Source: Herminiimonas arsenitoxidans (lineage in GTDB: Bacteria > Pseudomonadota > Gammaproteobacteria > Burkholderiales > Burkholderiaceae_D). Taken from it: a stretch of 64,000 bases of DNA. Positions 1 through 64,000 of the stretch are shown one piece after another (within the stretch, counting starts at the first letter, position 1; each line of letters starts with the position of its first letter). The position numbers were made by a program, and so were the translations under genes. The notes under the pieces are model-generated. The model made no database searches and was not told the origin of the DNA. It was given only the letters and a program-made list of their open reading frames with translations. The stretch covers positions 2,480,001 to 2,544,000 of the forward strand of contig NZ_LT671418.1 of the NCBI RefSeq assembly GCF_900130075.1. Direction: 5' to 3'.

Positions 1-581
1 CTCATTGCTTCCAGATCGTATGAACGCGATACGCAGTCAGCGATGTTCCAGCCGCCGTCGATCACTTGTTTGTACGAAGGGATGTAGTTACGCACTTGCG
101 ACAAGATCATCATGACGACGTGTTCTGCAACGCTGTGGCTGTTGCAATAGGTCACTTCGGCAACGGTGATGTTGTGCTTGTTGGCAGCTTCCAGATCGGT
201 GTGATCGGAACCGATACCGGCTGTCACGATCATTTTCAATTTCTTGGCTTTAGCGATGCGTTCTGCTGTCATGTATGCAGGCCAGAATGGTTGCGAGATG
301 ATGATCTCTGCATCGTGCAATTCTTTGTCGAGGACGCTGTCTGCGCCGTCTTTGCTGGATGTAACAACCAGAGTATGGCCGTTCGATTCCAGGTATTTGC
401 GCAGGCCGAGTTCGCCGGATACGCTACCAAGCAAGGTACCTGGTTTGAAGTCGATACCCTTAGGCGTCGGCAGCGTTTGGCCATCTGGGTAGATCGATGG
501 TTGTGCTACGTCATCGCGTGCGTATGTCTTTGGGTAACCGGTGACTGGATCGTCGTATAAAACGCATAAAACTTTTGCCAT
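1..581 (-). CDS. NAD-dependent formate dehydrogenase (metal-independent), N-terminal part, cut by window edge
   Basis: The minus strand reads as an open frame from an ATG at 579-581 to the window edge, giving about 193 residues. They begin [20 protein letters not shown] and contain [48 protein letters not shown] and [18 protein letters not shown]. These blocks are characteristic of the D-2-hydroxyacid-dehydrogenase-type formate dehydrogenases (formate + NAD+ to CO2 + NADH), cytoplasmic enzymes that need no metal. The family is about 400 residues, so the NAD-binding half and C-terminus lie outside the window. A purine-rich GGAGAAG precedes the start. It lies directly downstream of a LysR gene on the same strand and near a second, Mo-dependent formate dehydrogenase. 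Family assignment is firm; regulation is unknown. Confidence 0.93.
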
Positions 582-730
582 GTTTCTTCTCCATAAGATT
601 GGTTGCATAAAATTGCTTGCTACAGCGAATTGAAAATTGCTGGCGGTAGCTGAATTTTCTTTTTCTTCTGCAAGCGGACATCAGAATGAATGCCCAGCGA
701 AGCCATCTTAGGGAGTAAGTTTTTTACGGT

Positions 731-1669
731 CTAATCGTTTGATGTGATGGGCTGATAGCCGCCAGTTATGTAAGCGTCGAATTGCGCCTGCAAGTCGATC
801 TTCTCGGCAATATTGCGCGCGGCCAAGACGATGGGCGAGCACGGTTCATGGTCCAGCGAGATGAGTCCTATAGAGCGGCTCAGCTCAGGCACGATGGGAA
901 TCGCGACCATTTCATCGCGCAGTTCAAACAGGCATAAAAGACTATGCGGCACTACGCTGAATAAATCCGCGTGCCTGACATGGGAATACAGCGCAAACAC
1001 CGAATCAGTCTCCACCACCACATTCGGATGTACCTCCGCACGACGGAAAGCGGCATCCACGATGCGACGATTCTGCATATGTGAAGTCAACAAGCACAGC
1101 GGCAACTCTGCCGCTTCTTCCCAGCTGACTTCTTCTTTGCCATCCAGCATGGTTCCTTCGCGCGCTAGCAACATATAGCGTTCACGATACAAGGGTTGCA
1201 CATGGAAACCATTGAGTCGCTGGTCTTCCAGATAAGTCAGGCCGACATCCAATTCGAAGTCATCCAGCCTGCGCATGATTTCTTCAGTACTGAGCGACAA
1301 CACCAGTTGACGCAAATCGCCGTGTTGCGCACGACAACGTCCGGTCAGCAAGGAAACTATCGGCATCGTGGTCGGGATCGCGCCCAAGCGCAGCGTGCCG
1401 GTCAGCTTGACGCGCGACATCGATGCTTCCTGCTTCAAACCCTCCAGTGCGGCTAAAGTCTGACGCGCCCAATCCAGAATCCGCTCGCCTTCCGGCGTAA
1501 ATCCCTGAAAGCGTTGGCCACGCTGCACGATGGCGATGCCCAGTTCGGTTTCCAGATTCCGAACGGCGGCCGATAAGGCAGGTTGGGAAACACAGCAAAT
1601 TTCCGCAGCGCGGGCGAAATGTTTCTCTCTTGCGAGGGTAACGAGGTAATCAAGCTGACGTACGAACAT
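731..1669 (-). CDS. LysR-family transcriptional regulator upstream of the NAD formate dehydrogenase gene
   Basis: This is a typical LysR-type regulator of about 312 residues. The N-terminal winged helix-turn-helix reads FVRQLDYLVTLAREKHFARAA, then VSQPALSAAVRNLETELG; a periplasmic-binding-like effector domain starts near residue 90 (GTLRLGAIPTTMPIV). I chose the ATG at 1669 because LysR proteins usually begin a few residues before the first helix; a GTG at 1702 would add 11 residues, and neither start has a strong ribosome site. The gene is on the same strand as, and about 150 bases upstream of, the formate dehydrogenase gene, so control of that gene is plausible but inferred. The effector cannot be read from the sequence. 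Confidence 0.85.
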   Translation of the reverse strand: MFVRQLDYLVTLAREKHFARAAEICCVSQPALSAAVRNLETELGIAIVQRGQRFQGFTPEGERILDWARQTLAALEGLKQEASMSRVKLTGTLRLGAIPTTMPIVSLLTGRCRAQHGDLRQLVLSLSTEEIMRRLDDFELDVGLTYLEDQRLNGFHVQPLYRERYMLLAREGTMLDGKEEVSWEEAAELPLCLLTSHMQNRRIVDAAFRRAEVHPNVVVETDSVFALYSHVRHADLFSVVPHSLLCLFELRDEMVAIPIVPELSRSIGLISLDHEPCSPIVLAARNIAEKIDLQAQFDAYITGGYQPITSND

Positions 1670-1843
1670 TGATATAGCCTGTAGAAAATGATGGCGAGAC
1701 ACGCCGGGAGGAGCAGAACGAGACTTTGATCTTATCCGTTAACAACGCGATTTCCGGAATGACCCTGATGCCAATGCGACCAATAGGCACCCGAACTCAG
1801 CGATAGCCAAATAGAATGGCGGTACATCACCTGTTCTCAATAT

Positions 1844-1876
1844 GTCGTTAAAAGTAATATCGTGTATCATAACGAC
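1844..1876. promoter_or_regulatory. 7-bp inverted repeat GTCGTTA...TAACGAC before the modE-like gene
   Basis: GTCGTTA at 1844-1850 is mirrored exactly by TAACGAC at 1870-1876, with 19 bases between. The half-sites resemble the CGTTA/TAACG ends of known ModE operators, although the overall span is about 5 bases longer than the E. coli modA operator. It lies 45-77 bases before the modE-like start, so autoregulation is a reasonable but unproven guess. Confidence 0.4.
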
Positions 1877-1920
1877 TTTTGCTGAACAGCCCTTCATCAT
1901 TTTTAAAGATAGAGACTGTT

Positions 1921-3502
<1,582 letters not shown>

Positions 3503-3514
3503 GAGAGGTTCTCG

Positions 3515-4189
3515 TTGTTTACCGATCCTAATATCGGTGCGATTGTCCTGACCCTCAAGCTCGCCAGCCTCACGACCCTTCTTCTCCTGTTGATAGGCAC
3601 GCCGCTGGCGTGGTGGCTGGCGCGCACGCGTTCTTGGTTGAAAGGTCCGATAGGCGCGATGGTTGCGCTGCCTATCGTACTGCCACCTACCGTGATCGGT
3701 TTCTATTTACTGATCACCTTAGGTCCTAACGGTCCCATCGGCCAACTGACGCAAGCTATGGGTTGGGGCACGCTGCCGTTCACGTTTACCGGTTTGCTCG
3801 TAGGCTCGATTTTTTACTCGATGCCGTTTGTCGTGCAACCTATACAAAATGCTTTTGAGGCTATGGGCGATCGCCCACTGGAAGTGGCTGCGACTTTGCG
3901 CGCATCACCTCTCGATACTTTTTTCAGTGTCACCCTGCCATTGGCAAAACCAGGTTATCTGACCGCTATCGTGATGGGCTTTGCGCATACGGTTGGTGAG
4001 TTCGGCGTGGTGCTGATGATAGGCGGCAATATTCCGAATCACACACGCATGATTTCAGTACAAATTTACGACCATGTGGAAGCGCTTGAATACGCGCAGG
4101 CTCACTGGTTGGCAGCCGGTATGGTGATCTTCTCGCTGCTGGTGTTGATCGCACTGTACACATTGAATCCGACCGGGCGGCGCAAATGA
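3515..4189 (+). CDS. modB: Molybdate ABC transporter, inner-membrane permease
   Basis: The 224-residue protein is strongly hydrophobic with about five membrane segments. It carries the permease coupling loop near residues 125-150 ([20 protein letters not shown]), which contacts ModC. It forms the molybdate channel in the inner membrane. The best start is a TTG at 3515 preceded by AGAGAGG at 3503-3509, giving [17 protein letters not shown], the normal ModB N-terminus. Its 3' end overlaps the modC start by four bases (ATGA), implying translational coupling. Confidence 0.94.
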
Positions 4190-5262
4190 CAGATATCCGC
4201 GCACGCTTCAAAATCTCTTATGGCGCCTTCGGTCTGGATGTTGATCTGACTTTGCCCGGCCGTGGTGTGACCGCCTTGTTCGGTCCGTCTGGTTCCGGCA
4301 AAACTACTTGCTTGCGGGCGATGACAGGGCTGGAGCACTTTAGTGGTTCCTATCTGGAAATCAATGGCGAAGTATGGCAAGACGATGCGCACAACATCTT
4401 CCTCCCTACACATAAACGTTCACTCGGTTATGTGTTTCAGGAAGCCAGCTTGTTTGCGCATTTGAATGTGCAACGCAATCTGGAATATGGCATGCGTCGC
4501 ATCCCACAGGCATCACGTCAGGTGTCGCTCGATCAAGCAGTCGCCTTGCTCGACATCGGCCATCTGTTGCAACGCAAGCCGGATAAATTATCCGGCGGTG
4601 AACGTCAACGCGTTGCCATTGCCAGAGCGTTGGCCACTAGCCCACGCATACTGTTGATGGATGAACCGCTGGCGGCACTCGACACCAAGCGCAAAGAAGA
4701 GATCATGCCGTATCTGGAACGACTGCATGATGAACTGGACATCCCGGTGGTGTACGTTAGCCATTCGCCGGATGAGGTTGCACGATTGGCCGATCATCTG
4801 GTTTTGCTGGAAAACGGCAGAGTCATCGCCAGTGGTGCCACCAGTGATTTGCTGACTCGACTTGATCTGAATGTTGCGCACGGTGATAGCGCCAGCGCAT
4901 TGGTTGTCGCAACGGTGACCGAACACGATGCTCAGTTTCATCTCACGTGCACGGAGTTTTCCGGTGGGCAGTTATTGTTGCCGCAACAAAAGGCAACCGT
5001 GGGTCAGCAGATACGCATGCGCATACAAGCACGCGACGTCAGCTTGAGCCTCACGCCCCAACGCGATACCAGTATTCTGAATATTGTTGCCGCAACGGTA
5101 GTGGAATTATCAGATGACGCCATCGGCCAAGTCATGATCGGCCTGGATGCCAACGGTACGCGCCTGCTGGCACGTATCACACGCAAGTCTTGCGAAGCCA
5201 TGCGCTTGGCACCGGGCAGCCCGGTCTACGCGCAGATCAAAGGTATCGCCATCTTGAAATAG
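4186..5262 (+). CDS. modC: Molybdate ABC transporter, ATP-binding subunit
   Basis: The 358-residue ATPase has a Walker A motif GPSGSGKTT (about residues 33-41), the ABC signature [14 protein letters not shown] (around 134-147) and Walker [13 protein letters not shown] (around 154-165), followed by a C-terminal TOBE/Mop domain from about residue 290. This is the standard ModC layout, with ATP hydrolysis driving molybdate uptake and the TOBE domain sensing the oxyanion. It overlaps modB by four bases and is the last gene of the operon. Confidence 0.95.
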
Positions 5263-5265
5263 TGG

Positions 5266-5293
5266 AATATGCCCGGATGCATCCGGGCATATT
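5266..5293. terminator. 28-bp perfect palindrome between convergent modC and regulator gene
   Basis: AATATGCCCGGATG and its exact complement form a perfect 28-base palindrome at 5266-5293, four bases after the modC stop and 12 bases before the stop of the convergent gene. It can form a strong hairpin on either strand. It lacks a long T-run, so termination is probable but not certain. Confidence 0.6.
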
Positions 5294-5305
5294 GCTTACT
5301 ACCGC

Positions 5306-6388
5306 TTACGTTACTTTGGCATGACCAAAGGCTTCGGACAGCAGCAGTATCTTCCCTGTGTCGCCAGAATCGTAACCCGCCAAACCGTTAATCACTTTAC
5401 GGAAGTAGCCGGATTGCACCACATCAATGACCAATTGTATTAACGGGTCTTCCATGATGGCTAATGGCAAAGCCAGGAAATAACGCTCACGGATCAACGG
5501 TATAAAGTCCAGGCTGAAGCGATGTGCCGCAGTCTGCACGCCGACACCCACATCCGCCATACCGCTTGCTATATAAGCAGCGACAGCTGAATGCGTGAAC
5601 TCATTGCTTTGATAACCCTCGATATCGAAAGGCGAAACATTCGCCCCCGCCAGCATCAGCTCCAGCAACATGCGTGTGCCGGAACCGATTTGTCGATTAA
5701 CAAAGCGCACACCCGGCCGCGTTAGATCCTGCAAAGTCTGGACGTTCTTCGGATTACCCGGTGCCACAAACATGCCTTGCGTACGGACCGCCAAATGGAT
5801 CAGGCAGTGTTCGCGTGGATTGAGCCATTGTGTATAACGCTCGACCGCTTTTTTCTCGAACTCACCCAGCGGCACGTGGAAACCGGCCAGATCGCATTCA
5901 TTCCGTGACAAAGCCGCCACCGCATCAGTGCTGTTGCGATAACGCAAATCGACCGGCAAGTTCGCTTCTGTCAATTGATGGAGCAGGGCGTCGACTGCAA
6001 AACCGTGGCTGGCATCGAGCCGGATCGGCTTGGTTTTACCGATGATGGTTTTGCCGATTTCGCTTTCCAGCTCGGAAGCCAGACTTTCCAGCGTCGGCGA
6101 CAAACGTGCGCGGATGCGTCGATCCGCCCAGATCAGCTTTTCCGCCAACGGCGTCAAAGTCGTGCCGCGACCACGATCTGTATTTAATAGAGCGGTCCCG
6201 AACAGCTTTTCCGCATCGCGCAATAAACCCCAGGAATAGCGATATGACAAATCGACAAGTCGCGCCGCCTTGGAGATGGAGCCGGTTTTCTGGATCGACA
6301 TCAACAAATTAAGCAAAACCGCAGTATCCAGCGGTGCGTCGTTAGTGTGGGTAATTTCCCAGTGGGGATTAATGACAACTTTAAACAT
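5306..6388 (-). CDS. ModE-type HTH regulator with periplasmic-binding-like domain, divergent from fds operon
   Basis: The 360-residue protein begins with a ModE-like helix-turn-helix (LLMSIQKTGSISKAARLVDL, SYRYSWGLLRDAEKLFG, GRGTTLTPLAEKLIWADRRI). It continues from about residue 115 as a binding-protein-like sensor domain (DASHGFAVDALLHQLTEANL; FVNRQIGSGTRMLLELMLAG; VAAYIASGMADVGVGVQTAA), not Mop domains. That architecture is a known class of one-component regulators in which the HTH is fused to a molybdate- or substrate-binding fold. It is read away from fdsGBACD with a shared 168-base promoter region before the leader ORF, so control of fds is likely. The ligand (formate, molybdate or other) is not determined. 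Confidence 0.82.
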   Translation of the reverse strand: MFKVVINPHWEITHTNDAPLDTAVLLNLLMSIQKTGSISKAARLVDLSYRYSWGLLRDAEKLFGTALLNTDRGRGTTLTPLAEKLIWADRRIRARLSPTLESLASELESEIGKTIIGKTKPIRLDASHGFAVDALLHQLTEANLPVDLRYRNSTDAVAALSRNECDLAGFHVPLGEFEKKAVERYTQWLNPREHCLIHLAVRTQGMFVAPGNPKNVQTLQDLTRPGVRFVNRQIGSGTRMLLELMLAGANVSPFDIEGYQSNEFTHSAVAAYIASGMADVGVGVQTAAHRFSLDFIPLIRERYFLALPLAIMEDPLIQLVIDVVQSGYFRKVINGLAGYDSGDTGKILLLSEAFGHAKVT

Positions 6389-6505
6389 ACGTCATGCCAC
6401 CTATGTAGCGTTTACGCCTCTTTTCAGGTTATGCAAAAGATAGCCTATTGAAGCGACTGTTTACGGGTGCTACCTTTCACATGTTGCAAAGGTGCGCCCG
6501 CAAAC

Positions 6506-6527
6506 TATATGCTATTAAAAGCATATA
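6506..6527. promoter_or_regulatory. Inverted repeat TATATGCT-N6-AGCATATA in the fds promoter region
   Basis: TATATGCT at 6506-6513 is mirrored exactly by AGCATATA at 6520-6527 around ATTAAA. The arrangement (8-6-8, TATA-rich half-sites) resembles ModE-family operators. It sits between the divergent regulator gene and the fds leader ORF, about 30 bases before that ORF. It is a candidate operator for the regulator at 5306-6388. Confidence 0.5.
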
Positions 6528-6556
6528 TACAAGATAATTTTTAACAAGGAAGCAGT

Positions 6557-6631
6557 ATGGTTTCGTACGATTTCACGACCTCGCGGCATGCAGTAATGCC
6601 ATCGGTGTCGCTAGCTGGAGACTCTAAGTGA
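6557..6631 (+). CDS. 24-residue leader ORF overlapping fdsG start
   Basis: An ATG at 6557 follows AAGGA (6546-6550) at good spacing and opens a 24-codon frame (MVSYDFTTSRHAVMPSVSLA, then GDSK). It ends in TGA overlapping the GTG start of fdsG (GTGA, 6628-6631). The GGAG that would serve fdsG lies inside this ORF. The geometry suggests real translation and coupling to fdsG, possibly as a leader peptide. No family is recognised, and conservation is untested. Confidence 0.45.
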   Translation: MVSYDFTTSRHAVMPSVSLAGDSK

Positions 6632-7107
6632 ACACCCAAACCCCATTTGATCAGGCCGCGGTCGAGGCCATTATTGCACAGCGCAAAGCGACGCCTGGCG
6701 CGCTTTTGCCTATCCTACACGACATCCAGGGCGTGGTTGGCTACATCCCGCCTAGCGTGGTTCCAGCGATTGCCGAAGGTTTGAACATTTCGCGCGCGGA
6801 AGTACACGGCGTGATTACGTACTACCACTTCTTCCGCCAACACCCAGTCGGCGAACACGTGGTGCAGATCTGCCGCGCAGAAGCCTGCCAATCACGTGGC
6901 TGCGAAGAGCTGGCTGATCATGCCAAAGAATTGCTGGGCTGTGATTTCCACGGCACCACAGACGACAACAAGTTTACCTTGCAAACCGTGTACTGCCTCG
7001 GCCAATGCGCCAGCGGTCCGGCGATCCAGATTGACGACGACCTGTACGCTCGCGTTTCCAAGGAAAAATTCAACCGCCTTATCCAGGCGAAGCGAGGTGT
7101 GCAATGA
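6628..7107 (+). CDS. fdsG: Soluble NAD-linked formate dehydrogenase, gamma subunit (NuoE-like)
   Basis: The 159-residue protein is a NuoE-like thioredoxin-fold [2Fe-2S] protein. The ligand cysteines are visible at about 82, 87, 123 and 127 (ICRAEACQSRGC and VYCLGQCASGP). In the FdsGBAD complex it carries electrons between FdsA and the FMN/NAD site of FdsB. The GTG start at 6628 has GGAG at 6617-6620 and overlaps the stop of a leader ORF. It overlaps fdsB by four bases, the first of a tight fdsGBACD operon. Confidence 0.94.
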   Translation: MNTQTPFDQAAVEAIIAQRKATPGALLPILHDIQGVVGYIPPSVVPAIAEGLNISRAEVHGVITYYHFFRQHPVGEHVVQICRAEACQSRGCEELADHAKELLGCDFHGTTDDNKFTLQTVYCLGQCASGPAIQIDDDLYARVSKEKFNRLIQAKRGVQ

Positions 7108-8660
7108 CCGTTACCATTTTTGTTCCACGCGACTCGACCGCTCTGGCGCTCGGCGCCAATGAAACCGCTGCTGCTATCGCCAAAGAAGCGCAAGCACGCG
7201 GCATCGATATCAAACTGGTGCGTAACGGTTCGCGCGGCATGTTCTGGCTCGAGCCTATGGTTGAAGTTGCGACCGACGCTGGCCGTATCGCGTTTGGCCC
7301 TATCGAAGATCACGAAGTCGCTGGTTTGTTCGACGCGGGTTTCACCACTGGCGGCGCACATCCAAAAGCATTGGGCTTAACCGAAGAAATTCCTTACCTG
7401 AAAAAGCAGGAACGTCTGCAATTCGTGCGCGTAGGTATTACCGATCCAGTTTCGCTGGATGACTACCTGGCACATGAAGGCTATATCGGCTTGAAAAAAG
7501 CGATCGCAATGGAACCAGCTGCGATTGTTCAAGAAGTGACCGACTCCGGCCTGCGTGGTCGCGGTGGTGCAGCTTTCCCTACCGGCATCAAGTGGAAAAC
7601 CGTGCTCGGCGCTGAAGCCGATCAAAAGTACATCGCTTGTAACGCCGATGAAGGCGACTCCGGTACCTTCTCCGATCGTATGGTGATGGAAGATGATCCA
7701 TTCATGCTGATCGAAGGCATGACCATCGCTGGTCTGGCCGTGAAAGCAACAGAAGGCTACATCTACGTACGCTCCGAATACCCGCATTCGATCGCCAATT
7801 TGAACGAAGCGATTGTTGCAGCCAACGCTGCCGGTTACCTCGGTGAAAACATTCTCGGTTCCGGCCGCACCTTCAACCTGCAAGTACGTAAAGCCGCTGG
7901 TGCTTACGTGTGCGGCGAAGAAACCGCGATGCTGGAAAGTATCGAAGGCAAGCGCGGTATGGTACGTGCCAAACCGCCACTGCCAGCGCTGCAAGGCTTG
8001 TTCGGCAAACCAACGGTCATCAATAACGTGATTTCGCTGTCTGCGATCCCATTGATCATGTCCCGCGGTGCAGAATTCTACAAAAACTACGGTATGGGTC
8101 GTTCGCGTGGCACCTTGCCTATGCAACTGGCAGGCAACCTGAAATACGGCGGCCTGGTAGAAAAAGCATTCGGCGTGACCTTGCGCGAATTGCTGTACGA
8201 CTTTGGTGGCGGCGCCGAATCCGGTCGTCCTATTCGTGCAGTACAAGTTGGCGGCCCACTCGGCGCTTACATGCCCGAGTCGCTGTTCGACACACCGTTT
8301 GACTATGAAGCATTCGCTGCTGTTGCCTCTACTGTAGGCCATGGTGGCTTGGTCGCGTTCGACGATACCGTCGATATGGCCAAACAAGCACGTTACGCAA
8401 TGCACTTCTGTGCAGAAGAATCGTGCGGCAAGTGCACCCCGTGCCGGATCGGTTCGACACGCGGTGTAGAAGTTATGGACAAAATCATCGCTAACCAGAA
8501 TCGACCACAGCAAATCCATCTGCTGCGTGATTTGTGCGATGTGATGGTAACGGGATCGCTGTGCGCGATGGGCAACATGACACCATTCCCGGTGTTGTCT
8601 GCCTTGAACCACTTCCCAGAAGATTTTGGCGATCAAAAAACATTGGCAAACGCGGCTTAA
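7104..8660 (+). CDS. fdsB: Soluble NAD-linked formate dehydrogenase, beta subunit (NuoF-like)
   Basis: The 518-residue flavoprotein has an N-terminal thioredoxin-like region and a NuoF core. The NADH/FMN glycine-rich motif SGLRGRGGAAFPTGIKW lies near residues 148-164, and the [4Fe-4S] motif SCGKCTPC at 440-447, with a fourth cysteine at about 487 (TGSLC). It reduces NAD+ with electrons from formate oxidation. It starts inside fdsG (ATGA overlap) and is followed 18 bases later by fdsA. All expected ligands are present. Confidence 0.95.
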   Translation: MTVTIFVPRDSTALALGANETAAAIAKEAQARGIDIKLVRNGSRGMFWLEPMVEVATDAGRIAFGPIEDHEVAGLFDAGFTTGGAHPKALGLTEEIPYLKKQERLQFVRVGITDPVSLDDYLAHEGYIGLKKAIAMEPAAIVQEVTDSGLRGRGGAAFPTGIKWKTVLGAEADQKYIACNADEGDSGTFSDRMVMEDDPFMLIEGMTIAGLAVKATEGYIYVRSEYPHSIANLNEAIVAANAAGYLGENILGSGRTFNLQVRKAAGAYVCGEETAMLESIEGKRGMVRAKPPLPALQGLFGKPTVINNVISLSAIPLIMSRGAEFYKNYGMGRSRGTLPMQLAGNLKYGGLVEKAFGVTLRELLYDFGGGAESGRPIRAVQVGGPLGAYMPESLFDTPFDYEAFAAVASTVGHGGLVAFDDTVDMAKQARYAMHFCAEESCGKCTPCRIGSTRGVEVMDKIIANQNRPQQIHLLRDLCDVMVTGSLCAMGNMTPFPVLSALNHFPEDFGDQKTLANAA

Positions 8661-8678
8661 GCTACTGGAGCGAAAAAA

Positions 8679-11552
8679 ATGAATCAACTTAACGGTATCG
8701 ACTACGGCACGAAAAAAAGTACGTCCGAAGTCATGATCTCCCTGGAAATCGACGGCGTTGCCGTCTCCGTGCCGCAAGGCACTTCCGTCATGCGTGCAGC
8801 AGCTGAATACGGCATCAACGTGCCTAAGCTGTGCGCTACCGACAGCCTCGAATCATTCGGCTCCTGCCGTCTGTGTCTGGTTGAAATCGAAGGCCGCCGC
8901 GGCTATCCAGCATCGTGCACGACACCTGCTGAAGCCGGCATGAAAGTCAAAACCCAAACACCTAAGCTGGCAGACATACGCCGTGGTGTGATGGAACTGT
9001 ACATCTCGGATCACCCGCTGGACTGCCTGACCTGCCCAACCAACGGCAACTGCGAACTGCAGGACATGGCTGGTGTAGTCGGTCTGCGCGACGTGCGTTA
9101 CGGCTACGACGGTAGCAACCATCTGAAGATGGAAAAAGACGAATCCAATCCTTACTTCACCTACGATGCATCGAAATGTATCGTTTGTAACCGCTGCGTC
9201 CGCGCTTGCGAAGAAACGCAAGGTACATTCGCTCTGACCATCGACGGCCGTGGCTTTACTTCACGCGTTGCAGCAAGTCAGAACGAAGATTTCATTGAAT
9301 CGGAATGCGTATCCTGCGGCGCTTGCGTAGACGCATGCCCAACCGCAACGCTGACCGAAAAAACCGTCATCATGATGGGCCAGGCAGAACACAGCAAAGT
9401 CACCACCTGCGCGTACTGCGGTGTTGGTTGCTCGTTCAAGGCCGAGATGAAAGGTAATGAAGTTGTCCGCATGGTTCCAAATCCGGACGGCAAAGCCAAT
9501 CAAGGTCACGCTTGCGTTAAAGGTCGTTTCGCATGGGGTTATGCAACGCATAAAGACCGCATGTTGAAACCTATGATCCGCAGCAAAATCACCGATCCTT
9601 GGAAAGAAGTGTCATGGGATGAAGCGATCAACTACGCTGCTTCCGAACTGAAACGCATCCAGGCTAAATACGGCAAGGATTCGATCGGCGGCTTGGTATC
9701 GTCGCGTTGCACCAACGAAGAAGGCTATCTGGTGCAGAAGCTGGTTCGTGCTGCTTTTGGTAACAACAACGTTGATACCTGCGCACGCGTCTGCCACTCC
9801 CCAACTGGTTACGGCTTGAAAGTAACCATGGGCGAATCCGCTGGTACCCAAACCTTTGAATCAGTGATGAAGTCTGACGTCATCTTGGTCATCGGCGCGA
9901 ACCCAGCATCAGGTCACCCAGTATTTGCATCGCAAATGAAACGCCGCATTCGTCAAGGCGCGAAGCTGATCGTTGTCGATCCACGTACAACTGAAATGGT
10001 CAAATCACCGCACGTTCTGGCTGACTACCATTTGAAATTGAAACCAGGTAGCAACGTTGCTATCGTCAATGCGCTGGCGCACGTAATCATCACCGAAAAC
10101 CTGCACAAGCCTGACTTCATCAAAGAACGTTGCGATGTAGACTCGTTCGACGAATGGGCAGAATTCGTATCGCTGCCAGAAAACTCGCCAGAAGCAATGG
10201 AAGAAGTCTCCGGCGTACCGGCAGCTGATATCCGCGGCGCAGCACGTCTGTTCGCAACCGGCGGCAATGGTTCGATCTATTACGGTCTCGGCGTTACAGA
10301 ACACGCTCAAGGTTCGACCACTGTTATCGGTATCGCCAACCTGGCGATGGCAACCGGCAACATCGGTCGCGAAGGCGTCGGCGTGAACCCACTGCGCGGT
10401 CAAAACAACGTGCAAGGTTCCTGCGATATGGGCTCCTTCCCGCACGAACTGCCAGGCTATCGTCACGTATCTGACTCGGTCGCACGCGCTGAATTCGAAG
10501 CTGTGTGGAACTGCACATTGGAATCGGAACCAGGCCTGCGTATTCCTAACATGTTCGACGCGGCCATGGACGGCACCTTCATGGGTCTGTACTGCGAAGG
10601 TGAGGACATTGTTCAGTCCGATCCAAACACGCAGCACGTTACCGCTGCGCTCGAAGCAATGGAATGCATCATTGTTCAGGATATCTTCCTGAACGAAACT
10701 GCAAAATACGCACACGTATTCCTGCCGGGTTCATCGTTCCTCGAAAAAGACGGTACCTTCACCAATGCAGAACGTCGCATCTCGCGCGTCCGCAAAGTGA
10801 TGCCGCCAAAATCGGGCAAGGGCGATTGGGAAGTCACACAAATGCTGTCGAACGCATTGGGTTACCCAATGAATTACAAACATCCACGTGAAATCATGGA
10901 TGAGATCGCTGCATTGACACCAACCTTCACCGGCGTCAGCTTCAAGCGTATCGATGAATTGGGCGGCAGTATTCAATGGCCTTGTAACGCTGAAGCGCCA
11001 GAAGGTACACCAACCATGCACATCGAAGAATTCGTGCGCGGTAAAGGTCGCTTCATCAATACCAAGTACTTCGGTAGCGGTGAGAAGGTCAATAAGAAAT
11101 TCCCATTGATCCTGACCACCGGTCGTATCTTGTCGCAATACAACGTTGGCGCGCAAACTCGTCGTACCCACAACAATATGTGGCACAGCGAAGATCGTCT
11201 GGAAATTCATCCGCACGATGCGGAAGAACGCGGCATCAAGCAGGACGACTGGGTTGGTATCCACTCGCGTGCGGGTGAAACCGTATTGCGTGCAGATATC
11301 ACCGAGCGTATCCAGGCTGGCGTCGTGTACACCACGTTCCACTTCCCTGAATCTGGTGCTAACGTGATTACGACTAACTCGTCCGACTGGGCAACTAACT
11401 GCCCTGAGTACAAAGTGACGGCAGTGCAAGTAATGCCGGTCGCCCAACCGTCGGAATGGCAACGTACGTATAATCGTTTCAATCAGGAGCAAGAAAGTTT
11501 TGCTTCCGACAAAATGATTCCGCGTGGTTCGGAACTGTCGACATCGAAGTAA
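8679..11552 (+). CDS. fdsA: Soluble formate dehydrogenase, catalytic alpha subunit (Mo/W-bis-MGD)
   Basis: This 957-residue subunit oxidises formate to CO2 at a bis-molybdopterin site. Domains in order: a plant-type [2Fe-2S] region with CRLCLVE near 63-69; a NuoG-type His/Cys cluster DHPLDCLTCPTNGNC near 111-125; two [4Fe-4S] motifs, CIVCNRCVRAC (167-177) and CVSCGACVDAC (210-220); then the molybdopterin oxidoreductase domain starting at CAYCGVGC (244-251). The metal-ligand Cys372 and His373 are present in CARVCHSPTGYG. It is cytoplasmic and has no twin-arginine signal. The cofactor could be Mo or W; the adjacent tupA makes W worth considering. Confidence 0.96.
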   Translation: MNQLNGIDYGTKKSTSEVMISLEIDGVAVSVPQGTSVMRAAAEYGINVPKLCATDSLESFGSCRLCLVEIEGRRGYPASCTTPAEAGMKVKTQTPKLADIRRGVMELYISDHPLDCLTCPTNGNCELQDMAGVVGLRDVRYGYDGSNHLKMEKDESNPYFTYDASKCIVCNRCVRACEETQGTFALTIDGRGFTSRVAASQNEDFIESECVSCGACVDACPTATLTEKTVIMMGQAEHSKVTTCAYCGVGCSFKAEMKGNEVVRMVPNPDGKANQGHACVKGRFAWGYATHKDRMLKPMIRSKITDPWKEVSWDEAINYAASELKRIQAKYGKDSIGGLVSSRCTNEEGYLVQKLVRAAFGNNNVDTCARVCHSPTGYGLKVTMGESAGTQTFESVMKSDVILVIGANPASGHPVFASQMKRRIRQGAKLIVVDPRTTEMVKSPHVLADYHLKLKPGSNVAIVNALAHVIITENLHKPDFIKERCDVDSFDEWAEFVSLPENSPEAMEEVSGVPAADIRGAARLFATGGNGSIYYGLGVTEHAQGSTTVIGIANLAMATGNIGREGVGVNPLRGQNNVQGSCDMGSFPHELPGYRHVSDSVARAEFEAVWNCTLESEPGLRIPNMFDAAMDGTFMGLYCEGEDIVQSDPNTQHVTAALEAMECIIVQDIFLNETAKYAHVFLPGSSFLEKDGTFTNAERRISRVRKVMPPKSGKGDWEVTQMLSNALGYPMNYKHPREIMDEIAALTPTFTGVSFKRIDELGGSIQWPCNAEAPEGTPTMHIEEFVRGKGRFINTKYFGSGEKVNKKFPLILTTGRILSQYNVGAQTRRTHNNMWHSEDRLEIHPHDAEERGIKQDDWVGIHSRAGETVLRADITERIQAGVVYTTFHFPESGANVITTNSSDWATNCPEYKVTAVQVMPVAQPSEWQRTYNRFNQEQESFASDKMIPRGSELSTSK

Positions 11553-11572
11553 GTTCTGATAGAGGTCTGGTG

Positions 11573-12400
11573 ATGAATGCAAGCACTGACGACGAACGTA
11601 GTGCACTGGTCCGTGTCCCGGTAGAAAAATGGGATGCGAACCAGCGCATCATCTGCGAAGACGATGTCGCAGAAGAAGTGCCGATTGCGTTGGAATACAA
11701 CGGCATTTCGCACGCCGTCATGCTTGCGTCACCATACGATCTGGAAGACTTTGCACTCGGCTTCTCGCTGAGTGAAGGCATCCTGAAAGACCGATCAGAA
11801 TTGTACGAATGCGAAGTTGTACCTGGCTGCGAAGGCATACAGGTACAAATGCGTATTGCGACGGAACGCTTCGTTACACTGAAAGATAAACGACGCAACA
11901 TGACCGGTCGTACCGGCTGTGGTTTGTGTGGTGCAGAAACACTGGAACAGGCGATACGCCATCCGCAAGCTACCGTTGGACATGCTATGTTTTCTGCAGC
12001 GCAGATTTATGCCGGCATGAAGGCAATGAAGTCGCAGCAGCGCTTGCAAAAATATACCGGTGCGACACACGCAGCAGCATGGCTGAATCTGGATGGCTCA
12101 GTAGACTTGGTTCGTGAAGATGTCGGCCGCCACAACGCACTGGATAAATTGATCGGTGCGATGGCTGATGAGAAGCGTGACTTCACAACAGGTGCCGCAT
12201 TGATCACCAGCCGCGCCAGTTATGAAATGGTGCAGAAGTCAGCAACGATGGGCATAGGATTTTTAGCTGCCATCTCGGCGCCGACGAATTTGGCCATACA
12301 GTTGGCGGAAGAAACCAACGTGACATTGATCGGTTTTGTGCGTGACCAAAGCCACGTCGTTTATGCGCAAGCACACCGCCTGATACGCGATGCGAAATAA
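11573..12400 (+). CDS. fdsC: FdhD-family sulfur carrier for formate dehydrogenase maturation
   Basis: The product of 275 residues is an FdhD/FdsC protein with the redox cysteine pair in GRTGCGLCG (Cys116 and Cys119) and the conserved VREDVGRHNALDKLIG and TSRASYEMVQKSATMG blocks. These proteins deliver the sulfido ligand to the bis-MGD cofactor, so FdsA activity depends on it. The ATG at 11573 is preferred over a GTG three bases upstream because AGAGG at 11561-11565 is then at normal spacing. It sits between fdsA and fdsD as in other fdsGBACD operons. Confidence 0.93.
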   Translation: MNASTDDERSALVRVPVEKWDANQRIICEDDVAEEVPIALEYNGISHAVMLASPYDLEDFALGFSLSEGILKDRSELYECEVVPGCEGIQVQMRIATERFVTLKDKRRNMTGRTGCGLCGAETLEQAIRHPQATVGHAMFSAAQIYAGMKAMKSQQRLQKYTGATHAAAWLNLDGSVDLVREDVGRHNALDKLIGAMADEKRDFTTGAALITSRASYEMVQKSATMGIGFLAAISAPTNLAIQLAEETNVTLIGFVRDQSHVVYAQAHRLIRDAK

Positions 12401-12421
12401 ATTAAATTAAGGAAGAGCAGA

Positions 12422-12652
12422 ATGAGCGGCAGCACTTTAGATAATCTGATCGTCATGGCGAACCAGATCGGCGATTTTTTTGAAACCATGCGTGATCGTA
12501 ATAAGTCGCTGGAAGAAATCGCAGGTCATCTGAAAAGATCCTGGGACCCACGTATGCGTCGTGCATTGATGGAACACGTTGAACAACATAACGGCGAAGG
12601 TTTGAAAACCATCGTGCTGGATGCGGTACGTACGCACAAGATGCTGAACTAA
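12422..12652 (+). CDS. fdsD: Formate dehydrogenase delta subunit
   Basis: The 76-residue protein has the FdsD pattern: LDNLIVMANQIGDFFETM, then HLKRSWDPRMRRALMEHV. It is a small soluble subunit of the NAD-linked Mo formate dehydrogenase, with a role in complex integrity or cofactor insertion. GGAAGAG lies just upstream of the ATG. It is the last gene of the operon, and a hairpin with a T-run follows. Confidence 0.92.
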   Translation: MSGSTLDNLIVMANQIGDFFETMRDRNKSLEEIAGHLKRSWDPRMRRALMEHVEQHNGEGLKTIVLDAVRTHKMLN

Positions 12653-12693
12653 ATTTTAGTGATGGGTTGTCGCGACAACTCAACACGATTACC

Positions 12694-12730
12694 ATGGCTG
12701 CGCCACCCTTAAAGGTTCGCAGCCATTTTT
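12694..12730 (+). terminator. Rho-independent terminator after fdsD
   Basis: ATGGCTGCG (12694-12702) pairs with CGCAGCCAT (12718-12726) and is followed by TTTTTA. It separates the fds operon from tupA, which therefore probably has partly independent expression. Confidence 0.75.
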
Positions 12731-12751
12731 ATTAAATCATCAGGAGGAACC

Positions 12752-13564
12752 ATGTCTCGTCGTCCACTATTCCGCCTTGCGGCAGTCGTTCTGGCTTCTG
12801 CATTTATCGCACCACTCAGCTTTGCACAGCAAATCATCAAACTGTCGACCACGACCAGTACCGAAAACTCGGGCCTGCTGCCGTATCTGCTGCCTGACTT
12901 CGAAGCGAAGACAAACTCCAAGGTACATGTGATCTCGGTTGGTACCGGCAAGGCCCTGGAACTGGCCAAGAACGGCGACGTTGATGTGACGCTGGTACAT
13001 GCACGTGGCGCAGAAGATAAGTTCGTGGCTGAAGGCCATGGCGTTGATCGTCGCGATGTGATGTACAACGACTTCATCATCGTTGGTCCAACCAGCGATC
13101 CAGCCGGCGTTAAAGGTAGCAAGGATGTATTGGCCGCGATGAAGAAAATCGTCGATAGCAAAGCCAAGTTCATTTCACGCGGTGACAATTCCGGTACCGA
13201 CGTCATGGAAAAAGCGTACTGGAAAGAAATCGGCGTTAAACCGGAAGGCAGCGCTTATGTGTCTGCAGGTTTGGGCATGGGAGAAGTATTGACGATGGCT
13301 GGCGAGTTGCAGGCATACACATTATCGGATCGTGCAACCTACGGCGCATACAAGGCCAAGACTGGTCTCGTGATTGCAGTACAGGGTGACAAGAAGATGT
13401 TCAATCCGTACGGCGTGATCGCAGTCAATCCAGCCAAGTACAAAGACATCAACTACAAAGGTGCGAAGCAGTTTATCGATTACCTGACTTCAACTGAAGG
13501 TCAGAAGAAAATCGCTGCTTACAAAATCGACGGCGAACAGGTTTTCTTCCCATCGGCCAAGTAA
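12752..13564 (+). CDS. tupA: Tungstate ABC transporter substrate-binding protein, orphan
   Basis: The 270-residue protein has a signal peptide (cleavage near SFAQQ, residue 25) and the TupA hallmark TTTST (33-37) within IIKLSTTTSTENSGLLPYLL. It also has GTGKALELAKNGDVDVTLVHA and RGDNSGTDVMEKAYW. TupA binds tungstate very tightly in the periplasm. The usual tupB permease and tupC ATPase are not adjacent: the next gene is on the opposite strand. It may use a TupBC elsewhere, or ModBC at 3.5-5.3 kb. The ribosome site is AGGAGG. Confidence 0.9.
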   Translation: MSRRPLFRLAAVVLASAFIAPLSFAQQIIKLSTTTSTENSGLLPYLLPDFEAKTNSKVHVISVGTGKALELAKNGDVDVTLVHARGAEDKFVAEGHGVDRRDVMYNDFIIVGPTSDPAGVKGSKDVLAAMKKIVDSKAKFISRGDNSGTDVMEKAYWKEIGVKPEGSAYVSAGLGMGEVLTMAGELQAYTLSDRATYGAYKAKTGLVIAVQGDKKMFNPYGVIAVNPAKYKDINYKGAKQFIDYLTSTEGQKKIAAYKIDGEQVFFPSAK

Positions 13565-13606
13565 GAAAGCGGCACTGCGTGTTGTAGACCATACGTAGTG
13601 CTGAAA

Positions 13607-13666
13607 GACTCGGAGAATTCCGAGTCTGCATAAAACAAAAGCGCGGAATTCCGCGCTTTTTTATTT
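13607..13666. terminator. Two consecutive hairpins after tupA, second with T-run
   Basis: GACTCGG at 13607-13613 pairs with CCGAGTC at 13620-13626. A 24-base perfect palindrome follows at 13637-13660 (AAAAGCGCGGAA and its complement), with further T residues after it. It ends tupA and, because of its symmetry, can also end the convergent small gene at 13671. Confidence 0.85.
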
Positions 13667-13670
13667 TTAG

Positions 13671-13853
13671 TTACGACTGTTCAAACAAATCGTCACTGGC
13701 CGTTTTCAGTTCCTTTGCTTCCTCGACCATTCTGCGATGTGCGATGCGTTTACGCATGATTTCCGCATGTTGCTTCGCCGTCATCGGCGGCGTTGTCATT
13801 AAGTCTTTCAACAATGCGATATTGGTGTAGTTGTTTTTGATCAGACGGCCCAA
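13671..13853 (-). CDS. Small hypothetical protein, 60 residues
   Basis: The frame runs from a TTG at 13853 with GGAG ten bases upstream and an in-frame stop (TAA) just before it; it ends next to a terminator. The product is charged and probably helical (AKQHAEIMRKRIAHRRMVEE), without signal peptide or membrane segment. No family is recognised. The fit of the stop codon to the terminator hairpin supports it being a gene, but the rare start lowers certainty. Confidence 0.5.
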   Translation of the reverse strand: MGRLIKNNYTNIALLKDLMTTPPMTAKQHAEIMRKRIAHRRMVEEAKELKTASDDLFEQS

Positions 13854-14023
13854 GTTGCTTGACTCCGTAGTTTAAATATCAACATCACTGCACTATCCAA
13901 AGCATCTTGAATAGATACATCGGGAAACGATTACGTTACTGTATTTTGCACGAAATTGACGGGTTTATCACGACAGCCCAAAAAATAGACTATTCAAACA
14001 ACAGAAGCGCAAAAACAAATAGG

Positions 14024-14056
14024 CAAAAAAAAGCCCGCTGAGCCTGAGCTCGCGGG
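14024..14056 (-). terminator. Rho-independent terminator on the minus strand
   Basis: CCCGC-T-GAGC-CTGA-GCTC-GCGGG at 14034-14056 forms a long hairpin. On the plus strand it is preceded by a run of eight A residues, so on the minus strand it is followed by a T-run. It would end a transcript arriving from the gene at 14381-14872; the 320 bases between have no convincing gene. Confidence 0.75.
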
Positions 14057-14380
14057 ACTTAGAACCTTCCTTGAGAGGGAAGAGGAGACACGGTAAAAGC
14101 GTGATCCGATCGTCGCATCATCCTTGATGACTGACCGTTTCGGACTCCGCACTAAAACTTTTCGACATGCGCAACATTCTTGTTCGCAATGCTCTCGTGA
14201 TCACGATGGCAGCAAAACCGCCGCTGCCATTCAAGAACACACCTGACAATAATGCTTGTGCACTTGGTGACCAACGCAATGCCTGAACTACATAAGTGGC
14301 GTAAAGATTGCTTATTACAAGGCGCACTAAGTTAATTAAGTAAAAATGATTGCCGTTCAACGCGTACCGCCCTTCATGCG

Positions 14381-14872
14381 TTAAGAGTAAGCTGCTTGCA
14401 TACGCAGCTTGGCAGCCAGTTCCGGCTGTGTTTGTGCAATCTGATTTGCTTTGCTATTCAATGCAAAAGCCGATTTCAAAGGACCTTGTGCTTTAACAGC
14501 AACTGCACGTTTGGAAATACGTTGTGGTGCCGAGTAAGCAGCACGCATACGCAGTTCAGCAGCCAGCGCTGGTTGTGTTTCAGCAATTTGATTTGCCTTG
14601 CGATTCAATGCAAACACGGTTTGAACCGGGCTTTCTACTTGAACAACGGCTTTCTTGGCGACAGCAACCGATTTGCTAGGCGAGAGCGCCAGCAACAGAG
14701 TGCGCAGCAGCGCAATCGTCAATGGTTTGAACAGCATCAACAGCGCAGCAACGGCGGCTACAGCGATGATTGCAGGACGTGCAGGGCTGTAAACAACGCC
14801 AATTACCGCCAATACGGCTGGAACAGCGATGAGCGCCGGGTTCGAGAACGAATTATTCGATAATGTAGACAT
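14381..14872 (-). CDS. Hypothetical membrane protein with two C-terminal 33-residue repeats
   Basis: The 163-residue protein has two hydrophobic segments (roughly residues 12-30 and 33-60) and then a soluble C-terminal half made of two near-identical units. One reads VFALNRKANQIAETQPALAA and the other AFALNSKANQIAQTQPELAA, each ending in a version of ELRMRAAYS. The second unit ends exactly at the protein's C-terminus. No family is recognised. It is read divergently from the LysR gene at 15027 and followed by a terminator on its strand. A role in the envelope is only a guess from the membrane segments. Confidence 0.7.
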   Translation of the reverse strand: MSTLSNNSFSNPALIAVPAVLAVIGVVYSPARPAIIAVAAVAALLMLFKPLTIALLRTLLLALSPSKSVAVAKKAVVQVESPVQTVFALNRKANQIAETQPALAAELRMRAAYSAPQRISKRAVAVKAQGPLKSAFALNSKANQIAQTQPELAAKLRMQAAYS

Positions 14873-15026
14873 GATTGTTTCCTTTTTTTCTATAATTAAT
14901 CTTGTTGTTGCAATGCAGTATAGGTAACATAGAGATATAAATCTAATTTCAATTTAGGATACCAGTCATACGATATGTGAATATGTCTGTTACCCTGTTA
15001 CTTCAGTTATTTTTGGTAAATACACT

Positions 15027-15989
15027 ATGAGTTTTCTCACTCTGGATCTGAATTTATTGCGCGTCTTTGATGCCGTCATGACGGAGCAAAATTTGACGCG
15101 CGCAGCCAATTTATTGGCAATGACACAACCTGCCGTCTCCAATGCTTTGCGCCGTTTGCGCGATACGCTGGGTGATGAACTGGTGATACGCACCGCACAT
15201 GGCGTCAAGCCAACCTCGCGGGCGGAGGAGTTATGGCCTATCGTGCGGCGCGCGCTGTCCGATCTGGAGGCTGCAGTAACACCGGATACCTTTGATGTAT
15301 CCCGCGCCAATACGACGTTTCGCATGGCGATGGCCGATGCAACGGCCGCGCTGTGGTTGCCATTTCTGGTACGCGCCATTGAAAGTGATGCGCCAGGCTT
15401 GAATGTACGCATGGTGCCGCTGACTACGCGCGAACCACGTCCGATGTTGTTACGTGGCGATATCGACTTGGCGATCGGATTTTTCCCCGGCGTCGCCGCA
15501 CAATTGGCAAGCGGACAAAATACGGCTGTTTCGCAAATCCGCCATGAGCGTCTCTATACCGGCGAATATGTCTGCGTGATGCGGAAAAACCATCCTTTGG
15601 CAAAAGTGGAATTAACGCTGGACAACTATTGTGCAGCGCATCATTTATTGGTGAGTTTTTCCGGTCGGGCAAAAGGTTTGATGGATGAGGCACTAACCAA
15701 TCTCGGCCTCGAGCGTCGTATCCTGCTCACGGTGAATCAGTTCTTTACCGCCGGTCGCGTAGTCGCCAGTTCTGACTTGATCACGGTGCTACCGCGACAT
15801 CTGATTGCGTCCACCGGCATGGCAGAAGCATTGATCGCAAAAGATTTGCCATTTGAATTGCCGGAAGTTCACGTCGATATGTTGTGGCATGAACGGGATG
15901 CTCGTAATCCTGCACATAAATGGCTGCGCGAACAATTGAGCGCCAGCACCGAAGAAGGTATAGGCGGGCGGGTCAAGAAGCCGCGTTAA
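15027..15989 (+). CDS. LysR-family transcriptional regulator (NodD-like subgroup)
   Basis: The 320-residue protein has the winged HTH LDLNLLRVFDAVMTEQNLTR, then NLLAMTQPAVSNALRRLRDTLGDELVIR, typical of the NodD/NahR-like LysR subgroup, followed by the effector domain (TTFRMAMADATAALWLPFLV; RGDIDLAIGFFPG). It is divergent from the repeat-containing membrane protein gene at 14381-14872 across about 150 bases, which could be a target. The ligand is unknown. Confidence 0.88.
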   Translation: MSFLTLDLNLLRVFDAVMTEQNLTRAANLLAMTQPAVSNALRRLRDTLGDELVIRTAHGVKPTSRAEELWPIVRRALSDLEAAVTPDTFDVSRANTTFRMAMADATAALWLPFLVRAIESDAPGLNVRMVPLTTREPRPMLLRGDIDLAIGFFPGVAAQLASGQNTAVSQIRHERLYTGEYVCVMRKNHPLAKVELTLDNYCAAHHLLVSFSGRAKGLMDEALTNLGLERRILLTVNQFFTAGRVVASSDLITVLPRHLIASTGMAEALIAKDLPFELPEVHVDMLWHERDARNPAHKWLREQLSASTEEGIGGRVKKPR

Positions 15990-16005
15990 TCCTGTTTGAA
16001 AAAAC

Positions 16006-16848
16006 TTAGACTCTAGCGCTCACCTTCCAGCAAGCAGCAGTAAACACGACTTTGTCTCCATGCACATAAGCTTCGAATGCATCGCGCACAAGCTCGGTTA
16101 CCTGCTTGCGCGTCTGTTCATCTTGCTGTGACAGGATGCGACCAAGAGGTCCCATGCGACTTAAGTACAGAAGCAGGTCTTGTTCTGCAAAAGAGCAAAC
16201 AATGTCCACTGCTTCTATCTCGATCCCGTTCCAGCCACTCTGCTGCAGGATGTCAACGATACGTTCCCGCCTTGCAAAAGCAAACTGGCCCGGTTCGTCC
16301 TCTTGGCGCGCAGGAAGCTGCGGCAGCAGCGCTTTGGCAGCACGTTCGGCCGTCGTCATGAATGGGTTTTCATCAGCGCTGCGCCACGCAATGAATCTGC
16401 ATTCGCCTTGCTCACTTGCTGCGTATCGCAGGTTTTTAAACGCGACAATGGAATCATCGAAGAACATCACGCCAAAGCGCGAAATAATCAAATCAAAACT
16501 CGCCGCTGCAAACGTATATGTCTGCGCATCACCGCAGATAAAACTTGGTGTCAAATCCTGTTTCTTTGCAGAGGCTTGCGCCGCCGCAATCATCTGTTGA
16601 GAAATATCAATACCAACACACAAGGCCTGCGCACCAAGCTGACGGGAAACTGCGAGGGTGGTACTGCCGGTGCCGCAACCGACATCCAATACCCTTGGCC
16701 GGACCGAACTTTGGAGTTCACCGAGCAGCAAGTTTTCAATCGGTTTAAACATGTGCTCGACCAATTGCTGCGTCTCAACCCATGCGTTGCCTGCATCACC
16801 GTTCCAGATATTCTTTTGTTCGTTCGTGCTGTTTGATTTGACGTTCAT
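16006..16848 (-). CDS. Class I SAM-dependent methyltransferase
   Basis: The 280-residue protein has the SAM-binding motif I VLDVGCGTGSTTLAV near residues 52-66, an acidic motif II residue in GIDISQQMIAAAQ, and motif III-like FDLIISRFGVMFF. It belongs to the ubiquinone/arsenite-type small-molecule methyltransferases by pattern, but the substrate cannot be read. It is divergent from a MerR regulator gene and shares its promoter region, so induction by that regulator is likely. No arsenite-binding cysteine set is evident. Confidence 0.82.
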   Translation of the reverse strand: MNVKSNSTNEQKNIWNGDAGNAWVETQQLVEHMFKPIENLLLGELQSSVRPRVLDVGCGTGSTTLAVSRQLGAQALCVGIDISQQMIAAAQASAKKQDLTPSFICGDAQTYTFAAASFDLIISRFGVMFFDDSIVAFKNLRYAASEQGECRFIAWRSADENPFMTTAERAAKALLPQLPARQEDEPGQFAFARRERIVDILQQSGWNGIEIEAVDIVCSFAEQDLLLYLSRMGPLGRILSQQDEQTRKQVTELVRDAFEAYVHGDKVVFTAACWKVSARV

Positions 16849-16896
16849 GATGATGTCCTTTCATTGGCTCGCAAGACGCGGAAGTGATATCGTGCA

Positions 16897-16916
16897 ACTT
16901 AAAGTCAACTTGAGGT
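16897..16916. promoter_or_regulatory. SoxR-box-like operator between methyltransferase and merR-type genes
   Basis: ACTTAAAGTC-AACTTGAGGT at 16897-16916. The right half is identical to the half-site of the E. coli SoxR operator and the left half matches its mirror at 7 of 10 positions. It ends five bases before the MerR gene's start and about 50 bases from the methyltransferase start, the expected place for a MerR-family operator controlling both genes. Confidence 0.55.
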
Positions 16917-16921
16917 CAAGT

Positions 16922-17359
16922 ATGGCAAGACTGGATATCGCTGAAGTCGTCGCACAAGCAGGCGTGCCGGCATCAACTTTGCGCTTTTATGAAGAAAAAG
17001 GTTTGATCGCTTCGATCGGGCGCAGTGGTTTGCGCCGCGTTTTTGACTCGGCCGTATTGGAACGCCTGGCTTTGATAGCACTGGGACGTGCCGCCGGTTT
17101 TTCCCTCGATGAAATTGCCCTCATGTTCGAGCCGCAAGGCAAGCTGGCGATAGATAGAAAAATGCTCGTCAGCAAAGCCGATGAACTGGATCACACCATA
17201 CAACAACTGTCTGCCATGCGTGACGGTTTGCGCCATGCCGCCAAATGCTCCGCTCCCAGTCATATGGAATGCCCGACTTTTCGCAAGATACTGCGCGCAG
17301 CAGCTTTGGGCGTAATCGGTGAAAAGAAACAGACTCCTGTCCGCGCCAGGAAAAAATAG
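16922..17359 (+). CDS. MerR-family transcriptional regulator, SoxR-like HTH
   Basis: The 145-residue protein starts at the ATG 16922 (MARLDIAEVVAQAG). It has a MerR DNA-binding domain (VPASTLRFYEEKGLIASIGR, then RRVFDSAVLERLALIALGRA), a dimerisation helix (about 80-110) and a C-terminal CSAPSHMECPTF with two cysteines. True SoxR has four clustered cysteines for [2Fe-2S]; only two are here, so it is not SoxR. The divergent methyltransferase is the probable target. A longer in-frame extension upstream exists but runs through the methyltransferase gene and is rejected. Confidence 0.85.
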   Translation: MARLDIAEVVAQAGVPASTLRFYEEKGLIASIGRSGLRRVFDSAVLERLALIALGRAAGFSLDEIALMFEPQGKLAIDRKMLVSKADELDHTIQQLSAMRDGLRHAAKCSAPSHMECPTFRKILRAAALGVIGEKKQTPVRARKK

Positions 17360-17553
17360 TCTTTCAAAACTGCTTCACTCTAATTTCTGCAATGCAATGC
17401 TTATCGCAATTGCTGCTGAAGTCCGCGCACTAACCCACGGCGCAACTTGCCCGATAGGCGCACACTGGATATTTCCTCCCGGAATATCTTATTGAACTCA
17501 CAAGTTATCGAGGGGTCGTACTTATTCGCCTACCTCTAAGATTTGAGTTCTCT

Positions 17554-19581
17554 ATGTCGCTTACAAGAAAAATATTGTTGTGGGCCGCAATCGCTTTGTT
17601 CGCTATCTTGCTCGCGGCTGTGCTGTTCCTGTTGATGTTTGATTGGAACAAGGCAAAGCCGTGGATCAATGAACGCGTCAGCGAGGCAACTGGCCGTAAC
17701 TTCGCGATTAACGGTGATTTGTCTCTGACCTGGCAACGGGCGCAACCCGCAACGGATACCTGGCGTGACTGGATACCAGCACCGCGTTTGAGCGCGCATG
17801 ATGTTTCACTCGGCAATCCTGAGTGGGCCAAAGCCGACAGTAATATGGCCGAGATCGGTCATATCACTTTCTCAGTCAATCCTTTACCTCTGCTGAACAA
17901 TACGATCGTGATTCCTGCCTTGCAGCTGGATGATCCTATCGTTACGTTAGAACGCATACGTGATGGCAAGAATAACTGGACCTTCAAGCAAACCGATCCT
18001 TCCGCCTGGACGCTGGATTTGCAACGTCTGTATTTTTACCGCGGTGAAATCACGCTGAAAGATGAAGTCGAACATATCGATGCGAAAGCTAATATCGATA
18101 CGCTGGAGCCAACGGCCGTTAATGATTTTGTGATGGGCTGGAAGATTACCGGGACCTTCAACGGTGCACGCATCAATGGTGATGGCAAGGCTGGTGCATT
18201 ACTGGCTTTGAAAAATGTGGATAAACCTTTTCCACTGGAAGCAAAACTGGATGTAGGTAAAACCTCGATCAGCGTCAACGGCACTGTCACCAAACCGCAA
18301 GAGCTGGCAGCCATTGATCTGCGCTTGCGTCTATCAGGCGCCAGCATGGCTGACCTTTATCCATTAACCGGGATCACGCTGCCAAAGACTCCTCAATTCT
18401 CAACTGAAGGCCATCTGATCGGCACCATCAACAAGCTTGGTGGCAAATGGACGTATGAAAAATTCAAAGGTAAGGTTGGCGCCAGCGATATCGCCGGCAG
18501 CTTGGTGTATGAATCCAAAAAACCGCGGCCACTTTTGTCCGGCACTGTCGTGTCCAATTTATTGCAATTGAGCGATCTGGGTCCGATTATTGGCGCAGAT
18601 TCCAATGCAAGTAAAAAGGAACGTGGCGTCGCGCAAAATCAACCGGCGAATAAAGTACTGCCCGTAGAAAAATTCACGACCGATCGTTGGGGCAGCATCG
18701 ATGCCGATGTCCAATTCACTGGCCACAAAATCGTGCATAGCAAATCACTGCCTATCAACAACCTGGATACGCATTTAAAAATGCAGGACAGTGTGATTAC
18801 CTTGTCGCCACTGAAGTTCGATGTGGCCGGCGGCAATATGGTGGCCGACATTAAACTGGATGGTCGCAACAACACCATCAAGGCTGAAGCAAAAGTATCC
18901 GCCCGTCATCTGAAGCTAAAACAATTGTTCCCGACCTTCCAGCCTATGCAAGCCAGCTTCGGTGAAGTCAATGGTGATACTTCTTTATCCGGTACCGGCA
19001 ACTCCATTGCGACCTTGCTTGCGACATCAAATGGTGAAATCAAATCGCTGATCAATGAAGGCACCATCAGCAAGCTCTTGCTGGAACAAATCGGTTTGAA
19101 TATCGGCAATATCGTTATTTCGCAATTGTTCGGTGACAAGCAGGTACAACTCAATTGCATGGCGACTGATCTAACCGTCACCAACGGTTTGGTGCAAACA
19201 CGTACCTTCATTGTAGATACACAAGATGCTGTGCTGTATGTGACTGGCACCATCGATTTGGCGAAAGAACAACTGGATCTCACGATCAAACCTGAAACTA
19301 AAGGCTTGCGTATTGTTTCCTTGCGCGCACCTATCTATGTGACAGGCGAATTCAATACGCCCAAAATCAGCATCGATAAAGGTGTGCTGGCATTGAAAGC
19401 GGGTAGTGCGGTGGCATTAGCGGTAGTTGCACCGATAACCGCATTGCTGCCTTTGGTGAATGTAGGCTCGAATGAAGAGAATAAATGCACTAGCTTGTTG
19501 AAAGAAGCAAAGAGCAAACCGGTCGCACCTCCACCTGGCAAAACTTATAAGGCCAAGTCTGTAAGCAAGGCGAATAAGTAA
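17554..19581 (+). CDS. AsmA-family protein
   Basis: The 675-residue protein has a single N-terminal membrane anchor (residues 8-30) followed by an AsmA N-terminal domain (WINERVSEATGRNFAINGDL; DISLGNPEWA-type block near 90) and a C-terminal AsmA region from about residue 440 (GEVNGDTSLSGTGNSIATLL; TFIVDTQDAVLYVTGTIDLA). AsmA-like proteins are large periplasmic proteins anchored in the inner membrane and are linked to outer-membrane lipid transport and assembly. The gene stands alone; the mirrored DnaA-box element begins about 75 bases after its stop. Confidence 0.88.
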   Translation: MSLTRKILLWAAIALFAILLAAVLFLLMFDWNKAKPWINERVSEATGRNFAINGDLSLTWQRAQPATDTWRDWIPAPRLSAHDVSLGNPEWAKADSNMAEIGHITFSVNPLPLLNNTIVIPALQLDDPIVTLERIRDGKNNWTFKQTDPSAWTLDLQRLYFYRGEITLKDEVEHIDAKANIDTLEPTAVNDFVMGWKITGTFNGARINGDGKAGALLALKNVDKPFPLEAKLDVGKTSISVNGTVTKPQELAAIDLRLRLSGASMADLYPLTGITLPKTPQFSTEGHLIGTINKLGGKWTYEKFKGKVGASDIAGSLVYESKKPRPLLSGTVVSNLLQLSDLGPIIGADSNASKKERGVAQNQPANKVLPVEKFTTDRWGSIDADVQFTGHKIVHSKSLPINNLDTHLKMQDSVITLSPLKFDVAGGNMVADIKLDGRNNTIKAEAKVSARHLKLKQLFPTFQPMQASFGEVNGDTSLSGTGNSIATLLATSNGEIKSLINEGTISKLLLEQIGLNIGNIVISQLFGDKQVQLNCMATDLTVTNGLVQTRTFIVDTQDAVLYVTGTIDLAKEQLDLTIKPETKGLRIVSLRAPIYVTGEFNTPKISIDKGVLALKAGSAVALAVVAPITALLPLVNVGSNEENKCTSLLKEAKSKPVAPPPGKTYKAKSVSKANK

Positions 19582-19656
19582 GTGTTCTTTGCGGAGCAGA
19601 GAAAAATTTTTTCTACTATTTGAATAAATGGACAAAAGCCAGATTAGCGAAAAGTC

Positions 19657-19941
19657 CTGTGGATAAGTCTCTGGGGAAGAGGTGGATAGCTTGTGGATAA
19701 TCTTGTGGAGAAGTCGGCCTTCTTTTTTATACAGAATCTATCCTTTACAGATACACCGTTTATGCAGGGTTTATCTTTTCTTCAAGTCTTTGATTTCAAT
19801 ACCACTTAATGACTTATCCACAGAAAAGTGCCTGCGTTAACTATTACTACTAAACATATATATAAACAATTAACTTAAAACCAGAATCTCCTTCTTTGTC
19901 CTCAAATACAGAAAAAATCCTCTAACAGCCTCTGTAAAAAC
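19657..19941 (+). repeat. Left arm of 285-bp inverted repeat
   Basis: This arm matches the reverse complement of 20662-20946 at 281 of 285 positions by manual alignment. The four differences are two adjacent swaps (AG/GA near 19910 and CT/TC near 19921). Beyond the outer end the similarity continues but is weaker (GATTAGCGAAAA against GATAAGTGAAAAA). It contains three perfect DnaA boxes and one variant. Confidence 0.95.
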
Positions 19942-20661
19942 TAAGCAAGCTCTACAAAATTTCAACTACAAGAGAAGTCGTTCTCTCTCATCTCAATCTA
20001 CGTCCCTATTTCCTTGATCAACGCGTCAAGACTTCAATAGGCGTAAAAACCGTTTTTCAACTGCAGTGCCATCGACTATCAAGATTTCAACTGCAGTGCC
20101 ATCGACTATCAAGAAATCATGTTCTGCTACTGGGTAGTCTTTAAAAACCACATCTGCAAAGCAGTCAAACAAGCTGGCAAACCTTGTTTCAAATGCTCTA
20201 TTTGGTCATTTTGATTTTTAAATTCGGCTGATCTTGATGTCTGAGTAGCGCAATATTGTCTATTGTCAGGTCTGTACCCACTGTTCCTGCCCTTGAATAG
20301 GGATAAGTGAGGGGACGGCTTCAACTTTAGGTCAAAGTCGCTGGAATGCCTTCTACCGCCATTTTTTGCTTCTTCAATGGCGTATCCCAAGCATTAAATT
20401 CAAATAAATACCTATTTATTAAGCATTTAGCTCTCAAAGCGGCTTTTGAGGAGTCATTTTTCAACGCTGGTTTGATTTTAGGATGCATACGCATAAGTGC
20501 AGTGAACATGCTTACCTTGTAAGAAACCCAATTTTTGAAATCAATCAATTCAAAACTAAAGGTCTACAAAAATTGGTTGAGCTGTTTTACGGAGATGCGA
20601 TCTGAATTTTATGAGTCAACGTTTTTCAGATTTATTCATTAATAATTTCAGTAAGAACTTT
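19942..20661. other. 720-bp AT-rich spacer between the inverted arms
   Basis: The spacer holds a 30-bp tandem duplication (20055-20114) and two short overlapping minus-strand open frames (20327-20548, 73 codons; 20127-20390, 87 codons) in different phases. These have no recognisable domain and could be decayed remains of one gene. No terminal inverted repeat or transposase motif of a known insertion sequence was identified. Confidence 0.6.
20055..20114 (+). repeat. 30-bp exact tandem duplication inside the spacer
   Basis: The unit begins TTTCAACTGCAGTGCCATCG and ends ACTATCAAGA. It occurs at 20055-20084 and again, identical, at 20085-20114. Exact identity suggests a recent slippage or a functional iteron; two copies are too few to decide. 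Confidence 0.95.
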
Positions 20662-20946
20662 GTTTTTACAGAGGCTGTTGAAGGATTTTTTTCGTATTTG
20701 AGGACAAAGAAGGAGATTCTGGTTTTAAGTTAATTGTTTATATATATGTTTAGTAGTAATAGTTAACGCAGGCACTTTTCTGTGGATAAGTCATTAAGTG
20801 GTATTGAAATCAAAGACTTGAAGAAAAGATAAACCCTGCATAAACGGTGTATCTGTAAAGGATAGATTCTGTATAAAAAAGAAGGCCGACTTCTCCACAA
20901 GATTATCCACAAGCTATCCACCTCTTCCCCAGAGACTTATCCACAG
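20662..20946 (-). repeat. Right arm of 285-bp inverted repeat
   Basis: This is the mirror of 19657-19941. In it, the DnaA-trio-like run TAGTAGTAATAG is at 20751-20762 and DnaA boxes are at 20781-20789, 20891-20899 (variant), 20903-20911 and 20937-20945. The mmsA start follows about 95 bases after its outer end. Confidence 0.95.
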
Positions 20947-21040
20947 ACCTTTTTCACTTATCAAGCTTTTGCATCATGGTAATCTTGTGCGGTTTTGCGC
21001 TACTTATAACGATAGAAAAATCTTATTTGAAGGAATGCTT

Positions 21041-22561
21041 ATGACAACGACTCCCTCGAGAATTCAGCATTACATCGGCGGTCGCTTGGTAGATACGAGC
21101 GGTGGCAAACAGCAGGATGTATTTAATCCCGCCACCGGCGAGGTGAGTGCACAAGTTGTTCTGGCCAGTGATGCTGATGTACAGACAGTCGTGGCGACGG
21201 CAAAAGCAGCCGCGCCGGCATGGGCTGATACAGCGCCATTGAAGCGTGCGCGTATCCTCTTCAAATTCAAAGAGCTGATCGAAAAACATCACAATGATCT
21301 GGCTGCAGCGATCACACGTGAACACGGCAAGGTTTTTTCGGATGCCAAAGGTGAGGTCACACGCGGGCTGGAAGTGGTCGAGTTTGCCTGTGGTGTGCCG
21401 CAATTATTGAAAACTCAGTTCACCGACAATATCGGTGGCGGTATCGATAACTGGAACTTGCGTCAGCCGCTGGGTGTGACAGCCGGCATCACACCTTTCA
21501 ATTTTCCTTTCATGGTGCCGATGTGGATGGCACCGGTTGCGCTGGCAACAGGCAACACATTCATTTTAAAGCCCTCTGAGCGCGATCCATCACCATCCTT
21601 GATGGTAGCGGAGCTGTTGCATCAAGCAGGGCTGCCTGACGGCGTTTTCAATGTCTTGCAGGGAGATAAGCTGGCAGTTGATGGTCTGCTGCATCACCCG
21701 GATGTAAAAGCAGTCTCCTTCGTCGGTTCAACACCGATAGCCGAATACATTTATGCAACGGGTGCTGCGCGTAAAGGCGGCGCCTATCCATTACGCGTAC
21801 AGGCACTTGGCGGTGCGAAAAATCATTTAGTGGTGATGCCGGATGCAAATCTGGAGCAGGCGGTCGATGCCTTGATCGGAGCGGCTTATGGTTCTGCCGG
21901 CGAGCGTTGCATGGCGATTTCCGTTGCGGTAGCGGTTGGTGATGTAGCGGACAAGTTGGTTGCGGCATTAATCCCGCGTGTGAAATCCCTCAAGGTAAAA
22001 AACGGTATGGAAGCCGATGCCGAGATGGGGCCGGTCGTCAGCGCAGCGCATAAAGCCAAAATCGAAGGCTATATTGAGGCGGGAGTGCAGGCTGGCGCGA
22101 AGTTGCTGGTGGATGGTCGAGGATTACATGTAGATGGTGGTAGTAAAGGATTCTTTATTGGAGGTTGTCTATTCGACCATGTAACGCCGGAGATGACGAT
22201 CTATCAAGAAGAGATTTTTGGCCCGGTTTTGTGCGTTGTGCGCGTGCCGAACTTCGCGGCTGCGCTTGATTTGATCAATGCACATGAATTCGGCAATGGC
22301 GTTGCTCTATTTACCTCGGATGGCAATACGGCTCGCGAATTTTCACGTCGCGTTGAAGTTGGCATGATCGGTATCAATGTGCCGATTCCTGTGCCTATGG
22401 CCTGGCATTCATTCGGCGGTTGGAAACGCTCGATGTTTGGCGACACGCATGCTTATGGGGAAGAGGGCGTCAAGTTCTACACTCGTTATAAATCGATCAT
22501 GCAGCGTTGGCCAGAGTCGATTGCCAAGGGTGCGGAGTTCGCGATGCCGACTAGTAAATAA
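21041..22561 (+). CDS. mmsA: CoA-acylating methylmalonate-semialdehyde dehydrogenase
   Basis: The 506-residue enzyme belongs to the ALDH superfamily. The segments [48 protein letters not shown] (catalytic Cys) and [10 protein letters not shown] are typical of MMSDH rather than of general aldehyde dehydrogenases. It converts methylmalonate semialdehyde (or malonate semialdehyde) to propionyl- or acetyl-CoA with NAD+, in valine, inositol or beta-alanine breakdown. The ATG at 21041 is chosen because GAAGGA lies just upstream; an upstream ATG at 20969 lacks this. No other valine-pathway gene is nearby. Confidence 0.9.
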
Positions 22562-22661
22562 ATAATAATTAAGTCGCAACCATCTATTGTCAGTCGACTG
22601 TAAGTAGACGCTGTGATGATGGGGTTTATCTAATGCAACATCAACTCTACCGATTGAGACA

Positions 22662-24266
22662 ATGGCCGAATCCGCAGGGAAGTACGATTACATCATCGTA
22701 GGAGCAGGAACAGCCGGTTGCGTACTGGCTAACCGATTGACACAAGATCCGAATACTTCGGTTCTACTCATAGAGGCTGGTGCGAAAGACGATTATTTCT
22801 GGGTGCATATCCCCATCGGCTTTCATCACATGATTAACAATCCACGTACCGACTGGCGTTATCGCACCGAAGCCGATGCCGGCTTGAACGGGCGCAGCGT
22901 TCTGTATCCCAGCGGTAAAATCCTCGGCGGCTCATCGTCCATCAATGCCATGATTTACCAGCGCGGGCAGGCGCAAGACTATGATTACTGGGCGGAACTG
23001 ACTGGTGATGCAAGTTGGCGCTGGGATCAGGTTTTGCCTTTATTCAAGAAAACCGAAGATTATGTTGAAGGTGCAGATGCCCTGCATGGAGTAGGCGGCG
23101 ACTGGCGCGTTGAGAAGCAAAAGTTCGGTTGGAAGATACTGGATGCCTTCCGCGATGCTGCTGCACAAAACGGCATACCCAAGATAAACGACTTCAATCT
23201 CGGTAATGGCGAAGAAGGCAGTGCTTACTTCGATATCAACCAAAAAAACGGTTTGCGCTGGAATACAGCGAAAGCTTTCCTGCGCACAATCATCCGCCGC
23301 GGCAATTTGGAAATCATGACCGGTTCGCAAGTGCAACGTCTGATTATCCAAAAAACTGAGCAGGGTAATGTCTGTACCGGAGTTGAGTTTATCGGCGGTG
23401 GCAAGGAATGGACGGCGGATGTTTCACGTGAAACAATCCTGGCGGCAGGTGCTTTCGGATCGCCGCAAATTTTGCAGCGATCCGGCATAGGTCCAGCTAC
23501 CTTGCTGCAACAGCATGGAATTAGCGTTTTGCAAGATGTGCCTGGAGTAGGGGAGAATTTGCAGGATCACCTGCCGCTACGCATGCGATTCAAGATCGCT
23601 AATGCCAAATCCCTGAATACAGCAAGCAAGAGTTGGCTGGCGATGGGGCTGGAATATATGGTCAAGAAGAATGGTTTGGTCTCTACGGTACCTTCACCAT
23701 TGGGGGCAATGGCGCGTTCCGATCCATCACAAGCCACCCCGAATCTTGGCTATCAAATTCAGCCGTGGTCGCAGGAATCGGTTGAACGTCCGCTGGATTC
23801 CTTCGCAGCATTCACCGCCAGCGTTAGTAATTTGAAGCCGACGGCACGTGGCCATGTACGGATTGCCGCAGCGGATGTCACTGCGCCACCGGTCATTACA
23901 ACGAATTATCTGAGTACAGAGCAAGATGTGAATATTGCCGCTACAGCTATTCAATTGACGCGTAAAATCGTGGCCTCCTCGGCCTTGCAGCAGTATGCGC
24001 CACAAGAAATCAATGCTGATGAAGACTTGCAACGCTTGGCTGGAGATGTAGGTGCGGCAGGTGCAAATCCGGTTGGAACCTGCAAAATGGGTGCTGTAAG
24101 CGATGCTCTGGCCGTAGTGGATAGTGAGTTGCGAGTGAAGGGGATTGCCGGTTTGCGTGTGGTGGATGCGTCCATCATGCCGGTGATTGTGGCTGGTGAT
24201 ACTGGTGCCACCACCATTCTGATTGCAGAAAAAGCCGCGAAACTGATACGAGCAGCAAAGCGTTAG
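22662..24266 (+). CDS. GMC-family FAD oxidoreductase with altered catalytic motif
   Basis: The 534-residue protein has the N-terminal FAD motif YDYIIVGAGTAGCVLANRLT, the GMC signatures GKILGGSSSINAMIYQRG and GAFGSPQILQRSGIGP, and the C-terminal GMC domain. It resembles alcohol/choline-type dehydrogenases. Two normally conserved spots differ: the HPxGTxxMG motif reads NPVGTCKMG (Asn469 replacing the usual His), and the usual GNTNAP stretch reads GDTGAT. Activity may therefore be unusual. A perfect parS palindrome lies within the coding sequence. The substrate is unknown. Confidence 0.85.
   Translation: MAESAGKYDYIIVGAGTAGCVLANRLTQDPNTSVLLIEAGAKDDYFWVHIPIGFHHMINNPRTDWRYRTEADAGLNGRSVLYPSGKILGGSSSINAMIYQRGQAQDYDYWAELTGDASWRWDQVLPLFKKTEDYVEGADALHGVGGDWRVEKQKFGWKILDAFRDAAAQNGIPKINDFNLGNGEEGSAYFDINQKNGLRWNTAKAFLRTIIRRGNLEIMTGSQVQRLIIQKTEQGNVCTGVEFIGGGKEWTADVSRETILAAGAFGSPQILQRSGIGPATLLQQHGISVLQDVPGVGENLQDHLPLRMRFKIANAKSLNTASKSWLAMGLEYMVKKNGLVSTVPSPLGAMARSDPSQATPNLGYQIQPWSQESVERPLDSFAAFTASVSNLKPTARGHVRIAAADVTAPPVITTNYLSTEQDVNIAATAIQLTRKIVASSALQQYAPQEINADEDLQRLAGDVGAAGANPVGTCKMGAVSDALAVVDSELRVKGIAGLRVVDASIMPVIVAGDTGATTILIAEKAAKLIRAAKR
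23420..23435. other. parS: parS centromere-like site inside the GMC gene
   Basis: TGTTTCACGTGAAACA, the exact 16-bp parS consensus bound by chromosomal ParB, lies at 23420-23435 within the GMC coding frame. It is 5.3 kb from parB and 1.7 kb from the second site. Confidence 0.92.
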
Positions 24267-24314
24267 CCTGCCAAAATGTAGATGAGCAGGTGTTTATGGA
24301 TAACTGGATGAAGC

Positions 24315-25076
24315 ATGACTGATTACGTATTTCTGGCTGCGGCCGCATTTTTGGCCGGGATGATAGATGCGGTAGTCGGTGGCGGTGGCTTGATCCTGAT
24401 TCCAGCTTTGTTTTCTACCTTCCCGACGGCCTCGATGGGGACTTTGCTGGGTACCAATAAGCTGGCCAGTGTCTGCGGTACCAGCGCTGCAGCTATCGGT
24501 TTTGCCCGTAGAGTAAAGCTGCAGTGGAGTACTGCAGCACCTGCTGCGATGGCTGCTTTTGCCTTTGCCTTCATCGGCGCCTTTACGGTTACGCAGATTC
24601 CATCCGAGTTCATGCGCAAGCTGCTACCTTTCATTCTGGTTGCAGTTGCCATCTACACCTATAAAAAGAAAGATTTCGGCAGTATCCACGCCCCCTTGCA
24701 TATAGGCGGGAAAGAGAAGGTAATCGCGATTCTGGTTGGTGCCGGCATCGGCTTTTATGATGGATTCTTTGGGCCTGGTACTGGTAGCTTCCTGGTTTTC
24801 CTGTTTGTTCGATTCTTCGGGTTCGACTTCCTTGGCGCATCGGCGGTGGCCAAGGTCGTCAATGTCGCCTGCAATATTGCCGCCATACTCTGGTTCGGCT
24901 ATAGCGCGGAGTTGTTGTGGAAGCTGGCTGCCATCATGGCGGTGTGTAATGTGCTGGGTTCCTTGATCGGTATCCGTCTGGCGATACGCCATGGCAGCGG
25001 ATTTGTTCGCAAGATATTCCTGGTGGTAGTGTCAGCGCTGATTTTGAAGACGGCCTACGACGCATTCCTTGCTTAA
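24315..25076 (+). CDS. TauE/SafE-family membrane permease
   Basis: The 253-residue protein has about eight hydrophobic segments and the TauE/SafE pattern: AAFLAGMIDAVVGGGGLILI at the N-terminus and its repeat GIGFYDGFFGPGTGSFLVFL in the second half. The family exports or imports sulfonates and related anions across the inner membrane. It lies 48 bases after the GMC gene and may be co-transcribed with it. The substrate cannot be deduced. Confidence 0.87.
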   Translation: MTDYVFLAAAAFLAGMIDAVVGGGGLILIPALFSTFPTASMGTLLGTNKLASVCGTSAAAIGFARRVKLQWSTAAPAAMAAFAFAFIGAFTVTQIPSEFMRKLLPFILVAVAIYTYKKKDFGSIHAPLHIGGKEKVIAILVGAGIGFYDGFFGPGTGSFLVFLFVRFFGFDFLGASAVAKVVNVACNIAAILWFGYSAELLWKLAAIMAVCNVLGSLIGIRLAIRHGSGFVRKIFLVVVSALILKTAYDAFLA

Positions 25077-25091
25077 TCTCTGGCAAGCTTT

Positions 25092-25107
25092 TGTTTCACG
25101 TGAAACA
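25092..25107. other. parS: parS centromere-like site upstream of mnmG
   Basis: TGTTTCACGTGAAACA occurs at 25092-25107, extended to a perfect 18-bp palindrome by flanking T and A, in the intergenic region 100 bases before mnmG. It is the exact ParB-binding consensus. Confidence 0.94.
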
Positions 25108-25207
25108 AAACGTGGCTTAATTTGCCGCTAAATTTCGGTTCCGGGGAAATTAAAGCAAAAAGACTTTATAATCTCGCCTCTGCTTAACGTCTCATCGAGG
25201 CGCACCC

Positions 25208-27145
25208 ATGATCTTTCCTACCAAATTTGATGTCATCGTAGTCGGCGGCGGCCATGCCGGGACGGAGGCCGCCCTGGCGTCTGCTCGCATGGGGCAATCG
25301 ACCCTTTTGCTTTCGCACAATATTGAAACGCTGGGGCAAATGTCCTGCAATCCATCCATCGGTGGCATAGGCAAAGGGCACTTGGTCAAGGAAGTCGATG
25401 CCATGGGCGGTGCAATGGCAATTGCCACTGATGAGGCCGGCATACAATTCCGTATCTTGAATTCGTCGAAAGGTCCAGCCGTCCGGGCTACACGCGCGCA
25501 AGCCGATCGTATTCTGTACAAGCAAGCCATCCGTTCCCGTCTGGAGAATCAACCGAATCTGTGGCTGTTCCAGCAGGCAGTCGATGATCTGCTGGTAGAA
25601 GGCGATCGCGTGGTGGGTGCTGTGACGCAAGCCGGGATTCAGTTCCGCGCGCGGGCAGTAGTGTTGACTGCAGGTACCTTCCTCGATGGCAAGATCCATA
25701 TCGGCATGAATAATTATTCTGCTGGTAGAGCCGGTGATCCGCCAGCGATTTCACTGTCGGCACGTCTGAAAGAATTGAAGCTACCGCAAGGCCGCTTGAA
25801 AACCGGTACGCCGCCACGGATCGACGGTCGTTCTATCGACTTCTCCGTGATGCAGGAACAGCCGGGCGATCTGGATCCGATTCCGGTATTTTCGGTGATG
25901 GGTTCGGTCGCGATGCATCCGAAGCAAATGCCTTGCTGGATTACACACACCAATGAAAAAACCCACGATCTGATCCGCGGTGGTCTGGATCGCAGTCCGA
26001 TGTACACCGGCGTGATTGAAGGCGTGGGCCCACGTTATTGCCCATCGATCGAAGACAAGATACATCGTTTTGCCGGCAAGGAGTCCCATCAGATCTTCCT
26101 TGAGCCAGAAGGCTTGACGACTAACGAATATTATCCAAATGGCATCTCCACCAGCTTGCCTTTCGACGTGCAACTCGCATTGGTGCAGTCTATGCGCGGG
26201 TTGGAACATGCGCATATCTTGCGTCCCGGTTATGCGATTGAATACGACTACTTCGATCCGCGTGGCTTGAAGTCATCACTGGAAACCAAGGTTATCCAGG
26301 GCCTGTTCTTTGCAGGCCAGATCAATGGCACCACCGGTTACGAGGAAGCGGCAGCACAAGGCATGTTGGCGGGTATCAATGCCGCCTTGCAGACGCAAGA
26401 TCGCGATGCATGGACACCTCGCCGCGACGAAGCTTATCTCGGCGTGTTGGTCGACGACCTGATTACCAAGGGTGTGCTGGAACCGTACCGCATGTTTACC
26501 AGCCGTGCTGAATATCGTTTGAGCTTGCGCGAAGACAATGCCGATATGCGTCTGACCGAAATCGGCCGTCAGCTGGGTTGCGTCGGCGATGCGCAATGGG
26601 CGATGTTTGAAACCAAGCGCGAAGCCGTTGCACGCGAGCTGGAACGCCTGCGTTCGACTTGGGTTAGCCCTCGCATTTTGGCTGAAGCTGAAGCTGAACG
26701 TGTTTTAGGTAAAGGCATAGAGCGTGAGTATGCGCTCGCTGACTTGCTGCGCCGCCCGAACGTTAACTACGAAACCCTGATGACCCTGAAGGGCATGGAT
26801 GGCCAGGATCTGGGCGGTCCAGGTGTAGCGGAAGAGGCTGTGCGCGAGCAAGTCGAGATCCAGTTGAAGTACGCCGGCTACATCGATAGACAAGCCAAAG
26901 AAGTCGAGCGCCACGATTATTACGAGAATTTGAAGTTGCCAGCCGAGTTTGATTACATGGCCGTCAAAGGCTTGTCGATCGAAGTGCGTCAAAAGTTGAC
27001 CAAGCAACGTCCGGAAACTCTGGGCCAAGCATCGCGTATTTCCGGCGTTACACCAGCTGCTATTTCATTGATGCTGGTACATCTGAAAAAAGGCGGTTTC
27101 AAGGAATTCGCTGTATTACCACCTAACACTGAAGCTGCTGCATGA
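25208..27145 (+). CDS. mnmG: tRNA uridine-5-carboxymethylaminomethyl modification enzyme MnmG
   Basis: The 645-residue FAD protein (GidA) has the N-terminal [19 protein letters not shown] nucleotide-binding motif, the [20 protein letters not shown] block, [11 protein letters not shown], and the C-terminal domain. With MnmE it installs cmnm5 on wobble U34 of several tRNAs. A TATAAT at 25167-25172 is a probable -10 box. It overlaps rsmG by four bases, and mnmG-rsmG-parA-parB is a classic origin-proximal order in bacteria. Confidence 0.97.
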
Positions 27146-27804
27146 AGGCATTTGATCGTCCCGCATTAACCGTATTACTCGTTCAGGGTGCGCGTGATTT
27201 ATCGTTGAACTTGAGCGAAGCGCAGATCACCAAGCTGATCGACTATCTGGCCTTGATGGCGAAATGGAATTCGGTTTACAACCTGACCGCCGTGCGCGAT
27301 CCGGTGCAGATGGTCACGCAACATTTGCTGGACTCATTGGCGGCTGTATCTGCATTTACCAATGCGAAGTATGTATTGGATGTCGGCGCAGGCGGTGGCT
27401 TGCCTGGTATCGTGTTGGCAATCTGGGCGGCGGAAGCGCAGCCTGAGATGCGCATCTCGATGATCGATACCGTGCATAAAAAAACGGCTTTCCTGACGCA
27501 GGTAAAAGCCGAGTTGAGCTTAAGCAATGTTAGTGTGCATACTGCGCGTGTCGAGCAATGGCAGGCACCGCAGAAATTCGATGTGATTACCTCGCGTGCA
27601 TTTGCCGAGCTATCCGACTTCATTACCTGGTCAGAACATTTGCTGGCGGACGGTGGTGAGTTCATCGCGCTCAAAGGTGTCGCGCCTGATACCGAAGTAG
27701 CGCGTCTGCCTGCAGGATGGCAGGTGAGGGAAGTGCGTGTCTTGCACGTGCCGACGCTGCAAGCCGAGCGTCATTTGGTGTTCATTACAAGAGTTGCGTC
27801 ATAA
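27142..27804 (+). CDS. rsmG: 16S rRNA (guanine527-N7)-methyltransferase RsmG
   Basis: The 220-residue protein (GidB) has [20 protein letters not shown] and the SAM-binding motif [17 protein letters not shown] near residues 75-91, with [15 protein letters not shown] further on. It methylates G527 of 16S rRNA at N7. The ATG overlaps the mnmG stop (ATGA), implying coupled translation. Confidence 0.96.
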
Positions 27805-27934
27805 AGCAGGAATGCTTGTTGCATCGTAGGCAGTAGCGCTTAGTAATAAGAATTTCTGCCAGCTTCATTTTCAAAACAGCAGAAGTTTTTCTGATTGGCT
27901 TTGAGATTGATAGACCACTAACCAAAACGAGAAT

Positions 27935-28705
27935 ATGGCAAAAATATTTTGCGTCGCCAATCAAAAAGGTGGAGTCGGTAAAACCACCACAGCCGTCAAC
28001 CTGGCAGCAGCACTTGCACAATTAAATCAACGCGTCTTGCTGGTGGATCTGGATCCGCAAGGTAATGCCACGATGGGTGCGGGCATCAACAAGTCGGAAT
28101 TGAAGTCATCGATCTACGAAGTCTTGCTCGGCATGGCTGATGTAGTGACAGCGCGTGTGACTTCAGAAACGGGCAAGTTCGATGTGTTGCCGGCCAATCG
28201 CGAACTGGCTGGTGCAGAAGTGGAAATGGTCGAGTTGGACAATCGCGAAAAGCGCTTGAAAGATGCGCTCGCAGTGGTCGATGCAGAATACGATTTCATG
28301 CTGATCGATTGCCCACCTGCATTGTCCATGCTGACCTTGAACGGTTTGTGCGCAGCGCATGGTGTCATCATTCCTATGCAGTGTGAATACTATGCGCTCG
28401 AAGGTTTGTCCGATCTGGTCAACACGATCAAGAAAGTCCACGCCAAGTTGAATACCGACTTGAAGATCATCGGTTTGCTGCGCGTGATGTTTGATCCACG
28501 CATGACGTTATCGCAGCAGGTATCTTCGCAGCTGGAACAGCATTTCGGCGACAAGGTATTTAAAACCATCATCCCGCGTAATGTGCGTTTGGCAGAGGCG
28601 CCATCGTATGGCATGCCGGGTATCAATTTCGATCCATCATCGAAAGGTGCGCAAGCGTATCTGACCTTCGGTGCCGAGATGGTTGAACGGATCAAGACGA
28701 TTTAA
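27935..28705 (+). CDS. parA: Chromosome-partitioning ATPase ParA (Soj)
   Basis: The 256-residue protein has the deviant Walker A motif KGGVGKTTTAVNLAAALA at residues 10-27, Walker A' LLVDLDPQGNAT and Walker B FMLIDCPPALSMLTL. It forms DNA-bound ATP dimers that move ParB-parS complexes to segregate the origin region. It precedes parB by 65 bases, presumably in one transcript, with two parS sites 3-4.5 kb upstream. Confidence 0.96.
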   Translation: MAKIFCVANQKGGVGKTTTAVNLAAALAQLNQRVLLVDLDPQGNATMGAGINKSELKSSIYEVLLGMADVVTARVTSETGKFDVLPANRELAGAEVEMVELDNREKRLKDALAVVDAEYDFMLIDCPPALSMLTLNGLCAAHGVIIPMQCEYYALEGLSDLVNTIKKVHAKLNTDLKIIGLLRVMFDPRMTLSQQVSSQLEQHFGDKVFKTIIPRNVRLAEAPSYGMPGINFDPSSKGAQAYLTFGAEMVERIKTI

Positions 28706-28770
28706 ATATAACGAGGAAGAGAGCGCCTGTTGCGCCATCCTCATTAATCAAAAGATGTGAGTCAGGAATT

Positions 28771-29670
28771 ATGGTCACGAAAAAACAAAAAGGTTTGGGG
28801 CGCGGTCTGGAAGCATTGTTAGGTGGTGCTTCGGACTTCAATGAAGCGATTGCTGCTTTGCCTGGTGCTCCATCGACGCTGCAAGTCACCGACATGCAAG
28901 CTGGTAAATATCAGCCGCGTACGCGCATGGATGAAGGCGCATTGAATGAGCTCGCCGCATCGATCAAGGCGCAAGGTTTGCTGCAGGCAATTCTGGTGCG
29001 CCCGATCGCTTCGCATAACGGCCGTGATCGTTACGAAATTATTGCCGGTGAACGCCGCTTCCGCGCAGCACAACTGGCTGGTCTGACTGAAGTGCCGGTA
29101 CTCGTTAAAGAAGTTGATGACGAAGCCGCCGCCGCGATGGCGCTGATTGAAAACATACAGCGCGAAGATTTGAATCCATTGGAAGAAGCGCAAGGCATAC
29201 ATCGCCTGATCGCTGATTTCAATTTTACGCACGAGCAAGCGGCGCATGCCGTTGGACGCTCACGTAGCGCGGTATCCAACCTGCTGCGTTTGCTGAACCT
29301 GGCGAAGCCGGTGCAAACCATGCTGATGGCCGGCGATATTGATATGGGTCACGCGCGTGCTTTGCTGGCGGTTGATGCCGCCACGCAAATTAACTTGGCA
29401 AATCAAGTCGTCGCCAAACGCATGTCGGTACGTGAAGCCGAGAAATTGGTGGTGCGTTCTACATTGGAACAAGCTGCAGGCAATAAGCCACGTGCCAACG
29501 GCAAGGAAAAATCGCGCGACATTACCCGTTTGGAAGAAGAGCTGTCGGATTTGCTGGCAAGTCAGGTCGAAATCAAACTGGGCGCGAAGAACAAAGGTCA
29601 ACTGGTGGTCGATTTTGCCGACCTTGATGCGCTGGACGGCATTATTGCCAAATTACGCGTTACAGCCTGA
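28771..29670 (+). CDS. parB: Chromosome-partitioning protein ParB (Spo0J)
   Basis: The 299-residue protein has the KKQKGLGRGLEALLG N-terminal tail (ParA contact), the ParB CTPase/N-domain (YQPRTRMDEGALNELAASIK; YEIIAGERRFRAAQLAG; ENIQREDLNPLEEAQ) and the HTH ThEQAAHAVGRSRSAVSNLL. A C-terminal dimerisation region follows after about 240. It binds parS and spreads. The two exact parS palindromes in this window are its predicted sites. Confidence 0.97.
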   Translation: MVTKKQKGLGRGLEALLGGASDFNEAIAALPGAPSTLQVTDMQAGKYQPRTRMDEGALNELAASIKAQGLLQAILVRPIASHNGRDRYEIIAGERRFRAAQLAGLTEVPVLVKEVDDEAAAAMALIENIQREDLNPLEEAQGIHRLIADFNFTHEQAAHAVGRSRSAVSNLLRLLNLAKPVQTMLMAGDIDMGHARALLAVDAATQINLANQVVAKRMSVREAEKLVVRSTLEQAAGNKPRANGKEKSRDITRLEEELSDLLASQVEIKLGAKNKGQLVVDFADLDALDGIIAKLRVTA

Positions 29671-29883
29671 GTTGTCATTTAGTTAAATTACTTCCCACCA
29701 ATAATGCGCGAATAGCTAGTAGATCCTGTTTGTTCCGTTAGCTAGCGCGCGTTGTTTTGGTGCAACATGATGTTAAATGTTTGTTAAACATCGAATTTCC
29801 ATGTTGGTATAGCCACAGCGCAATAATTCCTTCCGCAAGGCGCAATTTGCAACGCGCCTACGTAGTTTTCACATAGCAAACGT

Positions 29884-29913
29884 TTGACGGTGGTGAAGGA
29901 AAGCCCTTATAAT
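29884..29913 (+). promoter_or_regulatory. Predicted sigma-70 promoter of the atp operon
   Basis: TTGACG at 29884-29889 and TATAAT at 29908-29913 are separated by 18 bases and lie about 100 bases before atpI. This is the clearest promoter in the 340-base gap after parB; the rest of the gap shows no gene. Confidence 0.75.
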
Positions 29914-30010
29914 CCCGTGGCTTCATAGAAGCACGACTTAGTTTGTATTCACTCCAGTCCGAGTAGCTCGACCAAGAGGGTCGCCAAAGGACTGCACCAT
30001 TTGGACCAGT

Positions 30011-30349
30011 ATGCTGCCCGTCGTCCTCCTGCAACTCGCGACAACGGTAATTGCCAGCATCATTGCCGGTTTGATTGCCGGAATGCCGGCGCTGTATTCA
30101 GCGTTGTTGGGTGGGTTGTGCTGCGTGGTGCCGAATGCTCTGTTTGCGCTACGTTTATTTTCCGCTGCGCAAAAATCCGAGTCCGTTAATCCGATGACTT
30201 TTTTCATCGGAGAATTTATCAAGATTGCATTGACGATCGCATTGTTAGGCGCGGTCGTTTGGTTGTACCGCGATTTGAATTTGCTGGCGCTAGTCGCCGC
30301 GTTCATCGTGGCGCTGAAAAGTTACATAATCTTATTATTTAGGCACTGA
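30011..30349 (+). CDS. atpI: ATP synthase protein I (AtpI)
   Basis: The 112-residue hydrophobic protein has four predicted membrane segments: [16 protein letters not shown], a short second one, [17 protein letters not shown] and [16 protein letters not shown]. It stands immediately before atpB, the standard place of AtpI, which helps assemble the c-ring. The ATG at 30011 has no strong ribosome site, so the true start could be slightly different. It is separated from atpB by one base. Confidence 0.85.
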
Positions 30350-30350
30350 C

Positions 30351-31172
30351 ATGGCGACTGATCACGCAGCACCGACGGCTTCCGAGTATATCGTCCACCA
30401 TCTGGGGCATTTTTCTACCAAGCACCAAGACAAGATTGTCGATTTCTCGATCATCAATATAGATACCGTATTCTGGTCTATCTTTGCCGGTGTTATCGGT
30501 TGTCTCTTCATGTATCTCGCAGCACGCAAGGCAACATCCGGCGTGCCTGGTCGTTTCCAGGCCGCGGTTGAAATGGTTGTTGAAATGGTCGACAACCAAG
30601 CCAAGTCCATCGTACATGGCGATCGTTCCTTCATCGCTCCATTGGCATTGACAGTATTCGTCTGGGTTGCCTTGATGAACTCGCTGGATTTCTTGCCGGT
30701 CGACATGTTCTCCGCATTTTTCCACGCAGTAGGCTGGGATAGCTTGATCTCGCATCACCGCGTTGTTCCTACTGCCGATTTGAACGGCACCATGGGTATC
30801 GCACTCGGCGTATTCGCGCTGATGATCTATTACAACTTCAAAATCAAAGGCGCAGGCGGCTTCATTCATGAACTGTTCGCTGCTCCGTTTGGTATCTGGC
30901 TTGCACCGTTCAACCTGTTGTTGAACATGATCGAATTCGCAGCGAAAACAGTATCCCTGGCGATGCGGTTGTTCGGCAACATGTATGCCGGCGAATTGTT
31001 GTTCCTGTTGATTGCATTGCTGGGTTCGACCGCGACTGCGTTCGGTTTCTTCGGTCATGTAGTGGCAGGCACGATGTGGGCTATCTTCCACATCCTGATC
31101 GTCTTCTTGCAGGCGTTCATTTTCATGATGCTGACTCTGGTGTATATCGGCCAGGCACATGAAGCGCATTGA
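30351..31172 (+). CDS. atpB: F1Fo ATP synthase subunit a
   Basis: The 273-residue membrane protein has the subunit a core with the essential arginine in [16 protein letters not shown] (around residue 206) and the C-terminal helix [19 protein letters not shown]. It forms the proton half-channels with the c-ring. It is the second gene of atpIBEFHAGDC. Confidence 0.96.
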
Positions 31173-31189
31173 TGGATGTAAGTAATTAA

Positions 31190-31492
<303 letters not shown>

Positions 31493-31559
31493 TTCGGTCA
31501 CGTACCGGTTCTCACGCTGAAGATATTTTCAGCACACGATACTTAGAGAAGGAATTACC

Positions 31560-32030
31560 ATGAACTTAAATGCAACTTTGATTGCGCAGTTCGTGGTCTT
31601 CTTCATCCTGGCAGGCTTCACGATGAAATTCGTGTGGCCGCCACTGATGAATGCGCTCGATGAGCGCGCCAAGAAGATCGCGGATGGTTTGGCAGCAGCC
31701 GAACGTGGCAAGTCTGATCTGGCAGCCGCTGAAAAGCGCGCCCAGGCAGAACTGACATCAGCGCAAGAAGCAGGTCAAAAGCGTATCAGCGATGCTGAGA
31801 AGCGCGGACTGAGCATTATTGAAGAAGCCAAGAAAACCGCTGCTGAAGAAGCTGCGCGTATTTTGGCAACAGCAAAAGCAGATGCTGATCAGCAAGTAAC
31901 TCAAGTCCGCGAAGCATTGCGTGACCAAGTTGCTACCCTTGCAGTTAAAGGCGCTGAGCAAATTCTGAAACGCGAAGTCAATGCTGCTGTCCACGCTGAT
32001 CTGTTGAACCAACTGAAAGCCGAGCTGTAA
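31560..32030 (+). CDS. atpF: F1Fo ATP synthase subunit b
   Basis: The 156-residue protein has one N-terminal membrane helix ([20 protein letters not shown]) followed by a long charged coiled coil rich in Ala, Glu and Lys (about residues 30-150). It is the peripheral stalk that holds F1 to subunit a. Length and position are standard. Confidence 0.96.
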
Positions 32031-32032
32031 TC

Positions 32033-32566
32033 ATGGCCGAACTCGCAACGATTGCCCGTCCTTACGCCGAAGCTCTGTTCCGTGTGGCGAAAGCCGCTGA
32101 TTTGAACAGCTGGTCTGAGTTGGTTTCCGAAATGGCACAGGTTGCTGCGAATCCCGATGTGTATGCATTGGCGCACAACCCTAAAGTTTCGGAAGACTTG
32201 ATCAGCAGCACGTTCATCTCGGCGCTCAAATCGCCGGTTGGCGCTGAAGCGAAAAACTTCATCAACATGCTGGTGCAAAACGACCGCTTGACGCTGTTGC
32301 CGGAAATCGCGACGCAGTTCCACGCATTGAAAAATGCGCAAGAAGGCGCTGCTGACGCAGAAATCGTCAGCGCGTTTGAACTGTCGTCAGCGCAGTTGAC
32401 CGAGCTGGTCGCAACGCTGGAAAAGAAATTCGGCCGCAAGCTCAACCCGACAGTCGCCGTAGATAGCGCACTGATTGGTGGTGTGCGCGTCGTTGTCGGT
32501 GATGAAGTGCTCGACACCTCGGTGCGCGCGAAACTGCAACAGATGCAAGTTGCGTTGACTGCGTGA
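32033..32566 (+). CDS. atpH: F1Fo ATP synthase subunit delta
   Basis: The 177-residue protein starts [20 protein letters not shown] and ends with [20 protein letters not shown], both hallmark blocks of the delta/OSCP subunit. It joins the peripheral stalk to the top of F1. It begins two bases after the atpF stop. Confidence 0.95.
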
Positions 32567-32618
32567 TCGTCGCCCGGGCCCCTAGCCTAAGCTACAGAGA
32601 AAAATTTTAGGAGTTTAT

Positions 32619-34154
32619 ATGCAACTCAACCCGTCTGAAATCAGCGAACTGATCAAGAGCCGGATTCAAGGGCTCGGCGACACAGCTGAGATTCGCAATC
32701 AAGGCACGGTCATTTCCGTGTCCGACGGTATCTGCCGCATCCACGGTCTGTCTGACGTTATGCAAGGCGAGATGCTGGAGTTTCCAGGCAACACGTTCGG
32801 CCTCGCGCTGAACTTGGAGCGTGACTCCGTCGGTGCCGTTATCTTGGGTGAATACGAACACATCTCCGAAGGCGATACAGTTAAATGTACTGGTCGCATT
32901 TTGGAAGTGCCAGTTGGTCCTGAACTGTGTGGCCGTGTGGTCAATGCATTGGGTCAACCTATCGATGGCAAAGGTCCAATCAACACCAAGTTGACGACAC
33001 CTATCGAAAAAATCGCTCCAGGCGTTATCGCACGTCAATCCGTTGATCAACCGATGCAAACCGGTATCAAGGCTATTGACGCGATGGTACCTATCGGTCG
33101 CGGTCAACGTGAATTGATCATTGGCGATCGTCAAACTGGTAAAACAGCTGTTGCGATCGATGCGATCATCAACCAAAAAGGCCAAGGCGTAACGTGTATC
33201 TACGTTGCTATCGGTCAAAAAGCATCGTCGGTCAAAAACATCGTTCGCTCGCTGGAGCAACACGGCGCGATGGAATACACCATCGTTGTTGCTGCTACCG
33301 CATCTGAATCGGCTGCTATGCAGTTCGTTTCGGCATACTCCGGTTGCGCAATGGGCGAATACTTCCGCGACCGCGGTGAAGATGCGCTGATCGTGTATGA
33401 CGATTTGTCGAAACAAGCTGTTGCGTACCGTCAAGTGTCCTTGCTGTTGCGCCGTCCACCAGGCCGCGAAGCGTTCCCTGGCGACGTGTTCTATCTCCAC
33501 AGCCGTTTGCTCGAACGCGCAGCACGTGTTAACGCCGACTACGTCGAAGCGTTCACCAAAGGCGCAGTTAAAGGCAAAACCGGTTCGTTGACAGCATTGC
33601 CTATCATCGAAACGCAAGCAGGTGACGTTTCTGCATTCGTTCCAACCAACGTAATTTCGATTACCGACGGTCAGATCTTCTTGGAAACATCCTTGTTCAA
33701 CTCGGGTGTACGTCCTGCGATTAACGCTGGTATCTCGGTGTCTCGCGTTGGTGGTGCTGCTCAAACTAAAGTCATCAAGGGCTTGTCCGGCGGTATCCGT
33801 ACCGATTTGGCGCAATACCGTGAATTGGCCGCGTTTGCGCAGTTCGCTTCCGACCTCGATGCTTCGACTCGCAAACAACTGGACCGCGGTGCTCGCGTGA
33901 CAGAATTGTTGAAACAGGCTCAGTACGCACCATTGTCGACTTCGTTGATGGCGGTTTCGCTGTTCGCGGTCAACAAAGGTTACTTCGATGACCTCGAAGT
34001 TAAACGTGTACTCGCATTCGAAGCAGGTCTGCACGGTTTCATGAAGTCCAGCCACGCAGCATTGCTGCAAAAAATCGAAGACACCAAGAAGCTCGAGAAA
34101 GACGACGAAGCTGTATTGGCTGCTGCGATTGCTGATTTCAAAAAATCGTTCTGA
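32619..34154 (+). CDS. atpA: F1Fo ATP synthase subunit alpha
   Basis: The 511-residue subunit has the P-loop [15 protein letters not shown] near 169-183, the [20 protein letters not shown] segment and the signature [17 protein letters not shown]. It forms the non-catalytic sites of the F1 hexamer. TTAGGAG precedes the start. Confidence 0.97.
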
Positions 34155-34181
34155 TTCTGGGGCTATAAGGAGTAACAACTC

Positions 34182-35051
34182 ATGGCTTCAGGCAAAGAGA
34201 TACGTGGCAAGATCAAGAGCGTAGAAAATACGAAGAAGATCACCAAGGCGATGGAAATGGTCGCTGCATCCAAAATGCGTAAAGCGCAAGACCGGATGCA
34301 TGCGGCACGTCCTTACAGCGACAAGATTCGCAATATCGCTGCGAATCTGTCGCAAGCCAATCCGGAATATACGCATCCGTTTCTGGTGAAGTCTGATGCA
34401 TCGAAGACAGTCGGCTTCATTATCGTGACGACTGACAAGGGCTTGTGCGGCGGTATGAACACAAACTCCTTGCGCATCGTGACGACCAAGTTGCGTGAAC
34501 TGGAAGCAGAAGGCAAGAAAGTCGAAGCGGTTGCTATCGGTAACAAAGGTTTGGGCTTCTTGAATCGTATCGGCGCGCGTGTCGTGTCGCATGCGGTACA
34601 AATCGGTGACACCCCGCATCTGGACAAGTTGATTGGTCCAGTCAAGGTGATGCTCGATGCGTATCAAGACGGCAAGTTGGACGCGGTATACGTTGTCTAC
34701 ACCAAGTTCATCAACACGATGAAGCAAGAGCCAATGATGGAGCAATTGCTGCCATTGGCGACTGACAGGTTGAAGGCAGATGAAGGTTCGCTGGCATGGG
34801 ACTACATCTACGAACCTGACGCGCAAACCGTGATCGATGAATTGTTGGTGCGTTACGTTGAAGCGCTGATTTTCCAAGCTGTTGCTGAAAACCTCGCGTC
34901 CGAGCAATCGGCGCGTATGGTGGCGATGAAATCGGCAAGCGACAACGCAGGTAGCGTGATTAGCGAATTGAAGCTGGTCTATAACAAGACGCGTCAAGCA
35001 GCGATTACGAAAGAACTTTCCGAGATCGTTGCCGGAGCGGCTGCGGTTTAA
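34182..35051 (+). CDS. atpG: F1Fo ATP synthase subunit gamma
   Basis: The 289-residue protein begins with the coiled coil [32 protein letters not shown] and ends with [20 protein letters not shown], the two helices of the central shaft. [10 protein letters not shown] is the family Rossmann-like loop. It rotates inside F1 and couples the c-ring to catalysis. Confidence 0.96.
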
Positions 35052-35103
35052 TTCGATTGCGGGACGGCGTAGTAATACGCTGTCCTCAACAACCAGATTT
35101 TAA

Positions 35104-36528
<1,425 letters not shown>

Positions 36529-36535
36529 TCGTTGA

Positions 36536-36573
36536 GCAGCTTACGCACTGTTTAATCACAGTGCGTAAGCTGC
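36536..36573 (+). promoter_or_regulatory. 16-bp perfect stem hairpin between atpD and atpC
   Basis: GCAGCTTACGCACTGT (36536-36551) pairs exactly with ACAGTGCGTAAGCTGC (36558-36573) around a six-base loop. It starts eight bases after the atpD stop and ends 52 bases before the atpC start. There is no T-run, so it is not a classical terminator. It may stabilise the 3' end of a processed mRNA or partially reduce atpC expression. Confidence 0.7.
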
Positions 36574-36625
36574 AAGTTCGTATCGGTCCTTGTATCGATC
36601 TTTGGACGAATGAATAAGGTTTAAC

Positions 36626-37048
36626 ATGGCACACACAATGCGCGTAGACGTGGTTTCCGCCGAAGAAGAAATCTTCTCCGGCGAGGCAGAATTTGTCGCG
36701 CTGCCGGGTGAGTCGGGCGAGCTCGGGATTTTGCCGGGACATACGCCTTTGATCACACGCATCCGACCAGGTGCGGTACGCATCAAGATTGCAGGCCAGG
36801 CTGAAGATGAATTTGTCTTCGTCGCAGGCGGCATTCTGGAAGTGCAGCCGCATGCAGTGACGGTTTTGGCCGACACCGCGATCCGTGGTGGCGATCTGGA
36901 TGAAGCCAAGGCAGCGGAAGCTAAACGATTGGCCGAAGAAGCACTGGTCAATAAAGAATCGAAAATCGACTACGCACAAGCACAGGCTGAATTGGCCAGC
37001 GCGATTGCACAGTTGGCGGCGATACAAAGATTGCGTCAAAAACGTTAA
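36626..37048 (+). CDS. atpC: F1Fo ATP synthase subunit epsilon
   Basis: The 140-residue protein has the N-terminal beta-sandwich ([40 protein letters not shown]) and a C-terminal two-helix region ([20 protein letters not shown]). It couples and brakes the rotor. It is the last gene of the operon, followed by a terminator. Confidence 0.95.
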
Positions 37049-37070
37049 TCTGCAAATCCCGCATACAATA

Positions 37071-37096
37071 AAGGGCAGCTTAGGCTGCCCTTTTTG
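37071..37096 (+). terminator. Rho-independent terminator of the atp operon
   Basis: GGGCAGC (37073-37079) pairs with GCTGCCC (37084-37090), with a short loop and followed by a T-run. It lies 24 bases after the atpC stop. Confidence 0.88.
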
Positions 37097-37117
37097 TTTT
37101 TTGGAAAAAGAAAAATC

Positions 37118-37558
37118 ATGAACCAGAATCCACAAGTCATTACCAAATTACTGGCCGAGTCCCGCGTGATCGCGGTGGTTGGCTTGTCGCCCAAGCCAAA
37201 CCGTCCTAGCCATGAAGTCGCTGATTATCTGCAGCGCCACGGCTATCGTATTATTCCGGTTAATCCTGCGAGTGCAGGCACTCACATACTCGGTGAGCAT
37301 TGCTACGCAACCTTGACGCAGGCAGCGGCCGCATTGGCCGAACAACAGACCAGAATCGATCTGGTCGACATTTTTCGCAAATCAGAATTGGTCGGACCGA
37401 TAGTAGATGAAGCAATTGCGATCCGCGCCCGAGGTGTGTGGTTGCAAATAGGCGTCATCAATGAAGCCGCGACCGACAAGGCACGTGCTGCAGGCCTCGA
37501 TGTAGTGGCAGATCGTTGTACCAAAATCGACCACGCAATATGGCGCAGAGCAAGCTAA
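37118..37558 (+). CDS. CoA-binding-domain protein (YccU-like)
   Basis: The 146-residue protein is a single Rossmann CoA-binding domain: ESRVIAVVGLSPKPNRPSHE at residues 14-33, HGYRIIPVNPASAG and ARGVWLQIGVINEAATDKAR. Such stand-alone domains bind CoA or nucleotides; their cellular role is not established. The ATG at 37118 follows GGAAAAAG; an earlier in-frame ATG at 37094 lies in the terminator region. It precedes ppk2 by 12 bases, likely one transcript. Confidence 0.85.
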   Translation: MNQNPQVITKLLAESRVIAVVGLSPKPNRPSHEVADYLQRHGYRIIPVNPASAGTHILGEHCYATLTQAAAALAEQQTRIDLVDIFRKSELVGPIVDEAIAIRARGVWLQIGVINEAATDKARAAGLDVVADRCTKIDHAIWRRAS

Positions 37559-37570
37559 CCGGAGATAAAC

Positions 37571-38380
37571 ATGGCCAACGTCCAGCAATTGTTCCGAGCA
37601 GATAAGAAGCTGAAAATAGTCGATGCTGATGCTGCGCAAAAGCCGCTTTCCAGCGGCGACAAGGCGCAGGACAAATTGCTGGTCGAGCAGCAGGCGCAAC
37701 AGATTGCCGATCTGCAGGAGATTCTCTATGCCGAGCGCAAGTACAAAATCCTGATCGTCTTGCAAGGCATGGATACCTCAGGCAAGGATGGCACGGTGCG
37801 CGGTGTTTTCGGCAAGATTGATCCGCTGGGTGTTAGCAGCGTTGCTTTCAAAGGACCGACTGCGGAAGAAAAGGCGCACGATTTCCTGTGGCGTGTACAT
37901 CAGCAAGTACCAGGGCAGGGCGAGTTCACGATCTTCAATCGCAGTCATTACGAAGACGTCTTGATCACACGTGTGCATGACTGGATAGACGACAAGGAAT
38001 GCAAACGACGTTACGCGCATATCCGCGACTTCGAACGCATGCTGAGTGAAACCGGCACCGTCATCCTCAAATTCTTTTTACACATCTCCAGCGACGAACA
38101 AAAGAAACGTTTGGAAGAGCGCATTGCCGATCCGAACAAGCACTGGAAATTCGATCCCAACGATTTAGCCGAGCGGAAATTCTGGCCCGATTACCAGCGT
38201 TTGTATGAAGCTGCGATCAATGAGACTGATAGCGACTACGCGCCGTGGCACATCATTCCAGCCGATTCAAAAACACACCGCAATCTGGCGATCAGCACCA
38301 TCGTGCTGGATAAGCTGCAGAAGTTGAAACCAGCTTTTCCTCCGGGCAATCCAGAGTTTGCAAAGTTGAAAGTTGTTTGA
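37571..38380 (+). CDS. ppk2: Polyphosphate kinase 2 family protein
   Basis: The 269-residue single-domain protein has the PPK2 Walker A motif VLQGMDTSGKDGTVRGVFG (about 64-82), the lid HYEDVLITRVHDW and RDFERMLSETGTVILKFFLH, ending in HWKFDPNDLAERKFWPDY and WHIIPADSKTHRNLA. These enzymes transfer phosphate between polyphosphate and nucleotides. The single domain and the long N-terminal segment fit the nucleotide-phosphorylating class III group, though class cannot be fixed by eye. Confidence 0.9.
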   Translation: MANVQQLFRADKKLKIVDADAAQKPLSSGDKAQDKLLVEQQAQQIADLQEILYAERKYKILIVLQGMDTSGKDGTVRGVFGKIDPLGVSSVAFKGPTAEEKAHDFLWRVHQQVPGQGEFTIFNRSHYEDVLITRVHDWIDDKECKRRYAHIRDFERMLSETGTVILKFFLHISSDEQKKRLEERIADPNKHWKFDPNDLAERKFWPDYQRLYEAAINETDSDYAPWHIIPADSKTHRNLAISTIVLDKLQKLKPAFPPGNPEFAKLKVV

Positions 38381-38449
38381 CGAAAAAGCGACAGAATCAG
38401 GTACATAAAGTACCTATCTCGTCGCTACGTCAGTATTCTCATTGACCTT

Positions 38450-38468
38450 GAAAATGAGAATCAATATC
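38450..38468. promoter_or_regulatory. Fur box upstream of TonB-dependent receptor
   Basis: GAAAATGAGAATCAATATC matches the 19-bp Fur consensus GATAATGATAATCATTATC at 16 positions. It is 117 bases before the receptor start, so iron repression of that gene is predicted. Confidence 0.75.
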
Positions 38469-38584
38469 ATTTGATCTGTTCAGCCCTGCCTGAACATTGC
38501 CAGCCATTTGTACTCCTGCTTCGACCAGTGTCTCTGCGGACTAGCCAGCGCAAACATAGACCTTAGCACCCGGAGAAACCAGAA

Positions 38585-40702
38585 ATGGCCCGCATTACCC
38601 GCCGTAGTAATCCTCTTATTCCCGCTCGTTTGAAATGTGCAGCAGCCGTTGCGCTCGCAGTGATGGCCATGCCTATCTACGCGCAACAAGCGCAGCCGGC
38701 CAGCGATACAACTATGCTGGATGCGATTCAAGTCAGCAGTGATTTACTCGGAACCGGTTTGGAAAACAGTGTGAAACGCTATGCAGGCGCACGTACCGTA
38801 GTTAAAAAAGAAGAGATAGAAAATTCCGGCGCCTCCAACATTAGTGATGTGATGCGTCGTATCCCTGGCGTGCAAGTCAGCGACAACTCCGGCAGCGCAG
38901 GTAGTGCAATCTCACTCAACATTGGCATCCGTGGTTTAGCCGGGCGTTACTCGCCGCGCTCCACCATTTTGCTCGATGGCATTCCTATGGCGAATGCGCC
39001 TTATGGCCAACCGCAACTATCGTTCGCGCCAGTCAGTCTGAATAATATTGAATCGATAGACGTAGTACGTGGCGGTGGCGCAGTGCGTTATGGGCCGCAG
39101 AACGTAGGTGGCATTATCAACTTCAAGACGCGCGCGATTCCAACTACAGCGGAAGCAGTGGGTGACGTCACGATACGTCAAAACGATTACAGCAAAGGCG
39201 GCAGCAATACGCAGTACAGCGCGTTTGCTGGTAAGCAGTTGGATAACGGTTTGGGTTTTGCCTTGTTGTACTCCGGCATGAGCGGTAGCGATTGGCGCGT
39301 GCGCAGCGATGAGAAGGTGAATGATCTTGCGCTGAAATTCCGTTACGAGCTGAGTCCTACTTCAGAAATTTACGGTAAGTTTTCCTACTACGATGTCATG
39401 TCGAGAACGCCTGGTGGTTTGACGGTGGCGCAATACAATGCGAACCCTTTCCAGAACACGCGTCCGACGGATTTCTGGAGTGGTGATCGTAAAGCCTTCG
39501 ACGTGGGTTACATCAACACCATATCCGATACGCAGGAATTCGAGATACGCACTTATTACAATGAGAGCAATCGTCAAAGTACTTTGTATACGGTGAATAA
39601 AACTAGCGGTGCCATCACCATTCAGCATCAACCACGCAGCTATCAAACCTTGGGTATAGAGCCGCGTTACACGCAACGCTTTAACTTTGGCAATACAACG
39701 AATGATGTCACTGTTGGTTATCGCTATATCCGTGAACGTGGTGATGACAATGTCTATAGCGAATCAATTACAACCGGTGCCTACGGCGCGCAGACAACCT
39801 TTGATAATTCTACCGATGCACATGCGGTATATATCGATGACAAGATTGCCTTCGGTGCATGGCGTATTACGCCAGGTCTGCGCTTTGAACATATCAACTC
39901 GCTGCGTCATGATCGCTCTACCGGTGGAGACTTTGAGGTCAAGAATAACAAGCCTTTGCCATCGTTGAATGTTGCGTATCTGCTCACACAGGACGTCACG
40001 TTGTTTGCTAATTACGGGACATCGTTCGGTGTTGTGCAAAACACGCAATTGAATACGATGACACCAGCAAATCCCTTGCAGCCAGAATTGGCGAAGACGA
40101 TAGAGGCGGGCGCTCGCTGGAAGAGCAAGAATTTTTCTGCAGAGATTACGGCGTTTAATATTCGCTTCGACAATCAGATTCAATCAGTTGGTAGTGGTGC
40201 CACTCTCGCTTATTACAACTTGGGGAAAACGGAGCACAAAGGTATAGAAACGGCGATTGACTATACCTTCGATAAGGCGGGTCCATTGGCGGGCTTTAAT
40301 GCTTATGCGAATTACACCTACACGCGCGCAAAACAAGAGTCAGGTCTGACCGCTGGTAACGACGTTCCTTTCTACTCACGGAATACCGATACGGTTGGCA
40401 TGCGTTATGTAACTGGTCCGTGGGGTTTCAATCTCTCCAGTACACATCAAAGCAAGCAGTATGCTGATGATAAAAACACTGTGGCTGAGAGCGCAGACGG
40501 ATCTAATGGCATTATCCCTGGCTTCCGTCTATGGAATGCGCAAGTCAACTGGAAGAGTCCAAACAAGAAGGGTTTGGAGCTTTTGGCCGGGCTTAATAAT
40601 CTGACTGACGAACGTTACTTTACGCGTACCACCGATGGCAATCTTGGTAAGCTCGTTGGCGCGCCTCGCATGATTTATGTGCAAGCGCGCGTGGCTTTCT
40701 AA
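38585..40702 (+). CDS. TonB-dependent outer-membrane receptor (FecA-like)
   Basis: The 705-residue protein has a signal peptide (LKCAAAVALAVMAMPIYAQQ, cleaved near residue 34), a TonB-box-like DAIQVSS, the plug domain (ENSGASNISDVMRRIPGVQV; SIDVVRGGGAVRYGPQNVGG) and a C-terminal barrel ending in the aromatic residue of YVQARVAF. By plug similarity it is closest to ferric-citrate/siderophore receptors. No fecIR-type sigma/anti-sigma pair is adjacent; a Fur box is upstream. The transported chelate is unknown. Confidence 0.9.
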   Translation: MARITRRSNPLIPARLKCAAAVALAVMAMPIYAQQAQPASDTTMLDAIQVSSDLLGTGLENSVKRYAGARTVVKKEEIENSGASNISDVMRRIPGVQVSDNSGSAGSAISLNIGIRGLAGRYSPRSTILLDGIPMANAPYGQPQLSFAPVSLNNIESIDVVRGGGAVRYGPQNVGGIINFKTRAIPTTAEAVGDVTIRQNDYSKGGSNTQYSAFAGKQLDNGLGFALLYSGMSGSDWRVRSDEKVNDLALKFRYELSPTSEIYGKFSYYDVMSRTPGGLTVAQYNANPFQNTRPTDFWSGDRKAFDVGYINTISDTQEFEIRTYYNESNRQSTLYTVNKTSGAITIQHQPRSYQTLGIEPRYTQRFNFGNTTNDVTVGYRYIRERGDDNVYSESITTGAYGAQTTFDNSTDAHAVYIDDKIAFGAWRITPGLRFEHINSLRHDRSTGGDFEVKNNKPLPSLNVAYLLTQDVTLFANYGTSFGVVQNTQLNTMTPANPLQPELAKTIEAGARWKSKNFSAEITAFNIRFDNQIQSVGSGATLAYYNLGKTEHKGIETAIDYTFDKAGPLAGFNAYANYTYTRAKQESGLTAGNDVPFYSRNTDTVGMRYVTGPWGFNLSSTHQSKQYADDKNTVAESADGSNGIIPGFRLWNAQVNWKSPNKKGLELLAGLNNLTDERYFTRTTDGNLGKLVGAPRMIYVQARVAF

Positions 40703-40731
40703 TACGTTTGGTTCGTCACACTTTGTATAAC

Positions 40732-40762
40732 AAAAGGCCGGTCACTTTGACCGGCCTTTTTA
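40732..40762. terminator. Bidirectional terminator between receptor and slipin genes
   Basis: GGCCGGTCA (40736-40744) pairs with TGACCGGCC (40748-40756), flanked by AAAA and TTTTT. The genes on both sides converge here, so it can end both transcripts. Confidence 0.88.
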
Positions 40763-40765
40763 TTG

Positions 40766-41545
40766 TCAGGTATCGCGTGGCGGTTCTGCCGGTTTAAGTC
40801 GGCTCAAGAAAGAAACCAACTCTATCGGTAGAGGAAAAACGATGGTCGTGTTTTTATCTGCACCGATAACGGTTAAGGTTTCCAGATAGCGTAGTTGAAT
40901 TGCCTGTGGTTCTTGCGCCAGAATTTTGGCTGCTTCGAATAATTTTTCTGAAGCCTGCAATTCGCCTTCAGCATGTATGACTTTGGCGCGTCGTTCGCGT
41001 TCTGCTTCGGCCTGTCTGGCGATGGCTCTGATCATGGACTCAGTCAGATCGACTTGCTTGATCTCGACGTTGGCAACCTTGATGCCCCATGAGTCGGTTT
41101 GCACATCCAGTGATTCTCTAATGTCTTGATTCAGTTTTTCACGCTCAGCCAGCATATCGTCCAAAGTGTGTTTGCCCAATACTGAGCGCAACATGGTTTG
41201 TGCCAACTGGCTCGTTGCATTCAAGTAATCCTCTACCTGAATGATCGCCTTCTGTGGATCAATGATGCGGAAGTACACAACTGCACTGACCTTCACAGAC
41301 ACGTTGTCGCGCGAGATGACATCCTGGGTCGGCACCTCCAGCACGACAGTACGCAAATCGACGCGCACCACTTGTTGAATCAAGGGAATGATGATGACCA
41401 GCCCCGGGCCTTTTACCTTCCAGAAACGTCCCAAGGTAAAGACGACGCCGCGCTCATATTCTCGAAAAATATTGATGGCGGAGAAGAGGAAAACAACGAC
41501 CGCAAGGGCAAGTAGAAGTGGAAACAAATGTAGGTCGGAGAACAT
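40766..41545 (-). CDS. SPFH/band-7 membrane protein (slipin)
   Basis: The 259-residue protein has one N-terminal membrane helix ([20 protein letters not shown]) followed by a band-7 domain ([57 protein letters not shown]) and a coiled-coil tail. Slipins scaffold membrane microdomains and are usually encoded with an NfeD protein; none is adjacent here. It stands alone between a receptor gene and a 225-base gap with nothing recognisable. Confidence 0.88.
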
Positions 41546-41770
41546 GATGAATCTCCTTTCTTCAATTGCCTAAGTAGTGATGGCGCGTGGCAATTGCGCG
41601 AGACCAAATACTCAGCAATTCCTATCATTCATAGTAGGCATTTTTGCCAGAATGTCTATCAAGACATGTCTGGCATGCAGAGTGTTTTTGCAGATGTGGT
41701 AGGCGAGGATTACATTGCCTATGAGTACTTCAGATCTGCTTGCGACAAGATGTTGCTAAAACCGTGTGCC

Positions 41771-42475
41771 TTATATCGACCACATGAACCAGAGGCCGGC
41801 GAACAAGGCACCGACGCTGGTCAGGACAGCAATCGTGCGTATCGTATGTAGCTGCGTCCACAGCAACAAGCCTGTAAGAGAAAGCAAAATCAAACTGCCG
41901 GCGATCGTGTCCGACAGCAATACCCAGAATGCGCTGACGCCGATAGACATGTGCAGGCGCGTCAATGTGCCGATAGGCGTGGCATCGATTTGATCCAGTT
42001 TGACGTAGTGATTGCCGACAAAGTATTCCGCTGATAAGCCGCCTTCAGGACGGTTCAAGGCTATTGTCCAACGCTCGGGTTGCTGCACATCATGACCGCT
42101 CCAGACGACCGTTTTGGCTGGCTGCATTTTCAAAACTGGCGGCGCGACTGGAGCAAACTTCAATTCTTCTTGTAGCCAACTAGACATGGCTTCCGGGTTG
42201 GCGAAGCTGTGCGGCAGTGTTAATTGCACTGTCGTTACTACGGTTTTCTCAACCGGGATTTTCAGAATGGCGCGATGGTTGAGTATGAGCCCGGTTGCCC
42301 CGAACAACAGACCGAATACCGCACCCCACAAGCCGACGTACAAATGGATCTTGCGCAGCCAGGTCAGGAAGATGGCGCGCTTGCTGCGCCGACGACCATG
42401 CTTGCCATGCGAAGTCGCGGCAGACAAATCAACTGGTTTGCCTTCGCGTGTGCGAAATGTTCCGTCGGCATTCAT
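41771..42475 (-). CDS. PepSY-associated membrane protein
   Basis: The 234-residue protein has four predicted membrane segments (around 38-70, 178-200 and near the C-terminus) and begins with a PepSY_TM pattern: LTWLRKIHLYVGLWGAVFGL, LLFGATGLILNHRA. The last part, GTLTRLHMSIGVSAFWVLL, fits the same family. It ends an operon-like set with the DUF4198 gene and a siderophore receptor, all on the minus strand. Such proteins occur with iron receptors and are proposed to act in reduction of imported ferric complexes; that function is inferred. Confidence 0.8.
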   Translation of the reverse strand: MNADGTFRTREGKPVDLSAATSHGKHGRRRSKRAIFLTWLRKIHLYVGLWGAVFGLLFGATGLILNHRAILKIPVEKTVVTTVQLTLPHSFANPEAMSSWLQEELKFAPVAPPVLKMQPAKTVVWSGHDVQQPERWTIALNRPEGGLSAEYFVGNHYVKLDQIDATPIGTLTRLHMSIGVSAFWVLLSDTIAGSLILLSLTGLLLWTQLHTIRTIAVLTSVGALFAGLWFMWSI

Positions 42476-42482
42476 TTATTTC

Positions 42483-43205
42483 TTACTCCATCGGATGTTT
42501 AGGCGGCTGCACCGGACCAGCATTGCTACCTTTGGCTTTCACAAAAGTATAGGTCAGGTGATTACGCAGATTGTCATATTGCTTACCGGCGAATTCGCCA
42601 GCCGTGCGGTCGATGTGCAATACATGCACAACGTATTGACCGCGCCAAGGCGTATTAATTTCCACCGCGCCTTGTGCATCGGTGTGGTGTTCTTGCATCC
42701 AGGTATTTGGCGCAATAACTTCCAGCTTTGCATTTTTTAGTGGCTGGCCGCGATATAACAAGATGAAGGTATTCGCGGTATTGCCTTGTTTGATATCCAG
42801 AGCCAGCGGTGATGTTGCACCGGAGGCTAATGGTTGGCCCAAGCGTGCGTAATAGTTCGACTTGGCCATGCCCAAATTATGTTTGGTCAGATCCGCGACA
42901 CCTAGCGATTCTTCCAAGACCAATACATTGGGCGATTTGCCGCTCGCAATCGCGAGATAGTTTGCGGTGCGATTGACGTCTACAGGTTTGACTTGGTCGC
43001 CAGTATTTACAAATGCTTGCAGACCGCTAATTCTATCGAGTTTGCCGGGGCTTTTCTCTCTTAGCTGAACGTCGACTTCGCCGTAATAGAGCGCAGCACC
43101 TTTATTGCCGGATTCCAGCCAGAGATAATGTGCTTGCGCTACACCGCTTGCCAACAGCGATGCACAACATGCGAGGGCAAGAATAGGTTTGATGAAGTTT
43201 TTCAT
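42483..43205 (-). CDS. Periplasmic DUF4198-family protein
   Basis: The 240-residue protein has a clear signal peptide (ILALACCASLLASGVAQAHY, cleavage after AQA) and, right at the mature N-terminus, HYLWLESG, as is usual for the DUF4198/cobalt-nickel-uptake-like group. The C-terminal half is an Ig/transthyretin-like domain (GQPLKNAKLEVIAPNTWMQE; DAQGAVEINTPWRGQYVVHV). The exposed N-terminal His suggests metal binding. It lies between a siderophore receptor and a PepSY gene, so an iron-related role is likely. Confidence 0.78.
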   Translation of the reverse strand: MKNFIKPILALACCASLLASGVAQAHYLWLESGNKGAALYYGEVDVQLREKSPGKLDRISGLQAFVNTGDQVKPVDVNRTANYLAIASGKSPNVLVLEESLGVADLTKHNLGMAKSNYYARLGQPLASGATSPLALDIKQGNTANTFILLYRGQPLKNAKLEVIAPNTWMQEHHTDAQGAVEINTPWRGQYVVHVLHIDRTAGEFAGKQYDNLRNHLTYTFVKAKGSNAGPVQPPKHPME

Positions 43206-43260
43206 TTTTCGCTAGCCTAAAAAATTGCCCACGACCGTGATGGTGGTGGGCATGTTGTTA

Positions 43261-45363
43261 TCAGAATGCGTAACGTGCGGTTAATTGCACATTGCGTGGT
43301 GCACCCGGCAAGTTGAGGTAGGCAGAAGTGCCATGGCCTGAAACGATGTACTTACGATCGAAGATATTGTTTACATTCAACTGCAGGTCGAAACCTTTGA
43401 TGCGGTAAGCCACCATGCCGTCTATCGTGGTGTAGCCCGGAAGAGTGGTGGTATTGCTTGGATCGGCAAAACGGTTGCCTACATAGTTCACACCGCCACC
43501 TGCACTGAAGCCATTACCCAATGCTTTGGTTAACCAGATATTGGCGCTGTGCTCCGGTGTCAGAGTGGCGCGCTTTCCTTGAAAGGCAATGTTGGGTGAG
43601 TCGGTGACTGTTGCATCCAGATAAGCGTAGCCGGACCAGATTTGCCAGCCACCCGACAGATCGCCGGTAAAGGTTAGCTCGATACCATCGGTACGCTGTT
43701 TGCCGACTGGAATAAGAGTGGCAGTTACGCCGTTGGTCATTTTAATGTTGCTACGTTCCAAGCGGAACAAGGATGCCGTGGCCGAAGCTCTACCATTAAA
43801 CAAATCAAATTTGGCACCAACTTCCTTGCTGGTGGTTTCTTCAGGAGCCAATTGTGCATTGTTCGCTGCCAGTGCAAAGGTTTCTGCAGATGGCTGGAAC
43901 GATTTGCTGACCGATGCATAGTAGGACTGAGTGGTGTTTGGTTGATACACCAGACCGACGCGTGGACTCCATGCTGTATCGGTACGATTCAAGTTATTGG
44001 TGCCAATATGATCCTTGGTTTCTTGCCGGAATGAATCGTAGCGGATGCCGGCCAGCGCTTTCCATTTTTCCGATAACGTGACGAGGTCTTGTACATAGAC
44101 GCTGGCTGTGGTCAGGATGCCTTTGTTGTCAGTCGTGCTCGTTGGTGCCGTGACGGTGAACGGAACGACTGGATTGACCGGGTTGAAGAGATTAACCGTT
44201 CCAATATTGTTTTGCGTCAAGAATCGTTGATTCTTGTTTTGCTGACCAATTTCCATGCCATACAACATTTGATGCTGCATACCGGCCACCGTAACTTTTT
44301 GCATCAATTCGGTCTGATTGAAATAGCCGCTTTCGTCGCGTTGAACATTGCCGCGGCTGAGCGTGGCTGTTTGCGTCGCTTCATTGACCGCCGTGACGTT
44401 GGTGTTGTAACGATTCAATGAGTATTCGTAGTAACGGAAGGTGTTGCGTATCGACCATTCATTGTTGAAGCGGTGATCCAGTGTGAAACCCGCCGAGCTT
44501 ACTTTTGCTTCTGAATAATCGTTATCTCTGCCATTGGCTGCGCCGTAATAAGTACTTGGCGCAACGTTGACAGGCAGGCCTTGATAGGAAGGAATGCCGA
44601 AGTCAGTTACACGCTTGTCATGCAGATATTCCGCTTGCAGCAAGAGTTTGGTGTTGTCACCGAGCTTGAGCAAAAGTGAAGGCGCAAATGCTTCGCGCGC
44701 CAGGAATTGCTGATCGCGATAACTATCTGCACGTTCTACTGCGCCGGTCATACGAAAGGCGACACCGCTTTCTTCGTAGTTGCGAGCAAGGTCAAACTCG
44801 CCACGGTGCTGATTCCAGCTACCGACTTGCAACATGGCTTCATTTTTGTCCATGCCGGGTTTTTTAGTAACGCGGTTGATTAAGCCACCGGACGAGCCAC
44901 GGCCATATAAAACAGAGGCGGGCCCTTTAACAACTTCTACTTGTTCGACATTAGACATGTCGCGGAAATACAGCGCATCGTCGCGTACGCCATCAACAAA
45001 CTGATCGCCAATCGCACTGAAGCCGCGAATCGTAACCTGGTCGCGTTGACCATCGCCGTGCGACAAGCCAATGCCAGGGACGGATTTCACGGCATCCTCC
45101 ATTGAGCGTACGGCTTTGTCGCGCATTAGTTCTTGTGGAACTACGTTGATGGTTTGCGGAATATCGCGCAATGGAGCGTCTATCTTTGTCGCGCTAGTAG
45201 CAGTCGTCACGTTGTAATTTGTTTCGCTACTACCTTGTACTGTCACTGCTGGCAATGTTGTATCAGATTGCGCGGTTTGCGCAAAAGCCGACGATTGCAT
45301 TGCGAGCGGAACGGAAAACGCAGCCAGCAAGGCCGCTGCCAATGGGGTGAAGCGTTGATTCAT
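43261..45363 (-). CDS. TonB-dependent siderophore receptor
   Basis: The 700-residue protein has a signal peptide (LAAALLAAFSVPLAMQSSAF), TonB box-like TLPAVTVQG, the plug (DIPQTINVVPQELMRDKAVR; IRGFSAIGDQFVDGVRDDAL; VEVVKGPASVLYGRGSSGG) and a barrel ending VQLTARYAF. The plug matches the FhuA/FoxA-type siderophore group. I moved the start from 45429 to the ATG at 45363, which has AAAGGA upstream and begins MNQRFTP just before the signal peptide. It appears to lead the DUF4198 and PepSY genes downstream. Confidence 0.9.
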   Translation of the reverse strand: MNQRFTPLAAALLAAFSVPLAMQSSAFAQTAQSDTTLPAVTVQGSSETNYNVTTATSATKIDAPLRDIPQTINVVPQELMRDKAVRSMEDAVKSVPGIGLSHGDGQRDQVTIRGFSAIGDQFVDGVRDDALYFRDMSNVEQVEVVKGPASVLYGRGSSGGLINRVTKKPGMDKNEAMLQVGSWNQHRGEFDLARNYEESGVAFRMTGAVERADSYRDQQFLAREAFAPSLLLKLGDNTKLLLQAEYLHDKRVTDFGIPSYQGLPVNVAPSTYYGAANGRDNDYSEAKVSSAGFTLDHRFNNEWSIRNTFRYYEYSLNRYNTNVTAVNEATQTATLSRGNVQRDESGYFNQTELMQKVTVAGMQHQMLYGMEIGQQNKNQRFLTQNNIGTVNLFNPVNPVVPFTVTAPTSTTDNKGILTTASVYVQDLVTLSEKWKALAGIRYDSFRQETKDHIGTNNLNRTDTAWSPRVGLVYQPNTTQSYYASVSKSFQPSAETFALAANNAQLAPEETTSKEVGAKFDLFNGRASATASLFRLERSNIKMTNGVTATLIPVGKQRTDGIELTFTGDLSGGWQIWSGYAYLDATVTDSPNIAFQGKRATLTPEHSANIWLTKALGNGFSAGGGVNYVGNRFADPSNTTTLPGYTTIDGMVAYRIKGFDLQLNVNNIFDRKYIVSGHGTSAYLNLPGAPRNVQLTARYAF

Positions 45364-45496
45364 TACTATCCTTTGGAACAAACAGGTGTTTGAAGTTTTT
45401 GTGGACGCGATGTTCTTAGGCGCGGGCATCGGAAGAGGGGGGAGTGATTTTTGTTAGTTGTATACAACCGATGTGGCTAGATTATAAATACGAACT

Positions 45497-45505
45497 ATTA
45501 TCATT
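45497..45505. promoter_or_regulatory. Partial Fur-like half-sites upstream of siderophore receptor
   Basis: ATTATCATT at 45497-45505 is a perfect Fur core, but the surrounding 19-bp window matches the consensus at only 11 positions. It lies about 135 bases upstream of the receptor start on the minus strand, so it could support iron control of that gene together with the stronger site at 45605. Confidence 0.4.
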
Positions 45506-45604
45506 TCAATTTAAAGGTAGGGCGAGATGTTTTCTTAACGGTTTCTTAACCAGCATTTGCAACAGTTAATATTTCTTTGGACACATTTCATTGACCTATG
45601 TAAT

Positions 45605-45623
45605 GCGAATTATTATCATTCGC
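45605..45623. promoter_or_regulatory. Fur box in divergent receptor promoter region
   Basis: GCGAATTATTATCATTCGC (45605-45623) is a near-perfect palindrome with 14 of 19 matches to the Fur consensus on the opposite strand. It is in the 498-base gap between the two divergent receptor genes and could regulate both. The rest of this gap contains no convincing gene. Confidence 0.7.
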
Positions 45624-45861
45624 TTTATTGAAATAATCCTCAGACAAACAGCCCGCCTGTGTTTGAGGGCATATCTTTGATCTGGAACAGATGATGGATA
45701 TGTAAAAGAATGATGAACGGCAATACAAACCGTCATAAAACAAAGGTGTCAGATAAGTGATGCCGACTCCCGCACTCGCCAGCCAGCCTCAATGAGCTTT
45801 CAAGCTTTCCGCCAGCCAAATCGCGTTGTGAAAATTAAATTTACGCACTGGATGGAAAACT

Positions 45862-48117
45862 ATGGATCGCAGGTATACCCAGATCGCAGCAACTTTGTTT
45901 GCGACATTCTCAAGTCAGGCGCTGGTTCAGCAAGCGCATGCGCAGTCGGCTACCGACGCTGCTGTACTGCCAGAAATTAACGTAACCGAAGCTGCTGGCA
46001 GCGACTTTAAAGTCGACAAGGCGTCCTCTACCAAATTCACAGCGCCGATCTTGGATACACCAAAGTCGATCACCGTGATTACCTCTGAAGTGATGAGCCA
46101 GACTGGTTCGGCTACTCTGGTAGAAGCATTGCGTACCACTCCTGGTATTACCTTCGGTGCAGGCGAAGGTGGCAATCCAACAGGTGATCGTCCGTTTATC
46201 CGTGGTTTCGACGCGCAAAGCAGCACTTATGTCGATGGCATGCGCGATCTGGGTTCACAGTCCCGTGAAGTATTCAATCTGGAATCGGTAGAAGTGATTA
46301 GAGGTTCGAGCTCAACCTTCGGTGGTGGTGGTGCAGTTGGTGGCAGCCTGAATCTGGTGAGCAAAGCGCCTTTGAAAGAAGAGCTGCGTGCAGGTAGTGT
46401 TGCAGTGGGCACCGACAATTACAAACGTGTGACCGCTGACGGCAACTTCGTACTTAGCGACACCATGGCATTCCGTTTGAATGCTATGTATCACGATGCT
46501 GATGTAGCTGGTCGTGATGCAGTATCAAATAGCCGTTGGGGCATCGCGCCTTCGCTGACCTTTGGTATGAATACACCGACACGCGTCAATCTCAGCTACT
46601 ACCACATGCAAACGGATGACTTGCCGGACAGCGGCATCCCTTATAACAATCCGACGCTAGGCCGTGGTGATGGTCAACCCGTCAATGTTAATCGCAATAA
46701 TTTTTATGGCGTGGCAAATCGGGATTTCAGGAAGACACAAGCCGATATCTTCACCGTACGTGTTGATCATGACATCAGCTCCACCTTGCATTTCCGCAAC
46801 ACCACGCGTTTTAGCAAGTCGAGCAATGACTACATCATGACGCAGCCGGATGATAGTAAAGGCAATATCTACAATGGTATGGTGTGGCGCCGTATTAACT
46901 CACGTGTCAGCGAAGCAAAATCATTGCAAAACCAAAGTGAATTGTTTGGTGAGGTCCTGACAGGTTCGGTAAAGCATAGTTTCTCGACCGGGCTGGAATT
47001 GTCGCGCGAAGAAGGTACACGCGACAGCTATCTGGTAAATACCAAAGCTGGTGCAGCTACTGCTTGCGCAGTCGGTTCAGGTGGTGCAGCAAACAACTAT
47101 AACTGTACTAGTTTGTATAGCCCGAACCCATATGATCCATGGACTGGTTATATCGGTCGTGCAAACAAACCAGCCAATGCGGTGAATACGACCATATCGC
47201 TATATGCATTTGACACCATGGAACTTAGCAAGCAATGGTCGGTGAATGCAGGCGTGCGTTACGATAATTATCGTGCAAGCTCCGAGCAGGGCGCTTATCC
47301 AGCGGTCGCTGCAGCTGACAGCCCAACTGGTGTTGCAATCAATGCAGTGAATGCGACTAACCTGAGGAATAAATCCAGCTTCTTCAACTATCAGGCTGGT
47401 GTCGTGTACAAGCCTGCAGAGAATGGCAGTATCTACGCCAGCTATAGCACTTCATCGAACCCGGTTGGCTTGAACGCAAATGATGGTGCGGACGGTGCTT
47501 TGAGTACCGCGATTCAAAGCCTGGATCCAGAGCGCAGCAAAACCTACGAACTTGGTACCAAGTGGGATGTGCTCGACAAGAAAGTGTTGCTGACAGCTGC
47601 AATCTTCCGTACCCAGAAAGTAAATGCTCGTGTAACAGCTGCTGATGGCACTACACAACTTGCTGGTGACTACACGGTTGATGGTATAGAACTCGGCGTA
47701 GCAGGTAACCTGACTAAAAACTGGCAAGTCTTCGGCGGCTACACTTTCCTGGACAGTGAAATCGTCAATGGTGGTGGTAACGCAGCAGGCTTGGCAGTGG
47801 CTGGCAAACAGTTCCCAAATACGCCACGTAGCAGCTATAGCCTGTGGACGACCTACGCGGTCATGCCTAAGCTGACCATAGGTGGTGGTGCGTTCTACAC
47901 TTCGCGTGTTTATGGCAATACGGCCAACACCAAATGGGTACCTAGCTACACCCGCTTCGATGCAATGGCGAGCTATGTAATCGACAAAAATATCACCCTG
48001 CAATTGAACGTACAAAACTTGACGGACAAGGTTTACTTCAACCAGGCTTATTCGTCGCACTATGCTTCGATTGCTCCGGGACGTTCCGCAGTACTGGCTT
48101 TGAATGTGAAGTACTAA
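45862..48117 (+). CDS. TonB-dependent catecholate siderophore receptor (Fiu-like)
   Basis: The 751-residue protein has a short signal peptide (cleavage near AHAQSA, residues 24-29), the plug (LDTPKSITVITSEVMSQTGS; RPFIRGFDAQSSTYVDGMRD; VEVIRGSSSTFGGGGAVGG) and a barrel ending LALNVKY. Plug pattern and the downstream piuC/ybiX gene fit the Fiu/PiuA group importing catecholate-iron complexes. GGAAAA sits before the ATG. The order receptor-piuC-Sel1 is a known iron cassette. Confidence 0.9.
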   Translation: MDRRYTQIAATLFATFSSQALVQQAHAQSATDAAVLPEINVTEAAGSDFKVDKASSTKFTAPILDTPKSITVITSEVMSQTGSATLVEALRTTPGITFGAGEGGNPTGDRPFIRGFDAQSSTYVDGMRDLGSQSREVFNLESVEVIRGSSSTFGGGGAVGGSLNLVSKAPLKEELRAGSVAVGTDNYKRVTADGNFVLSDTMAFRLNAMYHDADVAGRDAVSNSRWGIAPSLTFGMNTPTRVNLSYYHMQTDDLPDSGIPYNNPTLGRGDGQPVNVNRNNFYGVANRDFRKTQADIFTVRVDHDISSTLHFRNTTRFSKSSNDYIMTQPDDSKGNIYNGMVWRRINSRVSEAKSLQNQSELFGEVLTGSVKHSFSTGLELSREEGTRDSYLVNTKAGAATACAVGSGGAANNYNCTSLYSPNPYDPWTGYIGRANKPANAVNTTISLYAFDTMELSKQWSVNAGVRYDNYRASSEQGAYPAVAAADSPTGVAINAVNATNLRNKSSFFNYQAGVVYKPAENGSIYASYSTSSNPVGLNANDGADGALSTAIQSLDPERSKTYELGTKWDVLDKKVLLTAAIFRTQKVNARVTAADGTTQLAGDYTVDGIELGVAGNLTKNWQVFGGYTFLDSEIVNGGGNAAGLAVAGKQFPNTPRSSYSLWTTYAVMPKLTIGGGAFYTSRVYGNTANTKWVPSYTRFDAMASYVIDKNITLQLNVQNLTDKVYFNQAYSSHYASIAPGRSAVLALNVKY

Positions 48118-48286
48118 GAACTGGCAGTAACACTTTAGTATCACGGCCGCTCGCGTAAAACCGGGCGGCATTTTCTTTTTTGAACACAGTCATCCTGCTG
48201 CTTTACACTTCAAAACTAGGGTATCTGTGGCGCTACGCCATACTGATGTTTGATCAAATCAGTATGGGTTTGGCTGAAAGGTTTTT

Positions 48287-48973
48287 ATGCTTATCCATAT
48301 TCCAGACGTGCTTGACCAACAAGAACTCAAGCTCATCAATGACAAATTGGCGAATGCCGGTTCGGCTTGGGTAGACGGGCGTGTGACGGCAGGTTATCAA
48401 GGTGCGCCGGTCAAACTCAATCAACAGATTGATGAGCGTTCTAGCGTTGCGCATGAGTGTCAAAAAATCGTCTTGGCAGCAGTGGAAGGACATTCACTTT
48501 TCATTAGTGGTGCTTTGCCGAATGCAGTGTACCCACCGATGTTCAATCGCTATAGCGAAGGCATGACTTTCGGTGCGCATATAGATGGCAGCATTCGTTT
48601 CCCGCCCATGGGTGGGCGCAAAGTACGTACGGATTTATCCGCCACACTTTTTCTCACTGATCCGGATGATTACGACGGTGGTGAACTGGAAATACAAGAT
48701 ACCTACGGTGTGCATAGAGCAAAATTTGCTGCCGGCGATTTGGTGCTCTATCCGGCAACCAGTTTGCATCAGGTAACACCGATCACACGCGGTGTAAGAA
48801 CCGCATGTTTCTTCTGGGTAGAGAGCTTGGTGCGAGATGACGCACAGCGTGCTTTGCTATTTGATATGGATAACGCAATCCAGACATTGAATGCGAGTGA
48901 TGCAGACCCAGTTGCACGCCGTACATTGATCGGTGTGTATCACAATCTGATACGACAATGGGCTAACACATGA
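48287..48973 (+). CDS. piuC: PKHD-type Fe(II)/2-oxoglutarate hydroxylase PiuC (YbiX)
   Basis: The 228-residue protein has the double-stranded beta-helix pattern with the iron ligands HID (GAHIDGSIRF) and a distal His (SLHQVTPITRGVRTACFFW), the Arg of which would bind 2-oxoglutarate. PiuC/YbiX is encoded next to Fiu/PiuA-type receptors in other bacteria; the natural substrate is unknown. GAAAGG precedes the start. It overlaps the next gene by four bases. Confidence 0.9.
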   Translation: MLIHIPDVLDQQELKLINDKLANAGSAWVDGRVTAGYQGAPVKLNQQIDERSSVAHECQKIVLAAVEGHSLFISGALPNAVYPPMFNRYSEGMTFGAHIDGSIRFPPMGGRKVRTDLSATLFLTDPDDYDGGELEIQDTYGVHRAKFAAGDLVLYPATSLHQVTPITRGVRTACFFWVESLVRDDAQRALLFDMDNAIQTLNASDADPVARRTLIGVYHNLIRQWANT

Positions 48974-49749
48974 AAACGACAGCCTATTCCTTGCCGATGA
49001 CGAAAGAGGAGCTTGATGCCTTGCCTGTGGAACATTGGCAGGAGTTGTTGAGCGGCGCGCCTGAAGTGCTGGTTGAGTGGTTGACTGCAGCTGCAGCTCT
49101 GGATGATTGCAATGCGCAAGCCTTGCTGGGACAAATGCTGTTGGATGGTAACGGTGTCACACCAAATACCAGTCGTGCATACGCTTGTTTCGTTGCGGCA
49201 TCAGAGCAGCAGCAAGCAATGGCGATGAATATGCGCGGTCGCTGTCTTGAACATGGTTGGGGTACGCAGATTGATCCCGTAGCAGCTGCACATTGGTACC
49301 GGAGTGCAGCCGAAGCAGGATTGGATTGGGGCATGTACAACTACGCAAATTTGCTGTCACGCGGTCGCGGTGTTGAGCTGAATCAGGAACTAGCTCTAGA
49401 CTGGTATCGTAAAGCAGCGGGAATGGGACATGCCAAGTCATTGAATCTGGTTGGTCGTTACTACGAAGAAGGTATCGTCGTAGAGGCGAGTCGCAGCACT
49501 GCTTTTAACTACTATAGAGATTCCGCCTTGGCCGGAGATTTTCGAGGCCAGTACAGTTATGCCTGCATGCTGGCGGAGCGTGGCAGAATTGATGAAGCGA
49601 CGCGCTGGCTGGAAAAAATTCCAGCGACGGCTACGATCGCATTCATGAATAAAATCGGCAATGATTTACTCTTATCCGCACATCCGAGTTTCCGCGCATT
49701 TGCAGAAAAAATATTGGCTAAGGATTTTGTAACGCTAAGGATGGGATAA
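48970..49749 (+). CDS. Sel1-repeat protein in the piuC operon
   Basis: The 259-residue protein has at least four Sel1-like (TPR-type) repeats between about residues 50 and 190: AQALLGQMLLDGNGVTPNTS, RGRCLEHGWGTQIDPVAAAHWYR and SLNLVGRYYEEGIVVEASRS are copies. No signal peptide or membrane segment is seen, so it is probably cytosolic. Its ATG overlaps the piuC stop, so translation is coupled. Such a partner is frequent beside piuC; its role is unknown. Confidence 0.86.
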   Translation: MKTTAYSLPMTKEELDALPVEHWQELLSGAPEVLVEWLTAAAALDDCNAQALLGQMLLDGNGVTPNTSRAYACFVAASEQQQAMAMNMRGRCLEHGWGTQIDPVAAAHWYRSAAEAGLDWGMYNYANLLSRGRGVELNQELALDWYRKAAGMGHAKSLNLVGRYYEEGIVVEASRSTAFNYYRDSALAGDFRGQYSYACMLAERGRIDEATRWLEKIPATATIAFMNKIGNDLLLSAHPSFRAFAEKILAKDFVTLRMG

Positions 49750-49782
49750 AAATTGGGCATACCGTTTCATTAGCTATAGCGC

Positions 49783-51153
49783 TTAATACACATCGCGTCG
49801 ATAACGACCTTGCTGAATTAACTGCTCTACACCTTCTGCGCCGACGATGTCGGTCAGTGCAGCTTCCACACCGCCAGCCATTCCGTCCAAACTGCCGCAC
49901 ACATAAATCGCAGCATCGGCTGTCAGCCATGCGCGCACGTTCTCTGCCTGCTCGCGTAGCTTGTCTTGTACATAAATACGTTCAGCCTGATCGCGCGAGA
50001 ACACGATGTCGGCACGTTCCAATACGCCCTGGGTTTGCCACGCTTCGATCTCATTGCGATAGTAGAAATCGTTAGCCGCATTGCGTTCGCCAAATACCAG
50101 CCAGTTGCGTTGCGCGCCGTTGGCTGCGCGTGCTTTCAAATGGCTGCGCAAACCGGCGAGGCCGGTGCCGTTGCCGATCAGGATCAATGGACGGTGTTGA
50201 TTGTCACCGAGGCGGAAGTTGCTGTGTGCACGCAGACGCAGATCGATTATTTGACCTACAGCCGCTTGCTCAGTTAACCAGCCCGATGCGATGCCGAGCG
50301 TGCCGTCTTCGCGTCGCTCCTGACGAACTAATAAATGCACACGACCATCGGTTGGTATCGATGCAACTGAATATTCGCGTGGACGTTCTTGATCGGCTGG
50401 TGCCAGCACTTGCACCAGATCACCCGCTTCCCACGTCGCATGTTCGCTCAGTGCTTCCAGTTCAAGATGGAAGGTGGCACCACCCGCGCTCTCGGGATTG
50501 AGATGATGGCGCGCGGCGAGTCGCCATGGCTGATAAGACGGGGCTTGCCAATCGGGCGCATCGTTGGTGCCGGCGATATGACTTAGATGATGCTGCCAGG
50601 TGTGCAGCGCCTTATTATCGCCATTGTCTGCTTCCACGCTTTCAAATAAGGCTAGGGCGCCGCATTTGCGCAGCCATCGCGTCAACGTGTGGCCGAAGCC
50701 GCAGAAGTGTGTGTAGTGGCTATCACCCAGCATCAGTACGCCGAAGTGCAAATGTGGCAAGGCTTGCTTGGCATTCATTAGCTTGGTGGCGAACAGCGAT
50801 GCATTGTCCGGTGGATCGCCTTCGCCATAAGTGCTGACGACGAAGAGCGCGCGTTCCGCTTGCATCAAATCATCCAGACTGATTTCGGACAAAGTCGCCA
50901 CGCGTGTCGGTACACCGGCGGTGTGCAGCATGCGCGCGGTTTGCCATGCGAGTTGTTCGGCGGAGCCGGTCTGACTTGCGTAAGCGATGAGCCACGGCTG
51001 TGTGCCATCAGCTGCAGGTCTGAGCGCGGCTGCATCGCGCAAGGCTTGTTGCTGCTTGCGTCGCTGCGCGTAATAGATGACCAGACATAAAGCGAGATAG
51101 GCGACTACGAGTAGTGTCGCTACGATCACGCGGGTTGATACGCTCCAGTTCAT
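49783..51153 (-). CDS. Membrane-anchored flavodoxin/FAD/NAD(P) reductase (CysJ-like)
   Basis: The 456-residue protein has one N-terminal membrane helix (VIVATLLVVAYLALCLVIYY), a flavodoxin-like FMN domain (IAYASQTGSAEQLAWQTARM; VVSTYGEGDPPDNASLF) and a ferredoxin-reductase-like FAD/NADP module (RPREYSVASIP near 270; LILIGNGTGLAGLRSHL near 340; AIYVCGSLDGMAGGVEAAL). It should pass electrons from NAD(P)H through flavins at the membrane. It is the last gene of an operon with ApbE, DUF4198, DUF2271 and PepSY. Reduction of ferric iron or a membrane partner is inferred. Confidence 0.85.
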   Translation of the reverse strand: MNWSVSTRVIVATLLVVAYLALCLVIYYAQRRKQQQALRDAAALRPAADGTQPWLIAYASQTGSAEQLAWQTARMLHTAGVPTRVATLSEISLDDLMQAERALFVVSTYGEGDPPDNASLFATKLMNAKQALPHLHFGVLMLGDSHYTHFCGFGHTLTRWLRKCGALALFESVEADNGDNKALHTWQHHLSHIAGTNDAPDWQAPSYQPWRLAARHHLNPESAGGATFHLELEALSEHATWEAGDLVQVLAPADQERPREYSVASIPTDGRVHLLVRQERREDGTLGIASGWLTEQAAVGQIIDLRLRAHSNFRLGDNQHRPLILIGNGTGLAGLRSHLKARAANGAQRNWLVFGERNAANDFYYRNEIEAWQTQGVLERADIVFSRDQAERIYVQDKLREQAENVRAWLTADAAIYVCGSLDGMAGGVEAALTDIVGAEGVEQLIQQGRYRRDVY

Positions 51154-52187
51154 TGCAGCAAGTCCAATAGTGATGAACTCAGATGTTCTTCAAAACCATC
51201 TTTGCTGCGATTGATAAACAATGCGGCCAGTTCATGTTCGTTTGCGTAAGCCAAGCCTTGTTCTGCACCCATCACGCCGAGCGCAGTTGACCATGCATCT
51301 GCTGCCATGCAATCGCGATGCAGTACGGTGACGGACGCAAGGCCGTGACGTATCGGTTCGCCGCTGCGCGGATCTATCGTGTGTGAGAAACGTGTCGCAT
51401 CGTTTTCAAAATAGCGACGGTAATCGCCAGACGTTGCGGCCGACCAGTCGTACAGCGCTGCGATGGTTTCCATGCCAATGACAGTATTGGATGCAGCGGA
51501 TGCCAATGCGTCCGGTAGTGGATGTTCGAGCGCAACCCACCACGGTTGGCCATCCGGCTTGACGCCTTCGCCGCGTAGTTCACCGCCGACTTCCACTAAA
51601 AAACTGTCTATGCCGCGTTGCTGCAATTCGCGTGCAACCTGATCGACACCGTAGCCTTTGGCAATCGCGGACAGATCGATATAGACGTTGCCTGGCTGCT
51701 GCACGCTTTGTGTTGCTGTGTCGATTTGTATGCGTTGCCAGCCGCATTGCGCGCGTGCTGTGTCCAGCTCAGTTTGTGTCGGTGTGATGAAGTCAGCTTC
51801 GTTATAACGTTTGCTGGGGCCAAAGCCCCAGGCATTGACCAATGCACCAGCCGTTGGATCGTAAGCACCATTGCTATCGCGTGCGACGCGCAATGCGTAT
51901 TCCAGTACCGTGAAAAATTCATCCGGCAAGGTGTGCCATGAACCTGCCGGTGCATTGTTGAACTGGCTCAAATTCGATGTCGCGTCCCAAGTGCTCATTT
52001 GCGCGACGACGGTATCTAGTTGATCTTGTATCGCCTGACGCAAAGGTGGCAAGTGCCGTGTGACTTCCGCGATCAGTTTCACTGACCAACTCGTCCCCAT
52101 CGTTTGGCCGTGCAAGGTGTGCACGACGCCGCCCAAGGCTGGCGATTCAGGTGGAGTGTCTATGAGTGGGACTAGTGTGCGTCGCAT
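51150..52187 (-). CDS. apbE: FAD:protein FMN transferase (ApbE family)
   Basis: The 345-residue protein has the ApbE pattern: GQTMGTSWSVKLIAE, TLVNAWGFGP-type ALVNAWGFGPSKRYN, YIDLSAIAKGYGVDQVARE, and the C-terminal RFSHTIDPRSGEPIRHGLA, TALGVMGAEQGL. It attaches FMN covalently to threonine of target proteins using FAD. No signal peptide is evident (most ApbE proteins have one), so location is uncertain. It overlaps the reductase gene by four bases. A target (S/T)GA(T/S)-type site may be in a neighbour such as the DUF2271 protein, whose SGATRAP fits loosely. Confidence 0.88.
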   Translation of the reverse strand: MRRTLVPLIDTPPESPALGGVVHTLHGQTMGTSWSVKLIAEVTRHLPPLRQAIQDQLDTVVAQMSTWDATSNLSQFNNAPAGSWHTLPDEFFTVLEYALRVARDSNGAYDPTAGALVNAWGFGPSKRYNEADFITPTQTELDTARAQCGWQRIQIDTATQSVQQPGNVYIDLSAIAKGYGVDQVARELQQRGIDSFLVEVGGELRGEGVKPDGQPWWVALEHPLPDALASAASNTVIGMETIAALYDWSAATSGDYRRYFENDATRFSHTIDPRSGEPIRHGLASVTVLHRDCMAADAWSTALGVMGAEQGLAYANEHELAALFINRSKDGFEEHLSSSLLDLLQ

Positions 52188-52273
52188 AATGTTGGCAATC
52201 TTGCAGCCATGGCATCAGAATGAAAAACGCCCGTTGCCGGGAAAGGACAACGGGCGCAGCTGAGTGTGCGTGC

Positions 52274-53137
52274 TTACGGTTGCAGCACTTCCAGCGTCGC
52301 GGTGTAGCTGGCGCGACGGATAGGTTTAGCCAGCGTACCAACTACGCGTGGAGCAGCGTTTGCACCAGCAGTTTGAGGACCCATTTGCGGGCCACCGTTG
52401 CTGGCACTCATCCAGTACATGCCTGCAGTTGGCCACTTGACGCTGAACTTGCCGTCTTTATCGGTCTTGACCTTGATCTCGCCCAGTTGATCGCGATAGC
52501 GGATGCCACCTGGAATCACAGTGACTTCAATATCAGCGGCCGGTTTGCCATCAAGCAGGAAACGGAAATTGCTGGTTTCACCGGAGAACAAATCGTTAGG
52601 ATGTGTGATCGGCACCAATTCCAGGCCAACACCGGTTGGCTTCAATACAGCGTCAGTCGGTTTGCCGGAGCTGACGAATACTTCCATGCGGCTTTGCATG
52701 CGGCTCACGTTCACATCGGTTGCATCGGCTGGTACTTCCTTGGCGAAGGTTTCCGCCGTACCGCGCCAGCGTTTGTTTTCTGTGCCGACTTTGTAGCTTG
52801 CGTTCAAGCCGTCGTTCACCATCGTCAATTTGTACGTACCTTTTTGCGACAGCTTCACGTCGAAGGTGCTGCGGTATTTACCTGTACTTTTATTCTCTAC
52901 CGGTGCGGCGCTGCCGTCCGGTGCGATCACGGCCAGAGTATCCAGACGCAATGGATTGTGTTCGAAGTAAAACAGATCGTTGGATACCGCTGCGTCAACC
53001 GTGACCCAAGGTTCATTGCCGGACAACACAGTGGCGGATGGCAGCATCCAGGCGCGATGCGCATGTGCAGCCATAGGCAGGGCGACGGAGAGAGAAACAG
53101 CCAGCGCTGCTGCGCGCCACAGGGAAGTTTTTTTCAT
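52274..53137 (-). CDS. Periplasmic DUF4198-family protein (second copy in window)
   Basis: The 287-residue protein has a signal peptide (LAVSLSVALPMAAHAHRAWM, cleaved after AHA) with HRAWMLPSATVLSG at the mature N-terminus. An Ig-like C-terminal domain follows (GKPAADIEVTVIPGGIRYRD; KTDKDGKFSVKWPTAGMYWM). It is the same family as 42483-43205. Proteins like this accompany iron and cobalt uptake genes. Between the upstream DUF2271 gene and downstream apbE, it is part of a five-gene operon. Confidence 0.8.
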   Translation of the reverse strand: MKKTSLWRAAALAVSLSVALPMAAHAHRAWMLPSATVLSGNEPWVTVDAAVSNDLFYFEHNPLRLDTLAVIAPDGSAAPVENKSTGKYRSTFDVKLSQKGTYKLTMVNDGLNASYKVGTENKRWRGTAETFAKEVPADATDVNVSRMQSRMEVFVSSGKPTDAVLKPTGVGLELVPITHPNDLFSGETSNFRFLLDGKPAADIEVTVIPGGIRYRDQLGEIKVKTDKDGKFSVKWPTAGMYWMSASNGGPQMGPQTAGANAAPRVVGTLAKPIRRASYTATLEVLQP

Positions 53138-53154
53138 GGAAGTGTCCTTGATCG

Positions 53155-53667
53155 TTATGGTTTTAATTCGAGGGAAACGGTGCCGAGCTCATGCTCGCCT
53201 TTAACTTGTGCGGTTTGTGCTGTCTTGATAGGCCATTGGAAAGGTAGGCGAAGCAATTCGCGACCGCCGACTTCACGCGCGGCTTCCACCACCAATGTAT
53301 ATTCGCCAGCCGGTAATTTATCGAGGCCGGATTTGGTACTGTTGAACGTGAGTTGCTGTTCGCCCGGTGCGCGGGTGGCGCCACTCAAGCCATCGACCGG
53401 CATTTGCAAATCGCGACCGCTTTTACGCCACCATTGGCGCATGTCCTTGAGCCACTTGGTGCCTTCGTTATTCTTCATCTTCAAGTCGTACCAGACCGCC
53501 AGATTGCGTACGAAAGTTTGGTCCGCACCTTCAATCCAGAACGCGACGTAAGGCTTATGATATTCGGCCACGGTCAAGCGCGGGATCTCGACTTTGACAT
53601 TCATGTCAGCAGCGAAGGCTGGCGTTGTGAGCGCAGCGCCCAACATAAAGGAATAAGAAATTCGCAT
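53155..53667 (-). CDS. DUF2271 periplasmic protein
   Basis: The 170-residue protein has a signal peptide (ISYSFMLGAALTTPAFAADM) and a DUF2271 domain: VKVEIPRLTVAEYHKPYVAF, EGTKWLKDMRQWWRKSGRD, and the segment GLSGATRAPGEQQL. Members are found with PepSY and ApbE proteins; the SGAT stretch resembles a flavinylation site recognised by ApbE, which is inference. I chose the ATG at 53667 since GAGG precedes it; a much longer in-frame extension reads into the upstream gene. Confidence 0.82.
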   Translation of the reverse strand: MRISYSFMLGAALTTPAFAADMNVKVEIPRLTVAEYHKPYVAFWIEGADQTFVRNLAVWYDLKMKNNEGTKWLKDMRQWWRKSGRDLQMPVDGLSGATRAPGEQQLTFNSTKSGLDKLPAGEYTLVVEAAREVGGRELLRLPFQWPIKTAQTAQVKGEHELGTVSLELKP

Positions 53668-53696
53668 AGAACCTCGTAGTAATCGATGAATAGAAA

Positions 53697-54347
53697 TTAA
53701 TGAATAAACAAAATAGCCAGCAAGAACGGAATCAACACGCCCAAGCCGACGATAGGCCAGGTACTGGGACGATTGGTCGCGTGCATCTTTAAGATGAACA
53801 AACCAGTGATGGAAAAAATCAAACACGCCGCGGCAAAAATATCGATGAACCAGCTCCACGCCGTGCCTGTGTTGCGACCTTTGTGCAAATCGTTCAAGTA
53901 AGAAATCCAGCCGCGATTGGTCGATTCAAATTCCACCGCACCGCTGGCGCGATCGATGCGCACCCAGGCGTCGCCACCCGGACGCGGCAAGGCGATATAG
54001 ATTTCTTCCGGTGACCATTCCGCTTCACGCTCGCTGACATCCACCGACAAGGTGTCCTTCATCCAGCGTTGTAACTCAACAGGCAAGGCAGCGTTTTCCT
54101 TGCCGGAGTTGCTGCTGGATTCGGTGGAGTTCAACTTTGCCAGCTGGGTTTGCAGTGCGGCGGGCAGCTGCACTTCTTGCGTGGAAACTTGCGGTTTTGC
54201 TTCGATTTGCGACGAGTGATTAAGCGTAATGCCGGTCACGCTGAACAGCAGCATGCCCAGCAGGCATAACGCCGAGCTGATCCAATGCCATTGATGCAGG
54301 GTTTTTAACCAGTAAGCACGTTGAGGGTTATTCGCGCGTGCTTCCAT
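53697..54347 (-). CDS. PepSY-associated membrane protein (first gene of iron redox operon)
   Basis: The 216-residue protein has the PepSY_TM pattern AYWLKTLHQWHWISSALCLL, LFSVTGITLNHSS at the N-terminus, a periplasmic domain (APIY-type EEIYIALPRPGGDAWVRIDR) and two further helices near the end (FIDIFAAACLIFSITGLFIL; VGLGVLIPFLLAILFIH). It starts an operon of five minus-strand genes with 17-86 base gaps or overlaps. It probably anchors a flavin-containing redox path in the inner membrane. Confidence 0.8.
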   Translation of the reverse strand: MEARANNPQRAYWLKTLHQWHWISSALCLLGMLLFSVTGITLNHSSQIEAKPQVSTQEVQLPAALQTQLAKLNSTESSSNSGKENAALPVELQRWMKDTLSVDVSEREAEWSPEEIYIALPRPGGDAWVRIDRASGAVEFESTNRGWISYLNDLHKGRNTGTAWSWFIDIFAAACLIFSITGLFILKMHATNRPSTWPIVGLGVLIPFLLAILFIH

Positions 54348-54389
54348 TAGGTAATCGTTTTCATATCATTTCGGTGATGCTACTGCATG

Positions 54390-54412
54390 TAAATAGCAAT
54401 TATTCTCATTTG
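54390..54412. promoter_or_regulatory. Fur-like site upstream of the PepSY operon
   Basis: AATGAGAAT (minus strand, 54402-54410) is followed by AATT. It matches the Fur consensus in its core but only about 11 of 19 positions overall. Position (about 45 bases upstream of the PepSY start) supports iron control. The 315-base gap to the heat-shock gene contains no protein-coding frame. Confidence 0.5.
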
Positions 54413-54569
54413 GATTCTCGTCGATACGATACTTAATTGCAAGATTTTTTGTGTAAAGAAGTTTGAAGCAGCGTGGAAGGGCGGCTGATGGAGCGCGTCA
54501 GATGCAGAAACGCAAAAATAAATAGAAAAAAGTGCTCTGCATAAGGGCGAAGAGGCGATTTTTCAAGAT

Positions 54570-54597
54570 CTTGAAAGTTGTTTGCGCGTGCTTATAT
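54570..54597 (+). promoter_or_regulatory. Sigma-32-like promoter before the small heat-shock gene
   Basis: CTTGAAA at 54570-54576 is the exact heat-shock -35 element; a weaker CTTATAT -10 match begins 14 bases later at 54591. It lies 66 bases before the gene. Confidence 0.55.
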
Positions 54598-54662
54598 CCG
54601 TCTCAGCGGATGCTCAATGGAGGTCCGCGAACCTTATCGCTTAACTTTAAAAGGATATAACC

Positions 54663-55115
54663 ATGCGCACTTATGACTTTTCCCCACTGTATCGTTCCGC
54701 CATTGGCTTTGATCGTCTGGCACAACTATTCGATGACGCACAGCGCAGCGAATCGCAACCTAGTTATCCGCCATACAACATCGAGCTGGTAGGCGAAAAC
54801 AAATACCGCATCACGATGGCCGTTGCAGGATTCGACCGTTCGGAAATTGAAATTGAAACCGAACGCGATACGCTCAAGATCACCGGCCGCAAGGCAGGCG
54901 AAGAAGGCACGCGCAACTTCCTGCACCGCGGCATCGCTTCACGCAATTTTGAACACAGCTTCCAGTTGGCCAATCACGTACACGTCGTTGGTGCCAAACT
55001 CGATAACGGTCTGCTGAATATCGAACTGGCGCGTGAAATTCCGGAAGCATTGAAGCCACGCAAGATAGTGATTGATGCGGTGGCAGATAATGTGCAGAGC
55101 TTGAAAGCTGCTTAA
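54663..55115 (+). CDS. ibpA: Small heat-shock protein (IbpA-like Hsp20)
   Basis: The 150-residue protein is a class A Hsp20: N-terminal DFSPLYRSAIGFDRLAQLFD, alpha-crystallin domain with NKYRITMAVAGFDRSEIEIE and the C-terminal GLLNIELAREIPE followed by the KPRKI (I-x-I-like) tail. It holds unfolding proteins under heat. A CTTGAAA element is upstream, and the leader has a short GCGGA/TCCGC hairpin (54606-54628) that might be part of a thermosensor. Confidence 0.9.
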   Translation: MRTYDFSPLYRSAIGFDRLAQLFDDAQRSESQPSYPPYNIELVGENKYRITMAVAGFDRSEIEIETERDTLKITGRKAGEEGTRNFLHRGIASRNFEHSFQLANHVHVVGAKLDNGLLNIELAREIPEALKPRKIVIDAVADNVQSLKAA

Positions 55116-55138
55116 TTAGTTAGTTTTCATCAAGCAAA

Positions 55139-55172
55139 TAACGCGGGCAGAATTTCTGTCCGCGTTTTGTTT
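55139..55172 (+). terminator. Terminator after ibpA-like gene
   Basis: ACGCGGGCAG and CTGTCCGCGT pair around AATTT with one mismatch at 55141-55165, followed by TTTGTTTTTG. Confidence 0.82.
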
Positions 55173-55237
55173 TTGTATATAGCTAGATGCGTAAAGGTCT
55201 GCGTCGAATAAGGCTGTGCGTTAAACGTGCAGCTAGT

Positions 55238-55822
55238 TCAAGCCGTTTGCGTTTCACTCATCATCTTGATGAAGGCTTTCAGCAAGACCGGATCGTAACG
55301 CGCTTGATCGCGTTGCAATATCGCTAAGGCATCATCCTTGGATTGCCCTTTGTGATAAGGCCGATTCATCGTGATCGCATCGTAGGAATCCCATATTCTC
55401 ACTATACGTGCAAACAATGGAATGGCTTCGCCCTTCAAGCCGTGCGGATAGCCGCTGCCATCGTAATTCTCGTGGTGATAAAGCACGCAGTCAGTAATGC
55501 GCGCATCCAGCTCCAGCGGTGCCAGTAATTGATGGCCAGCTGCAGGATGTTGTTGGATGAGGAAAAATTCTGTCGCAGTCAGGCGGGTAGGCTTGTTCAG
55601 AATCTGCTCGTTGATACACAGCTTGCCGATGTCATGTATGCCTGCGCCTATCGCAAGCATTTGCGCATCTTCTTCGGAAAAGCCAAGATAGCGGCCAAAT
55701 AAACCGGCCTTGGTATGCAAGCGCTGCAGATGATCCGCCAAATCCGGATCGCGCCCCCGCATGATTCCTCCTATGAACTTTGAAATCTTCTCTAACTGCA
55801 GTTCAGGGGAAGTAGTGCTCAT
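55238..55822 (-). CDS. HD-GYP domain protein (cyclic-di-GMP phosphodiesterase type)
   Basis: The protein of 194 residues from the ATG at 55822 has the HD motif GAGIHDIGKLCI (about 77-88) and the GYP motif HHENYDGSGYPHGLKGEAIP (about 134-153), so all residues of the family are present. HD-GYP enzymes hydrolyse cyclic-di-GMP, usually under control of a fused receiver domain; here none is present. The short N-terminus may recognise a partner. It is convergent with the heat-shock gene. Confidence 0.88.
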   Translation of the reverse strand: MSTTSPELQLEKISKFIGGIMRGRDPDLADHLQRLHTKAGLFGRYLGFSEEDAQMLAIGAGIHDIGKLCINEQILNKPTRLTATEFFLIQQHPAAGHQLLAPLELDARITDCVLYHHENYDGSGYPHGLKGEAIPLFARIVRIWDSYDAITMNRPYHKGQSKDDALAILQRDQARYDPVLLKAFIKMMSETQTA

Positions 55823-56054
55823 GGTTGTTTCTCTTTGTGACGGTATTGATGAGACACACGCATGCCTTTTTTGCATGGTGTACGAACAGCGCGATCATCT
55901 TGTGGAAAATCGGCAGATCGGGATTTTAACTTCCTCAACAGCAACGTGTCCAAACTGGGACAATATGTCCAAGCTTGCAGAGAGTCGGTAGAACTCACAA
56001 AAATTGTTATCAATGTTGCAGAAGAATTAAGCAGGGCGTAGCAATTCTTGTGAA

Positions 56055-57596
56055 CTATTGCGGTTCCAAGTCGCGTAGCCAGAGATGCAATGCTCTGCCG
56101 GCGTCGCTGCTTTTTGCGAAGTGCAATCCCAGCTTGGACCTGCGCCACAAAATGTCTTCGTTGCAGCTAGCCCATTCATATTTCGTCAGATATTCAACTT
56201 CTGCCGCAAACAATCCCGGCGCAACTTCCTCACCCATATCCGCAATGCTAGTTCGATCTGCCAGCAATAACTTGATGCGCGTTCCATACGCACGCGCATA
56301 GCGTTCTATCAGGGCAGGCGCTAGCCAGACATATTCTTGCTGCAATTCGCGCACGTAATCATCGAACTCCATCACTGCGCGGTTATTCGGCTTGCTGCCG
56401 TAGATATCGCCACCTGGTAAGCAGGCATCGGCGGTCCATGCGCCATGCTGATTACTCAAGGTGGGTGCGATCAGATCGACGGCTTCTTCGGCCAGTTTGC
56501 GGAAGGTAGTGATCTTGCCGCCGAAGATGGTGAGTAGCGGTGCGGCGTCGGTATCGAAGGCGAGTTTGTAATCGCGAGTGACGGCGGAGGCTCTTTCATT
56601 GTCGTCGTCTTTTTCATCTTCGACCAGTGGGCGTACGCCGGAGTAGGACCACACTACATCGGCAGGAGTAATTAGTTGGGCGAAGTAGCGGTTTGTCAGC
56701 TCACACAAGTAGTCGATTTCTTCCGCATCGATGACAACCTTGTCAGCATCGCCGTGATAGTCGATATCGGTGGTGCCTATCAACGTAAAGTCTTGTTCGT
56801 ACGGGATCGCGAAGACGATGCGGCCATCGGGATGCTGGAAGATGTAGGCGTAGGGATGATCGAATAATTTTTTGACGACGATGTGGCTGCCTTTGATCAG
56901 GCGCAACTTTTTGCCAGCGCGACCATGCACGGTGTCATGCAAAAAGTTGGCAGCCCAAGGGCCGGCGGCGTTGATTAGCAATTTGGCTTGTACTTGTATC
57001 TCTCCATCCTTGGCACTGTGCAGTGTGGCGCTCCAGTCTGTCGCGTTGCGCTTTACCGCTACGCATTCAGTGCGCGTGAGTATGGTTGCGCCGTTTTCCG
57101 CAGCGGCGATAGCGTTCAGTACAACCAGACGTGCATCGTTGACCCAGCCGTCGGAATAAACAAAGCCTTTGCTGAACGACTCTTTTAATGGGACACCTGC
57201 TGAGTGTTGCCGCAGATCGATGCCGTGTGAGCCGGGCAGCAGTTCGCGTTTGGCGAGATGGTCGTAGAGGAACAAGCCGGCGCGTATCATCCACGCTGGA
57301 CGCTGGCCTTGGTCGTGCGGCATGACAAAGCGCAGCGGGTGAATGATGTGCGGAGCGGAGCGCATCAGGATTTCGCGTTCTATCAGCGCTTTGCGCACCA
57401 GACTGAATTCGTAATATTCCAGATAGCGCAGGCCACCGTGTATCAGTTTGGTGGAGGCTGATGAGGTGTGCGAGGCGAGGTCGTCTTTTTCGCACAGCAC
57501 GACAGAGAGGCCGCGGCCTGCGGCGTCACGCGCAATGCCGGCACCGTTGATGCCGCCGCCTACGATGAGGATGTCGCAATGAAGTTGCTGTTGCAT
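56055..57596 (-). CDS. glpD: Aerobic glycerol-3-phosphate dehydrogenase
   Basis: The 513-residue FAD enzyme has the N-terminal CDILIVGGGINGAGIARDAA dinucleotide motif, SSASTKLIHGGLRYLEYYEF, TLIGTTDIDYHGDAD and FGGKITTFRKLAEEAVDLI. It oxidises glycerol-3-phosphate to dihydroxyacetone phosphate and feeds quinones at the inner membrane. The start at 57596 is chosen because GGAG precedes it; the ORF can extend nine residues further. No glpK/glpF is adjacent. Confidence 0.93.
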   Translation of the reverse strand: MQQQLHCDILIVGGGINGAGIARDAAGRGLSVVLCEKDDLASHTSSASTKLIHGGLRYLEYYEFSLVRKALIEREILMRSAPHIIHPLRFVMPHDQGQRPAWMIRAGLFLYDHLAKRELLPGSHGIDLRQHSAGVPLKESFSKGFVYSDGWVNDARLVVLNAIAAAENGATILTRTECVAVKRNATDWSATLHSAKDGEIQVQAKLLINAAGPWAANFLHDTVHGRAGKKLRLIKGSHIVVKKLFDHPYAYIFQHPDGRIVFAIPYEQDFTLIGTTDIDYHGDADKVVIDAEEIDYLCELTNRYFAQLITPADVVWSYSGVRPLVEDEKDDDNERASAVTRDYKLAFDTDAAPLLTIFGGKITTFRKLAEEAVDLIAPTLSNQHGAWTADACLPGGDIYGSKPNNRAVMEFDDYVRELQQEYVWLAPALIERYARAYGTRIKLLLADRTSIADMGEEVAPGLFAAEVEYLTKYEWASCNEDILWRRSKLGLHFAKSSDAGRALHLWLRDLEPQ

Positions 57597-57728
57597 CGAT
57601 GCTCCGCCTGATGTGCAGTGCAACTATTGTAAGCGCGGAATTTGCATGTGGCACATGTTTGTCTGAGCGACGGATATTTACCCTGTGCACGCGGTACACT
57701 GAATCGTCTTCATCCTTACTGCGCAATC

Positions 57729-58238
57729 ATGAGCTTTCTTCTCGATCCCGGATTCTGGGAAATGGCCAGCTTCATCGTGACGACGCTGGCACTACCGTTT
57801 GCGATTTTTCTTTTTCTGTACGAGCAACGCAAGGAGCGCGATGCGGAGGATGAAGAGGCATACCAATTATTGCAAAACGCTTATAACGATTTCCTCAAAA
57901 TCGTGCTGGATAATCCTGACTTGCAACTACGCAGCACCAAGGCGCGTAACGATCTAAGCGATGAACAGCGTGAGCGCGCCTTGATCATTTTTGAAATGCT
58001 GATCGCCTTGTTCGAGCGAGCTTACATCGTGTCCTATGAGTCGGATATGCGTGGCGTAGCCTTGCGGCGCTGGCATTCCTGGGATGATTACATGCGCGAA
58101 TGGTGCCGCCGCGAAGACTTCTATTATCTGTTGCCGCAATTGCTGCGCGGCGAAGATGAAGACTTCGCCAACTACATCCGCGTCATCGCCGAGGAAGAGC
58201 GCTCGGACAAATTATTCAACATCGGGCATCGCGAATAA
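57729..58238 (+). CDS. Hypothetical membrane-anchored protein
   Basis: The 169-residue protein has one membrane segment (residues 10-29, ASFIVTTLALPFAIFLFLYE) followed by a highly charged, helical cytoplasmic region (QRKERDAEDEEAYQLLQNAY). The segment RRWHSWDDYMREWCRREDFY is rich in aromatic and charged residues. No family is recognised. It is divergent from glpD and upstream of hemE on the same strand by about 117 bases. Confidence 0.7.
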   Translation: MSFLLDPGFWEMASFIVTTLALPFAIFLFLYEQRKERDAEDEEAYQLLQNAYNDFLKIVLDNPDLQLRSTKARNDLSDEQRERALIIFEMLIALFERAYIVSYESDMRGVALRRWHSWDDYMREWCRREDFYYLLPQLLRGEDEDFANYIRVIAEEERSDKLFNIGHRE

Positions 58239-58355
58239 TCGTCATATCGCTCCGCGATTTAATGACAGAGTGGCATCGACGGTCCGATTGCGTCCTCTTT
58301 AGGGGATAATAGCGGCTCATTTAATGCAGTGAATTCAATCGAGATACTCCGTCTG

Positions 58356-59444
58356 ATGCCTACACAATTTGCCCCGCTCCAGAACGACACCTTTCTCCGC
58401 GCATTGCTGCGCCAGCCAGTTGAATACACGCCGCTGTGGCTGATGCGCCAGGCCGGCCGTTATCTGCCTGAATATCGCGCCACCCGCGCGCGCGCCGGTT
58501 CCTTCCTGGGTTTGGCGAAGAATCCTGATTACGCGACAGAAGTGACGTTGCAACCGCTGGATCGCTACGATCTGGATGCGGCGATTCTGTTCTCCGACAT
58601 CCTGACGGTGCCGGATGCTATGGGTTTGGGTTTGTACTTCATCGAAGGCGAAGGGCCAAAGTTCGAACGTCCGCTGCGTGATGAAAAAGCTGTGCAAGCC
58701 TTGAAAGTGCCAGAGCTGGGCTCGCTGCAATACGTATTTGATGCCGTTACGCAAATCCGCACCGAACTCAAAGGACGCGTACCGCTGATCGGCTTTACCG
58801 GCAGCCCGTGGACGCTGGCTTGCTATATGGTCGAAGGCGGCGGCTCGGATGATTTTCGCACGGTCAAGGCGATGCTCTACAACCGCCCGGATCTGATGCA
58901 CCACATTCTGCAAACCAATGCGATCACCGTCGCGGCTTATCTGAACGCGCAAATCGATGCTGGCGCCCAAGCTGTCATGATGTTCGATACCTGGGGCGGC
59001 GCGCTGGCCGATGGCGCTTACCAACAGTTCTCCTTGCATTACATGCGTGAAGTCATGAAGCATGTGAAGACGGAAAAAGACGGCGTGCGTATTCCTAGCA
59101 TCGTCTTTACCAAAGGCGGCGGCTTGTGGCTGAAGGAAATCGCTGGCGTCGGTGCCGATGCCGTCGGCCTCGACTGGACCGTGAATCTGGGCGCCGCGCG
59201 CGCCAAGGTTGGTGACCGCGTCGCCTTGCAAGGCAATCTGGACCCAACCATCCTGTTCGCGCAGCCGGATCAAATCCGTGCCGAAGTTGCCAAAGTGCTG
59301 GAATCCTTTGGCAAACACAGCGCCGGCTCCGGTCACGTTTTCAATCTGGGTCACGGCATCTCGCAGTTCACGCCGCCGGAATCAGTTTCAGTGCTGGTCG
59401 ATGCGGTGCATGAATTCAGCCGCCCGCTGCACGCACAAGGCTAA
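58356..59444 (+). CDS. hemE: Uroporphyrinogen decarboxylase
   Basis: The 362-residue enzyme has the family signature [20 protein letters not shown] (residues 27-46) and the second motif [16 protein letters not shown]. It turns uroporphyrinogen III into coproporphyrinogen III in heme synthesis. The ATG at 58356 gives the usual N-terminus; a GTG at 58329 would add nine residues. A 1.1-kb gap rich in DnaA boxes follows. Confidence 0.96.
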
Positions 59445-60589
59445 AACCGCTTGTGCGTGTGGCTTGCGCACAAAATGAAGCGTACGGAGCTTAATTCCGC
59501 GTTAAAAATGCTCAGTTTTGGCGCGTACCGATTTATCTTATGCACAGAATGTGCAGTTGATAGCCAAGTTGTCGGTTTCCGCCATGGTTCACAATTCTTT
59601 ACAAAACGTGATTTATAAGTCTTTGATTTTATTGGTTAAATAATTTGCTTCTTGTTTTGGCATTTTATTGAAACCCGCATGGGACATGGCATTTCCCGCC
59701 ATCTATGGGGTTTATCCACAAAGTTATCCACAGGTTTTGTGGATAGCTTAAAAAGAGCTTAAGAAACGTGGAGTTAGCGCACTTGTTGATATTTCACATG
59801 AGGTTTGAAGCGCGGTGTTGATGCAAACGGTTTACTTGTTGACAAGAAATTCTTGCATTGAAGAAGTGCAAAATCAGCATCAGAATCTGCTTCACAATTT
59901 CTTTGCAGCATAAAATTTCCAAGCTTATTCACAAAATGGTGCGTGAGAGTAAGGAGAATGCTTGTTGTTTAAGATTTGGCGGTGTGAGGCAAGCTGCTTT
60001 TATCTTATTGATTTTAAACAGTTTATTTTCAGCTGTTATGGCCGACAAAATGATGCTTCAGGCAGCTTGTCCAGATGGATGGGAAAAGACGGGTAATTGT
60101 CCACAAAGTTATCCACAGGCTTGTGGATACTTTTAAAAAGCGTTTAGGAAACCGCAAGTTAGCGAATTTCCTTATGCTCCACCTGAAGTCTTTGTGCAGA
60201 TGCAACAAAATCTGGCATTTGAAATGCCTCTTTTTGCGATGTTGATTAGCCAATTGAATGTGTGCGGTGCATCGATAAAAATATGGAATAAAAAGCATGT
60301 TTGCGATAGTCAGAGCAAACTTATGCACAAAAATAAGCTTGTGCGCAGCAACATCATTTATTTAATATTTTTATTAATAATAAAAATCATCTATTTATAA
60401 GTGATTGATTTAAAACAGATTAATTTCTGCATTGGTTTTAGGCAATCTATTGGAAGCCGCATCAATACTGGCCTCTCCGGCTGTCAAGAGGCTCTTATCC
60501 ACAAAGTTATCCACAGAGGCTGTGGATAGATAAAAAAGCGCTTATGAAACGGGTAGTTACGTCATTTCCTCAGGTCTTACATTAACTCT
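59445..60589. other. Intergenic DnaA-box cluster: three ~390-bp-spaced repeats between hemE and priA
   Basis: This 1.1-kb AT-rich gap has no convincing gene. Three related blocks share TTATCCACAAAGTTATCCAC or a one-base variant, an inverted TGTGGATA and similar flanks. Boxes are at 59712-59720, 59724-59732 and 59738-59746; at 60097-60105, 60109-60117 and 60122-60130; and at 60495-60503, 60507-60515 and 60521-60529. Extra TTATNCACA sites are at 59538-59546, 59925-59933 and 60321-60329. A very AT-rich stretch lies at 60354-60420. Possible roles are an origin, a DnaA reservoir (datA-like) or regulation of priA. Confidence 0.7.
59700..60560 (+). repeat. Three imperfect direct repeats (~95 bp core, period 385-398 bp)
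   Basis: Using the second box of each unit as anchor (59724, 60109, 60507) the periods are 385 and 398 bases. After the boxes each unit continues with an A-rich run (AAAAAGAGCTTAAGAAACG / AAAAAGCGTTTAGGAAACCG / AAAAAAGCGCTTATGAAACG), then GTTAGCG- or GTTACGT-like sequence. Upstream flanks are also recognisably related. The units have diverged, so the duplication is not recent. Confidence 0.85.
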
Positions 60590-62641
60590 GTGGAACCTTG
60601 CATCCTCAAAGTCGCCCTCGACACGCCGCTCGATTTCTGCTTCGACTATATTTGGGTCGCCGCAGATGCGGATAGTGCGCGTCCGCTAGCCGGTCAACTG
60701 GCGCTGGTGCCTTTCGGCCGGCGCGAAGTGGTGGGCTTGATCATCTCCGTGCATGAGAGCACCGACGTCCCGCTCGACAAGCTCAAGCAGGCGATCGCCG
60801 TGCGCACGCAATTGCCGCCGCTGTCGGCTGAGTGGATCGCGCTGTGCGCCTTTGCCGCCGATTATTACCAACGTCCTTTGGGCGAAGTGGCAATTCCGGG
60901 TTTGCCCAAGAATCTGCGTGCGCTGAAAACCACTTCGCTGGATAAAGCGATCAAGAAGCTGGGCAAGGCCGATGCCGTGCATGACGCCACGCCGATAGCC
61001 ATGCCGCAATTGAATCCGGCGCAGCAAGAGGCCGCCGATGCGATTGCCGGCGCAACTGGTTTTGCACCGACCTTGTTATATGGCGTGACCGGTAGCGGCA
61101 AGACGGAAGTCTATTTGCAAGCGGCCGCGCAAATCCTCGCGCACAGCATAGATGAGCACAATCCAGCGCAAATCCTGATCCTGGTGCCGGAGATTAATCT
61201 GACGCCGCAACTGGAAGCGAACGTGCGCGCACGTTTCCCCGGCGTAGCGATTGCGACGCTGCATAGCGGTTTGGCCGAAGGCGAGCGCGTCATGCATTGG
61301 ATGGCAGCACATCTGGGTCATGCGCGCATAGTGCTGGGTACGCGCCTCGCGATACTGTCTTCGTTGCCGCATCTGAAATTGATCATCGTCGATGAAGAAC
61401 ACGATCCTTCATACAAGCAGCAAGAGGGTTTGCGTTATTCGGCGCGCGATCTGGCGGTGTGGCGTGCGCATCAATTAAGTATTCCTATCGTGCTCGGTTC
61501 CGCCACGCCTTCGCTGGAAACCTGGCACCACGCGCAATCCGGTCGTTATCGCAAACTCGAATTGCGTGAGCGCGCCGTCAAGGATGCGGTCTTGCCCAAG
61601 GTCGGCCTGATCGATCTGGAGCGCAAGGCACCGCGTGAAAAAATGACGGAAGGTATCAGCGAGACGCTGATCACGGCCTTGAAGTTGCGTATGGAGCGTG
61701 GCGAACAATCGCTGCTTTTCCTGAATCGTCGCGGTTATGCGCCAGTGATTGCTTGTGATTCCTGCGGCTGGATCAGCAACTGCACGCGTTGCAGTGCCTT
61801 CCTCGTGTTGCACAAACTCGATAAGCGTTTGCGTTGTCATCATTGCGGCTACGAGCAACGCATACCGCGCTCCTGTCCGGACTGCGGCAACGTCGATATT
61901 CAACCGCTGGGTCGCGGCACGCAACGCGTGGAAGAAAGTCTGCAACTGATTTTTCCCGAAGCGCGCATCATGCGCATCGATGCCGATTCGACGCGGCGCA
62001 AGGGGAGTGCGCAAGAAGCTTTCGATACCGTACATCGCGGCGAGGTCGATATCCTGATCGGCACGCAAATGGTGGCGAAAGGGCATGACTTCCAGAATCT
62101 GACTTTGGTTGGTGTGCTGAATCCTGACACTGCCTTGTTCTCGCATGATTACCGCGCCAGCGAAAGACTGTTCGCGCAATTGATGCAAGTCGCCGGTCGC
62201 GCTGGTCGCGTCGCGCAGAAGGAGGGCGGCAGCGCGAGTGAAGTGTTGATACAAACGCGTTATCCGCAGCATCCTTTATTTGCCGCAGTACGTACCCACG
62301 ATTACGACACCTTCGCCAGCGAGTTGCTGGAAGAGCGGCAGCAGGCGAGTTTTCCGCCTTTCATTTATCAGGCGCTGTTGCGCGCGGAAGCGAAGGAAAT
62401 CAAGATCGCGCTGGACTTCCTGCGTGCGGCAATTGCCTGCGTCGATTATCCCGGCATCACGATGAATGATCCTATCCCGATGACGATGACGCGCGTCGCC
62501 AATGTCGACAGGGCACAATTGCTGGTGGAATGTACGTCGCGTCCGGCGCTGCAAGCTTTCCTGAAAGTCTGGATTGCCGCTATACGCGAGATGAAGACGC
62601 GTGTGCGTTGGTCGCTGGAAGTCGATCCGGTCGATATCTAA
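60590..62641 (+). CDS. priA: Primosomal protein N' (replication-restart helicase PriA)
   Basis: The 683-residue helicase has the 3'-DNA-binding N-domain (ALDTPLDFCFDYIWVAADAD), Walker A TLLYGVTGSGKTEVYLQA (about 161-178), DEEHDPSYKQQEGLRYSARD, the zinc-binding cysteines CDSCGWISNCTRC and CHHCGYEQRIPRSCPDCG (about 390-430) and the C-terminal helicase motif QVAGRAGR. It reloads DnaB at stalled forks. It starts with GTG at 60590 without a strong ribosome site. A DnaA-box repeat ends 60 bases upstream. Confidence 0.95.
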   Translation: MEPCILKVALDTPLDFCFDYIWVAADADSARPLAGQLALVPFGRREVVGLIISVHESTDVPLDKLKQAIAVRTQLPPLSAEWIALCAFAADYYQRPLGEVAIPGLPKNLRALKTTSLDKAIKKLGKADAVHDATPIAMPQLNPAQQEAADAIAGATGFAPTLLYGVTGSGKTEVYLQAAAQILAHSIDEHNPAQILILVPEINLTPQLEANVRARFPGVAIATLHSGLAEGERVMHWMAAHLGHARIVLGTRLAILSSLPHLKLIIVDEEHDPSYKQQEGLRYSARDLAVWRAHQLSIPIVLGSATPSLETWHHAQSGRYRKLELRERAVKDAVLPKVGLIDLERKAPREKMTEGISETLITALKLRMERGEQSLLFLNRRGYAPVIACDSCGWISNCTRCSAFLVLHKLDKRLRCHHCGYEQRIPRSCPDCGNVDIQPLGRGTQRVEESLQLIFPEARIMRIDADSTRRKGSAQEAFDTVHRGEVDILIGTQMVAKGHDFQNLTLVGVLNPDTALFSHDYRASERLFAQLMQVAGRAGRVAQKEGGSASEVLIQTRYPQHPLFAAVRTHDYDTFASELLEERQQASFPPFIYQALLRAEAKEIKIALDFLRAAIACVDYPGITMNDPIPMTMTRVANVDRAQLLVECTSRPALQAFLKVWIAAIREMKTRVRWSLEVDPVDI

Positions 62642-62663
62642 ATTAATTAATCAGTCCATCATC

Positions 62664-62915
62664 ATGACCATCAAACTTAATCCAGAAACCGAAGAACGCC
62701 TGATCGGTTCCATCCAGCGTTACTTCAGTACCAATATGGATGAAGACATAGGTGACCTCAAAGCCAAGTTGCTGCTCGATTTTTGCGTGCGGGAGTTGGG
62801 GCCCAGCATTTACAATCAGGCGATTGCCGATGCACAGTCCGCGATGCAGGATAAAGTCGCCGAGCTGGACGTCACTTGTTACGAAGCTGAATTCAGTTAC
62901 TGGAACAAAAAATGA
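62664..62915 (+). CDS. DUF2164 family protein
   Basis: The 83-residue protein has the DUF2164 pattern: IKLNPETEERLIGSIQRYFS, DIGDLKAKLLLDFCVREL, and AMQDKVAELDVTCYEAEFSY. Function is unknown. It begins 22 bases after priA and overlaps the next gene by four bases, so it is probably co-transcribed with both. Confidence 0.82.
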   Translation: MTIKLNPETEERLIGSIQRYFSTNMDEDIGDLKAKLLLDFCVRELGPSIYNQAIADAQSAMQDKVAELDVTCYEAEFSYWNKK

Positions 62916-63319
62916 AAAGCGCCCATATTCTCGCGAGTGTTTTGTTAGTAGTCAGCGCAGCAGCCATCGCGCAAGACCCAACGGTCATGCAAGAAGCGCT
63001 GAAAGATTGCGACAAGAACCAACTCACGATGAATATGTGTGCCAGCCATCGTTACGGCATCGCCGATCAAGCGCTCAATCAGCAATACAAACTCACCATG
63101 CAGGCGCAGCAAGATGCCGCCGCCAAGCAGCGCTTGCGCGATGCGCAACGTGCGTGGATCACTTTCCGCGACAAGGATTGCCTCGCAAATACCGGCCCGC
63201 GTGAAGCAGGCGGTTCTATCTGGCCGCTGCTGCATTACTCCTGTCTGGAACGTCACACGCAACATCGCACCGAAGATTTGAAATTGCAGGCCTGCGGCAT
63301 GCAAGGTTGCGACAAATAA
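62912..63319 (+). CDS. LprI-like (DUF1311) secreted protein
   Basis: The 135-residue protein has a signal peptide (HILASVLLVVSAAAIAQDPT) and the lysozyme-inhibitor LprI N-terminal domain pattern: LTMNMCASHRYGIADQALNQ, RLRDAQRAWITFRDKDCLA, YSCLERHTQHRTEDL. Six mature cysteines could form disulfides. It would act in the periplasm; lysozyme inhibition is known for some family members only. The ATG overlaps the DUF2164 stop. Confidence 0.82.
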   Translation: MKSAHILASVLLVVSAAAIAQDPTVMQEALKDCDKNQLTMNMCASHRYGIADQALNQQYKLTMQAQQDAAAKQRLRDAQRAWITFRDKDCLANTGPREAGGSIWPLLHYSCLERHTQHRTEDLKLQACGMQGCDK

Positions 63320-63789
63320 TGCGCAAGACAACGACACCCACTATCCGCTGGCAATGGGCCACTTTCGATGAACTGAACGGCACAGCCTTGTACGCCGCAT
63401 TGCGCGCGCGGCAAGATGTCTTCGTGCTGGAACAGCAATGTCTGTACGCCGATATCGACGGCGACGATCAGCGCGCATTTCATTTGCTGGGCTGGAACGC
63501 GGCAGACGATACGCAGCTATTTGCCTATCTGCGTTGCTTCGCACCCGGCGACAAATATCCTGAAGCGGCGCTTGGTCGCGTGCTGACTACGCAACCTGCA
63601 CGCGGCTTTGGTTTGGGCAAACAATTGCTGACCGAAGGCATGCGTCGCGTCGAGCAGCACTTCCCCGGCAGTGCTATCCGCATCTCGGCGCAAGAGCATT
63701 TGCAACGCTTCTATGCCGGCTTCGGCTTCCAGGCAGTATCAGAGATGTATATGGAAGACGGCATCCCGCACATAGAGATGCTGCGCTGA
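63319..63789 (+). CDS. ElaA-family GNAT acetyltransferase
   Basis: The 156-residue protein has the GNAT/ElaA pattern: ALYAALRARQDVFVLEQQCL, the acetyl-CoA motif LGRVLTTQPARGFGLGKQLL and ISAQEHLQRFYAGFGFQAVS. ElaA proteins are N-acetyltransferases of unknown substrate. The start ATG shares its A with the preceding stop codon (TAATG), so translation is coupled. Confidence 0.88.
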   Translation: MRKTTTPTIRWQWATFDELNGTALYAALRARQDVFVLEQQCLYADIDGDDQRAFHLLGWNAADDTQLFAYLRCFAPGDKYPEAALGRVLTTQPARGFGLGKQLLTEGMRRVEQHFPGSAIRISAQEHLQRFYAGFGFQAVSEMYMEDGIPHIEMLR

Positions 63790-63959
63790 AATATTGATAC
63801 CTGTAAACATGGTTCGTATACGAATGATTTGACATCAATCGATCTGACGGGTAAGATGGCCGCTTGTTAATCAAGCAACCGGGATATCAAAAACAGGAAA
63901 ATGTGACGTTATCGTGATGCGGCGCGACAGAATGAAAAAGTGTCGCTAAACTCGCGGTC

Positions 63960-64000
63960 ATGAATGACATCGACAAACTTGTTACCGTAAATGATTCGAT
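63960..64000 (+). CDS. Possible start of a further gene, cut by window edge
   Basis: An ATG at 63960 opens a frame MNDIDKLVTVNDS that runs to the window edge. About 170 bases of non-coding sequence separate it from the ElaA gene. There is no good ribosome site, and too little is visible to assign a family. Confidence 0.35.
   Translation, partial: MNDIDKLVTVNDS

Follow-up and report, generated by a model that had tools for sequence, protein, structure and literature searches.

In yeast, helicase loading is quasi-symmetrical and takes place at two inverted ORC sites, and DnaA-titrating (datA) and DnaA-recharging (DARS) loci lie away from the origin. The BUS of bacterial oriC, as set out in passages of PMC6669920 and PMC8287927, consists of a DnaA box, a spacer and DnaA-trios, and the search for it described in part of PMC8287927 limited the distance from box to trio to 16 bp. 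For the bipartite oriC of Bacillus subtilis and Helicobacter pylori, a passage of PMC6669920 states that one half suffices for unwinding in vitro. On helicase loading, a passage of PMC10201434 (2023) proposes that one helicase is loaded onto the DnaA-bound strand and calls the loading of the other unclear. The locus of Herminiimonas arsenitoxidans described here is very probably the chromosomal replication origin (oriC), consisting of two whole origin modules in mirrored arrangement. No mirrored oriC layout was found, among the matches listed, in the titles or abstract openings of open-licence PMC literature on duplicated, inverted or bipartite oriC, on DnaA-trios or the BUS, or on Herminiimonas or Oxalobacteraceae origins.

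The whole genome is a single contig of 3,784,322 bases, of which the window (the entire stretch of 64,000 nucleotides that was analysed) covers positions 2,480,001-2,544,000; five-digit coordinates are those of the window, and G numbers denote genomes. Computed directly, the repeat consists of two inverted copies of 296 nt each (19650-19945 and 20658-20953), identical at 289 of 296 positions with 7 mismatches, separated by 712 nt and situated between an AsmA-family gene and an aldehyde dehydrogenase gene. The original prediction had drawn shorter arms of 285 bp (19657-19941 and 20662-20946) with 4 differing positions, which is the number found, and had described the sequence outside them as related but diverged; similarity indeed drops there yet goes on, 19633-19945 and 20658-20971 matching at 96%. 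Its three perfect TTATCCACA boxes and one variant per arm were likewise recovered, the variant being TTCTCCACA, and the two facing copies of an origin-like module that it had recognized each also hold a DnaA-trio, an AT-rich stretch and an IHF-type site. The features of the locus are the following.

17554-19581, plus strand: AsmA-family gene, left flank, with its stop at 19581
19650-19945, minus strand: left putative origin module (arm), DnaA-trio on the minus strand, AT-rich side facing right
19658-19712, minus strand: left outer DnaA boxes (19658 and 19692 perfect; 19704 is TTCTCCACA)
19783-19795, minus strand: left IHF-consensus site AATCAAAGACTTG, exact match, at a 27-nt offset from the core box
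19814-19822, plus strand: left core DnaA box TTATCCACA, perfect
19841-19852, minus strand: left DnaA-trio TAGTAGTAATAG, 18 nt from the core DnaA box
19842-19885, no strand: left AT-rich candidate unwinding element, 82% AT, overlapping the trio (the 40-mer at 19842 is 85% AT)
19946-20657, no strand: spacer between the two arms
20227-20361, minus strand: probable decayed remnant of a phosphorylase-superfamily gene, 135 bp, from a DNA shuffle test
20658-20953, plus strand: right putative origin module (arm), DnaA-trio on the plus strand, AT-rich side facing left, present in 13 of 13 genus genomes
20718-20761, no strand: right AT-rich candidate unwinding element, 82% AT, overlapping the trio (the 40-mer at 20727 is 85% AT)
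20751-20762, plus strand: right DnaA-trio TAGTAGTAATAG, by sequence pattern
20781-20789, minus strand: right core DnaA box TTATCCACA, perfect
20808-20820, plus strand: right IHF-consensus site AATCAAAGACTTG, exact match
20891-20945, plus strand: right outer DnaA boxes (20891 is TTCTCCACA; 20903 and 20937 perfect)
21041-22561, plus strand: aldehyde dehydrogenase gene (called MmsA here), right flank, with its start at 21041
25208-29670, plus strand: origin-proximal gene block beginning about 4 kb to the right of the element, which we take from its translations to be mnmG(gidA)-rsmG-parA-parB

From the inner side outward, each arm comprises an AT stretch, the trio, 18 nt, a perfect DnaA box, the IHF consensus and the outer boxes. 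TAGTAGTAATAG represents four DnaA-trio-type triplets; it is read from the minus strand in the left arm and from the plus strand in the right one, and the AT-rich sides of both arms point inward; the best AT-rich 40-mers of the arms rank second and third among the non-overlapping 40-mers of the window. The AATCAAAGACTTG sites were called with what we take to be the IHF consensus, which has 8 exact matches in the 64-kb window, three of them in or beside the element. Perfect DnaA boxes number 42 in the 3.78 Mb of the genome, where a reversed control pattern occurs 12 times; the 1.3 kb of the element contains 6 of the boxes. The element thus shows the DnaA-box cluster of an oriC and, as judged from base composition, an AT-rich candidate unwinding element adjoining the boxes. 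In the BUS as defined in a passage of PMC8287927, a DnaA box comes first and three or more DnaA-trios of the right polarity come after it, which is the arrangement here; the spacer between the sole box and the trios, at 18 nt, exceeds the limit of 16 bp given there. Even when up to 4 mismatches are allowed, no second DnaA box is wholly contained in the 18-nt spacer, one 4-mismatch 9-mer overlapping the spacer end and the trio. The module would be expected to work like a BUS, yet it is not classed as one under the spacer criterion of at most 16 bp.

The skew change at the locus was also computed directly. Over the 400 kb around the window, cumulative GC skew declines to a plateau at about 2.485-2.500 Mb and climbs from 2.500 Mb, at the element. 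In 5-kb bins, skew is mostly negative leftward, flat from about 5 to 20 kb of the window and positive in 17 out of 17 bins from 20 kb, after which two weakly negative bins follow at 2.585-2.595 Mb. The numerical minimum lies at 2,491,174 (window position 11,174), which puts it some 8 kb to the left of the element; a change-point search in 1-kb bins prefers, by a small margin, two positions left of the element (2.491 and 2.479 Mb), and the skew of this genome on its own resolves the change no better than to about 15-20 kb. The GC-skew check proposed with the original prediction came out in its favour. The sign of the skew changes at this site, with a precision of about 15 kb, and two relatives with complete genomes have minima inside the homologous element: at 3,374,766 within 3,374,450-3,375,857 in G001 (180 kb examined) and at 4,043,568 within 4,043,078-4,044,100 in G007 (170 kb examined). 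Of twenty sampled stretches, those between the right side of the element and 0.57 Mb, going round the circle, are positive and those from 0.76 to 2.20 Mb negative, and the opposite skew change is therefore between 0.57 and 0.76 Mb, across the circle from the element. A chromosome of about 3.78 Mbp with a skew transition at oriC is reported for H. arsenitoxidans AS8 in passages of PMC5670224, which leave the layout of the origin unmentioned. Adjacency to dnaA, which is common for oriC and not required, is not seen here: dnaA is located at 2,432,657 on the minus strand, 67 kb from the element. The same distance, 67 kb, separates dnaA from the skew change, so that in this genome the origin and dnaA do not lie together. 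The dnaA region (2,431,157-2,434,636) contains two perfect DnaA boxes in 3.5 kb.

The skew change, the anatomy of the modules and their conservation are the grounds for reading the element as oriC. In the mechanism that this anatomy suggests, DnaA would bind the core and outer boxes in each arm, IHF, at a fixed position between the core and outer boxes, would bend the DNA, and DnaA would spread onto the DnaA-trio, opening the AT-rich stretch on its inner side. Both arms would open toward the spacer, and both, not the right one alone, would join in initiation.

Alignment with related genomes, also proposed with the original prediction, matched the element in 13 out of 13 genomes of the genus, in all of which the module lies in the AsmA-MmsA interval (split over two contigs in G002 and G011). 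Eight of these genomes have the mirrored layout (two of them inferred from contig ends), two have direct tandem copies and three a single copy. Both mirrored arms are found on one contig in G000, G001, G005, G007, G009 and G010; in G011 and G002 each arm stands at a contig end, on two separate contigs whose orientations are consistent with a mirror, and the left contig of G002 reaches only the outer part of the arm, without the core. G004 and G012 carry two copies in direct orientation, and G003, G006 and G008 carry one. The MmsA aldehyde dehydrogenase gene is next to the module in all 13 genomes and the AsmA-family gene flanks the origin region in all 13 (on the second contig in G002 and G011), another gene being positioned between the AsmA-family gene and the single module in G008. 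A protein tree of the four flanking genes, for which midpoint rooting only was used, splits G003, G004, G006 and G012 from the other nine genomes with a support of 100, and the mirrored layout is present in eight of the nine. The IHF consensus at the 27-nt offset is exact in 18 of 22 genus modules and has one mismatch in the other 4 (the coreless left piece of G002 being left out of the count). The mirrored double oriC is a real, conserved layout that is kept in most close relatives. Nevertheless, two arms are not required, because G008 has lost its left arm and G003 and G006 are single-copy.

This pattern bears on the function of the two arms, not on the place of the origin. It is quite possible, although we lean the other way, that the right arm alone is the working origin and that the left one is a spare or regulatory DnaA-binding copy, kept similar by gene conversion and comparable to that half of a bipartite origin which does not unwind. 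All 13 genomes have the right (MmsA-side) copy, the left being missing in G003, G006 and G008, and the B. subtilis and H. pylori origins unwind in vitro with one half, according to the passage of PMC6669920 on them. However, the left arm of G009, which is no longer homogenised, retains the trio, the box and the IHF site, a set that a pure DnaA-binding copy would not need. Moreover, the diverged copies of the three non-homogenised pairs differ less in the core motif than elsewhere: the core motif is the same at 50 of 54 positions compared with 127 of 199 in the rest in G009 (Fisher p 2e-5), at 46 of 56 compared with 100 of 208 in G004 (p 4e-6) and at 41 of 56 compared with 100 of 190 in G012 (p 0.009). 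This would point to selection on the second copy, against which the three single-copy genomes out of 13 were counted.

The arms could also be a datA- or DARS-like locus near the origin, titrating or recharging DnaA, instead of the origin itself. This reading, which we consider highly improbable, would account for the clustered strong boxes and for the distance to dnaA, whereas many bacterial origins adjoin dnaA; but the skew changes at the element and reaches its minima inside it in two relatives, which is not the position away from the origin typical of such loci, trios and AT-rich stretches are present, and another DnaA-box array could fill the role. This array occupies the intergenic region 59480-60600 between two genes that are presumably hemE and priA, is matched in 13 out of 13 genus genomes, and consists of three units of about 390 bp with a DnaA-box triplet in each and 5 perfect boxes in total. 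A second origin-like element is one possible identity for the array, a DnaA locus of the datA/DARS type another. The same intergenic region includes the 40-mer with the highest AT content in the window (at 60361, 95% AT). That the second arm is an assembly artefact, a possibility raised by the original prediction, is barely credible: near-identical inverted repeats can be misassembled, but the arms differ at 7 places, five other genomes (two of them complete) have the mirrored pair on one contig with species-specific sequence, and in two more assemblies the contigs end inside an arm or at its inner edge.

The reading as a double oriC leaves the likeness of the arms to be explained, for which the original prediction had offered homogenisation or recent duplication. 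The former is favoured by the genome-specific sequence of the arms, while the latter is not supported, the pair being common to eight of the nine genomes of the clade. Gene conversion appears to fit the arms better than a new duplication because they share lineage-specific sequence within an older duplication. Six of the seven genomes tested have arms that match each other at 92-100% in four core segments, reaching from the AT stretch to 115 nt beyond the start of the trio, and that carry genome-specific sequence; in G001 the identity is 92, 97, 100 and 98% in the core and 49, 76 and 42% further out. G009 is the exception (85, 95, 44 and 80% in the core segments), and its left arm groups with that of G001. 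In the core, a single left-arm clade was rejected (delta lnL 276, AU p 1e-6, 19 of 23 arms), and strict pairing of all seven arm pairs was rejected by the AU test (p 2e-4) and not by the SH test (p 0.10); in the outer part, the single left-arm clade and strict pairing were both rejected (AU p 5e-4 and 4e-3). The AU test omitted G002_L, G004_D, G012_D and G012_R, and G002_L is also absent from the core tree. One inherited left-arm lineage without conversion is thus rejected by AU in both core and outer part, the similarity of the arms going beyond such a simple lineage.

The spacers carry a further trace of this history. Those of G001, G005 and G009 have a common open reading frame and are 70-84% identical, and the same open reading frame stands beside the single arm of G008; the G001 protein, the only one scanned, belongs to the phosphorylase superfamily (PF01048, E 2e-43). 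The stretch 20227-20361 of the present spacer is a probable decayed remnant of that gene in the same orientation, since 0, 2, 5 and 5 of 200 shuffles reach its score against G009, G008, G001 and G005, respectively, in a comparison of DNA; comparison of the remnant with the gene product as protein was not significant. The spacers of G007 and G010 gave no trace of the remnant by the DNA shuffle test; they are 62% identical to each other (259 columns), and their resemblance to the others is limited to short pieces next to the arms. A single event in an ancestor common to one clade of the genus would have produced the mirrored pair on either side of a gene that is still found there in some species, and repeated gene conversion would since have kept the arms alike. 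A single origin of the pair is most likely, and for G007, G010, G002 and G011 it rests on parsimony. A mobile element was also considered and rejected, as no further copy of the 1.4-kb element exists elsewhere in the genome, the spacer open reading frame 20127-20390 has no Pfam match at E 0.001, and the one match of an Rfam scan of 19400-21200 (15.9 bits) is far below the cut-off of 60. The spacer also contains, at 20055-20114 on the plus strand, two perfect tandem copies of a 30-nt sequence.

A strict trio-spacer-box pattern matched 97 out of 392 family genomes, which are a sample of a larger group, and 42 of them had two matches; these counts are lower bounds, one G001 arm having been missed. 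The 42 comprise 34 direct pairs, 360-1090 bp apart and distributed over 8 genera, five pairs mirrored as here (all in this genus) and G011 with its two contigs. The remaining two, G134 and G175, have modules that are opposed in the reverse sense, 2.9-3.0 kb from one another, and the aldehyde dehydrogenase gene between them. Three tandem modules, the third diverged, were seen in G015 and G116. All 40 modules of 20 loci from 20 two-match genomes have a trio-box spacing of 17-18 nt (the pattern allowed 15-23), and an exact IHF consensus lies at most 60 nt from the box in 13 of them. Across the order, a looser pattern matched 10 out of 200 genomes (7 of the 200 from this family), including five outside the family with one match each. 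Skew at the direct pairs is mixed: the minimum of G044 is 4-5 kb from the pair, G039 shows a dip that is only local, the skew being lower still where the stretch ends, and the direct pair of G311 has no skew support. In part of PMC3093359, the probable origin of Herbaspirillum seropedicae, of the same family, is placed at dnaA by skew and gene position. This placement and the mixed skew of the direct pairs weigh against the oriC reading.

The mirror layout could make testable how two copying machines depart in opposite directions. The genome encodes a DciA-type helicase loader gene (E 2e-6). In a symmetric origin, each DnaA filament would guide a helicase onto its own trio strand, each arm would load one helicase, on opposite strands, and since bacterial helicases move 5'-to-3', the left one would exit leftward and the right one rightward, two outward forks arising from symmetry; gene conversion would keep the two halves matched. 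We regard this model as speculative and rather unlikely. If the model is true, the symmetry of the DNA would by itself account for bidirectional replication, and the second strand would require no mechanism of its own. Bidirectional replication cannot generally need a mirrored layout, since relatives have direct pairs and single copies. One genus displays the origin module duplicated, set in either orientation, lost and homogenised, and the mirrored origin together with close relatives of single-module and direct-pair layout is a ready-made comparison set for the question of how two helicases are placed.

Compared with yeast ORC, the two inverted initiator sites would likewise set two helicases in opposite orientation, but the yeast proteins are others and load around double-stranded DNA, and the analogy is one of function only. 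The direct tandem modules of the family share the module itself and a near-equal box-trio spacing (17-18 nt), whereas they are co-oriented, with both trios on one strand, and the G004 and G012 copies have diverged. With the BUS, the module has in common the order and polarity of box, spacer, at least three 3'-NAN-5' trios (mostly GAT) and AT-rich sequence beyond; it differs in its two facing copies with trios on opposite strands and in its spacing of 18 nt against at most 16. Like a bipartite oriC, the element has two DnaA-box regions with a spacer between them, which holds a gene in some species. However, the bipartite type has its unwinding region in one half only, whereas here the two halves are mirror copies and a trio and an AT-rich stretch, the parts of an unwinding module, are present in both.
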